The notes below the pieces were generated by a model that searched no databases, had not been told where the DNA came from, and saw only the letters and a list, made by a program, of their open reading frames with translations. A stretch of 64,000 nt of DNA from positions 92,387,369-92,451,368 of the forward strand of contig OY979716.1 of NCBI GenBank assembly GCA_963855995.1. The letters are read 5' to 3'. Shown in pieces: positions 1 to 64,000 of the stretch; the first letter of the stretch is position 1, and each line of letters starts with the position of its first letter. The position numbers and the translations under genes were made by a program. This DNA is from Muricea muricata (lineage: Eukaryota > Cnidaria > Anthozoa > Malacalcyonacea > Plexauridae).

Positions 1-101
1 TTTTTGTTTCGACGGATCGTGCGGTGTCGTTCTCTTTCTTTCGTTTTATCCTTTCCCATTTTTTATATTAATCGATTGATTTTCAGTAAAGTGATTTTGG
101 A

Positions 102-241
102 CAGTAGCGTAACCAACAACGTAAACAACGATTTAGTTCTGCTATGCAAATACCTCTGAGGAAATGAATAATGTAATACAATTGAATAATTATAATAAAC
201 TGGCATAGCAGAACTAAATTGTCGGGCTAATTACGCTACTG
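102..241. mobile_element. Short hAT-like MITE
   Basis: The stretch begins CAGTAGCGTAA and ends TTACGCTACTG, and the two halves are near-complementary over about 45 nt, so the whole 140 bp folds as a hairpin. The flanks ATTTTGGA and ATTTAGGG agree at 6 of 8 positions, compatible with a decayed 8-bp target duplication. The CAG...CTG ends and 8-bp duplication suggest a non-autonomous hAT-type element. No coding potential is seen. Bases 242-560 are AT-rich and I see no feature in them. Confidence 0.55.
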
Positions 242-565
242 ATTTAGGGATTCCCACTTTTCAAGTGTTGCCAACTGAATTTTCAAAACATTCATGCGGC
301 GCATGTTCAAAAGTTCATAAATTATCCATTAATGTTCACAATTATTTAAACACATATTTACGATAATGTTTCCACTTTTAGTTTAGCTAGTTTTTTTGGT
401 TTTAGGGATGAATTTTCTGTATTCAATTTTATATTACGAAAATGAAGGATTTAAAATACACTCACACACATTTTTGTATTCATTACGCTTTTGGTACTGC
501 ACGATGGAACGATTTTGGGTGAATTGCAGAAAAACAATGTGGATATTGATATGCGAACATTATGA

Positions 566-859
566 TGTCATACCAGTTATTTGCTAAAACGTCATGAGGT
601 GACGTACAATGAAATGGTAGCGCGCGTGAAGCCTGATGAATTGTCGACCATTTTTAGTGAAATGAATGTGAACAATTTTGGACGTGCTATGGCATTTCTG
701 ACGTACGTTAATGTGTTGAAAGGCTCCGAGGACGTGACGCGTCGTGCTGTACGTTTAGTGGCTGTAGTTTTGAAAGACATGAACCTTGCAGCGTTTAAAG
801 TTGAAGAGAGTTTTTTGCAAAGAATGTTTGCCGGGATCAGACGCATGTTTACATTATAA
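566..859 (+). CDS. Possible Bcl-2-like protein, 5' end unclear
   Basis: An open frame of about 95 codons follows a TGA at 563-565 and has no ATG near its start; the first in-frame ATG is in NEMVA. The order of motifs resembles the Bcl-2 core: a KRHEVTYNEMVARV segment, an acidic DELSTIFSEM helix, then NFGRAMAFLTYVNVL, which fits the shape of a BH1 motif (NWGR followed by a hydrophobic helix). I see no clear BH2 tryptophans. The TGA may be a nonsense mutation or the frame may begin in an upstream exon. Large DNA viruses of animals often carry anti-apoptotic Bcl-2 copies, and the neighbour on the same strand is a virus-type packaging ATPase. The family call is an inference from motif pattern only; a chance match is possible. 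Confidence 0.4.
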   Translation, partial: CHTSYLLKRHEVTYNEMVARVKPDELSTIFSEMNVNNFGRAMAFLTYVNVLKGSEDVTRRAVRLVAVVLKDMNLAAFKVEESFLQRMFAGIRRMFTL

Positions 860-933
860 ACCACATGAACTGAAACTTGTAAGATTTATTACAATTGTTG
901 TACATATTTTTAACAGAAATTGTTTGAAAAACA

Positions 934-1260
934 TTAAATGAGTTTATTTAAATGTTCGTGGAGTTTGTTTTTCATGTGCTTTCGATAGGCTTTCTGGTGG
1001 TCTGACTCGTACGATTGGAATGTTTCGTCGCTTCCCTTGACATAGTATTTGTAACTACCAGGATTGCTGAAATACCCAATACTGTAGGGTTCCAGAGGCT
1101 GGGCGGGAGGGTGTGATAAGTTGTGTAGGATATCTACCATCGCTCGGTTGTTTTCGTATACTTGTAATGGAGCTTCGACAAAATATCGATCGGGATCTTT
1201 CTGCAATCCCATTAAATGATCTGCAAATTCTTTACGAACGTCCATGTTTAAGACTCCCAA
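934..1260 (-). CDS. Uncharacterised 108-aa protein of virus-like locus
   Basis: Intact ORF of 108 codons, start either at the first Met or at Met6 (MDVRKEF). The protein is hydrophilic and rich in aromatic residues in its second half (EPYSIGYFSNPGSYKYYVKG) with a basic C-terminus (RKHMKNKLHEHLNKLI). I do not recognise a domain. It lies 31 nt downstream of the Cys-rich ORF at 1292-1480 on the same strand, so the two could share a transcript. An AATAAA on the minus strand near 886-891 could serve as its poly(A) signal. It faces the Bcl-2-like ORF, with 74 nt between the two stop codons. Confidence 0.55.
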   Translation of the reverse strand: MGVLNMDVRKEFADHLMGLQKDPDRYFVEAPLQVYENNRAMVDILHNLSHPPAQPLEPYSIGYFSNPGSYKYYVKGSDETFQSYESDHQKAYRKHMKNKLHEHLNKLI

Positions 1261-1291
1261 AACGTTAAGGAATTCGTGCCAGACGGAAGGA

Positions 1292-1480
1292 CTACTTGTT
1301 GACGCGTTCCATAGCGGCAGAGCCGTGCATGCTCCATCCTTTCTCTTCCGTCATCATCAAACAATCCTGCGCGTATATTTTGCAACCGCAGCAAATGTCG
1401 CGACGTAAATTTTGAATTTCGTGTGCTACAGCGCTAGCATATATTATTTCCAATAATCGGAGCACTCGTTCCATCGTCAA
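1292..1480 (-). CDS. Small Cys-rich protein (CCGC...DCLMM)
   Basis: A 62-codon ORF with a hydrophobic-helical N-terminus (VLRLLEIIYASAVAHEIQNL) followed by DICCGCKI and DCLMM, a cysteine set that could bind zinc. I recall similar short CCGC/HDCLM proteins from invertebrate Polinton-like loci, but cannot verify this here. It is transcribed divergently from the packaging ATPase, with 87 bp between the two ATGs, so that gap must hold both promoters. The ORF is intact. Confidence 0.5.
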   Translation of the reverse strand: MTMERVLRLLEIIYASAVAHEIQNLRRDICCGCKIYAQDCLMMTEEKGWSMHGSAAMERVNK

Positions 1481-1526
1481 TGCCTGTGCGTAACTGATGA
1501 CGAACCGAACTGACGATTTAGTATAC

Positions 1527-1533
1527 TATAAAG
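1527..1533 (+). promoter_or_regulatory. TATA box of packaging ATPase
   Basis: TATAAAG lies 34 nt before the ATG at 1568, inside the 87-bp gap between two divergent ORFs. That spacing leaves only a very short 5' leader. Confidence 0.5.
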
Positions 1534-1567
1534 GATTTCAACACGCGGAACGTGATTCATTTACGTC

Positions 1568-2158
1568 ATGGATGTCAGATTTAAAACGCCAGCGAATTTT
1601 TACATTTCTGGTCAGACTCAGTCAGGGAAGAGTCACCTAACTCGCTGCATGTTGCGTCATCTGGAAGAACTGTTTTACCCTGTTCCTACGAAAGTCATCT
1701 ACATGTACGGTGTATATCAGAAAGAATTTGATGAATTGCCTCCAAACGTGGAATTGGTAGAGGGGTTTCCCGATAATTTAACTGACATGATTCGTGGTCA
1801 TGATCATTCTCTGATCGTGTTGGACGATTTGATGTCGCAATGTTCCAACGATCAACGCGTTGCCGATCTATTTACCCGTGGCTCGCGTCATCATGGTATA
1901 TCCGTATTGTACCTGACGCAAAATTTGTTTCCGCCCGGTAAACTATCGCGCACGATCAGTTTGAATTTCCACTACTTGGTGATCTTCCGAAATCCGCGCG
2001 ATTCATTGAGTGTTTCAACATTGTCGAAACAAATGTTTCCCGGACGTACCGACTACCTTATGGAATCGTTTCGCGATGCTACGAGCAGGCCCTACGGGTA
2101 TTTGGTAATCGACTGCCATCTTGGTTTAAAAACCAAATGTCTAAATGTCTTTGTGTAG
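1568..2158 (+). CDS. A32/FtsK-type genome packaging ATPase
   Basis: The 196-aa product begins directly with a P-loop domain. Walker A is GQTQSGKS (residues 15-22), Walker B is LIVLDDLM (about 83-90), and the segment VLYLTQNLFPPG (about 117-128) matches the sensor-like strand with a conserved Gln and Asn in HerA/FtsK/A32-type packaging motors. RTISLNFHYLVIFRNPRD and SRPYGYLVID are also typical of the family. Such ATPases pump viral DNA into preformed capsids in Polintons, adintoviruses and related dsDNA viruses. All catalytic motifs are present. The last few residues look odd: homology with another locus (8763 onward) begins right at the stop codon, so the 3' end has probably been replaced by recombination. 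Further fragments lie at 2243-2542, 8918-9163 and 47640-47870. Confidence 0.75.
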   Translation: MDVRFKTPANFYISGQTQSGKSHLTRCMLRHLEELFYPVPTKVIYMYGVYQKEFDELPPNVELVEGFPDNLTDMIRGHDHSLIVLDDLMSQCSNDQRVADLFTRGSRHHGISVLYLTQNLFPPGKLSRTISLNFHYLVIFRNPRDSLSVSTLSKQMFPGRTDYLMESFRDATSRPYGYLVIDCHLGLKTKCLNVFV

Positions 2159-2242
2159 TAGGACAATAGGATCGTTTAACATATAGTTGAAAAAAAGGGA
2201 CAGTCCTAGGGGGGGGGGAAGGTTCTTACACGATGGTGTGTT

Positions 2243-2542
2243 TCATGTCACTATTAACATGTTTTGATTCAGTTGAAATTGCTTTAACGAATCATGCAAT
2301 GGCACCATACTGTCGAACGCAGACTTGTATTCCCCATAGCAAAATATTATTTTTGTTATTTTTGGTTTGAAAAGTTCATCACAAAATTTTTCCACATTGG
2401 CTCTGACCACAGATGTAAAAGTTGGCAGGACATGCTTATTGACAATATGTTTCGAATGACTCGACCCCTTAGAAAAAGAGAGACTATAAACATTTGTTGA
2501 TTCAAATTTTAATGAGATGATAAGTGTGCACAATATATACAA
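2243..2542 (-). pseudogene. Packaging-ATPase-like remnant without P-loop
   Basis: The reading frame contains KITKIIFCYGEYKSAFDSM, which aligns with TKVIYMYGVYQKEFDEL in the intact ATPase at 1568. The Walker A region that should precede it is missing and Walker B is not reached, so this is a fragment. A second copy is at 8918-9163. Confidence 0.45.
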
Positions 2543-2813
2543 ATATATGAGACATATTTACATGATAGGAACATTCGCGATAGACTATAAACAGCAAAAC
2601 GATAAAAGGTTGGACAGTGTTCTCAAAACGTCTATAAAATGAAAGTTCTTGTTCTGACTCATCTTCGTTCATAAATTCAATGTCTGAGTCGCGTACAGAT
2701 TCGGAATCATTGTCACTTTCGTCGTCTGTGTCCATTAAATCAATGTCTTTGTCAGTTTCCATGTGATCACAATCATCATCTGAGTCCATCATTTCATCTT
2801 GCTCAGTCATCAC
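2502..2813 (-). CDS. Acidic protein, duplicated family, function unknown
   Basis: The N-terminal half is extremely acidic (DIDLMDTDDESDNDSESVRD) and the C-terminal half is hydrophobic and aromatic (FIVLLFIVY, HIFVYIVHTYH). The same protein is encoded in the copy at 9123-9524 with only a few differences, including small in-frame changes in the acidic run, which suggests past constraint. No known domain is recognised. The acidic segment could be an activation or histone-binding region; that is inference. Confidence 0.4.
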   Translation of the reverse strand: MMTEQDEMMDSDDDCDHMETDKDIDLMDTDDESDNDSESVRDSDIEFMNEDESEQELSFYRRFENTVQPFIVLLFIVYRECSYHVNMSHIFVYIVHTYHLIKI

Positions 2814-2842
2814 AGGCTCGTCCTATTCCATTAGGTTCATTT

Positions 2843-3448
2843 CAGTGCTCTGATATCCCACTGCATCAGATGGATGAATCAAAGTGTACAACAGAAGGTT
2901 GTGTGGAACTGGTGGTATAACTGCAGGGTTTATCGTACAGTGGGTAGATGGATTCCAGTGATACCCATCAGTTATACTGTCTTGTCCTTGTTACGAGCGG
3001 GTCCTTATTATTTTATCTGGCCGCGCTTTTGGTTCATTTTACTCGCAACAAAAACGTAATTCTAAGCATTTTACATTTTGATATATATATTTTATTATAA
3101 GCAAAACATTATAGTTATTATTTATTTCACTATATGAATTAATTACGCTATATTAACTTATCTGTCTAATTGAGCATCGCAACCTGACATGCTGTAGCAC
3201 AGTAGTTCAAAGTTCATCGTAGAATATTAATCTGTTGTCCGTCAGTAAAATCTTTCGAAGCAGATCCATGTTGTTTTAAGCTAAATTCTCTCTCTCCAAA
3301 TTCTCTCGTTCTCTTTCCCTTTCTGTTTCCACTTGTTCTCTGCCACTTTCTTCTTGTTATTTCTGCCATAAAAAACATGTTGACATTCTAGACTTATCCG
3401 AGATATTCTACATTTACGTCAACAGATCCACCCAAAACGTGAAGTCCT
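2843..3448. other. No gene seen
   Basis: AT-rich stretch with short pyrimidine-rich runs (TTCTCTCGTTCTCTTTCCC near 3300). I see no coding or repeat structure. Confidence 0.5.
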
Positions 3449-3709
3449 TTAACAGGACGTCAAGTTCCTCGTCTTCTTGACCGCACACCTCACACTTGAA
3501 ACCTCCACATCCACAAGATCCCGTAGGCGTTTGAGGACATACAGACCACTATTAACCTTTTTTTTTACCAAATCGACATGACAATGCCAGGTTAAAGTCT
3601 CATCTATCATGACACCCAGAGATTTCGAAACATTTACACACTCGAAACATCTACACACACAAACATTGACACACTCATGCGGATCTTTGATCAGTTCGAC
3701 TTTCGTCAT
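3449..3709 (-). pseudogene. LINE reverse transcriptase 3' fragment
   Basis: KSLGVMIDETLTWHCHVDLV followed by a KKVNSGLYVLKRL helix is the thumb/connection segment that follows the RT domain in CR1/jockey-type non-LTR retrotransposons (pattern LGVxID..L.W..H). The catalytic palm is absent. It is 5'-truncated and ends in unrelated sequence. Confidence 0.6.
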
Positions 3710-3750
3710 ATTTGTGCGTTGTGCAGATTTGCCTACAGGAAAAAGGAATA

Positions 3751-3957
3751 TTAAGTATCATCTTGGGGTGGACATTTAAAAGCATAATACTTACCCCAAA
3801 CAGAGTTGAGCATCAATTTAGCCAGGGCCCGCAACCCTGGATTGTACTCGATCTTGTCTGGGTCCAGACGGATTCCTTCTCGTTCAGGTACTCGTCCACG
3901 TAATGCTGTTTCTGTTCCTCTGTTCCACGTTCCTCTGTTTGACAGGGAAAAGGTCAT
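3751..3957 (-). pseudogene. Protein-primed DNA polymerase B fragment (motif B)
   Basis: The ORF contains [20 protein letters not shown], the motif-B fingers helix (K-x3-NS-x-x-GK) of family B DNA polymerases, in the form typical of protein-primed Polinton/adintovirus enzymes. The preceding [10 protein letters not shown] also fits. The exonuclease domain and the palm motifs are absent. Only about 40 residues of polymerase remain, joined to unrelated sequence at both ends. Confidence 0.65.
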
Positions 3958-4320
3958 ATTGTTTGACTTTGGACGATAAAAATCATGTTTAAGGCAAACT
4001 TGTGGTACATTTATTGAGACTTTGCATTCGGTGTTGTAAAGCGATTATGTCCGAGTCATGTTGATTGTTGTATATATTATTTCCTTGTGAACGGTGAAAG
4101 CCTTTTCTTAATTCTTTATCTTTGTTATCAGTGAAACTAGAATGAACTACGATTAATATTAGATTATGTAATAAACAAGTGAGACAGGTGTAAGATTTAT
4201 TAATTTTTATTTTCAATTTTGGACATCTTGATGTCTGACGAACATTAGTACTCTATAAAAAAATAAAGAAAAGAAAGAACGAATTAATATATGATGTATG
4301 AAAGTTGAAAAAATGCAGAA

Positions 4321-4699
4321 TTTTCGTATTCTAACCTTAAAAAATCTAACCAGAAATCCTGGTCTTACAGGCGATCATTTAACCCTGGATCTTCAGTGCT
4401 TGTCAATGAAAAACCAGAATTGAATCATTTTAAAACTTAAAAATTGAGAAAATGTTTATAATCTAAGGATTAAATGATAGCAACATGATAAGATTTTACA
4501 TACTTGCATCTAGGGCACGCGAATTTCTCCGTGCCCAAAATGTACTGCTCTAGGTTCTCGATTGTCAATTCGACATGACATTTTTTACACTTGCTATAGA
4601 CTGCAAAGGAATGAAAAAAAGAAAAAGTAGAGAAGTTATTGTCATGTATGGTTAACTATCTAGTAGAAATCTGAGTGTGTACTTACCAATTGGTTCCAT
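4321..4699 (-). pseudogene. Small CxxC zinc protein, copy Z1 (nonsense)
   Basis: Three exons are visible on the minus strand. Exon 1 (4687-4699) reads MEPI and ends at GTAAGT. Exon 2 (4504-4600, after a TTTGCAG acceptor) encodes CKKCHVELTIENLEQYILG and ends in a second pair CPRC. Exon 3 encodes TEDPGLNDRL and then a TAA where sibling copy Z3 has a lysine codon. The two CxxC pairs should bind one zinc. The nonsense codon removes the conserved FWLD tail. Siblings are Z2 (49921-50350) and Z3 (50758-51196). Confidence 0.6.
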
Positions 4700-4798
4700 T
4701 GCAGAAAGCTTCAGAGGTTCTTAAGGCTCGATGTGTTTGAATCGTAATGATTTTAGCCCAATATTTATGTAGTAATGTGGTGTATGTGGTAATAGCAA

Positions 4799-4960
4799 TT
4801 AGTGTGTTGTTATGTCCTTGTTGGGATAACCTAACCATTTTACAAGATATTGTACTTTACTCCCTCTCCCGCGTTTTTTAAGAGTTTTTTTCACCTCGTA
4901 GACGTCATCGTCTTTGACAACCTTTTGCAGCTCTGAGACATGAAATTTGAAATTTATCAT
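4799..4960 (-). pseudogene. Polinton-type integrase C-terminal chromodomain
   Basis: A 53-codon frame reads FKVSEL-like (FKFHVSELQKVV), then DDDVYEVKKTLKKRGRG and VQYLVKWLGYPNKD. This is the C-terminal linker plus chromodomain (YEVxxxL...YLVKWxGYP) found on integrases of Polinton/Maverick elements and of some Ty3/gypsy chromoviruses. The final aromatic SW motif is replaced by THstop, and the catalytic DDE core is not present nearby. Together with the polymerase B piece at 3751 it points to Polinton-type debris. Confidence 0.6.
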
Positions 4961-5235
4961 TTATTAAAACGTTTACCAATGACTACGGTGTGTACCCAAC
5001 ACTTTTTAGGAATCTGTAAGAAAGAAGAAAAAATGTTACCTAACGACCCTTAGGATCCAGTGAACATTTGTTATATTTTATGGTTTTGTGTTTGATCAGT
5101 GCACAATAGTATTAAAGAGGAAATTTATATTGAATTTTAGGACATGGTTCAATTGTAGGCACTTACTCGTAGCGTGTCCTTTTTAGGTCGCGCTGGTCTT
5201 GACGAACAGTTTTTGCTAATTGTAAATAAGATAAA

Positions 5236-5500
5236 AATAAGTCCACAGGAAAAAGCTGCACTTTTCTTCAGGGTCAGTGTCCTAACATCTGAAATAAGGC
5301 CGATTTGGATTTTTTGAAGAGTACGACAACCACAGGCTCGTCAATTCATTACAATCGCGCTTTGGAAAATTGGATGGTTTGTATTTTTCAAGGACCTTGC
5401 TCTCATACGCGTCCATCAAATTCAAATATTTCTCCTCTGGAACAAAGAGAGTGCATGGTTCTTTGCTACACTTCACGTAGCCTCTCTCTTTTTGAGACTC
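5236..5500 (-). pseudogene. Two-part GRF-type zinc finger protein, copy 1 (nonsense)
   Basis: The frame reads GYVKCSKEPCTLFVPEEKY, then NFPKRDCNE and NRPYFRC, then a TAG stop, after which the remaining codons (TDPEEKCSFFLW) are still in frame. The copy at 55885-56211 has glutamine at the stop and a cysteine where this one has an arginine. This arrangement matches the GRF zinc finger (CxC, RPYFxC, CxFxxW), which binds nucleic acid in proteins such as NEIL3 and topoisomerase 3. Two disabling changes mark it as a pseudogene. Confidence 0.65.
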
Positions 5501-5699
5501 GAATCCCTCTAGTGCTCCATCCTTACAAAAATATTCAAAGTTTTTTAATTAATACCATTTTCATTGGGCTTAGTTCCCAGGGACTTTTGCAGAACCTGCG
5601 TCTTATTTGCTTTGGCCTGAGACGACTATGCTTACAACTATGGGGATCATATATATATATATATATCGCTTTGCAGCGTTCGACAATAAAAGAATCGAA

Positions 5700-5717
5700 T
5701 TTCGTTTAGATTCTTTC
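5700..5717 (-). promoter_or_regulatory. Histone-downstream-element-like block
   Basis: On the minus strand GAAAGAATCTAAACGAA lies 11 nt past the stem-loop at 5729-5744. The block AAAGAAT-NN-AAACGAAAT recurs at the same place after the bZIP-like gene at 53508-53744. Histone pre-mRNAs carry a purine-rich AAAGAAAGA-type element at this position, which pairs with U7 snRNA. Confidence 0.55.
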
Positions 5718-5728
5718 ATAGATTTGGT

Positions 5729-5744
5729 GGCCCTTAAAAGGACC
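5729..5744 (-). terminator. Histone-type 3' stem-loop
   Basis: Read on the minus strand this is GGTCCTTTTAAGGGCC: a 6-bp stem, loop TTTA, fitting the histone mRNA stem-loop pattern (GGYYYU-4 nt-ARRRCC) at every constrained position. It is followed by ACCA and begins 16 nt after the stop codon of the bZIP-like gene at 5760-6086. Confidence 0.6.
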
Positions 5745-5759
5745 GGTTTTTGTTCGTCT

Positions 5760-6086
5760 TTAAAAAAAAAGACCCGGAATTTGTATTTCTCCAGCGAATT
5801 TTGAGTCTTCACAGTCGGTATTAACCATTATATCCGCGAAAAGATCTTCATCCCATAGCAAATTCTTTGGTTCCACCAGATCATTGGTTGGTTTAGTTGT
5901 TTCTCGATGAAGAATCTGCTGAACAGCCAGCCAATGATCCGGAGCGTTCGCTCTCAGATACTCCAGTACACTTCTCAGCTTTTCAGCTTCCATCTTCAAC
6001 TCTTCGACTTCCCTCTTTTGTCTGGCACGGTGCCTCGCCGAGCGTAGCCGTGATTCTTCTCGTCTCCTTTCAATTTTTGAGTTCAT
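5760..6086 (-). CDS. bZIP-like protein, copy A
   Basis: The 108-aa product has a basic region (ERRREESRLRSARHRARQKR) followed by leucines at heptad spacing (EEL, EKL, EYL) and an acidic C-terminal part (LLWDEDLFADIM) that could act as an activation region. In classical bZIPs the basic region has N-x7-R; here the Asn position is Ser12 with Arg at 20, so DNA specificity may differ or be lost. Copies C and D have Ala at that position and copy E has Asn. The start is set by an ATG 36 nt downstream of a TATA box. The ORF is intact and its 3' end carries a histone-type stem-loop. It is transcribed away from the small zinc-protein remnant at 6505-6600. Confidence 0.6.
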   Translation of the reverse strand: MNSKIERRREESRLRSARHRARQKREVEELKMEAEKLRSVLEYLRANAPDHWLAVQQILHRETTKPTNDLVEPKNLLWDEDLFADIMVNTDCEDSKFAGEIQIPGLFF

Positions 6087-6121
6087 CGCGATCTAATCTT
6101 ATATGTACCTAAGACTCTGTG

Positions 6122-6294
6122 TTTTATACATTCCTGCGGTTTTAGATGATTGGTTGAGAGAAGAAAAGCGCGAAAATTCATCGTTACGTACGCAATATCC
6201 ATGCTCTGATTGGTCGAAAAGCGTACGTGCGCAAGACTAACATTATATAAATTAATTTGAGACCGAAACGCTAACATTATAGGTATATGCAAAT
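6122..6294 (-). promoter_or_regulatory. Histone-like promoter of bZIP copy A
   Basis: Reading upstream from the bZIP ATG on the minus strand: TATAAAA (6122-6128), a CCAAT box (6149-6153), an E2F-like TTTTCGCGC (6168-6176), a TACGTACGC palindrome (6185-6193), a second CCAAT (6209-6213), another GCGTACGT palindrome (6221-6228) and an ATGCAAAT octamer (6287-6294). TATA, CCAAT, octamer and E2F sites together are typical of S-phase histone promoters. Copies C and D keep the TATA, CCAAT, ACGTACG and octamer sites at similar spacing. Confidence 0.55.
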
Positions 6295-6335
6295 TATTTG
6301 AGACCCTGGAGGGGGGAAAGGTTTAATTGTTTTGC

Positions 6336-6436
6336 TGAAACGGGACTGGTGGGACTTAATTTGTCCCTCCAGGGGACTTTGTGTCCCTCCACAGGACTTT
6401 TGGAGAGGGACCCAATTTGTCCCTCCACGGGACTTT
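6336..6436. repeat. GGGAC/GTCCC inverted-repeat cluster
   Basis: Several copies of TTTGTCCCTCCACGGGACTTT-like palindromic units follow each other. The same cluster lies upstream of bZIP copies C (47163-47286) and D (48582-48640), always between the bZIP gene and the divergent small zinc gene. The role is unknown; a protein-binding array or replication origin are possibilities. Confidence 0.6.
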
Positions 6437-6504
6437 TACGAAAACAGTATTTTGTTTTACATTTAATAATATTTAGTTTTATGTTTAAATTCAATGAGTT
6501 TGTT

Positions 6505-6600
6505 TTACATCATGCCATGATTGCGCAAAGACTGTCCGTTGTGTGGTAAACAAGGCTTGTTAAAACTGTCTAATCATTTGTTTAAGACGTTGTGACAGCA
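6505..6600 (+). pseudogene. Remnant of small C2H2-like protein
   Basis: The frame LRKDCPLCGKQGLLKLSNHL matches residues 4-23 of the intact 62-aa protein at 47360-47548, then runs into an early stop. The start region is damaged (CATGATTGCGC instead of a clean ATG). Confidence 0.55.
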
Positions 6601-6798
6601 TTCACAAATGCTCAATACAAGGTTGCTTGGCCCATGGTCTATCAGAACCATTTCTAGTTTTTGTTCGCTCACCACAACTCGCGGTCTGAGCTCCTGAGCC
6701 TCCTTTCTCAGGTCTTCCTATTCCCTATTTTGCCTAGCCCTGTGTCGCGCCGAGCGTAGCTTGCTCGCTTCTCTCCGCTTCTGGAGTCTTTGGTCCAT
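6590..6798 (-). pseudogene. bZIP-like copy B, nonsense
   Basis: From an ATG at 6796-6798 the frame gives MDQRLQKRREASKLRSARHR, then hits TAG after RQNRE; the following codons still read EDLRKEAQELR. Upstream sit TATAAAA (6833-6839) and CCAAT boxes, as in the other copies. The stop falls at the basic region/zipper junction, so no dimerising protein is possible. Confidence 0.55.
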
Positions 6799-6980
6799 CG
6801 CTGTATGTCTTGAATGTGTCTCCGGCTCTGTCTTTTATATGTTCCTGCGGCTTTACATGATTGGTCGGAAAAAGCGCGCCAACTAGCTTAGCGTTGCGTA
6901 CGCTGTATCCGCGCTCTGATTGGTCAAACAGCATACGTACGCTGTTCTTAAGAACACATAGATAAATAAGTTGCATTTGT

Positions 6981-7489
6981 TGAAATACGCTTACACTTAG
7001 AGAAAATTGAAGGATTTGTGAGTTCTTTTCACTTCATGAGAAGCGGGAATCGAATGGTTCGGCAGTGCACGATTGTTGTGAAGATACAGGAGAATTGTCA
7101 ATGATTTTGCCATATATTGCAGGGTTTCTTTCTCGTCTGGGACATACTTCCAAGGAATCGCTCGACATCAAGGACCTTACCAGTATCTATAGAGACTGCT
7201 GTAACACATCCGTTCAGAAACTGATAACCCCTGCGCTGCCATGTTCCATCACAGGAGACTCCACAATCGGCAATTCCAGCAGCATCAGTGCCTTTAATAG
7301 AAGATCAAATATAATTATAGAATGTCTATTAGTCCGTGTAGCCCACACTTTAAGAACCTGCGAAAGAAAAAGTCGGCGTCAATTTTTTTAATGGTAATCA
7401 ATCATGTTTTAGTAAAAGGAGACAGTTAATACGATGAATGTATGTAAGGTTAGATTGTGAATTAATACAACTTACTCGTAACGCGTGGC
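6981..7489. other. No convincing gene
   Basis: An open frame on the + strand (7065-7391) has no recognisable domain and no copy elsewhere in the window. I regard it as uncertain. The rest is AT-rich. Confidence 0.4.
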
Positions 7490-7720
7490 CTTCAGCTGAC
7501 GCCAGAATGAAAACTAGCTACATAAGTGTTTGTCCAAGGCTTTATCAGGTGTTCTGTTATAAAAAAGGAGATATAGTTTTAGAATCATGGTATGAATCAA
7601 ACCGTGTATGATGAATGAGAAAGTTGTTGTCATGCATGGCAATTCTTACTTGGACAATGGGCAACAGAAAACATTTCTCTAGACATGTAGCCCGGACAAA
7701 TGTGTCTGATGACCACATAT
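7490..7720 (-). pseudogene. Small zinc protein, copy Z4 (broken)
   Basis: Two exon-like blocks match the intact gene at 53910-54346. The upstream block reads HLSGLHV, stop, RNVFCCPL and ends in a GTAAGA donor; the downstream block reads TPDKALDKHLCS, stop, FSFWRQLK. Two stops and loss of a final cysteine make it non-functional. A shared leader-like segment (7774-7850) lies just upstream. Confidence 0.5.
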
Positions 7721-7773
7721 TAGTCTAGCCAAGTAGATAACCAGTAGGTATGTTCCACTTAGTCAGCATTTCA

Positions 7774-7850
7774 CGGAGCCCTTACCCCTGTTGATTAATT
7801 TCCAGGTCATTTGTGAAACCGGGCGCGCGCCCCGGATGCCCGGAAACATG
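7774..7850 (-). repeat. Recurrent leader-like segment, copy 1
   Basis: This 75-bp segment (minus strand: TTTCCGG..., ending CAGGGGTAAGRGCTC) recurs at 9760-9834, 50315-50390 and 51452-51528. It ends at a good splice-donor sequence (GGTAAG) in three of four copies. Two copies (1 and 3) lie just upstream of small zinc protein exons, copy 4 lies about 0.25 kb upstream of Z3, and copy 2 lies upstream of the acidic-protein gene. Confidence 0.5.
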
Positions 7851-8029
7851 ATGGGAACGAGTAATATGATAGGTTTAGATTGAAGCAGGCGGGTTTAATC
7901 TATTGTGAAAAAACGGATATGGTGCGCCAAGTATAACAGGAATGAATCCCCCCGTTTTTACACCGTAAAGTATATGTATGTGTATAATGTAATATTTGTC
8001 TGAACTGTTTTTATTTCAACTTATGCTGG

Positions 8030-8501
8030 TATTTCTTAAAACAATAGTCGTAGAAAGGCAACAAATTATTAATTTTATACACAAACACTATATACATTTT
8101 TGTACCATTTGTACCACATGCAGCCTAGTGAGATGCGTCCTGTCCCCACAACACAGACGCACACATTTTCGTTGCATCCAGGTCTGGACATTGTGGTAGG
8201 GAACGAGAAGTAAATAACTAGCTTATTTAAACAAAATTTTATAATGGTAAAATTGAAGATAATTTTACGAGTCATCGTATACTTATTCGTTCAGACATCC
8301 TGGCTGACTGGCTTGTTCTGTGTGTCTCTGAGTGTGTTGTATGTGTGTGTGTGCAAAGTATGTCTATTCCGGCAGGGGATTCGAATAAATTGGTAACACT
8401 TTTTTTTGCTCTTTAACGCTATTTCTTAAAACAAAAGTCGTAGAAAGGCAACAAATTATTAATTTTATATACAAACACTATATACAATTTTTGTACCACT
8501 A
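8030..8501. repeat. Direct repeat pair, about 80 bp each
   Basis: Bases 8030-8109 recur at 8422-8501 with a few changes (ATTTCTTAAAACAA, then GTCGTAGAAAGGCAAC). No coding meaning is seen. The wider stretch 7851-8760 holds no recognised gene. Confidence 0.65.
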
Positions 8502-8767
8502 CAATACTACCTTAACACAACTAACTGTCGGACTATTATTATTGTTTCTAATCTTTAATCATGTACCATGAACTAAGGCTTCTGTGCATGGGGAAATGAA
8601 CTTTGTTTTGTGTGCCCAAGTTCCAAGTGACGTAATGCAGCATCTTAACGGACGTCTAGTTTTATATGCGTTGAGTCATGCCAGTCATGGCAAATGCTCG
8701 ATGTTCTTACAATGTTTTAGCTTTGGACAAAATTGAACGTCTGCTATTTATGTCTATTATTTCTTGG

Positions 8768-9459
8768 TGTAGTAGGACCAAAAGTTCATTTAACATATAG
8801 TTCAAAAATAGGGGCAGTCCTTGGGGGAAAAAGGTTTCTTACACGATGGTGTGTTTCATGTCACTATTGACATGTTTTGGTTCAGTTGACTTTGTTTTAA
8901 CGAATTATGTGATGGCATCATACTGTGGAACGCAGACTTGTATTCCCCATAGCAAATATTATTTTTGTTATTTTTGGTTCGAAAACTTCATCACAAAGTT
9001 TTTCCACATTGGCTCTGACCACAGGTGTAAAAGTTGGCAGGACAGTACGTCCATGCTTATTGACAATATGTTTCGAATGACTCGACCCCTTAGAAAAAGA
9101 GAGACTATAAACATTTGTTGATTCAAATTTTAATGAGATGATAAGTGTGCACAATATATACAAATATATGAGACATATTTACATGATAGCAACATTCGCG
9201 ATAGACTATAAACAGCAAAACGATAAAAGGTTGGACAGTGTTCTCAAAACGTCTATAAAATGAAAGTTCTTGTTCTGACTCATCTTCGTTCATAAATTCA
9301 ATGTCTGAGTCGCGTACAGATTCGGAATCATTGTCACTTTCGTCGTCTGTGTCCATTAAATCAATGTCTTTTTCAGTTTCCATGTGATCACGATCATCTG
9401 ATTCCATCATTTCATCTTGCTCAATCATCACAGGCTTGTCATATTCCATTAGGTCCATT
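8768..9459. repeat. Segmental duplication, copy 2 of 2
   Basis: Second copy of the block at 2154-2842, including the ATPase-like remnant (8918-9163, minus) and the acidic-protein ORF. Confidence 0.75.
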
Positions 9460-9524
9460 ACTCTCTTGTCTTTTGTCAACAATAACCCTTTTGTCAACCA
9501 CAGCTTGATATTCTTTGACTTCAC
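9123..9524 (-). CDS. Acidic protein, second copy
   Basis: Longer form (133 aa) of the acidic protein at 2502-2813, with an extra N-terminal basic segment (MKSKNIKLWLTKG). The acidic core has ETEKDIDLMDTDDESDND and the same hydrophobic tail. Met23 (MDLMEYDK) is an alternative start. No domain is recognised. A leader-like segment lies 236 bp upstream at 9760-9834. Confidence 0.4.
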   Translation of the reverse strand: MKSKNIKLWLTKGLLLTKDKRVMDLMEYDKPVMIEQDEMMESDDRDHMETEKDIDLMDTDDESDNDSESVRDSDIEFMNEDESEQELSFYRRFENTVQPFIVLLFIVYRECCYHVNMSHIFVYIVHTYHLIKI

Positions 9525-9759
9525 GTTTGTTCACAATTCGCCAGGTCCATCTCTCTCTACTGATTTTGCACTCATTTTCGATTTTAATTTGTTTTCATTT
9601 TTACCTGTCCTAATGGTAACAGGCTTACTTCCATATTAACAAACTCTTTCTTTTAAGGTATCAAAATTTAAAACTGAACTGTTCTTATAATTCAAAGTAA
9701 ACCCCCTTATCTTACAGTGTGTCAGTAGAATAGTCACAGGTATTGTCCCGGAAGTGACC

Positions 9760-9834
9760 AGAGCTCTTACCCCTAGAAATTAGTTCCTAGGTCGGCCGTG
9801 TGGACCAGTGTGCGCGCATGCTGACCGGAAATAT
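9760..9834 (-). repeat. Recurrent leader-like segment, copy 2
   Basis: Same 75-bp segment as at 7774-7850; it ends in CTAGGGGTAAGAGCTC on the minus strand, keeping the donor-like GGTAAG. Confidence 0.5.
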
Positions 9835-11498
9835 GTTGATAGTCAAAGGATGAGATGTCTATGGTACTTATTAATTTGTTCCATTTTTTTAGTTTTTTAC
9901 GTTTATTTTCCTCAGTGAAAGCGTCTAGTTCAATGATCGGTGTGTTGATTTGTAATGATTTTAGCCCAATATTTATGTAGCGAAGGATAGCATTATGTAC
10001 TAGAAATTAGTGTGTTATTTTGTTTGATGGTATATGTGTGATACAGTGCACATTGTTTGGAGTTTGTAAATTAAGTTCTCTTTGATACAGCTAATTACTG
10101 AACAAACATGTAAGATGACCACACTTTTTTAGTTAGTTTGTAAACTACATCTTTGTGGTAGCTTTGTACATGATTCAATCATGTAAACGTTTCGCCTGGA
10201 CCTTTTAAAACAGTTTTATTAAAACAGTTTTCGTGATTTCTTCCCTGGCTATCATGTTTCAAAGTTTCCTACCAGTTTTGTAGGCGTTGGTTAGCTAATT
10301 ATAGTTTTTGTGCTAATTATAACATTTTTTTTCGAAAATTTTGAAGAAATATTGTAGAACCTTTTTTAAATGAAAATTTATAAAAAGAACAAATTTATTT
10401 TTATTAGATTTTACTATATTAAATATTTGAATTTTGTAAATGAAGTTTGTTGCTCTTTGTAACACCTCGTTAAGTAAGAATACTCTTTCTGTTGTCCAAA
10501 ATAAAATGGCTGAAATGCAAATTCAAACTCTCTTATATAATTTATAAGCTTTTTAGCAAACCATGTCAGCCGTGATATATCAAGTACAGTCGCTGAGAAT
10601 CTAAAAAATCATCTAAATTTATACATTCTTCTTATCAAGGATATAATGAGGGGCATCTTTTGTCGTGTTTTAAGTCGTTGATAAAGCTTCAATATGCTCA
10701 CGGAATGCTCGCGCTCCAAACTTCGATTTTAAATGTGATAAAATACTCGTACGCGTGTTTGAATTGTACATAACAGGTGACTTTGAGTGGCGTCCAAACT
10801 AAAGCCTCCACCTTGACAATCCTTGTGAGTGGTTGGTTGTGGCAATGAAAGTCATTAAGCTATAGAAATTTGTTTATTTCTAAACTTGATCGCCATTAAT
10901 GATTACATTTGTTTCAAAATGGCAATCACAAAGCCTGGTCATTTCAGGTTGGTATATTTACCTTATTTTTGTGAAATCACTTTTAAAAAGTGATTAGAGC
11001 CACGGATTGCAAAATTTGACTTATGTGTATGATGACTATTAGCATATCACTTAGTGCACATGTGTCGCAGAATATTAAAATTAAAACGCGACAGGAACTT
11101 TATAAAATGTTAGTATTTGACGATGTATGACTGATCTAATATATCTCATGATTTACAAAGTAGCATGTATCTCTTCTATTCCTCCTACAGAGTGTCCTAA
11201 AAAAGCGGAACCATTGAGACATTAAATATGTATTCTTTACAAATTCTTTTATTTTGAACAGAATAAACTTTTTTGAGACACCCTGTAATTTTGAGACTGT
11301 TCCCTGTGACATTGTGGGCATATTAAAAATATCAATTTGAAGTTAAGATGTACGCATCTTACCTTACTCGTCACGAAGAAACGTTTTCCTGCCGGTAATA
11401 TTTTTTTCATTTTTTCTTCTCCTTCATAAAAAGTAAAGGGCCGCTACTGTGTATGACACTCGTATGTATTAGCTTTATGGCAGATCTATTGTTATGTT
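9835..11498. other. AT-rich, no gene seen
   Basis: Bases 9945-10020 resemble 4737-4810 (GATTTTAGCCCAATATTTATG), so part of the stretch is another piece of the duplicated zinc-protein locus. The rest shows no coding or repeat signal that I can support. Confidence 0.5.
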
Positions 11499-11727
11499 TT
11501 GAAGCCGGAAGTACGTCATATTTTCAGACTTGCGGCCATGTTGGATGGCTCCACTTGAGAAGCTATGCTATACATTTCTAATACAGGATGTAAAGTTTTC
11601 ATTTTGAAATAGAAAAAAAAATGTTTTAAGCTTTCAAAAAATCAGTTTTGTAACAGAAACCACATCGATTCACTCCTTGAGTGGGGCCATTTAACATGGC
11701 CGCCATATGACGTGTTTCCGGCTTCAA
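11499..11727. mobile_element. MITE with GAAGCCGGAA termini
   Basis: The ends are TTGAAGCCGGAAGTACGTC and its near-complement GACGTGTTTCCGGCTTCAA, with imperfect pairing over about 50 nt including a CGGCCATGTT segment. Length 229 bp, no ORF. The superfamily is not determined. Confidence 0.55.
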
Positions 11728-13296
11728 TTTTATTTGGGTTTTGTCCTATGCTTTATTTCCTATGTACTTTACAGATCATAATACATATCAATGGTATACG
11801 AGGATACTACATAAGAACTTCCGTTGCAGGCTCCCACCCTTACATTGGAAACGCCCAAAAATGATTGCGGGGGCTTAATCCCAGCTCATAACCGAAACGC
11901 TTGTTGGGACCTGATTATTGGAATTTTATCAGAATAAAACTATAAAAGCAAAGCAAAGCTTCGTTGTAGGTCGGGTCTCTTCAATTGTTTTTCTTCTTAG
12001 TGGAAAATATTCCCAAAACAGGCTGTACATAGTCTTAGCAAAATCAATGGTACAATGATTTTATTGACATTGTGAAAAAAGTACTATTAATATATACCTT
12101 TACTATTTGTATCTTTTTAATAAATCGTTCAATTTGAACAATGTGTGAATTATTATTGATCTTCACAATGTTTACCTAAAGAGCATTGACAACCAACATT
12201 TTAAAAAAAATCATTTCAAATGCAAGGAAAATAGCCGATTGGCCGTTTACCTGTTTAAGGTATGGTTTCTATACGATGCTGACTAACTCCCGACATATTG
12301 TCCGCAAGCATTGAAGGAGAAATGATTCATGGCAAAAAAATTTCTCATGAATGATCAACGACGATGGAGCTGTTTGAATGTCGGTGATGCGGATATGGAA
12401 TGCGTGTCGGAATATAACTTGGATTTTGGGTTTCAGAATTTTAAATAATCAAATCCCTTCCGCCCCCCCCCCCAGCGGAAACCTAACCCTGACCCAAATC
12501 CAAAAAATTGAAATAAGTTTAGAAAAAAAGTTTGACGAAGTAAAAAACTAAACGACTTGTAGCTAGGATTCAAACCCCGTTCTGTTGTACCACTTCAAAT
12601 CGCACGTTTAGCTAGATGAGCTAACAACGTGCTTGCTGGAAACCGTCAAAACAACTCGTACTTATGATAAAACTTCATCTAATTGAGACCAAAGCAATCT
12701 GGGAACGAGAGCCATGGTGCTACCAGACAGTCTGCAGTTTCTAAATAGGCGTCGGCGATATATATATAGAAACCAGGATTAAAATACCAATGTCCGTTTT
12801 AGGCAATGTACCGTGTGTGACATTTCCCAGAGTTTTGCATCAAAATGAAAACGCATGAGATAAAGATATTAGTTTTGCCAGGAGGCGAGATTGATGTGCT
12901 AGTTATTGCGAAAACTTTCCAAGATTAAAGGAGCTTTTTGAAACATTTCAAAATGAAAACTCTCGAAGACGACCTTGCATGTGTACACATGGCCTTACTT
13001 GTGTAGATATTTGAAAAATTTAGAAAAGATAGTTTGTGAACACAAGTTGTGATAGCAGAAGCTAGCTCAGTTATTTGATTGTCGTCGTTGACAAAAATGC
13101 TCCATTCAATACTGTAGCCAGAGATTCCACAATTTATTTGTATACGACTGTCCTCATAGGCGAGAAAACTGCCACATACAATATACAATATGAAAATACT
13201 GTAGAAAAGTTATGGGTACCTTTCAGAAAAAGCGTCTCTATACTGTTGAGGTTCTCCCTGTTTTTTGATAGATGACCTAGATGACCCTGCCAGTAC
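11728..13296. other. No gene seen except tRNA-like patch
   Basis: AT-rich sequence with a C10 run near 12466. At 12555-12632 the minus strand has GGGGTTTGAATCCTA (B-box-like) and TAGCTCATCTAGC (A-box-like), so it may be a decayed tRNA-derived SINE head. Acceptor pairing is poor, so I do not call a tRNA. Confidence 0.4.
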
Positions 13297-13600
13297 ATTT
13301 TTAAATACCGCTATCAAGATAAGCATTGGTTCAGGTAGTTGTTACATGCGTATGCTCCAGCACAACCTTTGTTAAAACCCGATTTGTTTGTATAACCTTT
13401 GCACAGTACTGTATGCTGTTAATTTTGGACTACCACCGCCCTGCAGTCATCGTCATTTTTAAGAGAATTTCCTTGATTGTGGAAACTCTGGCTGCAGTCG
13501 TAAGTCATTAAGTGTTCTTCAATTTGTGTTCTTTCTATAGATGTAAATATTTTGGGATAAATCATAAAATTACAATAAATGTGATATATTTAATACAGTA
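13297..13600. repeat. Dispersed repeat, copy 1
   Basis: About 300 bp that recurs in direct orientation at 15980-16262 (shared start TTTTTAAATACCGCTATC). There are many small differences, so it is old. No coding potential is seen. Confidence 0.65.
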
Positions 13601-14794
13601 AACGGGTTATAATGAGATAATTTTATGACCTTTAGAATCATATTATACAGGGTGTATAATAACAGGGTGTTAACTTAAGTCCTGGCTTTAAAAACGAATT
13701 TTACCCCCTGCAAAGTGGGTTCCGAAGTTTCGTGAATTCTGCGTGGATTTCGCGTGAATACTAACAAGTGTTAGCTACGAGCAACTAGTGAACTAGGTCA
13801 CATAGTAGAACAGTTTTTACTTTAATAAGACAAAGGTAAAGTGGAGTTAAAAGAGTCATCTACACGATAAATGAATTATATTTAACGTTTTGAACAATAT
13901 TTGCAGATATACAAAAACAATTTATTGCCTTCCTTGTTTACATTTATACATGACAAAACTTGGATGTTTTCTTGTATATTTTTCTCACATGAAACAAAAG
14001 AAGTCGAAAAGATTATATTTTAACTTTTAAAAACGAGCTTTAAAAGCAAAATCGATAAAGTTTTGCCGTTTTCGCCAAAGATTTTTTGCTTGACTAACTG
14101 TTTCCATGGAAACAAGAAAATTCAAAATGGCGGAAAAACTAATGACTTAAAAGCTAAATTAATTCTTTTATCGTAGTGAATTTAGCCCTGCATGCGGTCC
14201 TTTTTTGGGGGAAAAATGTTTATGCAGTAACACAGTTGTTGCTAGATGGCACAAGAAGTGTGTTATGTCACCTCATCTGGGAAAAAATGAGTAAAATAAA
14301 AGCTGTCAAAAGTCAGAAGAAATTGCCTCGGGAGACTACCCTGTATCAAATACTAGCTCTCAGTGACTATGAAAGTAAGTTCATTTCCTACCCATTTTTG
14401 GGGAACTAACCGGAATGTGTGTCCTCTGTGCCGAAAACATGAAAAAATGGAAATGAAAAAATACATCAATTTTTAAAACAATTCTTTCTTTGTCCTAAAC
14501 TATACATTCAGGACACTCATTCCAGTTAGACTGATAAACTTGAATATACGTGCTTTCTAAAGCATACAATTTGTAATGCTAACATTATTCCGCAAAAATA
14601 AGTAACGCAATATCAAGGATGTTATGGTCACGTGACCGTTTCCATAGGAACAAAATGTTGCAGTTTGTTAACACTAGGCCTAATTATTATTATAGCAAGT
14701 TTGGTGGAGGTTGCTTTAATATATGATGAGTAATTGCCATTTATGTCATATTTTGCTAAAATGAGCTGGAGCCATGACTTAAGTGCACTGAGAA

Positions 14795-15460
14795 TCTGAA
14801 ATCGCTCTCTGTTTCGCGAAACGCCTCAATGTATGCTGTTAAAATACATTGTTTTGGTACTTATAATCTAGAATAAACCGAAAAATAAGAAATTCGAAAC
14901 TTCAATACCCTGGGAGTTGTGTCTTTTATGACAAGTTAAATATGCCTTGCGCGCACAACGTAAATGCTTAAAAGTTCTTTTGACTTGGTAGATGGAAAAT
15001 TTGTCGGGTGTTGTATTGCTGTACAAAATTTCAGAAAATTTGCTTAAGTCTAAGCTGTTCAAAATGTCGGGCGAACTTCCATATTTTTAGCAAAATTAGC
15101 TTTCTGCATGTTTAATTTTTGTATTTACCTAATTTGCACACAACTCCCAAGGAACATTTAATTAAAATTGGAAACTTTCTTCAGAAAAAAGATTCTTAAC
15201 TCCATCAAATTTCTTGAAATTTTGAACAACAGTAAAACACCTAACATATTTTCTACTTACCAACTCAAAATTACTTTTAAGCATTTCAATTTCGCGCGTA
15301 AGCCATTTTTAATGTGTTTCAAAATACGCACACATCTGGGTTTGAAACATTTGAATTTCAGAATATTTTTATTTATTCTACACCGCCAGTACCCAAGCAA
15401 AGTATATTAATAAAAAACTTCATACTTCAAGCCGCTTCGCGTGGTTCAGAGACATTTCAA
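14795..15460. mobile_element. Diverged foldback element
   Basis: The left arm (14795-15065) and right arm (about 15165-15460) are inverted copies at roughly 65-75% identity. Both carry the same coding-like run when read outward (for example KITFKHFNFARKPFL against KRTFKHLRCARKAYL). This looks like an old MITE or an inverted gene fragment. The flanks 13600-14795 show nothing I can support. Confidence 0.5.
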
Positions 15461-15507
15461 ATTGTCTACTTTTTTTAAGAGTTTCTTACGTGTGATCAAA
15501 TTACATA

Positions 15508-15717
15508 AATTATCAAATCACAGAAATCTTGTTATTTAAGAGAAGTGTGATTATTTTTAGGAAAGGTAAATCTCTGCAAAAGGAGGTTTACTATAATTTT
15601 GTCACTGTATACTAATTAGTGTGCTAGTATTTGTTATTTTGCAGAATTTAGTCCCTTTATATTTGGAAATTGCCGCTAAATTTCACCAACATAATTTTTC
15701 AAGTCAAACGACAAAAA
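15508..15717 (+). repeat. 210-bp interspersed repeat, copy 1
   Basis: Begins AAATTATCAAATCACAGAAA and ends AAGTCAAACGACAAAAA. The reverse complement lies at about 56368-56585 with about 90% identity. No terminal inverted repeats are obvious, so it could be a SINE-like or solo-LTR-like repeat. Confidence 0.65.
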
Positions 15718-15979
15718 ACATCCCACCAGAACAATGGTACAAAATTTAAATAGATGACTCGTATTGCTTTGTACTAATGAACATTGCGGTACACTAACTA
15801 AAGCTTATGTTACTTAAAGTGAATATGTTTGATGAATTTTCTTGTTTCAAATAAAAAGTCTTTCACTTGTCCATTCTTTTCATTTCGTTTCATTTCTAGT
15901 TTCTACCATTTTTCTTCTTGCTAGTTGATCAGACTTCAAATCACATTCAGAGTAGACACATGTACGCTTTAGCGTACCT

Positions 15980-16262
15980 ATTTTTAAATACCGCTATCAA
16001 GATAAGCATTGGTTCGGGTAGTTGTTACATGCGCATGCTCCAGCACAACCTTGTTAAAACCCGATTTGTTTGTATAACCTTTGCACAGTACTGTATGCTG
16101 TTAATTTTTGACCACCACCGCCCTGCAGTCATTTGTTAAGAAATTTTCTTGATTGCGAAAACTCTGACTGTGGCGTAAGTCATGTGTTCTTCAATTTGTG
16201 TTTTTCTTTCTATAGATGTAAATATTTTTTGGTATTGCCATAAATCATAAAATTACAGTGAA
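15980..16262. repeat. Dispersed repeat, copy 2
   Basis: Second copy of the repeat at 13297-13600, shortened in its middle. Confidence 0.65.
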
Positions 16263-16882
16263 TTATGTGATATACTATTGGCAGTAATGAGATAATTTTA
16301 CGTTGTGCCCTCGAAAAGTGTCTGGAGAATGATTTTCGTAGTGCATGTCTGAGAACTAAGATATTTTTATAGTGAGTAACACTTTGAAACACGCTGAATT
16401 CAAATCCGAAGAGCTCCCGCACCGTAGAATCGCATTTTCCCCTCAAACTGCTATAATTTTAACTTCACTAATGCGCGTTGGACGTAAAGAACATATAGTT
16501 TCCACAAGTTTGGCAAGGTACGATATTACTTTCTAAAATCGTCAGTTTTGGTTTAAAGTCACAAGAACGTTAACGTCAAGTCTGGCCTATATCTCTGGGC
16601 TGAGAAAGAGTTTCTTGCGTGCGACCAAACTACATCGTGCAGCGAAGTTAAATTCTAACTCATATAATGGGTCAGCATTTAAATTCTCAACACAGTCTTT
16701 GAGACGTTAAAATATTTAAAAGGTAACTTATCGTTTTAATTGAACTATGATATATCTATTGGTGGTATTTTGTGCGATAAGCGAAAATTAATCGAGAGTG
16801 GCCTTTTATATACGCTGAAATCACTAAATATAAACTGCTCATGCACAAATTTTTGTTCTTCGCCGTACGTTTACAAAACAAG

Positions 16883-17310
16883 GGCCTGTTGTATAAAAAG
16901 TGATTAAAGTTATTAAAGTGATTAAAGTATGATTAGTGTAGACATTAACCAATTAAAACAAGGTATTTTCAGTGGGTATTTTGTACTCAATCACTACTTA
17001 ACTACAAAACAGTGGTTAAGCAACCCATGGACAATATTTCATTTTACGGTTGCCTTTGCCGTTACGTTGGCTTCGCGTTACATTTGTTTTGAATACCCCG
17101 ATCGCGTCAAAAGCCATTTTGGCTTCATTTCACGGAAAGAATGGAGTTTCCTCCTTCGATCCGAAGAATGGTTTAGTAGAAATGTTTTAACAGCAAAATC
17201 GAGCAAATGTAATTCCAAAGGCGAAGATTTAAGTACATCTGGAATGAGAACGATCGATGGTATAAAATAGCGTTCTAGCTAATTAGGTCCAGCTTATCGT
17301 TGATTCTCAT
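16883..17310. other. Single TIR-like end, otherwise no gene
   Basis: GGGCCTGTTGTATAAAAA at 16883 resembles the terminus of the TIR element at 42239 (GGGCCGGTTGTATAAA) and is likewise followed by GTGATTAAAG-type direct repeats. No matching right end was found. The open frame at 16929-17270 has no recognisable domain. Confidence 0.35.
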
Positions 17311-17528
17311 TTGGGATTGCCTTCTTTGTTTCACGAAGTGTTAACTCATTTTGTTAGAATTTTCGAAATTTCCGGTAATTCAAGCGTACGTCTCTTCCAC
17401 TTAATGTTTTTACAAAACCTAAATGTTTCTAATTCTCTGCAAATAACTTGCAAATCTTTTTTGTTGGATAGCATTGACGGTAATACTGAATACCATCGCG
17501 TTCATAAAGCCCTCCAAACAAACGAGTT

Positions 17529-17599
17529 GACTCCGTGGCGCAATCGTAGCGCGTCTGACTCCAGATCACAAGGTGCGTGTTCGAATCACGTCGGGGTCA
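17529..17599 (+). pseudogene. tRNA-Trp-like (CCA), degenerate
   Basis: GACTCCG...CGGGGTC acceptor arms pair well and the anticodon loop CTCCAGA gives CCA, but the anticodon stem is mismatched (TCTGA against TCACA) and bases are missing relative to the copy at 19896. Confidence 0.6.
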
Positions 17600-18474
17600 T
17601 TCTGGATAGCTGACGGGGCTAGTAATAGTCGGTACAAGTGGGAGTTAGGTTTTGTTTCTTTGAACCCTCTTGACGAACTGTTAAAAATGCACTGCAAAAT
17701 AATAAAATTCTGCTATTTGTCCTCTTAGGGAAAAAACAAAGGACAGGAATAGAAAAGATACTTGGCTTCCACTGAGACTTTAACCTGGAATGCCAAAAAT
17801 TACACCATGGATCCAATCAATGCGAATTTTAATTGACTACAAATAAGACGTTGCTACAAGGATCCCACCAGTATCCACTATAAATCAATAGAAAAGAGTT
17901 GTATAATCATATACAAAGCCGAGTTAGGACTCGAAAATAATAAACTGCTGGGAAATACCTTAGTAAATAGTGCTTATAACATAGTGCTTGTAATAATGCT
18001 TACTGCATTGTAATAATAATAATGCACCGGATAATGCTTGTAATCGATAACGTCGACACGAGCTGGAATATGGGTTTCGTTTCCTATTTCTTTACACGCT
18101 CTTTCCTTAACTCATAAAAAATACAATCCGAATTTAAAAATCGTCGCTATTTCTTGCCAATTCAACAACACACAACAAACATAATGCTTATATACAGTTC
18201 AAAAACGTTTCCCCTGACCATTTTAAGCGGGTGCTCATTTAGCTTACACTGAGATTTGAAATTGGATCACGGGCTTTAAGGTCCTGAGTTTTAACCAATC
18301 CACCATGCAAACAATTGGTCAACACCTATCAATACGCCCTCTTAGGATAGACCATGTATGTTCTAGATATCGATTGAAAACAAGAAGTATTATATTTCTT
18401 CACACATATGACCGAAATAAGGCTCCAAAGTCTTCTGGGCGAAGAAAAAAATGACAGGCATTGAAAAAATGTTT

Positions 18475-18546
18475 AGGTTCCATCGAGATTTGAACTGGGA
18501 TCGCAGGATTCAGAGTCCTGAATGCTAACCCTTACACCATGGTACC
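18475..18546 (-). tRNA. tRNA-Gln (CTG)
   Basis: Minus strand: A box TGGTGTAAGGGTTAGCAT, anticodon arm CAGGACTCTGAATCCTG with anticodon CTG, and B box AGTTCAAATCT. The acceptor stem has one A-A mismatch. It may be functional or freshly decayed. Other degenerate copies are at 21145-21216, about 20163-20216 and about 17765-17815. Confidence 0.6.
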
Positions 18547-19895
18547 AATCATGGCGAAAAGTTTCTAGCAATAGGATGCATTCTGTTCGAGCTATACATC
18601 GATAGAAAACAAAAATTATTATGATTACATATAAGGCGAGATAGGATGAAAACATACAGCATCACTGAAAAATATCGTAGTTTATGCAATTATTTCGTGA
18701 TTAAAAAGATTTTGTTATACTGTGTGGGACATCCGGTGCTGTGAAAGCCGAGAGCTTAAGGCGAATGTAAAAAGTAATTTAACAAAATAGAATTTTTAGG
18801 TCAAGGTGTTCCTGTTTTCGAACGCAAGCGTTGAAATGCAGTTATTCGATGCTTCACCGACCCTCCTCATATGCATGGGATCATTAGTTAGATATCTTTC
18901 TTGTGGGTCGTTATTATGTTATATTGTTCTGCCCTTAACCATCTTTGATTTTCTCCGTCGAATTGTATTTTAGGAACATTTTGGCTGCGCACTTGAGGAA
19001 AAGAGATTATGAAGGCGAAGATATACCATATCTCTCTTGAATTAAATAAATGGTGGAAAAAAAAGCGTTGAAGGTAATTACGTCCACCTTGCCTTGCCGT
19101 TGTATCTCGATTGGAAGTGGCTTCAATGTACTTTAATGGATTGTTCTTTCCTTTAGGATCCTCGAAGTTCCCGGTATTTCAACTCTTGCATTTCTTCCAC
19201 TTCATATTTTCACAAAAACAAAATATTTCTAAATCCATGCAAATAATTTGCAAATCATACAATATTCGAGGTTTCCGATAATCCAACTCGTGCATCTCTT
19301 CCAGTTGATCTTTCAATAATACCTGAATAATTCTCTCTTAATGAAAATAATTTGCTAATCGTTTTTCTTGGATGGCATTGAGGGCAATACTTCATAGCAT
19401 CGCTTTCAAAATCTGCGCAGTATTTAGAAAAAGTATTTCAATGCTTCAAAGACCCCCCTATTATGTGCATGGTATTGTCTGTGAGATGCCTTTCTTTTCG
19501 GTCGTTATTGTAATAGGCGGCTCTTCTTCAACTCACAGATCTTTGATTTCCTCGTTGGATCTGAAGAATAGTTTTGTAGCAATGTTTCTACAGCAGAATC
19601 GAAAAAATGTAATTCGAAAGGAGAAGATTTACAGTATATCTGGAAAGAAATTGATGGTGAAAAAATAGCGTTCTAGCTAATTGTATCCAGCTTATGGTTG
19701 AATCTCAATTGGGATTTCCTTCCCTTGTTTCAAAGAATTTTCGAAGTTTCCGCTAATTCAAGAGTACATCTATTCTTTTACACAACCTAAATATTTGTAA
19801 TTCTATGCAAATAATTTGAAAATCTTTTTTGTTGCATAGCATTGACGGTAATAGTGAATAGCATCGCGTTCATAAAGACCTGAAACAAACGAGTC

Positions 19896-19967
19896 AACTC
19901 CGTGGTGCAATGGTAGCGCGTCTGACTCCAGATCAGAAGGTTGCGTGTTCGAATCACGTCGGGGTCA
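19896..19967 (+). tRNA. tRNA-Trp (CCA)
   Basis: 72 nt with intact D arm (GGTGCAATGGTAGCGC), anticodon arm TCTGA-CTCCAGA-TCAGA (anticodon CCA) and T arm GCGTG-TTCGAAT-CACGT. The acceptor pairs except its first position (A opposite C). Best preserved of three copies (17529, here, 21547). Confidence 0.7.
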
Positions 19968-20387
19968 TTACGGATAGATGCCGATGCTAGTATTAGATAA
20001 CGTCGGTACAAGTGAAGTGGGAGTTAGGCTGTGTTTCTTTGAACCCTCTTGAATAACTGTTAACTGATTTGACGAACTGTTAAAATACACTGCGAATTAT
20101 AAAATTTTGCTATTTGTCGTCTTAGGAAAGAAAAACAAAGCACAAGAATAGACAAAGATATTTAGGTTCCACTGAGATTTTAACCCGTAGTGCGAACCAT
20201 TACACCATGGTCCAATCAATGCGAACCTTGACTATCAATAAGACGTTGCTACAAGGATCCCACCGGTATCCACTACAAATCAATAGAAAAGAGTTTTATA
20301 ATCATATAAACCTCATAAAATACCTTAATTTTAAAAAAAATTGTAAATGAAATAATACATTTTGTTTCATCATGTGGGACATCCGTT

Positions 20388-20469
20388 GCGGTCGTGGCCG
20401 AGTGGTTAAGGCGGCTGACTAGGAATCAGTTTCCCTCTGGGAACGTAGGTTCGAGTCCTACCGTCCGTG
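20388..20469 (+). tRNA. tRNA-Ser-like with AGG anticodon
   Basis: Class II tRNA of 82 nt with the GGCCGAGTGGTTAAGGC D arm typical of tRNA-Ser, a long variable arm (TTCCCTCTGGGAA) and T arm GTAGG-TTCGAGT-CCTAC. The anticodon loop is CTAGGAA, giving AGG, which reads the proline codon CCU; the sibling at 21628 has AGA (Ser). The acceptor stem has one mismatch. It is either a mistargeted tRNA or a pseudogene. Confidence 0.6.
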
Positions 20470-20647
20470 AAGAAATTTATTGCGATGTAAAATATTTTTC
20501 AACGTGAACCCTTAGTTCAGTATTTAAAGGCTTCACAGACCACCTTTACATGTACAGGATTGTTGCTGAGATAAAATAAGGCACCACTGACAAATACCAC
20601 AATTTATACATTTATTTCTTGAATAGAAAAACAGATTCATTTCCACT

Positions 20648-20745
20648 ATGTTTGTTATGCGGTGCAGTCGTGGCAGCGAGGTTAAGGGACAGACTCGTAA
20701 TCAGATTGCCTCAGGGAGAGCAGGCAGGAATCCTTCCGACAGCGA
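20648..20745 (+). pseudogene. tRNA-Ser remnant
   Basis: GCAGTCGTGGCAGCGAGGTTAAG and GCAGGAATCCTTCC recall the D arm and T arm of the Ser tRNAs in this cluster, with insertions and a damaged anticodon arm. A still weaker relic is at about 18730-18765. Confidence 0.4.
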
Positions 20746-21144
20746 AGTAATTTTAGGAATAGTTTTACAACGCATTGGAGTGAAAGTGATTCCACAAAAG
20801 AAGATTTGCAATATATCTGGAATTAAATTGATGTTGGAGAAGATAGCGTTCCAACTTATCACGTCCAGGTTATCGTTGAATCTCAATAAGACTGGCATCT
20901 TAGTTCCGCACAATGTTAACTCATTCTGTTAGAATCTTCAAAGTTTCCGGAAATTCAAGAGTAAATTTCTTCTTCATCTTTTAACAAAACCTACTGTAAA
21001 TATTTCTTTTTTGAAGCAAATAATTTGCAAATCTTTTTTTTGTGGGAATGCATTAAGGGCAATAATTAAAAGCTTCGCTACTAAAAATTTTTTCGAGTGA
21101 TCGTGTATTCCGTTTCAAAATAGTAGCGCGTTGAAAAAATATTT

Positions 21145-21216
21145 AGGTTCCACCGAGATTTGAACTCGGATCGCAGGATTCAGAGTCCTGAATGCTAACC
21201 ATTACCCCCTGGAACG
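21145..21216 (-). pseudogene. tRNA-Gln (CTG) copy, damaged 5' end
   Basis: The anticodon arm (CTG) and B box (GAGTTCAAATC) are intact on the minus strand, but the 5' part reads CAGGGGGTAATGG in place of CATGGTGTAATGG and the acceptor has lost its first pair. Confidence 0.5.
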
Positions 21217-21546
21217 AACCATGACGAAAAGTGTCTAGCAATAGGATACATTCTGTACGAGCTAAAAAACGTAGGTACAAAAAATAGCTTTGCAGCTAAT
21301 TACGTCCACCTTACCGTTGAATCTCAATTGGGATTGGCTTCTATGTATACTTCAATGAACAGTTCTTTCCGTTAGGATCCTCGAAGTTTCAGATATTTCA
21401 ACTCTTGAATCTCTTCCACTTCATGCTTTCACAAAACAAAATATTTCTGACTCTATGCTAATAATTTGCAAATCCTTTTTGTTGGATAGCATTGAGGGCA
21501 AGACTGAATAGCATCGCTTTCATGAAGTCCTCCAAGCAATCGAGTC

Positions 21547-21617
21547 GACTTCTTTACGCAATGGTAGCGCGTCTGACTCCAGATCAAAAAGTTGCATTTT
21601 CCAAGCACATCGGGGTC
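21547..21617 (+). pseudogene. tRNA-Trp copy, degenerate
   Basis: Keeps ATGGTAGCGCGTCTGACTCC, but the acceptor, anticodon 3' stem and T loop (TTTTCCAAGC) are damaged. Confidence 0.55.
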
Positions 21618-21627
21618 GATTACGACA

Positions 21628-23065
21628 GCAGTTTTGGCCGAGTGGTTAAGGCGACTGACTAGAAATCAGGTTCCCTCTGGGAGTGTACAGGGTCGTAGGA
21701 AGGGGGGGGAGAACTGGGGGCACGTTCCCCCCCAACTTTTAAAGTGATGAGAAAAGTGCCCTTTTTAAAAGGAAAGTGCCTTTTTTCATGGCTGACAATA
21801 ACATTGGTATGCCCTTCTGAAAGATACGAGATTGTGGCTGAATGATTGTTGGTAAAACATTTTGTAAGGTCCCCGTATTTCACTACAATTCACTACATTT
21901 AAGGCTTTTAGATGGGGTTTTCTTGCCCCTTGCGATATTCACATTAATACGAATAGCTGACATACCTCTCAGTTTTACAAATACTGGAGAAGCGGCTCGG
22001 CATAAAAAGTGTCGCATTTGTACTTTTATTGTCAGCAGTCAATTTCCTCACTCCATATCATACATTACATATTACAGGTAGTACTCATTTCTTGTGTGGA
22101 GTATTTATCTGTAGATCTGTGGAGTATTGGTGGTGAAAAATTGGACCTTAATTAATTCAAATAGTTTAAGCAACAAATACTACATTTTCAGCTGTATTGT
22201 TGTGGATAGAGTTAAACAAGTATAATGGTCAGATTATATACAATATTATTTGCAAAAAATACGTTAGGAGACACAAAAACGTGTATGTAAAACATTTGTA
22301 AAATGCAAGATTTCCGGTTCTACCAGTAAACTATAAATATTAAAGACAGTTAAGAAACAAAAAGCCTTGATTTATACGACGTTCACATCAAAACAAAATA
22401 GCATGTAAGCAATTTTAAAAACATTAAAGCATGATTGTAAAAACCAGGTGAAAACTTAACCATATAACAAATGTTGATGTACAACAAAGCGGACTTAATT
22501 AAAAGACAAAAATACTCGTTGCAAAACTCGTTGCTAAAAATACGTTGTAGCCTACTCAACAATTTTAGCTAGAAATATATTGTTTTTTTCTCGTGAATAT
22601 AAACTGAAATTTTTTGGTTTTATACCAATCCAATTGCCCCTTGAAATATTGTTTTTGCCAATATACTTCGAGGATTTTTACAACATTTTCTTGTTAAAGG
22701 TTTTTCTTAAAGTTTTAAAACTAGTTTATAACGTAGAATTAAATAGAACGGCATACAACATATGCAGGCACCATGTGGACACAATTAGATTACTATTTAA
22801 TTTTATATTACAGTGTTTTATGGAAATTTCAAATATATATTTTTCTCTGGACTGCCTAATTTAGGTGCATGAATTACAAACACTCACTATTTAACAATTT
22901 CAAAGACAATTGCGTTGTATAGCCACCATAAATGAATTTACTTGAAAGTGCCCTTTTTTATGAAAAAGTGCCCCTGAAAGCCAGAGCCCCCACCCACCCC
23001 CCCCCCCCAACGTTAACTTGCTTCTTACGCCCCTGGGAGTGTAGGTTCAAATCCTAGCGACTGCG
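21628..23065 (+). pseudogene. tRNA-Ser (AGA) split by transposon
   Basis: The 5' part 21628-21687 carries the acceptor strand, D arm and anticodon arm with loop CTAGAAA (AGA). The T arm and 3' acceptor strand resume at 23044-23065 (GGTTCAAATCC ... CGACTGC). A 1348-bp element plus a duplicated GGAGTGTA sits between them in the variable arm/T arm. Confidence 0.75.
21688..23035. mobile_element. Non-autonomous hAT-type element
   Basis: Ends are CAGGGTCGTAGGAAG and, inverted, CAGGGGCGTAAGAAG. An exact 8-bp target duplication GGAGTGTA lies at 21680-21687 and 23036-23043. Subterminal AAAGTGCCCTTTTT blocks occur inverted at both ends. CAG...CTG termini with an 8-bp duplication are the hAT signature. 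The interior (about 1.2 kb) is AT-rich and has no transposase, so mobility would depend on a helper. Confidence 0.8.
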
Positions 23066-23450
23066 ATGTAATTCTTTTTTAATGTAAAATATTTCCCAAC
23101 AAAAACTGTCAGATACACTATAGCAATGTTCACAGATCCTTTTTATGCGTACATATGATTGTCGGGTGATATAAAATAAGACACGACTTAAATATACCTA
23201 AGGAACCAACACCAAACACAGGCGGCCCAAACGCGCGCTAGACTGTAACAATTATTGTATATTTGATATATAGAAAAATATATCACTAAAATATATTTTA
23301 AAATGAAATTTACTTGCCTATTTACTCCGCCTGCCGTAGGCGAGGCGGAGTTTTAAATTCGCCCGGTTTCTGTTTTTTTTTTTCGGTGTCAGAAGTCGGT
23401 GCCGCCGCTAATGGGTGATACCGCTGGGCACAAGCCGCGTGAGCCGACCT

Positions 23451-23693
23451 ACACAGCAAAAAACGCACAACCTGTTCTGGCCTGATGAAAACAGCATTGA
23501 ACAATGTTTTGCTGCCAACATTGTTCAATGTTGTCAACAATACTGAACAAGTTGATGAGCCTGAATTAGCCTGCAATCAGGTGTAACAATGTTGAACAAT
23601 GTTGTTGACAACATTGAACAGTGTGGGCAGCAAAACATTGTTCAATGCTGTTTTCATCAGGCCAGAACAGGTTGTGCGTTTTTTGCTGTGTAA
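23451..23693. repeat. Inverted repeat, 67-bp arms
   Basis: TACACAGCAAAAAACGCACA at 23451 is repeated in reverse complement ending at 23693; the arms extend inward to TTTTGCTGCC. Between them lie further AACATTGTTCAATGTTG palindromes, so the entire 243 bp can fold. Confidence 0.75.
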
Positions 23694-24599
23694 ACACGTC
23701 GTTTAAACTCAATTTCCAGCGGAATATGTCAACAAAACACGCATTTTAACATGTATGCCAGAACATCTAAACCGCAAGAAGGTCTTACGTGCAAAAATTC
23801 TCATGCAAAATGTTTTAAAACGACAAATTCCACCGCGAAACTTTACCGAGGAGCGATGAGAGCGTGCTTCCGTCATTTTCTGTTGTATTCCTACTTTTAA
23901 GGAAATTTAGAAATTTCTACACAAGAATCAAACGCAAATTCTACTGAAATATCTACATACAAAACCATAGGCGGCCCAATTCAGCGTGTAGTCTCATATA
24001 GAGATCAGTGCGCACGTAAACACACTTCGTAGTTTATGACACAATTTTTAACATGTAATAGTCAACAAAAAGGGACAGGAAGGTTCTTTATCAAAAAATT
24101 GCTCCAGAAATGTTTTAAAACGGCAAATAAAAGGTAAGAGACATTTTACATTCCAATTCCAGAAATACATATGTTAGTCTAAAGTTCCCAACAAATTATA
24201 TCGTGGAGACTTCAGACTTAATAGCTTAGTCTAATTTTTAATTTTTGTTGTTTTTATGAGCGATTTTAATACTTGTTTTGTTAGAACGTCAACAGTCATA
24301 GCTGAGTGCGGCATTTTAGTCTTTATCTATAGTATTTATAATAACTTTCTTTATAAAAAAATTGACATGTTTATTGTTGAATAGTTGACTCAGAGAAAGG
24401 ATTTCAAATTGGATATCACAGAAAATAAAGATCACAGAAATACGTTTAAGTCGATTACTGTAAAGATTGTTGCTATAATTATTAAAATAGCAAGAAAAAA
24501 ACTCAAAAATGCAAAATAAAAAAAAGAACAAAATTTAACTTAAATTTAGTAAAATTTCAACTGGCACTTTCTTAATTTGCCAAAACTTTATCAGACACC

Positions 24600-25165
24600 C
24601 TGCCTATATACCAATGTTTTAACTGACACCTGAAGCTTTCTGGAAGTAAATACTTTGTCAGCATGTCGAAAGTCTAACTGACAACTTGTGGGCATGTACA
24701 GGTCAAAGTCTAACCGACATCTTGTCAACAAGCCAAAAGCCTAACTGATATCTTTTCAACAAGTGAAAAGCCTTACCGACGTCTTGTCAACAAGCCAAAA
24801 GCCTTACCGGCATCTTGTCAACAAGCCAAAAGCCTAACCAACATCTTTTCAACAAGCCAAAAGCCTAACTGACATCTTGTCAACAAGCCAAAAACCTAAC
24901 CGACGTCTTGTCAACATGCCAAAAATCTAACTAGGAGCATATCAACATGTCAAAAGTCCATTTCAAAGCTTGTCCACATATCAAAAGACTAACTCAGATC
25001 TTATCAACATGTCAAAAGTCTGCTCGAAAACTTGTCAACTAGTCAAAATCCTTACCAACATTTTATAAACATGCCAAATATTTACCTGACACCTTATCAA
25101 CACATCAAATATCTAATTCAAAGCTTGTCAATATATCAAAAGGCTAGCCAACATTTTCCCAACAA
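24600..25165. repeat. 31-bp minisatellite
   Basis: About 17-18 diverged copies of a unit like CATCTTGTCAACAAGCCAAA plus AGCCTAACTGA, the clearest between 24720 and 24930. Copies at both edges are more diverged, as expected for an ageing tandem array. Confidence 0.8.
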
Positions 25166-25644
25166 ATTATATCGTGGAGACTTCAGGCAGTGTGCTACAG
25201 AATAGATTTAATAAATTGATGGATTTAATAGACTGATGTATTGTATACACTTTTAGTAAAATTTTCTTTACTTGCAAAATAAAACAGCTATTTGTTGGTG
25301 GCATTATGGCAAAAGAATCTTGTTTAACATATGCACTATGAAAGTCTTTAATCTAAATTAAATTCTAAAAAATGCAATCCTACTAGGACTCTGGACAGAG
25401 TGCCTGGCAGGTCACTCAGACATTGATTTTTGGTTATCTTGGTGATTGCATAAGATGTGCTAGCAATGACTTAAAATGCCTTGGAAGGTACCGTAATAAT
25501 AATTGATTTAAAAAGGAATTAGTTGGACAGAACAGAAATAAGTGAATGTACCCCACCCCCAATGAACTCTCTAGTTACAGCCCTGCCTGGCCTTGTGCCC
25601 ATTTTCGTTTGGCAGTCGGAGTGAACGCCTTAGCAGGCGTCTTG

Positions 25645-26907
25645 TTGATTGTGTGTACTGCTTTTGTTGTTATTTTGCTGTTATAATATTTTTTAAACGC
25701 TTTACAGTCGATGGTTGCGACGAGTCACTTGTGTACATATAATAAGTAAAAGGCTGCAGACTCCCGCCCGTCGATCCGTCGACGCGAGAACTTTGAGTCA
25801 AAAATTCGCCCACTTAAATAACTCCATTCTCAAAAAAAAGTCGTCAGCATGTAGATCAGATGCAGTTCTTCGAAAATACTACGATACTTTGCCGAGATCC
25901 ACACGATTTCGACAATTATTCAACGATGAAAATCAAAATCGCTTTTATATCGAACTTGGAAAGACCGATCACTGCTACGGCGGCGGCTTGGCAGCCAGGC
26001 CTTCTTGACCGTTGGGATTTACAGGGGGGGGCAGACAGCGCCAGCGCGCAGCATACAAATACCAAGCAAATATTTCCGGTAACAGACAGCCAATCGCTAC
26101 GGAGCTAGAGACTGTTTACATTTACTTACTTCATAATAACACAGACAAACAACCGCAACATTTTTTCGCATTTGATTCAGATTTTTAATACATTCTCTAA
26201 CCACCACGCTCTTGCCAACACCAGCCTGACCAGTTATCAAAGCGTTGTGCCCAGCGAGCAGCGAACTTAAGAATGTTTCTCTGATCACAATTAAGTTGAA
26301 ACATACTTCCAGAAAGACTGAGAAAAGTACAGACAGTTAACGTCAAAGCACAAGTAAGTCGACAAGCTCGAAGTAAAATATGAGCTTATTATATATTACT
26401 ACTCTGTGTTATTATGAAGTAAGTAAATGTAAACAGTCTCTAGCTCCGTAGCGATTGGCTGTCTGTTACCGGAAATATTTGCTTGGTATTTGTATGCTGC
26501 GCGCTGGCGCTGTCTGCCCCCCCCCCCCTGTAAATCCCAACGGTCAAGAAGGCCTGGCTGCCAAGCCGCCGCCGTAGCAGTGATCGGTCTTTCCAAGTTC
26601 GATATAAAAGCGATTTTGATTTTCATCGTTGAATAATTGTCGAAATCGTGTGGATCTCGGCAAAGTATCGTAGTATTTTCGAAGAACTGCATCTGATCTA
26701 CATGCTGACGACTTTTTTTTGAGAATGGAGTTATTTAAGTGGGCGAATTTTTGACTCAAAGTTCTCGCGTCGACGGATCGACGGGCGGGAGTCTGCAGCC
26801 TTTTACTTATTATATGTACACAAGTGACTCGTCGCAACCATCGACTGTAAAGCGTTTAAAAAATATTATAACAGCAAAATAACAACAAAAGCAGTACACA
26901 CAATCAA
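25645..26907. repeat. 500-bp inverted arms around a P-loop fragment
   Basis: The left arm 25645-26145 and right arm 26403-26907 are nearly identical in reverse complement; the main visible difference is the length of a poly-G/poly-C tract. The 257-bp spacer carries a PIF1-like exon fragment. Each arm holds a 97-codon frame (MRRVTCVHIISKRLQTPARR...) that I do not recognise. Confidence 0.85.
26145..26288 (-). pseudogene. PIF1-like helicase P-loop fragment
   Basis: The minus-strand frame reads SLLAGHNALITGQAGVGKSV and then a CIKNLNQMRKNVAVVC strand, the Walker A region and following helix/strand of PIF1/RecD-type SF1 helicases (GQAGxGKS). A plausible splice acceptor (TGATCAG) precedes it. Nothing of motifs II-VI remains, so it is a captured exon or relic. 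Confidence 0.5.
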
Positions 26908-27055
26908 ATAGGCAAGTAAATTTCATTTTAAAATATATTTTAGTGATATATTTTTCTATATATCAAATATACAATAATTGTTACAGTCTAGCGCGCGTTT
27001 GGGCCGCCTGTGCACCAAACGACAATTTAAGATAATAAAGTAAAAAAAAAACAGT

Positions 27056-27125
27056 CCGAAAAAAGAAAACATCTTGAAAACCCAAGATATGGATCGGGTT
27101 TTCAAGATGTTTTCTTTTTTCGGAT
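27056..27125. repeat. Perfect hairpin upstream of GPATCH4
   Basis: TCCGAAAAAAGAAAACATCT continues to GAAAACCC and is exactly mirrored (29-bp arms) around a 12-nt loop AAGATATGGATC. It lies about 44 bp outside the transposon end and about 165-235 bp before the first GPATCH4 exon that can be recognised. Confidence 0.8.
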
Positions 27126-27290
27126 TATGTATATCCCAACTAATCCTTAGAAATTATCCGTCACATTCCAATGGATCCCCATATATCATGCTGGATACAC
27201 TATTGGATCTGTTTTATTTAGCTGCACAAGACGTTTACAGATAGAGGGAAGTGGTTGATTTTGATGTTGGAGGGGAAACCTTCGCTTCAG

Positions 27291-39899
<12,609 letters not shown>

Positions 39900-41640
39900 T
39901 TCTACAACAAAATTTGAAAGCTGGAACAAGGAGCGATAATGAAACAAATGGATCTACTGTACTGTATCGAGTTCCGAGGTGGGGTAAGTGGAATGCTTTA
40001 TAGTCTGATAATGCACATATGTATCAAATTTTGCAATTGTCTTATTTTAACCAAACTGACTTGACCGAACTATTTTATGTACAATGAAATGCGCGTGCAG
40101 GAGTATTTTATCACGTTAAATATTGGTTTATCTGACCGATGCTGATTTTTTCAACATTGGGATATAAAAGATAAAGAATATGTTCAATTCCTGACAGAAA
40201 GCTAATATTTATTCTTATCAGACCGCTGTTAACGACTTACTTTTCGAGAACTTGAACAAAGAATGATCGCCATCTGATAGGTAATTGTATTCAGCCGTGG
40301 TACAAGTTTTAGACTTTGTTGGGCAAATGAGATTTCACTGTCCACGTATGTAAATTATTTCAAAACACTTTTGAAATCGTTTTTAAACACTTTTTAACGA
40401 GCGTTTCGTATATACAACGCCACAATGTTTTGTATTGATTCAAACACGACCAGCACAGATGCCGTTCATTAATATTCTTTACAGAAAGAATACTAATTAG
40501 CGTGACTTTCTCATTGCTATTCCTTACAGAAAGAATACCAATTGTAGTGCATCTGGTATAGCGAGTATAAACTAAAACGAATCTTCTAATGTTTAGTGGT
40601 TGACATACTTTGCAAAAAGCTTATAAATTATTAGCAAGAGTTTAAATGTTTGTCGAGCGAGATGTGCCGTAAAGAATTGAGTATTTAAAGTATTTAAAGT
40701 TTAAATTTTCATACAGAAGCATATGTCCAAAAAGTAAAATTATTTGCATAACTGGGGTTAGATAACTGCGATTAGAGAAAAAAACTACTCGAACAAGTTT
40801 ATATATCGACAATGCGAATGCTTCGTCTAATAATGCTTCAGGAAGGTACGCAATGCGCGTTATGTTTTTAGAGCCGTTCATACACATAACCAACCTCTTC
40901 TTAGGCTGCAAATGGTGTACTTTTTCACGATGGGCAAAATCCTGGTTGTAGTTTCTTATGCCCGCAGAATGATTGTACTTATTTTTAAAATGATAAAACC
41001 ATTTCCCTTGTGTTAAACCAACATTAGTTATGGAATAAATAACTAAGACCTGTGTTAGATATCGTGTTCTTTTCATTTATTAATTCTTTTCCTGAAATAT
41101 ACTTTCGTGTAAAACCTTGTATAATGGAAAAATAGAGAGAGAATAAGTATCGAGAATTTGTCTTAAAAGAGTACAAGAGTACTGGAGTCAAGCGCACGGG
41201 ATATTAGATCCTGTCTGAAGTCTCTCGCAGTACCACCGACTCTCAACTGTTTCTCTCTTCGTGACTAGATCACTCACACTCTCGCTTCTGTCAATCAACT
41301 TTTACGTCATGCAATAATCAAAATAATAATGATAACTTGTCGGTCGGTTCCGACATAAGTATGCGATATACAAGACAGTTATAAAATTTTAGTAATTCTG
41401 TATTCGTACCTTAGCACATCCAAGCAGAAATTCTGGCCCCACAACATCACCTCCATTTAGAGTGCCTGGAGAGAGAGTGTGCGCACATTAGGGCGCCAGG
41501 AAGCCCGCGCGAGTTAGGGTGCGAGAAAGTGCGTACGTTATAGGATGCGAGGAAGTGCGCGCATTATATCTCGTGTACGCGAGAGTAGTATTATAAAGGC
41601 CGATCAACCCTTTTTTTAGGGGCGCGAGGGGGGCGCACAT
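39900..41640. other. Downstream of GPATCH4; one unassigned ORF
   Basis: A 144-codon frame on the minus strand (40642-41076) begins MKRTRYLTQVLVIYSITNVG, resembling a weak signal peptide, but has no known domain; I treat it as uncertain. AGAAAGAATACYAATT units repeat at 40480-40545. GC-rich GCGCG-containing sequence at 41460-41600 leads into the promoter array. Confidence 0.35.
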
Positions 41641-41649
41641 ATATTGAGG

Positions 41650-41905
41650 GGGCGCACCCTCATTAGAATATCGTGCTCTGATTGATCGAAAAGCGTACGT
41701 ACTCCCCGTGACGTACGCTATACCCGTGCTCTGATTGGTTAAAACAGCATACGTATGCCCCGTGACGTACGCCATAGCCGCGCCCTGATTGGTTAAAAGA
41801 GCGTACGTTCACCCCGTGACGTACGCTATAGCCGCGCTCTGATTGGTTAAATAGCTTACGTACACCCCGTGACGTACGTTTAGTCGCTCTCTGATTGGTT
41901 AATGG
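41650..41905. promoter_or_regulatory. Tandem CCAAT/CRE-like promoter modules, array 1
   Basis: Four to five units of about 54-57 bp, each with CTCTGATTGGTT (CCAAT box inverted), an AGCGTACGT half and CCCCGTGACGTACGC (CRE/ATF-like TGACGT inside an ACGTACG palindrome). A TATA-like TGTATAAATTC follows at about 41919-41929, then the GRF-type ORF at 41956. A shorter copy of the array is at 47890-48093. Confidence 0.7.
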
Positions 41906-41955
41906 TTGGTGGCGTAAAACTGTATAAATTCGCCGTCGAGTCGAGCATTCATCAA

Positions 41956-42205
41956 TGTTAGGATTACACTTGGTTTGGTGTCTTTGGTTCAGTCAAAAAC
42001 CGATTATTATTCAAGACGCTAGAGAAGGAGTGGAACGTCTGATAAAAGCATTGGAGAATCGTCAGAATACAATGGAGTGTTTACACGGTTTACCAGCATC
42101 TTCAACAGTGACGCAGAAGGGTACGTTTTGATTCTGTGGTGAAAATCCGAGCTGTGAGTTCTTTTGCCCCGATCAAGATTGCTACATGTTTGGAAAAGAA
42201 GGGCC
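41956..42205 (+). pseudogene. Two-part GRF-type zinc finger gene, copy 2 (broken)
   Basis: From the ATG, 58 codons read MLGLHLVWCLW... to QKGTF, then TGA, then in the same frame FCGENPSCEFFCPDQDCYMF. That second part matches the first CxxxPxC module of the GRF-type copies at 5236 and 55885. The stop falls where the family usually has an aromatic residue, and the second module is missing because the sequence joins the 3' end of a bZIP gene at about 42199-42205. Its promoter array is intact. Confidence 0.55.
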
Positions 42206-42422
42206 GGGTTTTTTTTGTTCGTCTTTAAAAATGACCAGGGGCCGGTTGTATAAAGCTCTTAACTGCTTTTTAACTGCACAAAAAGTTGTTAAATAGTGGT
42301 TAACTTTAATCACGTAGTTAGGCCGGTTGTACAAAAAAGCAGTTAGCGTTAACTGCAGTTAAAAAGTAGTTAAAGTTAACTATCCTCAATGGCATAGTTA
42401 ACTTCTCAAAACCTAGTTAAAT

Positions 42423-42713
42423 ATGGCGGCTGTATTAAGAGTGATCAACTTTCATGAAGTTGTCACACATGTATTTAACTACTTCTATGACATTAGTTTG
42501 ATAACTGCTTGTTTAGCACATGTGACGTCCAGTGATCCTGATCCAGACAAATCATTTGCTTGGCCAGTTTTAAGATCGAAATTTACAAACCAACGAATTA
42601 GTACTTTCTTTAATAATGGTGAATTTTTGTATTTGTACGAAGAAATGTATAACGATTGCTTTTATAACAGATCAGGCGCATTCTTCTGCAATTATTTGAA
42701 TCGAATTTGTTAG
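42423..42713 (+). CDS. 96-aa ORF inside palindromic TIR element
   Basis: MAAVLRVINFHEVVTHVFNY... is an intact frame flanked on both sides by GTTAACTGCAGTTA palindromes (42340-42420 and 42825-42905). I do not recognise a domain; a first exon of a Harbinger-type transposase is possible. There is no poly(A) signal, and a AATTCATTTTAATTT stretch follows. Confidence 0.35.
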   Translation: MAAVLRVINFHEVVTHVFNYFYDISLITACLAHVTSSDPDPDKSFAWPVLRSKFTNQRISTFFNNGEFLYLYEEMYNDCFYNRSGAFFCNYLNRIC

Positions 42714-43396
42714 CCATTTCAGAAATAAACAATACTTAATTCATTTTAATTTATGTTAACTGCCCCACGCGAGCCCCACGCAAGTTAACAACGTGATTAG
42801 TTAACTATCCGACTAACTGCGTTTTGTGCAACGCAGTTAAGTCGTGTAGTTAATTAACTACGGTTAAGGATTTAACTAGGGTAGTTAACGCTAACTGCAG
42901 TTAATGACCCAAGCTGTTGAATAAAAAGTAACACTTCAAAAATGCAAAGCTTATGTGGGAGAAGGGGTTCTGGGGTAAGAAGACTCTAATTGTATAATGC
43001 ATGGCTTCATCCCTACTCATGTCACATCCTATGCTGCACTGATTCTGAACTGAAAATGCTCTGTAATAGAGCCTTGCCAGGGGTGGCCAATCCCTGACGA
43101 AACCTGACCAAGATAACAACACTTGGACAGTCCTTAGGCCCCAACCTGTCCAGGGAGCATAAAAACTCCAATGAACAGTCCTTAACCTGACCAAGGGGCG
43201 CTAGGCCCCTATGGACAGTCCTCAGGTAGATGTTGTATATATGTGACGTATTGAGTCTATGGGGCTGAAGTTGACATTTTAGAGACTTCATCCCCACAAA
43301 TGCACAATGTGCATTCCCCATAGACGAATCCCTTCTCTCCCATTTTTTTTTTTTTTTTTTTTTTTTATTTATTTATTTATTTATTTTTATTTTTTT

Positions 43397-44329
43397 TTAC
43401 GCTAAGCCACTTGTTAGAGTGGCTGATACCCCAGATAGAGTGACAGGAGGAATTTTTATGTATCGTTCGTAGCAATCAGATGTCCAACGTCCTAAGGTTT
43501 TGATTAGCCACGATGGCAATTTAGCGGCAGCTGCGGTTGTTGCTGCCCCAATTCGATAGCTATGACCAGCATAATGCGCTGCATTGAAACCAGATTTTTG
43601 AAGCAGTGACCGTGTCTCAGATGTCAGAAGTTGCTTTGTCAAAGGCTTACCCGAGGAAAGAACGAATAATGGGCCATTGTCAATTTTTCTTGTTGAAAGA
43701 TACCGTTTCATAGCTAAGACCGGACATAGCGGAGAGTTACATGCTCCTACTGTTATAGATTGCCCAATACGAAAAGGATCGGTTTTGGATTCTTTAATCC
43801 GGATTGTCATAGACACTGGATTCACGCTTGGTGTTAGTAGAACGTCCCTTAGTGTCAGATGTACTTCCGGATTAAACTTTGAGTTGCAGGTTAACTCTCC
43901 TAGTCGGAGAAAGCCAAAGAAAGCCAAAGTCATGGCGGCCCAAATCATAATTGAACTATAGTTTTCAGTGGACGGAATTGAAAGTAGCAGATGAAATAAT
44001 TTCATGTGGTGAATCGTAATAGGTAGACGGATTTGAATTTCGCCTCCCTGAGATCTCTTTATACCGCGCAAGACCAGCTGAAGGCGAGACATTTTTTGAA
44101 AATTTAAGCGAAAACCTTGACGAATATGAAAATGACGGACGGCGGCTAAATAGATTTTTATTGAAGAATGTTTGATGTTTTTTGCCAAATAAGCAACGAA
44201 TTCAGTCAGTAAAGCTTCAGAGGCAGGAAGACATCGTTGCATTGTGCTACCTTTGAATAAATGTATAAACTCTAGAAAACGTTTTTCACCCGACGAGTAT
44301 GTCTGCTTGGTAGATGATGCCATTGACAA
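43397..44329 (-). CDS. Tyrosine recombinase of DIRS-like element
   Basis: 310 aa. N-terminal SAM-like core-binding region (SSGEKRFLEFIHLF...), then the catalytic domain: Arg in GFLRLGELTC, the HSYRIG box (His-x-x-Arg) and the nucleophile region LGRWTSDCYERYI. All four key residues are visible. It would integrate circular cDNA by strand exchange without target duplication. It begins 26 nt after the RT ORF stop. Confidence 0.85.
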   Translation of the reverse strand: MSMASSTKQTYSSGEKRFLEFIHLFKGSTMQRCLPASEALLTEFVAYLAKNIKHSSIKIYLAAVRHFHIRQGFRLNFQKMSRLQLVLRGIKRSQGGEIQIRLPITIHHMKLFHLLLSIPSTENYSSIMIWAAMTLAFFGFLRLGELTCNSKFNPEVHLTLRDVLLTPSVNPVSMTIRIKESKTDPFRIGQSITVGACNSPLCPVLAMKRYLSTRKIDNGPLFVLSSGKPLTKQLLTSETRSLLQKSGFNAAHYAGHSYRIGAATTAAAAKLPSWLIKTLGRWTSDCYERYIKIPPVTLSGVSATLTSGLA

Positions 44330-44355
44330 GTTTATGTACCTTTCTATGTCCTTAT

Positions 44356-45756
44356 TTAAATGGTTAGAAGTGCAGCTGGAATCGGGTATGGGTTGGGATC
44401 TGCTAGTGGTGCCAGCTCTCTGAACCGTTTGTGCTGGAAACGAGAAAGAGAATCAGCAATTGCATTTCGTTTTCCAGGTATGTGCTGGGCTTTTATGTAG
44501 AAATTGTATTGCATTGTGAGAAGTGTTAAGTGGCGTATTAGGTCCATAACCCTAGGGATGTGTGAACGTTTGGTGTTGATCATGCTAACCACTGCTTCAT
44601 TATCGCAGTTAAAAAGAATTCGTTTCTCGCAGAGGAGTTCCCCCCAAATTTGGCATGCAACTACAATGGCAAATAGTTCCTGCCATGCAATGCTTATGCC
44701 AGCCGAGCCTAACTGTTGCTGGGCAAGCCAGGTCCCCTGAAACCACTTAGATTTGAAAATCCCTCCATAGCCTTTTGATCCGGATGCATCAGTGTGTAGC
44801 TCTAAGAAGTCAGACCCTTCCCAAGTAGATGAAATGAAAAAATTTGCCCCATTCCAATTTGAAATAAAAATCTTCCACATCTGTAAATCCTTGTAGAACC
44901 CAGCATTTAGTTTTATGTGGTGGTGAGACTTCTTAATATTTCTGGTTAAATCAATCATACGTTGTAAAAAGGGCCTACCTGGTGGGACAACTTTGCATGC
45001 AAAATTTAAGCTACCAATTAATGATTGCAATTCTTTTAATGTACAAGAATGCTTATTTTCAAATTGTTGTATGAGTAATGACAAACGATTAATTTTATCA
45101 GCTGGAAGGCGAGCTTCCATCTTCAGAGAATCCAAAATAATACCCATAAATTCAAGAACTTGCAATGGACCTTGTGTTTTACCTGGTGCTATGGGAATAT
45201 TCAAATTTTTGAAGGTCATCAACATGGCCGAAAGACTTTGTTGGCATAAACTATCTATGGGTAAGATGTCAGCTTGAGGTTCGATAATTAGAAAATCGTC
45301 TAAGATATGACATACAAAGGAAATCTGACATTTATTAATCAATATCCACTCAACTGCATCAGAAAGTTGATTAAAGAGATAGGGTGCACTTCGGAGGCCA
45401 AAAGGTAACACTTTATCATAATAAAATTTTTCTTTCCAATGCATGCCTAGTAATTCATAGTCGTCGGGATGAACAGGAATAAGTCGAAATGCAGATTCTA
45501 TGTCAGTCTTAGCTAAAAAACAGCCCTGGCCTGCATGCTTTATGCCTTCGATAGCATGGTCAATTGTGACATACTGTAAAGCAAAATCATCTTTAGAAAT
45601 AGCACTGTTTATGCTGGTCATACCTGATTTAGGAAAAGAGAGATGAAAAATTGTCCGGAATTTGTCAGAGTTCTTTTTTGGAACCAAGCCAATTGGTGAA
45701 ACCACTTTGAATCTGTTTAACATACGCAGCTGGAACATCGAGCGCGGCGTGCCCAT
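44356..45756 (-). CDS. RT-RNase H polyprotein of DIRS-like element
   Basis: 466 aa. RT motifs: SPIGLVPKKNSDKFR, FLAKTDIESAFRLIPVHPDD, LPFGLRSAPYLF and the catalytic HILDDFLII (LDD in place of YADD, as is usual in DIRS elements). RNase H follows with ELHTDASGSKGYGG, ISIAWQELFAI, FNCDNEAVV and IADSLSRF, giving the D-E-D-D set. The 5' end overlaps the Gag ORF by 92 bp in another frame, so expression probably uses a frameshift. No methyltransferase domain follows. Confidence 0.85.
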   Translation of the reverse strand: MGTPRSMFQLRMLNRFKVVSPIGLVPKKNSDKFRTIFHLSFPKSGMTSINSAISKDDFALQYVTIDHAIEGIKHAGQGCFLAKTDIESAFRLIPVHPDDYELLGMHWKEKFYYDKVLPFGLRSAPYLFNQLSDAVEWILINKCQISFVCHILDDFLIIEPQADILPIDSLCQQSLSAMLMTFKNLNIPIAPGKTQGPLQVLEFMGIILDSLKMEARLPADKINRLSLLIQQFENKHSCTLKELQSLIGSLNFACKVVPPGRPFLQRMIDLTRNIKKSHHHIKLNAGFYKDLQMWKIFISNWNGANFFISSTWEGSDFLELHTDASGSKGYGGIFKSKWFQGTWLAQQQLGSAGISIAWQELFAIVVACQIWGELLCEKRILFNCDNEAVVSMINTKRSHIPRVMDLIRHLTLLTMQYNFYIKAQHIPGKRNAIADSLSRFQHKRFRELAPLADPNPYPIPAALLTI

Positions 45757-46231
45757 ACCGTGGCGTCGCTTCTGAACTGGCTAAATCAACTACTGGAACC
45801 GATAGTGCTGCTTGTCCAACGTCGGCCAAAGATGAGATTGGAGCGTCCGTGATATTGTGGGATGATATGGCAGGGTGTTCGACAGACGTTGACGGGGTTA
45901 ACTGTTGTGGCGAATTTTGTATGGCATTCACAGCTGCACGCGCGGCATTGGTAGCGATTTCACTCATGGCTTGCTCGATGCTGCGTGATACGATCGATTG
46001 GATCTGGGAGAGCTGTGCGTCGTTTAAAAGACCGGGCTCATTTTGTTCTACAGTTGATCTCGTGGAAGTGCCAGGATTCGTATTGTCCGAAGCGTGTTGT
46101 TGCAGACGCGAAATTAACGTTGCTTTTCGTCCTGTAGTTGAAAGGCCTTTTTCCTCGCACCTTCGTCGTAAATCCTCTATTGTGACATCGTTGTCCGCGA
46201 GCGTTCTTCTCCTGTTGCGAACTGGAGGCAT
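45665..46231 (-). CDS. Gag-like protein with SAP domain
   Basis: 188 aa. Residues 17-47 (TIEDLRRRCEEKGLSTTGRK, then LISRLQQH) form a SAP helix-extension-helix DNA-binding motif. The rest is a Ser/Thr/Ala-rich spacer with a helical part (IVSRSIEQAMSEIATNAARA). It is the first ORF of the DIRS-like element, and its end overlaps the RT frame. Confidence 0.65.
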   Translation of the reverse strand: MPPVRNRRRTLADNDVTIEDLRRRCEEKGLSTTGRKATLISRLQQHASDNTNPGTSTRSTVEQNEPGLLNDAQLSQIQSIVSRSIEQAMSEIATNAARAAVNAIQNSPQQLTPSTSVEHPAISSHNITDAPISSLADVGQAALSVPVVDLASSEATPRYGHAALDVPAAYVKQIQSGFTNWLGSKKEL

Positions 46232-46659
46232 CGCGAATACGACAAGCGAAAATACTATAATTTTCTAAAATTTTCTTAAACAAGTTTACTGCACGAGTGC
46301 TAACTGTGAATGGTGGTCCTATGATATGATCCGCATAATCTGCGCAAGTACCCTGTGCTGGAATAAGCCTTATCATTGGTTAATTCCCGTCCACACCACA
46401 GGAGGTTTTACATGCCTATGCAATAACACGAGCATTACACGTGAACGGCATGCAGCTAGTTTGGCTTTCAGCCATTATTATAACTCGATAAGATAAGATG
46501 GGATTATCTCATTGACGTAGTCGGAAGGAACTATCTTTTCGCACCTTTTACATAAAAGCTTACCTTCAACACGTTGCTTCATTAACTTAAATTTATATAA
46601 CTATAAATTTGCTTTAACTTTAACTACTTTTTTATACAACCGGCCCCAGGGATGAAGAT

Positions 46660-46950
46660 CTACCCAGCGAATTTTGAGTCTTCACAATCTGCATTAAACA
46701 TTGCATCAGCGAAGAGATCTTCATCCCATAGCAAATTCTTTGATTCCACCAGATCATTGGTTGGTTTAGTTGTTTCTCGATGAAGAATCGGCTGAACAGC
46801 CAGCCAATGATCCGGAGCGTTCGCTCTCAAGTACTCCAACACATTTTTCAACTTTTCACCTTCCCTCTTCAACTCTTGGACCTCAGTCTTTCTTTTGGCT
46901 CGGTGTTTTGCCGAGCGTAACCTTGCCTTCTCTTTCCGTGTCTGGTTCAT
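46660..46950 (-). CDS. bZIP-like protein, copy C
   Basis: 96 aa: basic region RKEKARLRSAKHRAKRK (Ala9-x7-Arg17 in place of Asn-x7-Arg), heptad leucines (QEL, EKL, EYL), LRANAPDHWLAVQPILHRET and an acidic end LLWDEDLFADAMFNADCEDS. The frame is intact, but a TIR element inserted at 46646 has displaced the 3' region, so its stem-loop now lies (truncated) at 42199-42220. The promoter has TATAAAA (46985-46991), CCAAT and the octamer at 47112-47119. Nearly identical to copy D. Confidence 0.6.
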   Translation of the reverse strand: MNQTRKEKARLRSAKHRAKRKTEVQELKREGEKLKNVLEYLRANAPDHWLAVQPILHRETTKPTNDLVESKNLLWDEDLFADAMFNADCEDSKFAG

Positions 46951-46984
46951 GGCTATATACCTTGAATATGCTTAGGCCCCCGTG

Positions 46985-47286
46985 TTTTATACATCCTCGC
47001 GGCCTTAGGCGATTGGTTGAAAGAAAAAAGCGGGGCAAGCTCATCGTTACGTGCGCTATAGCAGCACTCTGATTGATCGGATAGTGTACGTACGCAAGAC
47101 TTACATAATACATGCAAATCAATTTGAGAACCTACGGTGGGTATTGGTTTGTTTTGCTGAAACGGGACTCGCGGGACTTAATTTGTCCCTCCACGGGACT
47201 TTGTGTCCCTCCATGGGACTTTTGAAAAACCTAATATCACTTTGCGGGACTTGCGGGACACAATTTGTCCCTCCACGGGACTTTTA
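46985..47286. promoter_or_regulatory. Shared promoter between bZIP copy C and small zinc gene
   Basis: Between the divergent genes at 46950 and 47360: TATA (46985-46991, minus), inverted CCAAT boxes, TACGTACGC (near 47088), the ATGCAAAT octamer (47112-47119), then a GTCCCTCCACGGGAC inverted-repeat cluster (47163-47286). The same order is seen at copy A and copy D. Confidence 0.55.
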
Positions 47287-47359
47287 CAAAAACAGTATTT
47301 AGTTTTATGTTTAACAATATTTTGTTATATGTTTAAGTTCAATACTTTTATTTTGTATC

Positions 47360-47548
47360 ATGCCGCGTCTACGTAAAAACTGTCGCCTGTGTGGGAAGCA
47401 AGGCTTGTTAAAACTTTCTAATCATTTGGTCGATTATCATCACTTGTCGACAAAAGACAGACAATATTATTTAAGGCAAGCGAAAATTCTCCCGTTGGAT
47501 CGTATTTTAAACGAACTTATGAAAATACATCAAAGCGATAGAATATGA
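47360..47548 (+). CDS. Small C2H2-like zinc protein
   Basis: 62 aa, intact. CRLCGKQGLLKLSNHLVDYH gives a CxxC...H-x4-H arrangement like a single C2H2 finger (LSNHLVDYHHL), followed by a basic helix (STKDRQYYLRQAKILP). It is transcribed divergently from bZIP copy C. A broken copy lies in the same position next to bZIP copy A (6505-6600), so the gene pair is ancestral to the repeat family. Function unknown; DNA binding is plausible. Confidence 0.6.
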   Translation: MPRLRKNCRLCGKQGLLKLSNHLVDYHHLSTKDRQYYLRQAKILPLDRILNELMKIHQSDRI

Positions 47549-47639
47549 AATGGTATATATAACGTTTTTGCAAACTTACGTTGTTCAGTTTAGTCATTTA
47601 TTCGTTACAACTAACACATCCCTTTGGCCTCCTTGTCTT

Positions 47640-47870
47640 AGGCGGTACAAAAACTGGCAGAACAACGTTTGTCAAGAAATTGTAAGGCAACGTTCAAGTG
47701 ATGATTGACCCGCCGCCTGAGAACATTAAATATTTTTATTCCGAGTATCAGGATACATTTGCTGAGATAAAATCATTAGTTCCGAACATTGAGTTTATTG
47801 AAGGTGTACCAGATGTGATATTCGACAGTGTCAACCCCAAGACGCGAAATCTTTATATATTTGATGGGCG
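47640..47870 (+). pseudogene. Packaging ATPase fragment, broken P-loop
   Basis: The frame GGTKTGRTTFVKKL, stop, GNVQVMIDPPPENIKYFYSE, then IEFIEGVPD and RNLYIFDG follows the start of the ATPase at 1568. The Walker A lysine is Arg (GRT) and a TAA follows. The sequence is cut at Walker B by the promoter array at 47890. Confidence 0.65.
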
Positions 47871-47889
47871 CAAGGGGGGGGGGGGGGGG

Positions 47890-48093
47890 CGAGGGGGGCG
47901 CACACATATTGAGGGGGTGCACCCTCATTAGAATATCGTGCTCTAATTGGTCGAAAAGCGTACGTTCTCCCCGTGACGTACGCTATACTCGTGCTCTGAT
48001 TGGTTAAAACAGCGTACGTATGCCCCGTGACGTACGCCATAGCCGCGCTCTGATTGGTTAAATAGCGTACGTACACCCCGTGACGTACGCTTA
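47890..48093. promoter_or_regulatory. Tandem CCAAT/CRE-like promoter modules, array 2
   Basis: Copy of array 1 (41650-41905) with three to four units, starting from the same GGGGGGCGCAC leader and AGAATATCGTGCTCT. It is cut off within ACGTACGCTTA, where the 3' part of bZIP copy D begins. Confidence 0.7.
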
Positions 48094-48362
48094 TCACAAT
48101 CTGCATTAAGCATTGCATCCGCGAAGAGATCTTCATCCCATAGCAAATTCTTTGATTCCACCAGATCATTGGTTGGTTTAGTTGTTTCTCGATGAAGAAT
48201 CGGCTGAACAGCCAGCCAATGATCCGGAGCGTTCGCTCTCAAGTATTCCAACACATTTTTCAACTTTTCATCTTCCCTCTTCAACTCTTGGACCTCAGTC
48301 TTTCTTTTGGCTCGGTGTTTTTCCGAGCGTAACCTTGCCTTCTCTTTCCGTGTCTGGTTCAT
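47943..48362 (-). CDS. bZIP-like protein, copy D, chimeric tail
   Basis: The first 85 residues are nearly identical to copy C (KEKARLRSEKHRAKRK; Ala-x7-Arg). After LNADC the frame runs on into the promoter array read backwards, adding about 50 residues such as FNQSERGYGVRHGAYVRCFN. The native C-terminus, stem-loop and downstream block are lost. Promoter: TATAAAA at 48397-48403, octamer at 48524-48531. Confidence 0.5.
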   Translation of the reverse strand: MNQTRKEKARLRSEKHRAKRKTEVQELKREDEKLKNVLEYLRANAPDHWLAVQPILHRETTKPTNDLVESKNLLWDEDLFADAMLNADCDKRTSRGVRTLFNQSERGYGVRHGAYVRCFNQSEHEYSVRHGENVRFSTN

Positions 48363-48862
48363 GGCTATATACCTTGAATATGCTTAGGCCCGCGTGTTTT
48401 ATACATCCTCGCGGCCTTAGGCGATTGGTTGAAAGAAAAAAGCGCGGCAAGCTCATTGTTACGTGCGCTATTGTAACACTCTGATTGATCGGATAGTGTA
48501 CGTACGCAAGACTTACATAATATATGCAAATCAATTTGAGAACGTACGGTGGGTATTGGTTTGTTTTGCCGAAACGGGACTCGCGGGACTTAATTTGTCC
48601 CTCCACGGGACTTTGTGTCTCTCCATGGAACTTTTGAAAAACCTAATATCACTTTGCGCACAGTTAATAGAAATAGGATGGTTAGGCTAGCCGGCAAACT
48701 TCAAAGGGATCGCAAATATATGTCGGGAACCACTTTTTATTTTGACACGTGACCAATAAGCGGTATCATACTGCGAGCGCTTAATAAAAAACATACGAGC
48801 GAAGTTTGATTCAATCTTGTTATTTCAAAGTATTTCCTGTGAAAGCAAGGAAAACACACGAC

Positions 48863-49875
48863 ATGGAGAGCTGCAAGGAGGCTAATATTGAGGAGAACGT
48901 TGAATTACCTAAGGAAAATCTACAGGAGATAGAATTTGTGAGTATAGGCGAACAGGATTCCGTAGTTGAATCGATTTTCGACTCGAAAGACAAAGAATAC
49001 GATGCTTTTAATCTAGATGTTTCGCTCACACTCTTAGATACGGAAACTGACGAAGTATTCAATGCATGTTTTGTGGAAGATCTTCGGCGTGAGTTTTGGA
49101 TTGCTGGTGCACAATCACGTTGAGGTTGGCGCACAAATTTTGAGTTTTGGTCATTGGTGCAGCATCACTTGTTCAAGTGAGACTTTGAGTTATAAAATTG
49201 CCTGGTGATTGCCTGGTCTTGAGGAGTTGATAAATTTGTGTGCCTTATTAATAATTCTCTGTTGTAATATATCCTCGTACCCTGGGTAAGAGGTTGGCGA
49301 TGACTAGGGCCGGCGCACAAGTTGATGTCATTTGGCACACGGAAAGACAACCTCAGATCATCTTCGGCGTGAGGTTTGCTTAGAATGCACCCTGCATGGC
49401 GAAGTAGATGCAGAGTTTCTCGAAGCCCTAACAGAAATTGAAGGCAAAAAAGAGTTTCCCTGCCCGAAATGCATTAAAATTTGCAAGTCGAAAGGAGGCT
49501 TGACAAGACACACGAATTCAAAACATCGTGAATCAGATCCTGAGTTGTCAACCGAATCGGGCAACAATCACAACTGTCTTTTGTTAGAAGATCTTGCGGG
49601 CGTCGTGGAATCGATAAAAACAAATTTGATTGTTGGAGATTTGTATGGACCAGTAATAAACACCGCCATTAATACAAAACTTATATATAAAACTTAATCC
49701 CTTTGAACCTGGCCCTCTTTCTTACATCGCAGGTTATATAGTTTCAAACTCAATCAAAGATTTACCAAAAGTCAAAAAATAAAAAAATGAAAGCGATTCA
49801 GAGTTGCAAGCACTCTTACGAGCGTTGAAATCGACTGGAAAGGACAATGAATTTATATTAGCTCGAAGCAGAGGC
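48863..49875 (+). pseudogene. C2H2 zinc finger gene broken by SINE-like insertion
   Basis: An acidic N-terminal part (MESCKEANIEENVELPKENL...) runs to EDLRRE at 49093. The same frame resumes at 49374 with VCLECTLHGEVDAEF and a C2H2 finger (CPKCIKICKSKGGLTRHTNS), then continues to 49697. After a frame change LSYIAGYIVSNSI and ELQALLRALKSTGKDNEFIL recall the C-terminal parts of a zinc-finger/transposase-like family common in cnidarians (from memory). It contains a 266-bp insertion, a TAA and deletions, so it is dead. Confidence 0.6.
49094..49359. mobile_element. 266-bp SINE-like insertion with 14-bp duplication
   Basis: The exact direct repeat ATCTTCGGCGTGAG flanks it (49080-49093 and 49360-49373). 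The long duplication is typical of LINE-driven target-primed insertion. Inside are GTTGGCGCACAA and GGCGCACAAGTTG motifs; no tRNA head or A tail is evident. Confidence 0.7.
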
Positions 49876-49920
49876 GGACTTAAGGCAGCACTGTATAAAA
49901 ATAAAAAAGAAAAAAACGAA

Positions 49921-50350
49921 TTAATATAAGTTGTGTGTTTTAAAATTGTAGAATTTTTTGTATTCTAATCGTAGCATGTCCAACCAGAAATTCTGGTCCT
50001 TTAACCGCTCGTCCAGCTCCGGATCTTCAGTGCTGTCAATGAAAAAGTAGAATTGAATCATTTTGGGACTTAAAAATTGAGAAAATGTTTATAATCTAAG
50101 GAATAAATGATAGCAACATGATAAGATTTTACATACTTGCACCTGGGGCGCACGAATTTTTCGCTACCCAAAATAAAGTTTTCCAGATTCTCAAATGTTA
50201 AGTCCAGCTGACAGTTTTCACACTTGCTATAAACTGTAAAATAATGAAAAAAGAAAACGAGCATGTCAGTACAATACCTGCAGCTATATAACACATAGTC
50301 AGCACTTTTTTCACAGAGCTCTTACCCCTGTGAATTAGTTCCCAGGTCAT
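49921..50350 (-). CDS. Small CxxC zinc protein, copy Z2
   Basis: Exons 50326-50350 (MTWELIHR, from a leader-like segment), 50137-50233 (CENCQLDLTFENLENFILG, second pair reduced to RPRC) and 49921-50032 (TEDPELDERLKDQNFWLDML, ending HNLY). All junctions are GT-AG and in frame. Loss of the third cysteine (Arg) makes zinc binding doubtful. The first exon differs from Z1 and Z3, which use MEPI. Confidence 0.5.
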
Positions 50351-50390
50351 CCGTGTGAGACAGGTGCACGCGCATGTTGACCGGAAATAC
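50315..50390 (-). repeat. Recurrent leader-like segment, copy 3
   Basis: Same segment as at 7774, 9760 and 51452; it provides a splice donor (GGTAAGAGC) that joins in frame to exon 2 of Z2. Confidence 0.5.
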
Positions 50391-50757
50391 GTGTAAAACC
50401 TGTTTTGACTGGCTTTGGCTATTGGTTTGAGCTGGAAAACGTCATATTGTTTGACTGTGGACGACAAAAAATCATATAGTCTATGTTTAAGGCAAACTTG
50501 TGGTACATTTACTGAGACTATGCATTCAGTGTTGTAAAGCGATTATGTCCGAGTCATGTTGATTGTTCTATATATATATATATTATTTCCCTGTGAAAGG
50601 TGAAAGCCTTCTCTTAATTTTTCTCTTTGTTATGAGTGAAACTAGTATGAACTACGATTAATATTAGATTGTGTAGTAAACAACTGAGACATGTGTAAGA
50701 TATATTAAATTTTATTTTCAATTTTCGCGATTTTCAAACATGATGAACAGCTGTACT

Positions 50758-51196
50758 CTATAAAAATAAAGAAGGAAAAAACGAATTAATATACGTTGGT
50801 GTTATGAAATTGTAGAATTTTTTGTATTCTAACCTTAAAAAGTCTAACCAGAAATTCTGGTCCTTAAGTCTTTCGTCCATCTCTGGATCTTCAGCGCTGT
50901 CAATGAAAAAGCAGAATTGAATCATTTTAGGACTTAAAAAATTAAGAAAATGTTTATAATCTAAGGATTAAATGATAGCAACATGTTAAGATTTTACATA
51001 CCTGCACCTGGGGCACATGAATTTCTCCGTGCCCAAAATGTATCGTTTTATATTTTGTATTGTTAATTCGAGATGACATTTTTTACATTTGCTATAGACT
51101 GCAAAGTAATGAAAAAAGAAAAAGTGGAGAAATTATTGTCATGTATGGTTAACTATCAAGTAGAAATCTGAGTTTGTACTTACCAATTGGTTCCAT
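50758..51196 (-). CDS. Small CxxC zinc protein, copy Z3 (intact)
   Basis: Exons 51184-51196 (MEPI), 51002-51098 and 50758-50896 are joined by GT-AG introns in consistent phase. The protein has CKKCHLELTIQNIKRYILG, a second pair CPRC, and the tail AEDPEMDERLKDQNFWLDFL. The two CxxC pairs form a zinc ribbon; the DPxxDxRLKDQNFWLD tail is the family hallmark. It is best preserved of the Z1-Z3 type. The flanks are duplicated from the 3.9-4.7 kb region. A donor-like GGTTAGAA after FLR allows an alternative further exon. Confidence 0.6.
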
Positions 51197-51451
51197 CTTT
51201 TTATGTATTTACGTTTTTTTCCTTTTTTTAACTCTTTTTGTTTGTTATCAGTAAAACTAGTATGGGCTAGGACTTTATTAGATTAGGTAGTAAAAAACTG
51301 AGGCATGTGTAGGATATATTAGATTTTTGTTTTTAATATTCACAGTTTTGATTATTCATGCATGCTATAAGGCAGCACTGTATAAAAATAAAGAAGAAAA
51401 AATGAATTAATATACGTTGTAAGTATAGTCCCGCTGACTCACCATTTTTGA

Positions 51452-51528
51452 GGAGCTCTTATCCCTGTAATTTAGTTACGAGTCCGGCCGCGTGGGGGCG
51501 GTACGCGCGCATGTTGACCGGAAATATG
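51452..51528 (-). repeat. Recurrent leader-like segment, copy 4
   Basis: As the other copies, but the donor is ATAAGAG, so splicing is probably lost. The following stretch 51530-52140 shows no gene. Confidence 0.5.
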
Positions 51529-52145
51529 TCACATTGGTCAGAAATATGTCATGTTGATCGGAAAAATGTCATTGAATAATTATGTTTAACTGTTTTTTGT
51601 GATTACGTTGTACATTGAGAAATGTGAAAAGTTCATAGGTTTTTATTGTGTCGTTAGATCGTTGTATCAATAAGGTATGTTAGCGCGTTTGCAAGCGATG
51701 ATTTGTGGCTTTTATCTACTAAAACACCATTTGTTCAATCGTTTTACGTGTTAAAACATTAAGCAGATAATATAAAAGTGCAACTATATGTGTAAATTGA
51801 GACCTACAGTGTGCTTTTTCAAAGTTCAGAGGCTATGGATATATCGGAAAATTATTGAACAGTTCGCATGAGATTAGTCCACCTATATCCATGGATTCGT
51901 GTTCTTACGATAATAATATATAAACAAAGTCAAAGACATGAAATGAGAGATAAACATTTTATTTGTTTTAAGCTTAATTATATTCATTTTACGGAGTGTA
52001 TCCCCTACTTTTGAGGAACCTGTAAAGAAGGGGAAAATGAACAAAGGTGTATTTGACAGAGCATTTGTCAGTTATATCTTATAGCCTTGTACCTTGTATC
52101 ACAAAGGTATTAAAGAAGAAACTTGTGAGTTAAATATGTAGACGG

Positions 52146-52464
52146 TTAGATTGTAAACACTTGCTCATAGCGAGTTTTTTTTAACTCTCTCCAAAAATGT
52201 TCTTTACACAAGTGCTCATCGAACACCGGGTCTGGTATTCTGACAGTGTTAAAAGAACGCATGCTCTTCGTACTTGAGGATTTTAAATGCTTCCACGATT
52301 AGGATCCAGATATGTTCTTTCCCGATATGCGATTTTCCTTCTTCGCAACAGTTCCACCAACTACATATTTCCCCAGTGTTTGTGTGTTTTCGTTCAATTT
52401 CTTTACTTTTTCTTGCGAGCAATTCTATACAGCACGAGATATTACAAAAGAAGTATTGAATCAC
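52146..52464 (-). pseudogene. Small zinc protein, copy Z5 (partial)
   Basis: Exon-like block 52146-52239 reads IPDPVFDEHLCKEHFWRELK and ends TRYEQVFTI; it matches the last exon of the gene at 53910-54346. Upstream a Cys-rich frame (CSWWNCCEEGKSHIGKEHIW) may be a diverged zinc exon. No start exon was identified. Confidence 0.4.
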
Positions 52465-52520
52465 TGGTCAATGCTAACAAAGTGTTTTTAAGTAAAAAAA
52501 AACAACATTAAACAATCGAT

Positions 52521-52561
52521 CTGTTTATATTCTTTTAACATTTGGGATTCTTAAAAGAACC
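52521..52561 (-). terminator. Histone-type stem-loop and downstream block, orphan
   Basis: Minus strand: GGTTCTTTTAAGAATC (52546-52561; 6-bp stem with one G-U pair, loop TTTA), then CCAAATG and a purine-rich AAAAGAATATAAACAG (52521-52539). The order and sequence follow the two other cases. The nearest gene ending toward it is the SF3 helicase fragment, 297 nt away. Confidence 0.45.
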
Positions 52562-52567
52562 GTTTTT

Positions 52568-52843
52568 TTGTTGCTCTCCTCAGAGTTGGCTATCGTGAGA
52601 GAAGGCTTCTTTGTTGTTCGCGTAGCCACTTTTCAAACGCCTAAACTTCGACCTTCGGACAGTGCTAGTACGCGTGCGTACCAAGATAGTGACCACACGT
52701 CTCTAGCCAAACCAATCCATCGAACAAAAACTCGGCTTTCGGATGGTCGTGTCAGTGTTGATATTCCGTTTAAAATTACCAGAGATAAACACTTTAAGAA
52801 CATAATTATCAAACGGCAAAAAAAGGACTATCGGGTTTTGTAA
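52568..52843 (+). CDS. Unassigned 91-aa ORF
   Basis: A Ser/Arg/Lys-rich frame (STRAYQDSDHTSLAKPIHRT...; tail KRQKKDYRVL). Its stop lies 15 nt from the convergent SF3 helicase stop. No domain is recognised and the true start is unclear. Confidence 0.35.
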   Translation: MLLSSELAIVREGFFVVRVATFQTPKLRPSDSASTRAYQDSDHTSLAKPIHRTKTRLSDGRVSVDIPFKITRDKHFKNIIIKRQKKDYRVL

Positions 52844-52857
52844 CAAACGCGGGATTA

Positions 52858-53424
52858 TTAATGATTATAATTCAAAGGCTGTCCGTCCAAAATATTCCTA
52901 TTTACAAGTAGTGTTTTGAGCGAGCCAATAGTGAGGTCATTGAGAAGCACAGCGTCTTTATTGGCAGCGTACGCTAGTTGTTGGTCTAGTTGACTTTCAT
53001 CCAGGATTGTTAGGCGATGGACACTTATTACTTTACTTAGTAAGCCAAAAAATGTGGATTTTCCTGCAAATGGTACCCCATGAATTATCATGTAGTTATG
53101 CCTTCCCGTTTTTTTCGACAACACGGTGCAAAGATGATTAAAATATAGAGTTGGGGATTTCCTATACGTGAATAACAACCACCTATACAAGTATTCGATT
53201 GCATCTTCAACTATAAATGGTGCTTTGGGCTTGGTCTTTAACCCAAAGACCCATGCAACATTACCCGATAATTCATCGGTAACAAATGTAAGATTAAGGT
53301 TGATATATATAGTATCTAAAAGACTGGGCCTACTACCACCTTGACTAAGTATATTTGCAAAGTCGGTCATTTCCTTTCGTATATTATATGTTGCCCCTTT
53401 AAATAACTTGGTGTTGTTGTACAT
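52858..53424 (-). CDS. SF3-type viral helicase fragment
   Basis: 188 aa. Walker A is GVPFAGKST (Gx4GK[ST]) and a Walker B-like strand is DAVLLNDL; the following KTLLVNRNILDGQPLNYNH fits the motif C/B' region of superfamily 3 helicases (parvovirus NS1, papillomavirus E1, other DNA viruses). In a DNA virus it would unwind the replication origin. The usual N-terminal origin-binding or nuclease domain is absent and the C-terminus stops right after the helicase core, so the gene is truncated. The ATG lies only 42 nt beyond the stem-loop of bZIP copy E, so the genes are very tightly packed. Confidence 0.55.
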   Translation of the reverse strand: MYNNTKLFKGATYNIRKEMTDFANILSQGGSRPSLLDTIYINLNLTFVTDELSGNVAWVFGLKTKPKAPFIVEDAIEYLYRWLLFTYRKSPTLYFNHLCTVLSKKTGRHNYMIIHGVPFAGKSTFFGLLSKVISVHRLTILDESQLDQQLAYAANKDAVLLNDLTIGSLKTLLVNRNILDGQPLNYNH

Positions 53425-53433
53425 AACCTTAAG

Positions 53434-53456
53434 GGATTTCGTTTCTATTCTTTTTT
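53434..53456 (-). promoter_or_regulatory. Histone-downstream-element-like block
   Basis: Minus strand AAAAAAGAATAGAAACGAAA, 9 nt beyond the stem-loop; it shares AAAGAAT-NN-AAACGAAAT with the block at 5700-5717. Confidence 0.5.
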
Positions 53457-53465
53457 ACCTTTGGT

Positions 53466-53481
53466 GGTTCTTAAAGGAACC
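53466..53481 (-). terminator. Histone-type 3' stem-loop of bZIP copy E
   Basis: Minus strand GGTTCCTTTAAGAACC, followed by ACCA. It fits the histone stem-loop except for a C opposite A next to the loop. It begins 27 nt after the bZIP stop codon. Confidence 0.55.
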
Positions 53482-53507
53482 GTTTTTTAAAAAATTTTTT
53501 TATTCTT

Positions 53508-53744
53508 TTACTTTTGAAGCATGGACAGGTCGAAGTTCAGCACAGCTTCGGCGACGGCAGCCTCCGCTTCTTCTTCGTTTTGCTCTCCAGAGATTGCTTG
53601 GTGCAACGTTTCAAATTCCCAAACTTGCTTTGGATCCTTATTGAACATGAAGGCGTAGAACGCCTTCAACTTCTGTAGCTCAGCCTTTGCCTTTGCTCTA
53701 TTCCTTTGGGTTCTCTGAGCATCGCAATTTCGTCTGTTTTCCAT
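53508..53744 (-). CDS. bZIP-like protein, copy E (canonical Asn)
   Basis: 78 aa starting MENRRNCDAQRTQRNRAKAK. The basic region has the invariant bZIP signature Asn6-x7-Arg14, unlike copies A-D. The zipper is short (ELQKLKAFYAFMF), and the acidic tail (QNEEEAEAAVAEAVLNFDLS) resembles an activation region. The ATG is chosen because TATATAA lies 40 nt upstream at 53784-53790. Coding sequence is strongly diverged from copies A-D, yet promoter and 3' signals are shared. Confidence 0.6.
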   Translation of the reverse strand: MENRRNCDAQRTQRNRAKAKAELQKLKAFYAFMFNKDPKQVWEFETLHQAISGEQNEEEAEAAVAEAVLNFDLSMLQK

Positions 53745-53783
53745 GCTTGTGGGGAATACTCGTCTGTTCCCAAGGTAAGCACT

Positions 53784-53804
53784 TATATAATGCTGTATTT
53801 GCAT
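53784..53804 (-). promoter_or_regulatory. TATA box and octamer of bZIP copy E
   Basis: TATATAA (53784-53790) and the octamer ATGCAAAT (53797-53804, minus) inside a GCTGTAT...ATACAGC palindrome. The octamer is the classical H2B promoter element bound by Oct-1/POU factors. Confidence 0.5.
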
Positions 53805-53909
53805 ATACAGCACGCAGTGCTTAGTATGGGTAATGAAGATTTTTAAGCGGGTTAGACTAATATTTTTATACTTGTGTTCTGTCCAACTAGTGTCTTTTGA
53901 ATACATTTG

Positions 53910-54346
53910 TCAACCAGGGAAATGGATGCAGTGCTTTAGGTCGCGCCAGAATTCTTTTTGACGAAGGTGCATGTCTAGCACCGGGTCTGGGGCTCTGACA
54001 ATGTAGAAAGAATGCATGCTATTAGTAAAAATGAGTTGTCGTGAACAAGTAGACTATAGAAGGTAGAAAAAGTATACCTACTTGCATATCGGGCAGCACC
54101 ATACGTTTTTATAAACGTGCAACCCCGTCAAGTGGGTTTGGTCTCCACACATCAATGTAGCCACTGGCTCGCCACAGCCAGCATCAGTACATTTTTCTAT
54201 ATGGTAAAAAGAAGAGAAAAAATTATATGCTTCAGCATCGTCTATATGAGGTGTGTGATTGACTCGTTTTAAAGGAATTTAAAGCGATAAGATTTAGGTT
54301 AAATAATTTGGTGTCAGAGATCGTACTCACTAATTTGCTCGGACAT
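53910..54346 (-). CDS. Small zinc protein with FWRDL tail, intact
   Basis: Exons 54331-54346 (MSEQI), 54082-54196 and 53910-53994 are joined by GT-AG introns in matching phase, giving 71 aa. Exon 2 has KCTDAGCGEPVATLMCGDQ, THLTGLHV and WCCPICK, enough cysteines and histidines for one or two zinc sites. Exon 3 has APDPVLDMHLRQKEFWRDLK. The three-exon layout and the tail match Z1-Z3, so this is a sister lineage; Z4 and Z5 are its broken relatives. It ends 166 nt upstream of bZIP copy E on the same strand. Function unknown. Confidence 0.6.
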
Positions 54347-54552
54347 CTTCTTGTGTTCTTGCGTTTATGCTTGTTGCTGCGTGTACGCTTGTGTACTGTA
54401 TGCTACAGGGGAAGTCTATCTGGTCGTAGTTTCATACAATGCGCTGTAGTTTGTCAATGTATGAATGACAGATTGTTGCAGTTGTAGGTATAGCAATTAA
54501 GCATTCATTTTTTTCCGTATCTCGTCATTCGAAGTAACCACACGATTCCTCT

Positions 54553-54810
54553 TTACCTTTCGAACAAACGTAGACAACCGGCCATGATTGATTCCCTCTT
54601 TTTTAATTTTTCTCGTCGAGCATTGCTCACCGTGATAACATAGGGGTAAAGCACGCCGACACGGCTAAAGCACGCCGACAGCATAAAGTGTTTATTTTTT
54701 ATAGTAATTAGAGACTTCTTTAGGTGAGGGTCTTTTGTGTAGTCTAGTACCTTGAGAGATTTGCGAGAACCCGTTGGTGCTTTAACTCCAGTTATGTCAA
54801 TTGTAAGCAC
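54553..54810 (-). pseudogene. Possible DNA polymerase B N-terminal fragment
   Basis: The frame TGSRKSLKVLDYTKDPHLKK, then SLITIKNKHFMLSAC recalls the conserved start of Polinton-type polymerases (LKxSIIxIxNxDxxCxxRA) but lacks the Arg-Ala. Nothing else of the polymerase is nearby. Low certainty. The surrounding stretch 54830-55140 shows no gene. Confidence 0.35.
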
Positions 54811-55143
54811 TGGTCTAAAGGTATGTCTTCATTACTTTGAAGGACCTTCGTAATTTCATTGAGGACTTTACTGGAGGCCATCTGGACGGATGGAATTAGT
54901 CTGTTGCTGATGGGGAAATTTCAGAGCACTGGAACGAACCATAATCCGGATTATGTCTTTTAGAGGCGTGCGAAAAATAATCACAGTGTTTTTTCACACT
55001 GGGCTCTTGCATCGATGCACAGAAAACACATGATCTTGTATCAAACTTCTTTACAAGTCTGTTGGAGACCTAAGTAAAAATTCATTCTATAACTACAATT
55101 TTTTTCCATATACATCGCCCAATAATATACATTGAAACGTTTA

Positions 55144-55515
55144 TCATTTGACTAAAAAATGTGTACATACTTTTTCCAAATTAAAAGAAATCTCACGGTT
55201 GTCCTCGTTCTGTGCATCAAATTTGTTCATGTAGCGAAGCCCTCTGTTTACATATCTGGCGGATTTCTCTTGCCACTTCATGACTTTGTTCATGTTAGGA
55301 GTTTCCTTCCTCATCTCGTGCTGGATTAGTTTTTGAAGACGATTCGATTTAAAATTGCTTCTTCTAGCTTTTTCGAAAAGACGTCGACGACATGTTTCGA
55401 TTTGTCTTGCGGATTTCATATTGGAATTGAAAGAAGTCAAAAGTGTTTTAAAATTAACTTGAACGAATAGCCTTTGATACCGCAAGGCAACACCGTGTTT
55501 ATGATGATGCCTCAC
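55144..55515 (-). CDS. Basic helical protein, unassigned
   Basis: 123 aa, Arg/Lys-rich (CRRRLFEKARRSNFKSNRLQ, KVMKWQEKSARYVNRGLRYM), predicted mostly helical. Met33 (MKSARQIE) is an alternative start. No domain is recognised; a DNA-condensing protein would fit the composition, but that is a guess. Confidence 0.4.
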   Translation of the reverse strand: MRHHHKHGVALRYQRLFVQVNFKTLLTSFNSNMKSARQIETCRRRLFEKARRSNFKSNRLQKLIQHEMRKETPNMNKVMKWQEKSARYVNRGLRYMNKFDAQNEDNREISFNLEKVCTHFLVK

Positions 55516-55884
55516 TAATCTGTCACTTAAATAGTTGCGATAAGTTAACTGGTTTTTACCGGATATTTCTGGTCTTGTTGAAGCATGTTTTACGCATTAA
55601 TACCCTGTGCATTTGTTAAATCAGTTTTGCGGTCTTGACGAACACTGTTTGCTATTGTAACTCAGCTGGCGTCACACTAAGTCAATATAAAGTAATCGTC
55701 ACGCATAGCCTTGCCCCAAAATAGGTATTAAGGATAAAATAAGCAAACATTCATTAGAATCAATTACCAACTATTTTTATTAAAAGAATATAATCAACTA
55801 GTATAATTAACTGAACTAAAAGGTTAACTGTCCTCAATGCTTATAATCGTTCATATTTTTAAGGATGAACTATATAATTGTACA

Positions 55885-56270
55885 TTATTTTTGTTCATCT
55901 TCGTCACTCGAAGACTCAATTTTACGTCTCAGCCCATAGTCACGTTTTCCTTTACTCCTATTTGACGACTTTCTCTCCTTACTACTCGCTTTTCTTTTTC
56001 TCTTCCTCGGTTTTGACACATTATCAGTCCACAGGGAAAAGCTGCACTTTTCTTCAGGGTCAGTGTCCTGACATCTGAAATAAGGCCGATTTGGATTGTT
56101 TGAAGAGTACGACAACCACAGGCTCGCCAATTCATTACAATCGCACTTTGGAAAATTGGATGGTTTGTATTTTTCAAGGACCTTGATCTCATACGAGTCC
56201 ATCAAATTCAAATATTTCTCCTCTGGAACAAAGAGAGTGCATGATTCTTTGCTACACTTTACGCGTAGCC
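55885..56270 (-). CDS. GRF-type zinc finger protein, copy 3 (best preserved)
   Basis: The frame has KCSKESCTLFVPEEKYLNLM, then PKCDCNELASLWLSYSSNNP, NRPYFRCQDTDPEEKCSFSL, W, and a basic Ser-rich tail (KPRKRKRKASSKERKSSNRS) ending in acidic SSSDEDEQK. The second module is a GRF zinc finger (CxC...RPYFxC...CxFxxW). No ATG precedes the first module in frame, so either Met at 56211 is used, losing part of that module, or there is an upstream exon. GRF fingers bind single-stranded DNA in repair enzymes. Confidence 0.6.
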
Positions 56271-56367
56271 TCTCCCTTTTTTAGACTCGAATCGCTCTAG
56301 TGCTCCATCCTTACAAAAACATTTATAGTTTTTTAATTAATACCATTTTGATTGCGCTTAGTTACCT

Positions 56368-56585
56368 TAGTTGACTTTTTGTCGTTTGACTTGAAATATG
56401 TTGGTGAAATTTGGCGGCAATTTCCAAATAGAAAGGGACTAAATTCTGCAGAATAACAAATCCTAGCACACTAATTAGTATACAGTGACAAAATTATAGT
56501 AAACCTCCTTTTGCAGAGATTTACCTTTCCTAAAAATAATCACACTTCTCTTAAATAACAAGATTTCTGTGATTTGATAATTTAT
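56368..56585 (-). repeat. 210-bp interspersed repeat, copy 2
   Basis: Reverse complement of 15508-15717. It lies about 150 bp beyond the stop of the env-like ORF, so a solo-LTR or 3' LTR origin was considered, but no partner was found at the 63 kb end. Confidence 0.6.
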
Positions 56586-56736
56586 TTAATAAATTACAAT
56601 AAGCAAATCATAATCACATATTTCATGATCTGTGAATTATAAATATTTTGGGTTTTATGCAATCTAATGAACATAACACAAAATAGATTAAAAACAAGGC
56701 ATAGTACTTGAGGCAGAGTCGAAACAGCTTGCCTTC

Positions 56737-57801
56737 CTAACCTGCTGTCGCCTGGGATAACTGGTTAGAATATGATGGACACCGGGGCAACCCACAGTCT
56801 ACACAGTCGTTAGGTTGAGTTATGTCAACGTCGTTGTCGTCTGTTCCGTCGTTTGAAATGTTAGATATCGTGTCGGACTTATTGTGACATGAGATACCTC
56901 GGTTTTGTACGTACTGATAGAGACAAAAAATTGTCAACAGTAGAAGCGCGCCCCAGAGCAATGATCCACTGAGACCGCCCAATACGTCATGGATAAATCC
57001 ACCCGCACCACGGGAAACATGCTCAAATGCTCTGCCAGACGAATCTATGATGTTCCCAGTAGCTTTGCCAAAGCTCGTAACAACCTTTTGATCTTGATCA
57101 GCGAGGCCTGTTAATCCGCCATGCAGCGCATATCCTACAGCTTTAATGATATGGCTACCACCAGAAGATATGCCTGACAATATGATGCTTACTATTTTGC
57201 CTATGCCAAGCGCTATACTGCCGCTGTCCTCATTTGTGCGAATATTTTCCAATTGTTCTAATGTCTCTTGAGATCGCGCAAGTACATCTAGAAGTGAAAA
57301 GGTGTCAAATGGTTCTGGAATCGACTGTAAAAGCTGGGAATTCAAGTTTCCTAGGCGCAAGATAGAACTTGAAAAAGCTGGAAGAAAAATTGTGGAGTAG
57401 TTCACCTTAACTGCTGTCCCATTTTGATCTAAAAACCACAAGAATCCAAACTGATCGGCTATATACGTAGTTGCTGGAATATCGCGACATGAAATTGGGA
57501 ACGCATGATTTGAAAGTCGTCGCTCGGTAAGTGATAAATACTTAACTTGTTGGTCTGATTGTATATATACAGGAAAACTAGAATAACATGTATTATTATA
57601 CTTCCGTGACCACAACACTGTGTAATTAGTGATATTATAGCATTGGCTGAGCAAATATGCATCGCCATTCGGTCGAACTACATGTCCCGGGAATTGAGTA
57701 AACCATTTAAAAGCGCTATGTGGAACATTTTCGATCGCCCATCGGTAAATGTGCGACAATTGTTGGCGTTCACGACAAATACTTTCCCATGCTGTAATCA
57801 T
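56737..57801 (-). CDS. Env-like transmembrane glycoprotein, partial
   Basis: 354 aa. Ectodomain-like part with several N-glycosylation sequons (NITNYT, NNT, NGT, NYST) and cysteines; Gly/Ser/Ala-rich hydrophobic stretch (IVSIILSGISSGGSHIIKAV, residues about 203-222); membrane anchor LLWGALLLLTIFCLYQYV at about 278-296; then a 55-residue acidic tail with CVDCGLPRC. This is the shape of the C-terminal part of a class I-type retroviral or retrotransposon envelope. There is no signal peptide at the first Met, so the 5' part is missing. It could belong to the broken gag-pol at 60.6-63.2 kb. Family not determined; a host membrane protein remains possible. Confidence 0.45.
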   Translation of the reverse strand: MITAWESICRERQQLSHIYRWAIENVPHSAFKWFTQFPGHVVRPNGDAYLLSQCYNITNYTVLWSRKYNNTCYSSFPVYIQSDQQVKYLSLTERRLSNHAFPISCRDIPATTYIADQFGFLWFLDQNGTAVKVNYSTIFLPAFSSSILRLGNLNSQLLQSIPEPFDTFSLLDVLARSQETLEQLENIRTNEDSGSIALGIGKIVSIILSGISSGGSHIIKAVGYALHGGLTGLADQDQKVVTSFGKATGNIIDSSGRAFEHVSRGAGGFIHDVLGGLSGSLLWGALLLLTIFCLYQYVQNRGISCHNKSDTISNISNDGTDDNDVDITQPNDCVDCGLPRCPSYSNQLSQATAG

Positions 57802-57955
57802 GTTGATGCGTTCATGCTCTAGCCAGGCCGCAACATGGGCTTCAAGTATAGTGGGATCTCAAATATAGACAAAAATATGGTCAAATTTTCTTTTTATGTA
57901 CTTTTAAGTCTTTGTTTATTACAAAAGTAAAATCTCGGCTTCGATAAAAACAATC

Positions 57956-58225
57956 TTAACTGGAAAACTGTAGCCAACAAAACAAAACAAAACAAAATGA
58001 ACCTTCTAAATTGAAAAAAACTGCATTCAGCACACGTATAGTCTGTAGTATACTGACATACTTTGGGTTAAAATAGTCATTAATCTGCATTTGTCGCTTT
58101 GGTGCATTAAGTTTTAAAGCGCAAAGCAAATCATTTGTCTTTGAAATAGACGAAGCTAGTTCTTCAAATCCGTGATACAGAGCAAAATCACGCAGGTTCT
58201 CAGCATTCCCTATAGCCTCCTGCAA
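57956..58225 (-). pseudogene. Pogo/Tigger-like transposase tail with PIP box
   Basis: NAENLRDFALYHGFEELASS followed by ISKTNDLLCALKL and QMQINDYF. The last is a textbook PCNA-binding PIP box (Q-x-x-I-x-x-Y-F), which sits at the C-terminus of pogo/Tigger-type transposases after a helical stretch like this one. The DDE core is not present. The flank 58226-58859 shows nothing else. Confidence 0.4.
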
Positions 58226-58859
58226 CGATTTAATTCTTGTTTCCTAAACTATTGCCAATCTGGCTCACAAAGTTTTTAAAACAAGCGGCAAACATTGGAA
58301 AAGTAGTTACTAAGGCAAACGAGTAAATAGAGGTGGTGGCTATGGTTTGGAAATTCCGTGTGAATATCAATTATGGAAGATGCATTTTCAATAAGTTGGC
58401 TGAAAGAAAAGCTACAGAAAGGGATTTGATGCTAAACTAAACTAAATTAGAGGAACGAAAACGTAAATATTTGTTAGACAATATTTTAAAATTAGGTTAC
58501 TGCTAAACGATACGATGTGTTAAAGGGAAATAGCAACAAATTTTTTTTATTGTCTCATTTGAAAGAGTCTCCAAAACAATCTATAAAAGTATATTACAGA
58601 ATTTTTACACCTGCCTTATTTGATGAGATACTTTGATTAGAAATATTAAGTTGTCCGCCATCTTGGATATTTGCTGATATGCATAATACGTCACAACTGG
58701 GGTCACGCAATTTTATTTTGTTATGAAAAAATGATTAATATGCGCCATAACCGTACGTAGGGTAAGTGCTCTCGACTAAAACAGGGAGTTTAAAACAGGA
58801 AAAAAGGTTTCAAACAATATTTGATTATTGGTAGGTATTTAGGAGTAGCTTAAAATGCC

Positions 58860-59910
58860 TTATCCCTGTTGTGACGTCACCAAAACATAGTTAATGAATG
58901 TAAAAATTAATCCAAATTTGTCCATCAGAAATAAAATGGCCTCCACCTTACACTTGCTTTCACTTGTTAAATTGTTATATTGGTTTTGTGTTACAGTTGG
59001 TGATGAAGATGTGAAAGGTCCTTGGTTAGGGGTTACCTGTGGTGAGCTGTCTGCTGTTGTTGGTGTTCCCAGGGGAGTAACTTCTGCTTTCCAACCATAT
59101 CTCTGCCCTTTATTGTCTAAAAACTCCAGGCTGTCTAACTCAAGTCCAAAGCATTGTGCAAACCACAAAGCTTTTTGGGCCCTTGTCCCTAATGCCTGCA
59201 GTCGCCTCTTGCTGCTGCTTGGATAGGTCACCAATATTTTTAGCAACACTCATGTTGTTCTCTTGACTTTCCTTTTCCAGCTTTTTCACATGCTTTCTCA
59301 TTTCTTCATTCTCAGATTAAAGATTAGAGATTTGGGTTTCTATAATGTTGATATCGTTTTTATGTTGATTTAGTAGTTCCAGGAACAAAAGTTCATTTTC
59401 TTTCTCCAGGTTCTTGAAATTTTGCTTCCATTCATCCAACAAAACGTTTAAATTGTCTAAGCGTTTTTGCATCTCCTGGATTTCCTTATTTGAGCGTTGG
59501 ATCTCCTGCTCCATTTCGGCTGCAGTAGCAACATCGCTTACTAAAATACTTACTTTAGAAAACTTGCTGAGAAATAGGTCACGTTTTACTTTGGAGCCTT
59601 TTAAATTAAGTTTCTTCGGCTCATTGCTAGCGTGACAGCATTGATGTCTTACACGACCTTCCACTCTCGTGGACGTGCGTTTGATTTTAATTGATCCATC
59701 GGGAATGATTTCGTTCAGAAAGTCTATGTATTTCTTTTGTTCCGATTTTAAGTTGTACCACTGTAACAAAACACTGTTGCGAATTGCCATGCAGGGCATT
59801 ACCTGGTCGCTTGATATGGCTTGTTTGGCGACATAGGATAGCTTATTCGATGGTAGGTCTCCATTTATAAGCAGGTTTACATTGGTCAAAGAAACAGTCG
59901 CGTCAGACAT
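58860..59910 (-). pseudogene. Multi-copy coiled-coil gene, broken
   Basis: The first part (59317-59910) is 197 codons: MSDATVSLTNVNLLINGDLP..., a Cys/His stretch and then a long coiled coil (EMEQEIQRSNKEIQEMQKRL...). A TAA at 59317-59319 interrupts, but the frame continues (SENEEMRKHVKKLEKESQEN), and after a frameshift KALWFAQCFGLELDSLEFLD, PLGTPTTADSSPQV and KVEAILFLMDKFG follow. I recall proteins with exactly this KALWFA...FGLEL...LLMDKFG layout in many copies in coral and anemone genomes; their function is unknown to me. One nonsense codon and one frameshift are seen. Confidence 0.55.
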
Positions 59911-60610
59911 TTAAAAGCCCGTTTAATTCGTTACTTTCGTTTGCATGTTATAGGAACATTAATTGAACTTTGAATTGCTACTTTATGGGTATTAAATTTA
60001 AAAATATACCCCGTTTGTTGTGATAAATATTGCGCGAATTTAAAATTTCGCGGGTTGATTTTGTTGCCTAAGGGACTAAAAGGAATGGTCACAAAGCTCG
60101 TCATTTCCAGAGGGTTACATGAAGTTTTAGCGAGACAATCAAAATGGAGGCAAATTCGAAGAAGAAAAGCAAAATTCAGTTTGTTTACGTTCGCCATTTG
60201 GGCAAGCTCTAGAGCGCGGTGTTGAATTACACGGCTACATCATCATCGAAAATGCACTAGGGTTACTATAAAATACCGAACTAGGTATTAATCGGGGAGA
60301 TTCGACATGAATTATCCCTTTAAACACAGTGTATTGGCAAGCCAAGCGAGATCCGACATGTTGTATTCGTCATCCATAATGGTTGGAAAATGGGATTCAT
60401 TGGGGCCCGCTTGAGGTCTTTTGCCTATTTCGCTTTATATTTAACTTTACCCTTGCTTTGTACTTAAAATCGCGATACCGAATAAAATTTTTATATCGTC
60501 ATATAAAAATTTTGCTTATATACGATACAAGATATCACCTAGGACTAACTATATCAGATCCGACATCATACGTTTTGTTAAGAGAACAAAGTATATACGA
60601 CGATCTTTTG

Positions 60611-61036
60611 CTAACTCCCATATAAATTACTAGTATGATGTCCGCCATATTGGTTGTATATTTTTTCTAAGTCGAAGCGCTTAATGCGCACGCGTGTCCA
60701 CAATTTCTCGCCATGTTTAGTAATAAGCTCCCTTTGTGGAGGTGCAGTACGATATGGCCTCTGTCGTATAGGTGGAGACCCATCTGTTGTAATTGCATAT
60801 TGTACAATTGATGTGCGCCCTAAATCATGTGGTCCCTGGGAAAATACATTTGCGTTATGAGTCAAAAACTGTTCTAATTGCTGGGCTTGTTCTGAAGTCA
60901 GATCAGGCGAAATATCGTAATCTATTTCTGTCTCACTGGTTTCGCAATACTGATGAGGAGTCGTTTGCGGTACTGAATCATTAATACTTTGATCTGACAA
61001 AAATGATATATAAACAATGTTATCCTTGGAGCGCAA
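60611..61036 (-). pseudogene. Ty3/gypsy-type pol, start of RT only
   Basis: LTSEQAQQLEQFLTHNANVF, then SIVQYAITTDGSPPIRQRPY and QRELITKHGEKLW form the conserved lead-in to the Ty3/gypsy reverse transcriptase. The catalytic domain is missing: the sequence changes abruptly at about 60680. RNase H and integrase are not found nearby. Confidence 0.65.
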
Positions 61037-61506
61037 GAATTGCCTAAATTAGTAAATGGAAAAATTTTCACTGGCTTAGAATTTGGATTAATAACTCGAA
61101 ACGGCACAAGGCCTGCTGCAGAGACAGTCACTAAAGCTGATGTGCCGCTAATATTAAATCGCGCTGGAAGACGTTCATTAGGTTCAATTATGCTGTTTGT
61201 TTCAGTCAAACCATTTTCGCGAAAGGTTGCAGGAATAACACATTCCGAATTAGCTGGAATTTCGAACGTATCAGCCGCGTAAATAAGAATTTCACGATCG
61301 GCTTCAGGGACGGTGTTAAAGAATGGCAGCTCATCCTCGAAATCGTGAATAGTGGTATCTGCATTACTGTCGTTTGTGAAAGCATGAAATGGCGCGATAT
61401 TGTCACGAGAAATGTTTAAATACCCTGATTTGAAATCAATAACACAATCATTTTGTTGCAGAAAATCTTTACCAATTATTGCTGCGTAATTTAGTAAGAA
61501 CAACAT
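60922..61506 (-). pseudogene. Retropepsin C-terminal part and linker
   Basis: AAIIGKDFLQQNDCVIDFKS is the C-terminal flap/GxDFL motif of Ty3/gypsy-type aspartic proteases. The rest (ANSECVIPATF, LVTVSAAGLVPFRVINPNSK) is the protease-RT linker typical of these elements. It lies in another frame from both neighbours. Confidence 0.6.
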
Positions 61507-61664
61507 GTGTTTTAAATGTGTAGATCGAATTTCCTATATTAAAATTCATATCACTTGCCCCTAAGACTGTAATAACTTAACCACTGGCTGTTCGAACGTC
61601 TGTAAAAACACTTTTTTGTATTTGTACACGAGAGGTGGTTCTAATTTTATTCCACAACTCTTGA

Positions 61665-61922
61665 TTAATAAATAGCAGTAATAGCTGAACCTGTGGCTGT
61701 GTCAATTAAAACACGAACGTTTATGCCTTGTACCTCTGCTGAAATTGTCAAATAGTATGTTTTACGAAGATCAGAACTTGAAACAGCACAATAATTTGTA
61801 TCTAGGCTTCCCGGCTTATATCGCGCAAAACGATAAGGTAGGCCTACTTGGTCTTGTAAATCATCATGTGTTTCAGACATCACGTGCAATGGGGTTGGCG
61901 GTGGGGGTCGTGGTGGTGGCAA
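61665..61922 (-). pseudogene. Retropepsin N-terminal part
   Basis: YYLTISAEVQGINVRVLIDT followed by ATGSAITAI contains the catalytic DT with the usual DTG/DSG extended to DTATGS, so the active site looks altered. It ends in a stop before the C-terminal half at 61506. Confidence 0.55.
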
Positions 61923-62464
61923 GGCTGGAAAACGTGTAGGCCTCTGTGCAACTTGATTAATACGAGGATTTTGAGCGTACCCTGCATAATTATATTGTCT
62001 TTGTTTTGATATGGTAGTTGCCGATCAGGAAATGTATTGTGTTGATTGTTATAATAAGGTAACTGTCGCTGAGGGTACCCAGTTTGTGCCATGTTAAATC
62101 TGCTCGGTGCAAAAGACTGTCGCGCTTGGTTCGCAAAACGACTAGCAATGTGACCTACTCTGTTGCAATTATTACAAATTGGACGCCCATCCGTTGTGCA
62201 ACGATTTCGCACATTGTAAGAATTAGGAGGTGGTGTAGGGCCTACTTGTGAATAATTTTGCGGCCCTGATGGTGTTTGATTTTGCCATCTTATGAATTCT
62301 TGGCGTGTAACATATTGAGAATCTAAAGAAGCGCTCACAGTAGGAGTAGCAGTAGGAGTAGGGTTACGCACAGATTGCAAAGCACTTAAATCAAGTGCTG
62401 TAAGGGCTCGCGAAGCGTGATGTGCTAAAATAGAAGTTGGTGAAGGTGAAAGCGAATTTTTCAA
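61880..62464 (-). pseudogene. Gag nucleocapsid with damaged zinc knuckle
   Basis: CNNCNRVGHIASRF keeps the CxxC-x4-H part of a CCHC knuckle, but the last position is Phe in place of Cys. The rest is Gln/Asn/Pro-rich (QNYSQVGPTPPPNSYNVRNR). A different frame continues from the capsid ORF. Confidence 0.6.
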
Positions 62465-63242
62465 ACGCGCAGCATCTACAGCAACGGCATGATTGCAAAA
62501 TTATATGTTCTTTTAAATCCTGTCGTAACCCCTGTACAAAACGCTGCATAGTTTCAGCATCCGTGAGGTGTAATCGCGCAGCTCTAGCATCGACATCATC
62601 CAAATAATTCTCGAATGATTCTAGCGGTCCCTGCGTGCGATTGTTTAACTCTTGGCGTCTTAGGAATTGTTGGTGCGGTGAAACATATACCTGGCGCAGT
62701 GCCTGTTCCAAAGCTTCTAAATTTCCGCGCACTTCTGGTGTTTGACGCTGACAAACGCGCAATGCACTGCCCCCCCCCCCCCCCCAGAACATCATAAACC
62801 CATTTAGCTGTTGTTCAGGGGTCCACCTATTGAAAATGGCATACCGTTGAAATTTCTGTAGCCATTCGTCAAAATAATCAGTGGGAGAACCACGAAATAC
62901 TGGGGGCTGGAGGCCGCTTGCTCTTGGTGCCCCCTCAATGTGTTGTTCGTGAGCGTGCAGCTGGTCCGTCATTTCTTGTAATAACTCGATGAGATCCGGT
63001 GGAAGGGCATGGGCACTCCTATTTTCCATAGCTGGGGGCCCCGGGAAAGCAGGAAATTCTGTTTCCAAGTACGAATTTGAAAGACTTAAAGAACTATTTG
63101 ATGAGGAAGACTCGTTTATTTCCCTTGTGGCGCCTGCACAACTGCACCACGTTGTAGCCGGAATAGAGAAACCTACATTACGAGAGCGTGTTCGACTAGT
63201 TATAGGACCTTCGCTTTCAGAACTAGATTCTGTTACGTTCAT
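62391..63242 (-). CDS. Gag capsid-like protein of LTR retrotransposon
   Basis: 283 aa. The segment PPVFRGSPTDYFDEWLQKFQ through ELNNRTQGPLESFENYLDDV and RFVQGLRQDLKEHI is the Retrotrans_gag capsid fold typical of Ty3/gypsy elements. A G-run in the middle (five Gly codons, 62770-62784) is an unstable homopolymer that may shift the frame. The ORF runs out of the capsid frame after QDLKEHI. Followed by nucleocapsid, protease and RT remnants on the same strand. Confidence 0.65.
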   Translation of the reverse strand: MNVTESSSESEGPITSRTRSRNVGFSIPATTWCSCAGATREINESSSSNSSLSLSNSYLETEFPAFPGPPAMENRSAHALPPDLIELLQEMTDQLHAHEQHIEGAPRASGLQPPVFRGSPTDYFDEWLQKFQRYAIFNRWTPEQQLNGFMMFWGGGGGSALRVCQRQTPEVRGNLEALEQALRQVYVSPHQQFLRRQELNNRTQGPLESFENYLDDVDARAARLHLTDAETMQRFVQGLRQDLKEHIILQSCRCCRCCAFEKFAFTFTNFYFSTSRFASPYST

Positions 63243-63367
63243 TAAATCACGATCGACACTACATGCAATTTCCTAACATATAACACATTACAACCTACTA
63301 CCTTTATATATAAATAGTAAAGTCACAAGCTAACAGTTCTAAAAGTGAGTCTATTACCGACTTACAG

Positions 63368-63655
63368 TTACCAACACCTGTTTGTGTCGATGTGGGGAAT
63401 CAAAAGTTCTTCTTCGGGGTCAGTTTCATAACCAGCCGGGATGCAACGGTATCTCGGCGGCACGTATTTTGGTTTGCCTCCGGATCGATACTTTGAAAAG
63501 TCAAGTTTCGGAGTTTGGTTTTGGGCGCCTGTTACTGCCGGGTCAGTTTGTGTTGTCGCGTTTCGTTTTTGTACTTGATTCGGTTCACTCGTTTGTGGTT
63601 CTTGTATAAAGACGGGAACGTATGCCAGATGAAATTTGTGCCTGTAACTGGACAT
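63368..63655 (-). CDS. Unassigned ORF upstream of gag
   Basis: 95 aa, Gln/Thr/Pro-rich with PKYVPPRYRCIPAGYETDPE. It may be a leader exon or part of the retroelement. No domain is recognised. No LTR was found around it. Confidence 0.35.
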   Translation of the reverse strand: MSSYRHKFHLAYVPVFIQEPQTSEPNQVQKRNATTQTDPAVTGAQNQTPKLDFSKYRSGGKPKYVPPRYRCIPAGYETDPEEELLIPHIDTNRCW

Positions 63656-63726
63656 TAGGCCGTTCCTCCAGAACTTTTTATGTTTCCTTTATTTCTTTCT
63701 ACGCGAGGTAGTGGATCGTTACAGTA

Positions 63727-64000
63727 TAATAATAATAATAATAATAATAATAATTTATTCATTTAAATAGAGCGCATATAGTTTATGTTAAATACTCAAA
63801 GCGCTGTACATGTAAAAACCTATACTGAACGGTAAGTAGTATTATAACACTAATATAGTAGGTAACGTTAAAATATACACTAATGAATATATCTATGATA
63901 AGAATAGTAAAATACCAAATGTTCTTAAACTGTCTATTCAAGGTTAAAAGCCTGTCTAAAAAGGAACGTTTTCAAACGTTTTTTGAAGACTGAGATGCTA
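63727..64000. repeat. (AAT)n and attached interspersed repeat, cut by window end
   Basis: Eight to nine AAT units are followed by TTTATTCATTTAAATAGAGC and a CTCAAAGCGCTGTACATG block, then AAAAGCCTGTCTAAAAAGGA. The same motif chain is, as far as I recall, common in marine invertebrate repeats. It continues past the window. Confidence 0.55.

Follow-up and report, generated by a model that had tools for sequence, protein, structure and literature searches.

The stretch of DNA analysed here (the window) spans 64,000 nucleotides of the Muricea muricata genome and corresponds to C1:92387369-92451368 in an assembly of 453 Mb and 74 contigs. On its minus strand lies a small gene for a bZIP-like protein, referred to below as gene A (Table 1). 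Its stop codon (TAA at 5762-5760) is followed 15 nt later by a stem-loop, GGTCCTTTTAAGGGCC, with six pairs (one of them U-G), a UUUA loop and a folding energy of -8.8 kcal/mol, and equal folding was reached in 2 of 200 shuffles. The sequence-only reading had described this stem-loop at a spacing of 16 nt; the hairpin itself was found as described, but the spacing was one nucleotide shorter. The ACCA and the purine-rich element that it had reported further downstream are both present, the latter (AAAGAATCTAAACGAA) starting 12 nt past the stem. The Rfam Histone3 model (RF00032) matched positions 5749-5705 of the minus strand with 29.0 bits (E 1.3e-5 in a 2.5-kb search; 3.4e-4 for 64 kb and 4227 families). 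Since the gathering score of the family is 34 bits, the stem-loop is missing from a default Rfam scan. Chance expectation was taken from 400 Markov resamples. A strict stem-loop pattern occurred twice in the window, with one hairpin giving a match on each strand, and 0.3 times on average in the resamples; followed by ACC it was seen once against 0.0025 expected, and with the purine element once against 0.02. A looser pattern of stem-loop, ACC(A) and AAAGR, composed after the matches were known, was seen three times and never in the resamples, and stem-loop-like strings with two mismatches were not above chance in the window (58 against 54.7). A protein search using the frame that reads through the stem-loop gave no match. 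The histone-type 3' module behind gene A is confirmed as a real feature.

Table 1. Genes, 3' modules and promoter motifs in the window
Feature	Position	Strand	Remark
Packaging-ATPase-like gene, surroundings of gene A	1568..2158	+	weak: AAA_16 0.002, terminase 0.0013
Purine-rich downstream element of gene A, AAAGAATCTAAACGAAA	5700..5716	-	resembles host histone downstream element
ACCA after gene A stem, expected cleavage region	5725..5728	-	sequence
Histone-type 3' stem-loop of gene A, GGTCCTTTTAAGGGCC	5729..5744	-	Rfam match and folding
bZIP-like gene A (P0001)	5760..6086	-	108 aa, single ORF
TATAAAA, 42 nt before gene A ATG	6122..6128	-	copies A-D at -41/-42
CCAAT box of gene A, -67	6149..6153	-	conserved in copies A-D (-66/-67)
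E2F-like core TTCGCGC of gene A, -88	6168..6174	-	TTSSCGC at -84 in B, -88 in D, absent in C
Second CCAAT box of gene A, -127	6209..6213	-	
Octamer upstream of gene A, ATTTGCAT	6287..6294		also before C and D, in non-homologous columns
Copy B, remnant of a paralogous gene with one internal stop	6643..6798	-	relative L051 (79%, 3e-20) keeps stem-loop
Copy C, other DNA in place of its 3' end, without stem-loop	46660..46950	-	
ATPase-like fragment beside copies C and D	47698..47931	+	by eye; no Pfam match
Copy D, runs into CCAAT/TACGTCA tandem array, without stem-loop	47943..48362	-	
Downstream element of third module, AAAGAATATAAACAGAT	52519..52535	-	
Third stem-loop, GGTTCTTTTAAGAATC, then CCCA	52546..52561	-	22.7 bits
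Third gene, decayed 3' part, IIDMDGFT family (about 171 aa)	52611..52742	-	tblastn with L014 protein, 61%, 2e-13
Downstream element of P0022, AAAGAATAGAAACGAAA	53437..53453	-	
Stem-loop of P0022, GGTTCCTTTAAGAACC, inner pair C.A, then ACCA	53466..53481	-	27.5 bits
Second gene, P0022, 78-aa basic helix protein	53508..53744	-	
Octamer of P0022, ATGCAAAT, -60	53797..53804	-	box TATATAAG at -45

The same model matched the minus strand at two further places which the sequence-only reading had overlooked, 53486-53442 (hairpin equalled in 1 of 200 shuffles) and 52566-52521 (15 of 200). All three matches are on the strand of the gene concerned, and all three score under the Rfam cut-off. Behind P0022 the stem starts 26 nt past the stop codon; an AATAAA that lies 3 nt after this stop, upstream of the stem-loop, counts against a histone-type reading of this gene. 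The third stem-loop is located 49 nt past the remnant of its gene. On alignment of the three modules 35 of 59 columns were invariant, including AAAGAAT and AAAC of the downstream element. Searching the window with a model built from them gave no further match, the next-best score being 16.8 bits (E 0.94), and the pair changes across these three modules alone did not go beyond shuffles (172 of 500).

Gene A had been read as a bZIP gene, and here a resemblance is what is left of the claim, both a Pfam bZIP match and the invariant Asn of the basic region being absent from the protein. In common with bZIP transcription factors (PF00170 and PF07716), it has a basic stretch followed by Leu30, Leu37 and Leu44 at seven-residue spacing, and a long predicted helix (residues 2-47). 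The consensus of the bZIP basic region contains an invariant Asn and Arg. Among the 12 family members Arg20, Leu37 and Leu44 are invariant and Leu30 is kept in all but one, whereas the position of the Asn is occupied by Ser or Ala in all 12. The Pfam bZIP_1 model was found in 2 of the 12 members (best E 0.083) and bZIP_2 in 3 (best 0.42), P0001 itself having no bZIP match at 0.01; better scores were obtained with the coiled-coil models CENP-F_leu_zip (0.00084) and Uds1 (0.0057). In the AlphaFold model of the bZIP-like protein (pLDDT 79-90 in blocks over residues 1-60) a long basic helix is separated by a break from a second helix, after which comes a tail of low confidence, and the model of P0022 has a similar outline. 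As the hhalign comparison of the two families was too weak (probability 10.8, E 0.0028), we do not call them homologous. Sequence and fold searches of the PDB with the bZIP-like protein, and a PDB search with the ATPase, returned nothing useful. The dN/dS values of gene A against copy C (0.19) and copy D (0.205) indicate that its protein is under purifying selection; the value for C against D (0.389) is not usable because five differences are too few.

In the genome the bZIP-like protein has 43 match entries, some of which are pieces of one copy. Presence of the stem-loop after the stop in other copies had been set beforehand as a test, and all eight copies found to have kept their 3' end (the window's, the near-identical C1:92333138, C1:12063714, C3:20948014, C11:4602063, C11:4605209, C1:38669516 and C1:66295678) carry it. 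Seven of the eight keep all six pairs, the outermost pair being broken in C1:66295678. The other 34 of the 43 entries, copy C included, end or diverge upstream of the stem-loop position, and palindromic half-copies of the gene are also without the 3' end. With RF00032, the window's copy and its near-identical counterpart (29.0 bits) and C3:20948356 (32.9) remained below the gathering score, C11:4601926 and C11:4605081 (36.5 each) and C1:12063655 (35.6) exceeded it, and two further copies were absent from the Histone3 match list. For the P0022 family the stem-loop was recognisable in 12 of 12 places, comprising six from the Histone3 list, the window's and five read by eye. The outer pair is lost in L084, L085 and L087, an inner C.A pair occurs in two of these three and in the window's P0022, and L088 has lost the downstream element. 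Several relatives in the protein database read past the usual stop and, by eye, show the module in their translation (P0021, P0028 and P0029, and P0030 in part); counting against this, the bZIP-like relative P0009 continues past the stop into sequence that is not a stem-loop.

Two candidates were discarded in the course of this comparison. Copy B was considered as a degenerate stem-loop after a 3' UTR and rejected, the stretch being coding sequence of a paralogue of L051, and a 3' UTR-like remnant at 42240-42150 (minus strand), which has the left arm only, was excluded from the copy count. A near-identical second segment with bZIP-like copies A and B was noted 60 kb from that of the window (C1:92332979-92334175), and the region contains several more such stem-loops.

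A Histone3 search of the genome gave 72 matches at E<=1e-3, of which 50 were above the gathering score; since 75 of 101469 first-look candidates were scored, the counts and proportions given here are not genome totals. Only one of 14 control genomes gave a match, and none was above the cut-off. We examined 70 of the 72 loci, leaving out gene A of the window and C1:30295375. They divide into 26 histone loci (H1 3, H2A 4, H2B 5, H3 6, H4 8), 35 loci with a non-histone ORF (at least 40 aa, ending at most 160 nt before the stem), among which some short ORFs may be due to chance or lie out of the gene's frame, and 9 loci without such an ORF. Histone loci were sorted by histone words (25 loci), while the 26th, the H1 locus L027, was recognised by Pfam. 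One example per histone class was tested by Pfam; for H4 the core-histone model was below its cut-off and a related histone-fold model above it. The non-histone ORFs belong to the IIDMDGFT family (8), the P0022 family (6), the bZIP-like family (5, and 1 of its B-type paralogue), a family of 64-67 aa (5), a family starting with MGRTKYNDRH (3, plus one fragment assigned by eye) and the MADKERERELK type (2); the remaining 4 are single proteins, one of them with an ISXO2-like transposase match. This last protein, L075 (C16:9416095), has the histone stem-loop downstream and matches the ISXO2/IS1595-like transposases weakly (E 6.8e-5; 23.4 bits, the cut-off being 27); L052 and L068 have the same module as L075 without an ORF. 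In the 64-67-aa family (L024, L025, L030, L031 and L063) one copy has 60 aa, and three of the five loci have UUUC loops.

Host genes for H1, H2A, H2B, H3 and H4 carry the same 3' module, as illustrated by the H3 locus L017 (GGCTCTTTTAAGAGCC ACCAAATCCTTCAAAAAGAAATAAACGAA). When the 32 nt downstream of the gene A stem were compared with the 26 histone loci, the best score was 25, which none of 1000 shuffles reached; the corresponding part of P0022 gave 24 (0 of 1000), and that of the third module gave 20 (17 of 1000), which is only a moderate resemblance. In 21 of 25 histone loci the AAAG[AG] motif starts 12-14 nt past the stem, and in 4 it was not found; in 39 of the 45 other loci, among which L027, later recognised as H1, was counted, it starts 11-15 nt past the stem. 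A stricter AAAGR..AARCRA motif occurred in 37 of the 45 other loci as against only 11 of the 25 histone loci, and the histone downstream elements are therefore the more variable. The stems also differ. In 22 of 25 histone loci the arms are GGCTCT/AGAGCC with a TTTA loop, whereas the stems of the other loci are mostly GGTTCT/AGAACC and in part GGCCCT/AGGGCC, with some of other kinds. As these differences from the histones fall in matched pairs, pairing appears to have been retained despite changed letters, which is not what recent copying of host histone 3' ends would be expected to yield; the argument is from the genome-wide stems. Taken against the replication-dependent histone 3' end (RF00032; SLBP, U7 snRNP, CPSF73), the modules are alike in stem-loop letters, ACCA, spacing and a host-like purine element, and are unlike it in standing behind non-histone genes of mobile elements and in having stems mostly of other base pairs. 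The copies, the genome-wide loci and the host histone modules all lend support, as far as sequence goes, to the histone-like 3' end proposed for gene A.

Histone promoters typically contain octamer, CCAAT and E2F-like motifs, and we take the sites listed upstream of gene A and P0022 to be of these kinds by their consensus. The second CCAAT box lies near -126 in copies A and B and at -197 in C and D. The likeness of these promoters to those of histones is suggestive only, since these promoters account for 4 of the window's 9 octamers and copies A, C and D are paralogous to one another.

The sequence-only reading had also proposed that gene A is borne by a virus or transposon. This holds to the extent that the genes occur in multiple copies, with packaging-ATPase-like fragments nearby; any assignment to a viral family would be tentative. 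A possible likeness to Polinton/adintovirus-like elements consists of weak packaging-ATPase-like and DNA-polymerase-like fragments nearby and of the tandem spacing described below. Of the PolB, packaging ATPase, integrase and capsid genes expected together in such an element, the pieces scanned gave weak ATPase and polymerase fragments only, and a capsid or full polymerase was not identified in them. Downstream of P0022, at 52858-53424, there is weak similarity to papillomavirus E1 and parvovirus NS1 helicases (E 0.013 and 0.07). In IMG/VR, from which records of the source genome were possibly left out, searches with the bZIP-like, P0022, helicase-like and IIDMDGFT proteins found no relatives, and two stem-loop patterns went unmatched; the ATPase had one 25-residue match (L001), and the 10 kb of L001 that were examined were without a stem-loop. 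Elsewhere, at C1:70291208-70359611, a palindromic pair of the bZIP promoter segment occurs four times at a spacing of about 22.4 kb, which suggests a tandem array of an element of about 22 kb, and similar single palindromes were seen on C1, C2 and C12.

Several other features of the window were recorded. Tandem arrays of CCAATCAGAGC and CGTACGTCA, like repeated CCAAT and CRE-half sites, occupy 41670-41900 and 47970-48090, the second adjoining the bZIP-like copy D; judged by eye, these arrays could be binding sites for the bZIP-like protein. A non-LTR retrotransposon at 30291-34834 has one ORF for endonuclease/RT and another that contains a GDSL-lipase domain. At 43397-46231 an RT/RNase H ORF has as its neighbour an ORF that matches phage integrases weakly, as in DIRS/Ngaro-type elements. 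An ORF at 55885-56366 matches the GRF zinc ribbon weakly, and its DNA is repeated (94%) at 5237-5578, just downstream of the bZIP-like gene. A cluster of tRNA-like repeats (17147-21617) has five tRNA matches above the Rfam cut-off.

A direct search of the genome with the Rfam U7 family found nothing over the cut-off. A pattern search gave three candidate U7 genes (L089, L090 and L091), which belong together as a family of three copies (CAGTGTAACTTCTTTGG.ACAATTTGTCTAG-like), carry UUCUUU and an Sm-like site, and score 18.6-19.4 bits with the Rfam U7 model (cut-off 34). The pattern itself required UUCUUU and the Sm letters, and the reversed control gave 7 matches against 5; three of the five matches share their flanks, a feature not imposed by the pattern. 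The AAAGAA of the downstream elements can pair with the UUCUUU of these three loci, though UUCUUU was what the pattern asked for.

In the histone pathway, SLBP and a U7-guided CPSF73 cleavage after ACCA form the 3' end (PMC7026596). Metazoan histone mRNAs are described as a unique class without poly(A), which builds up during S phase and is degraded as that phase ends (PMC12775136). A corresponding scheme can be proposed for the element genes. Transcription by RNA polymerase II would begin at short promoters that combine a TATA box with CCAAT, octamer and E2F-like motifs. Once SLBP is on the stem-loop and U7 snRNP is paired to the AAAGAA..AAACGAA element, the pre-mRNA would be cleaved immediately downstream of ACCA, and the resulting mRNA would lack poly(A). 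As histone messages do, this mRNA may accumulate only in S phase and decay once DNA synthesis stops. With the message limited to S phase in this manner, the basic-helix proteins of the element, which may have a regulatory role, would be present while the replication machinery of the host is available.

It is possible to account for the modules in other ways. The strict stem-loop pattern alone is frequent enough for a chance hairpin to be thought of, but the RF00032 E-values and the conservation of the module across loci and other copies make this explanation extremely improbable. The stem-loop could also be present on mRNAs that are polyadenylated normally, merely tuning their translation or stability. 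The AATAAA after the P0022 stop would fit this, as would an ATTAAA about 180 nt beyond the gene A stem-loop, and C. elegans histone genes have a conserved hairpin plus a polyadenylation signal (PMC1924863). In those genes the hairpin is near the signal as in P0022, but the signal is downstream of it and the genes are histones (PMC1924863), whereas in the non-histone gene P0022 the signal is upstream. Between 5762 and 5400 at gene A there is no AATAAA and the ATTAAA is the single one of its kind, and the U7-type downstream element, which is needed for 3' cleavage only, is conserved with the stem-loop across families; we consider normal polyadenylation unlikely.

An element may once have captured a histone 3' end that is now vestigial in decaying copies. 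Many copies are indeed broken and some stem-loops lack a pair, but the stem letters differ between families in matched pairs, the module stands behind several protein families, and none of the preserved 3' ends, 8 of the bZIP-like and 12 of the P0022 family, has lost a recognisable stem-loop, which leaves a passenger origin quite improbable. That these are expanded host genes, a family of regulators co-regulated with histones, rather than element genes, agrees with IMG/VR being without relatives and with the protein relatives coming from unnamed contigs only. This seems rather unlikely in view of the dispersed multi-copy distribution, the four tandem copies and palindromic pairs, the ATPase-like neighbours and the protein with a weak transposase match that has the same type of 3' end.

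Histone-type expression of mobile-element genes, probably limited to S phase, is the best reading of these sequences. We hold it to be likely that virus- or transposon-like elements present in multiple copies have small genes of regulatory appearance which carry the expression cassette of replication-dependent histones. With less assurance, though still leaning in its favour, we propose that a guild of elements shares a parasitic 'histone regulon', in which several unrelated protein families would each have taken up 3' ends from host histones, together with promoters that are partly of histone type, and would keep them by selection. Early genes would then be expressed in S phase and silenced at the end of DNA synthesis, without poly(A). 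The guild would include at least the bZIP-like, 78-aa basic-helix, IIDMDGFT and 64-67-aa families, and perhaps the transposase-like gene.

The sequence-only reading had regarded a non-histone, mobile-element gene with a histone 3' end as new, and among the open-licence PMC papers listed neither a title nor an abstract dealt with a histone stem-loop in a virus or transposable element; papers beyond that scope are possible. The histone 3' signal is already known; that element genes of several families use it seems, within this scope, to be new. A histone stem-loop in a genome scan need not mean a histone gene. The proposal can be tested in one organism, with its own histone genes as the internal standard. 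If true, element-borne non-histone genes would widen the class of mRNAs that lack poly(A), and the arrangement would give a DNA parasite a simple means of timing its gene expression to S phase and of evading poly(A)-dependent control.
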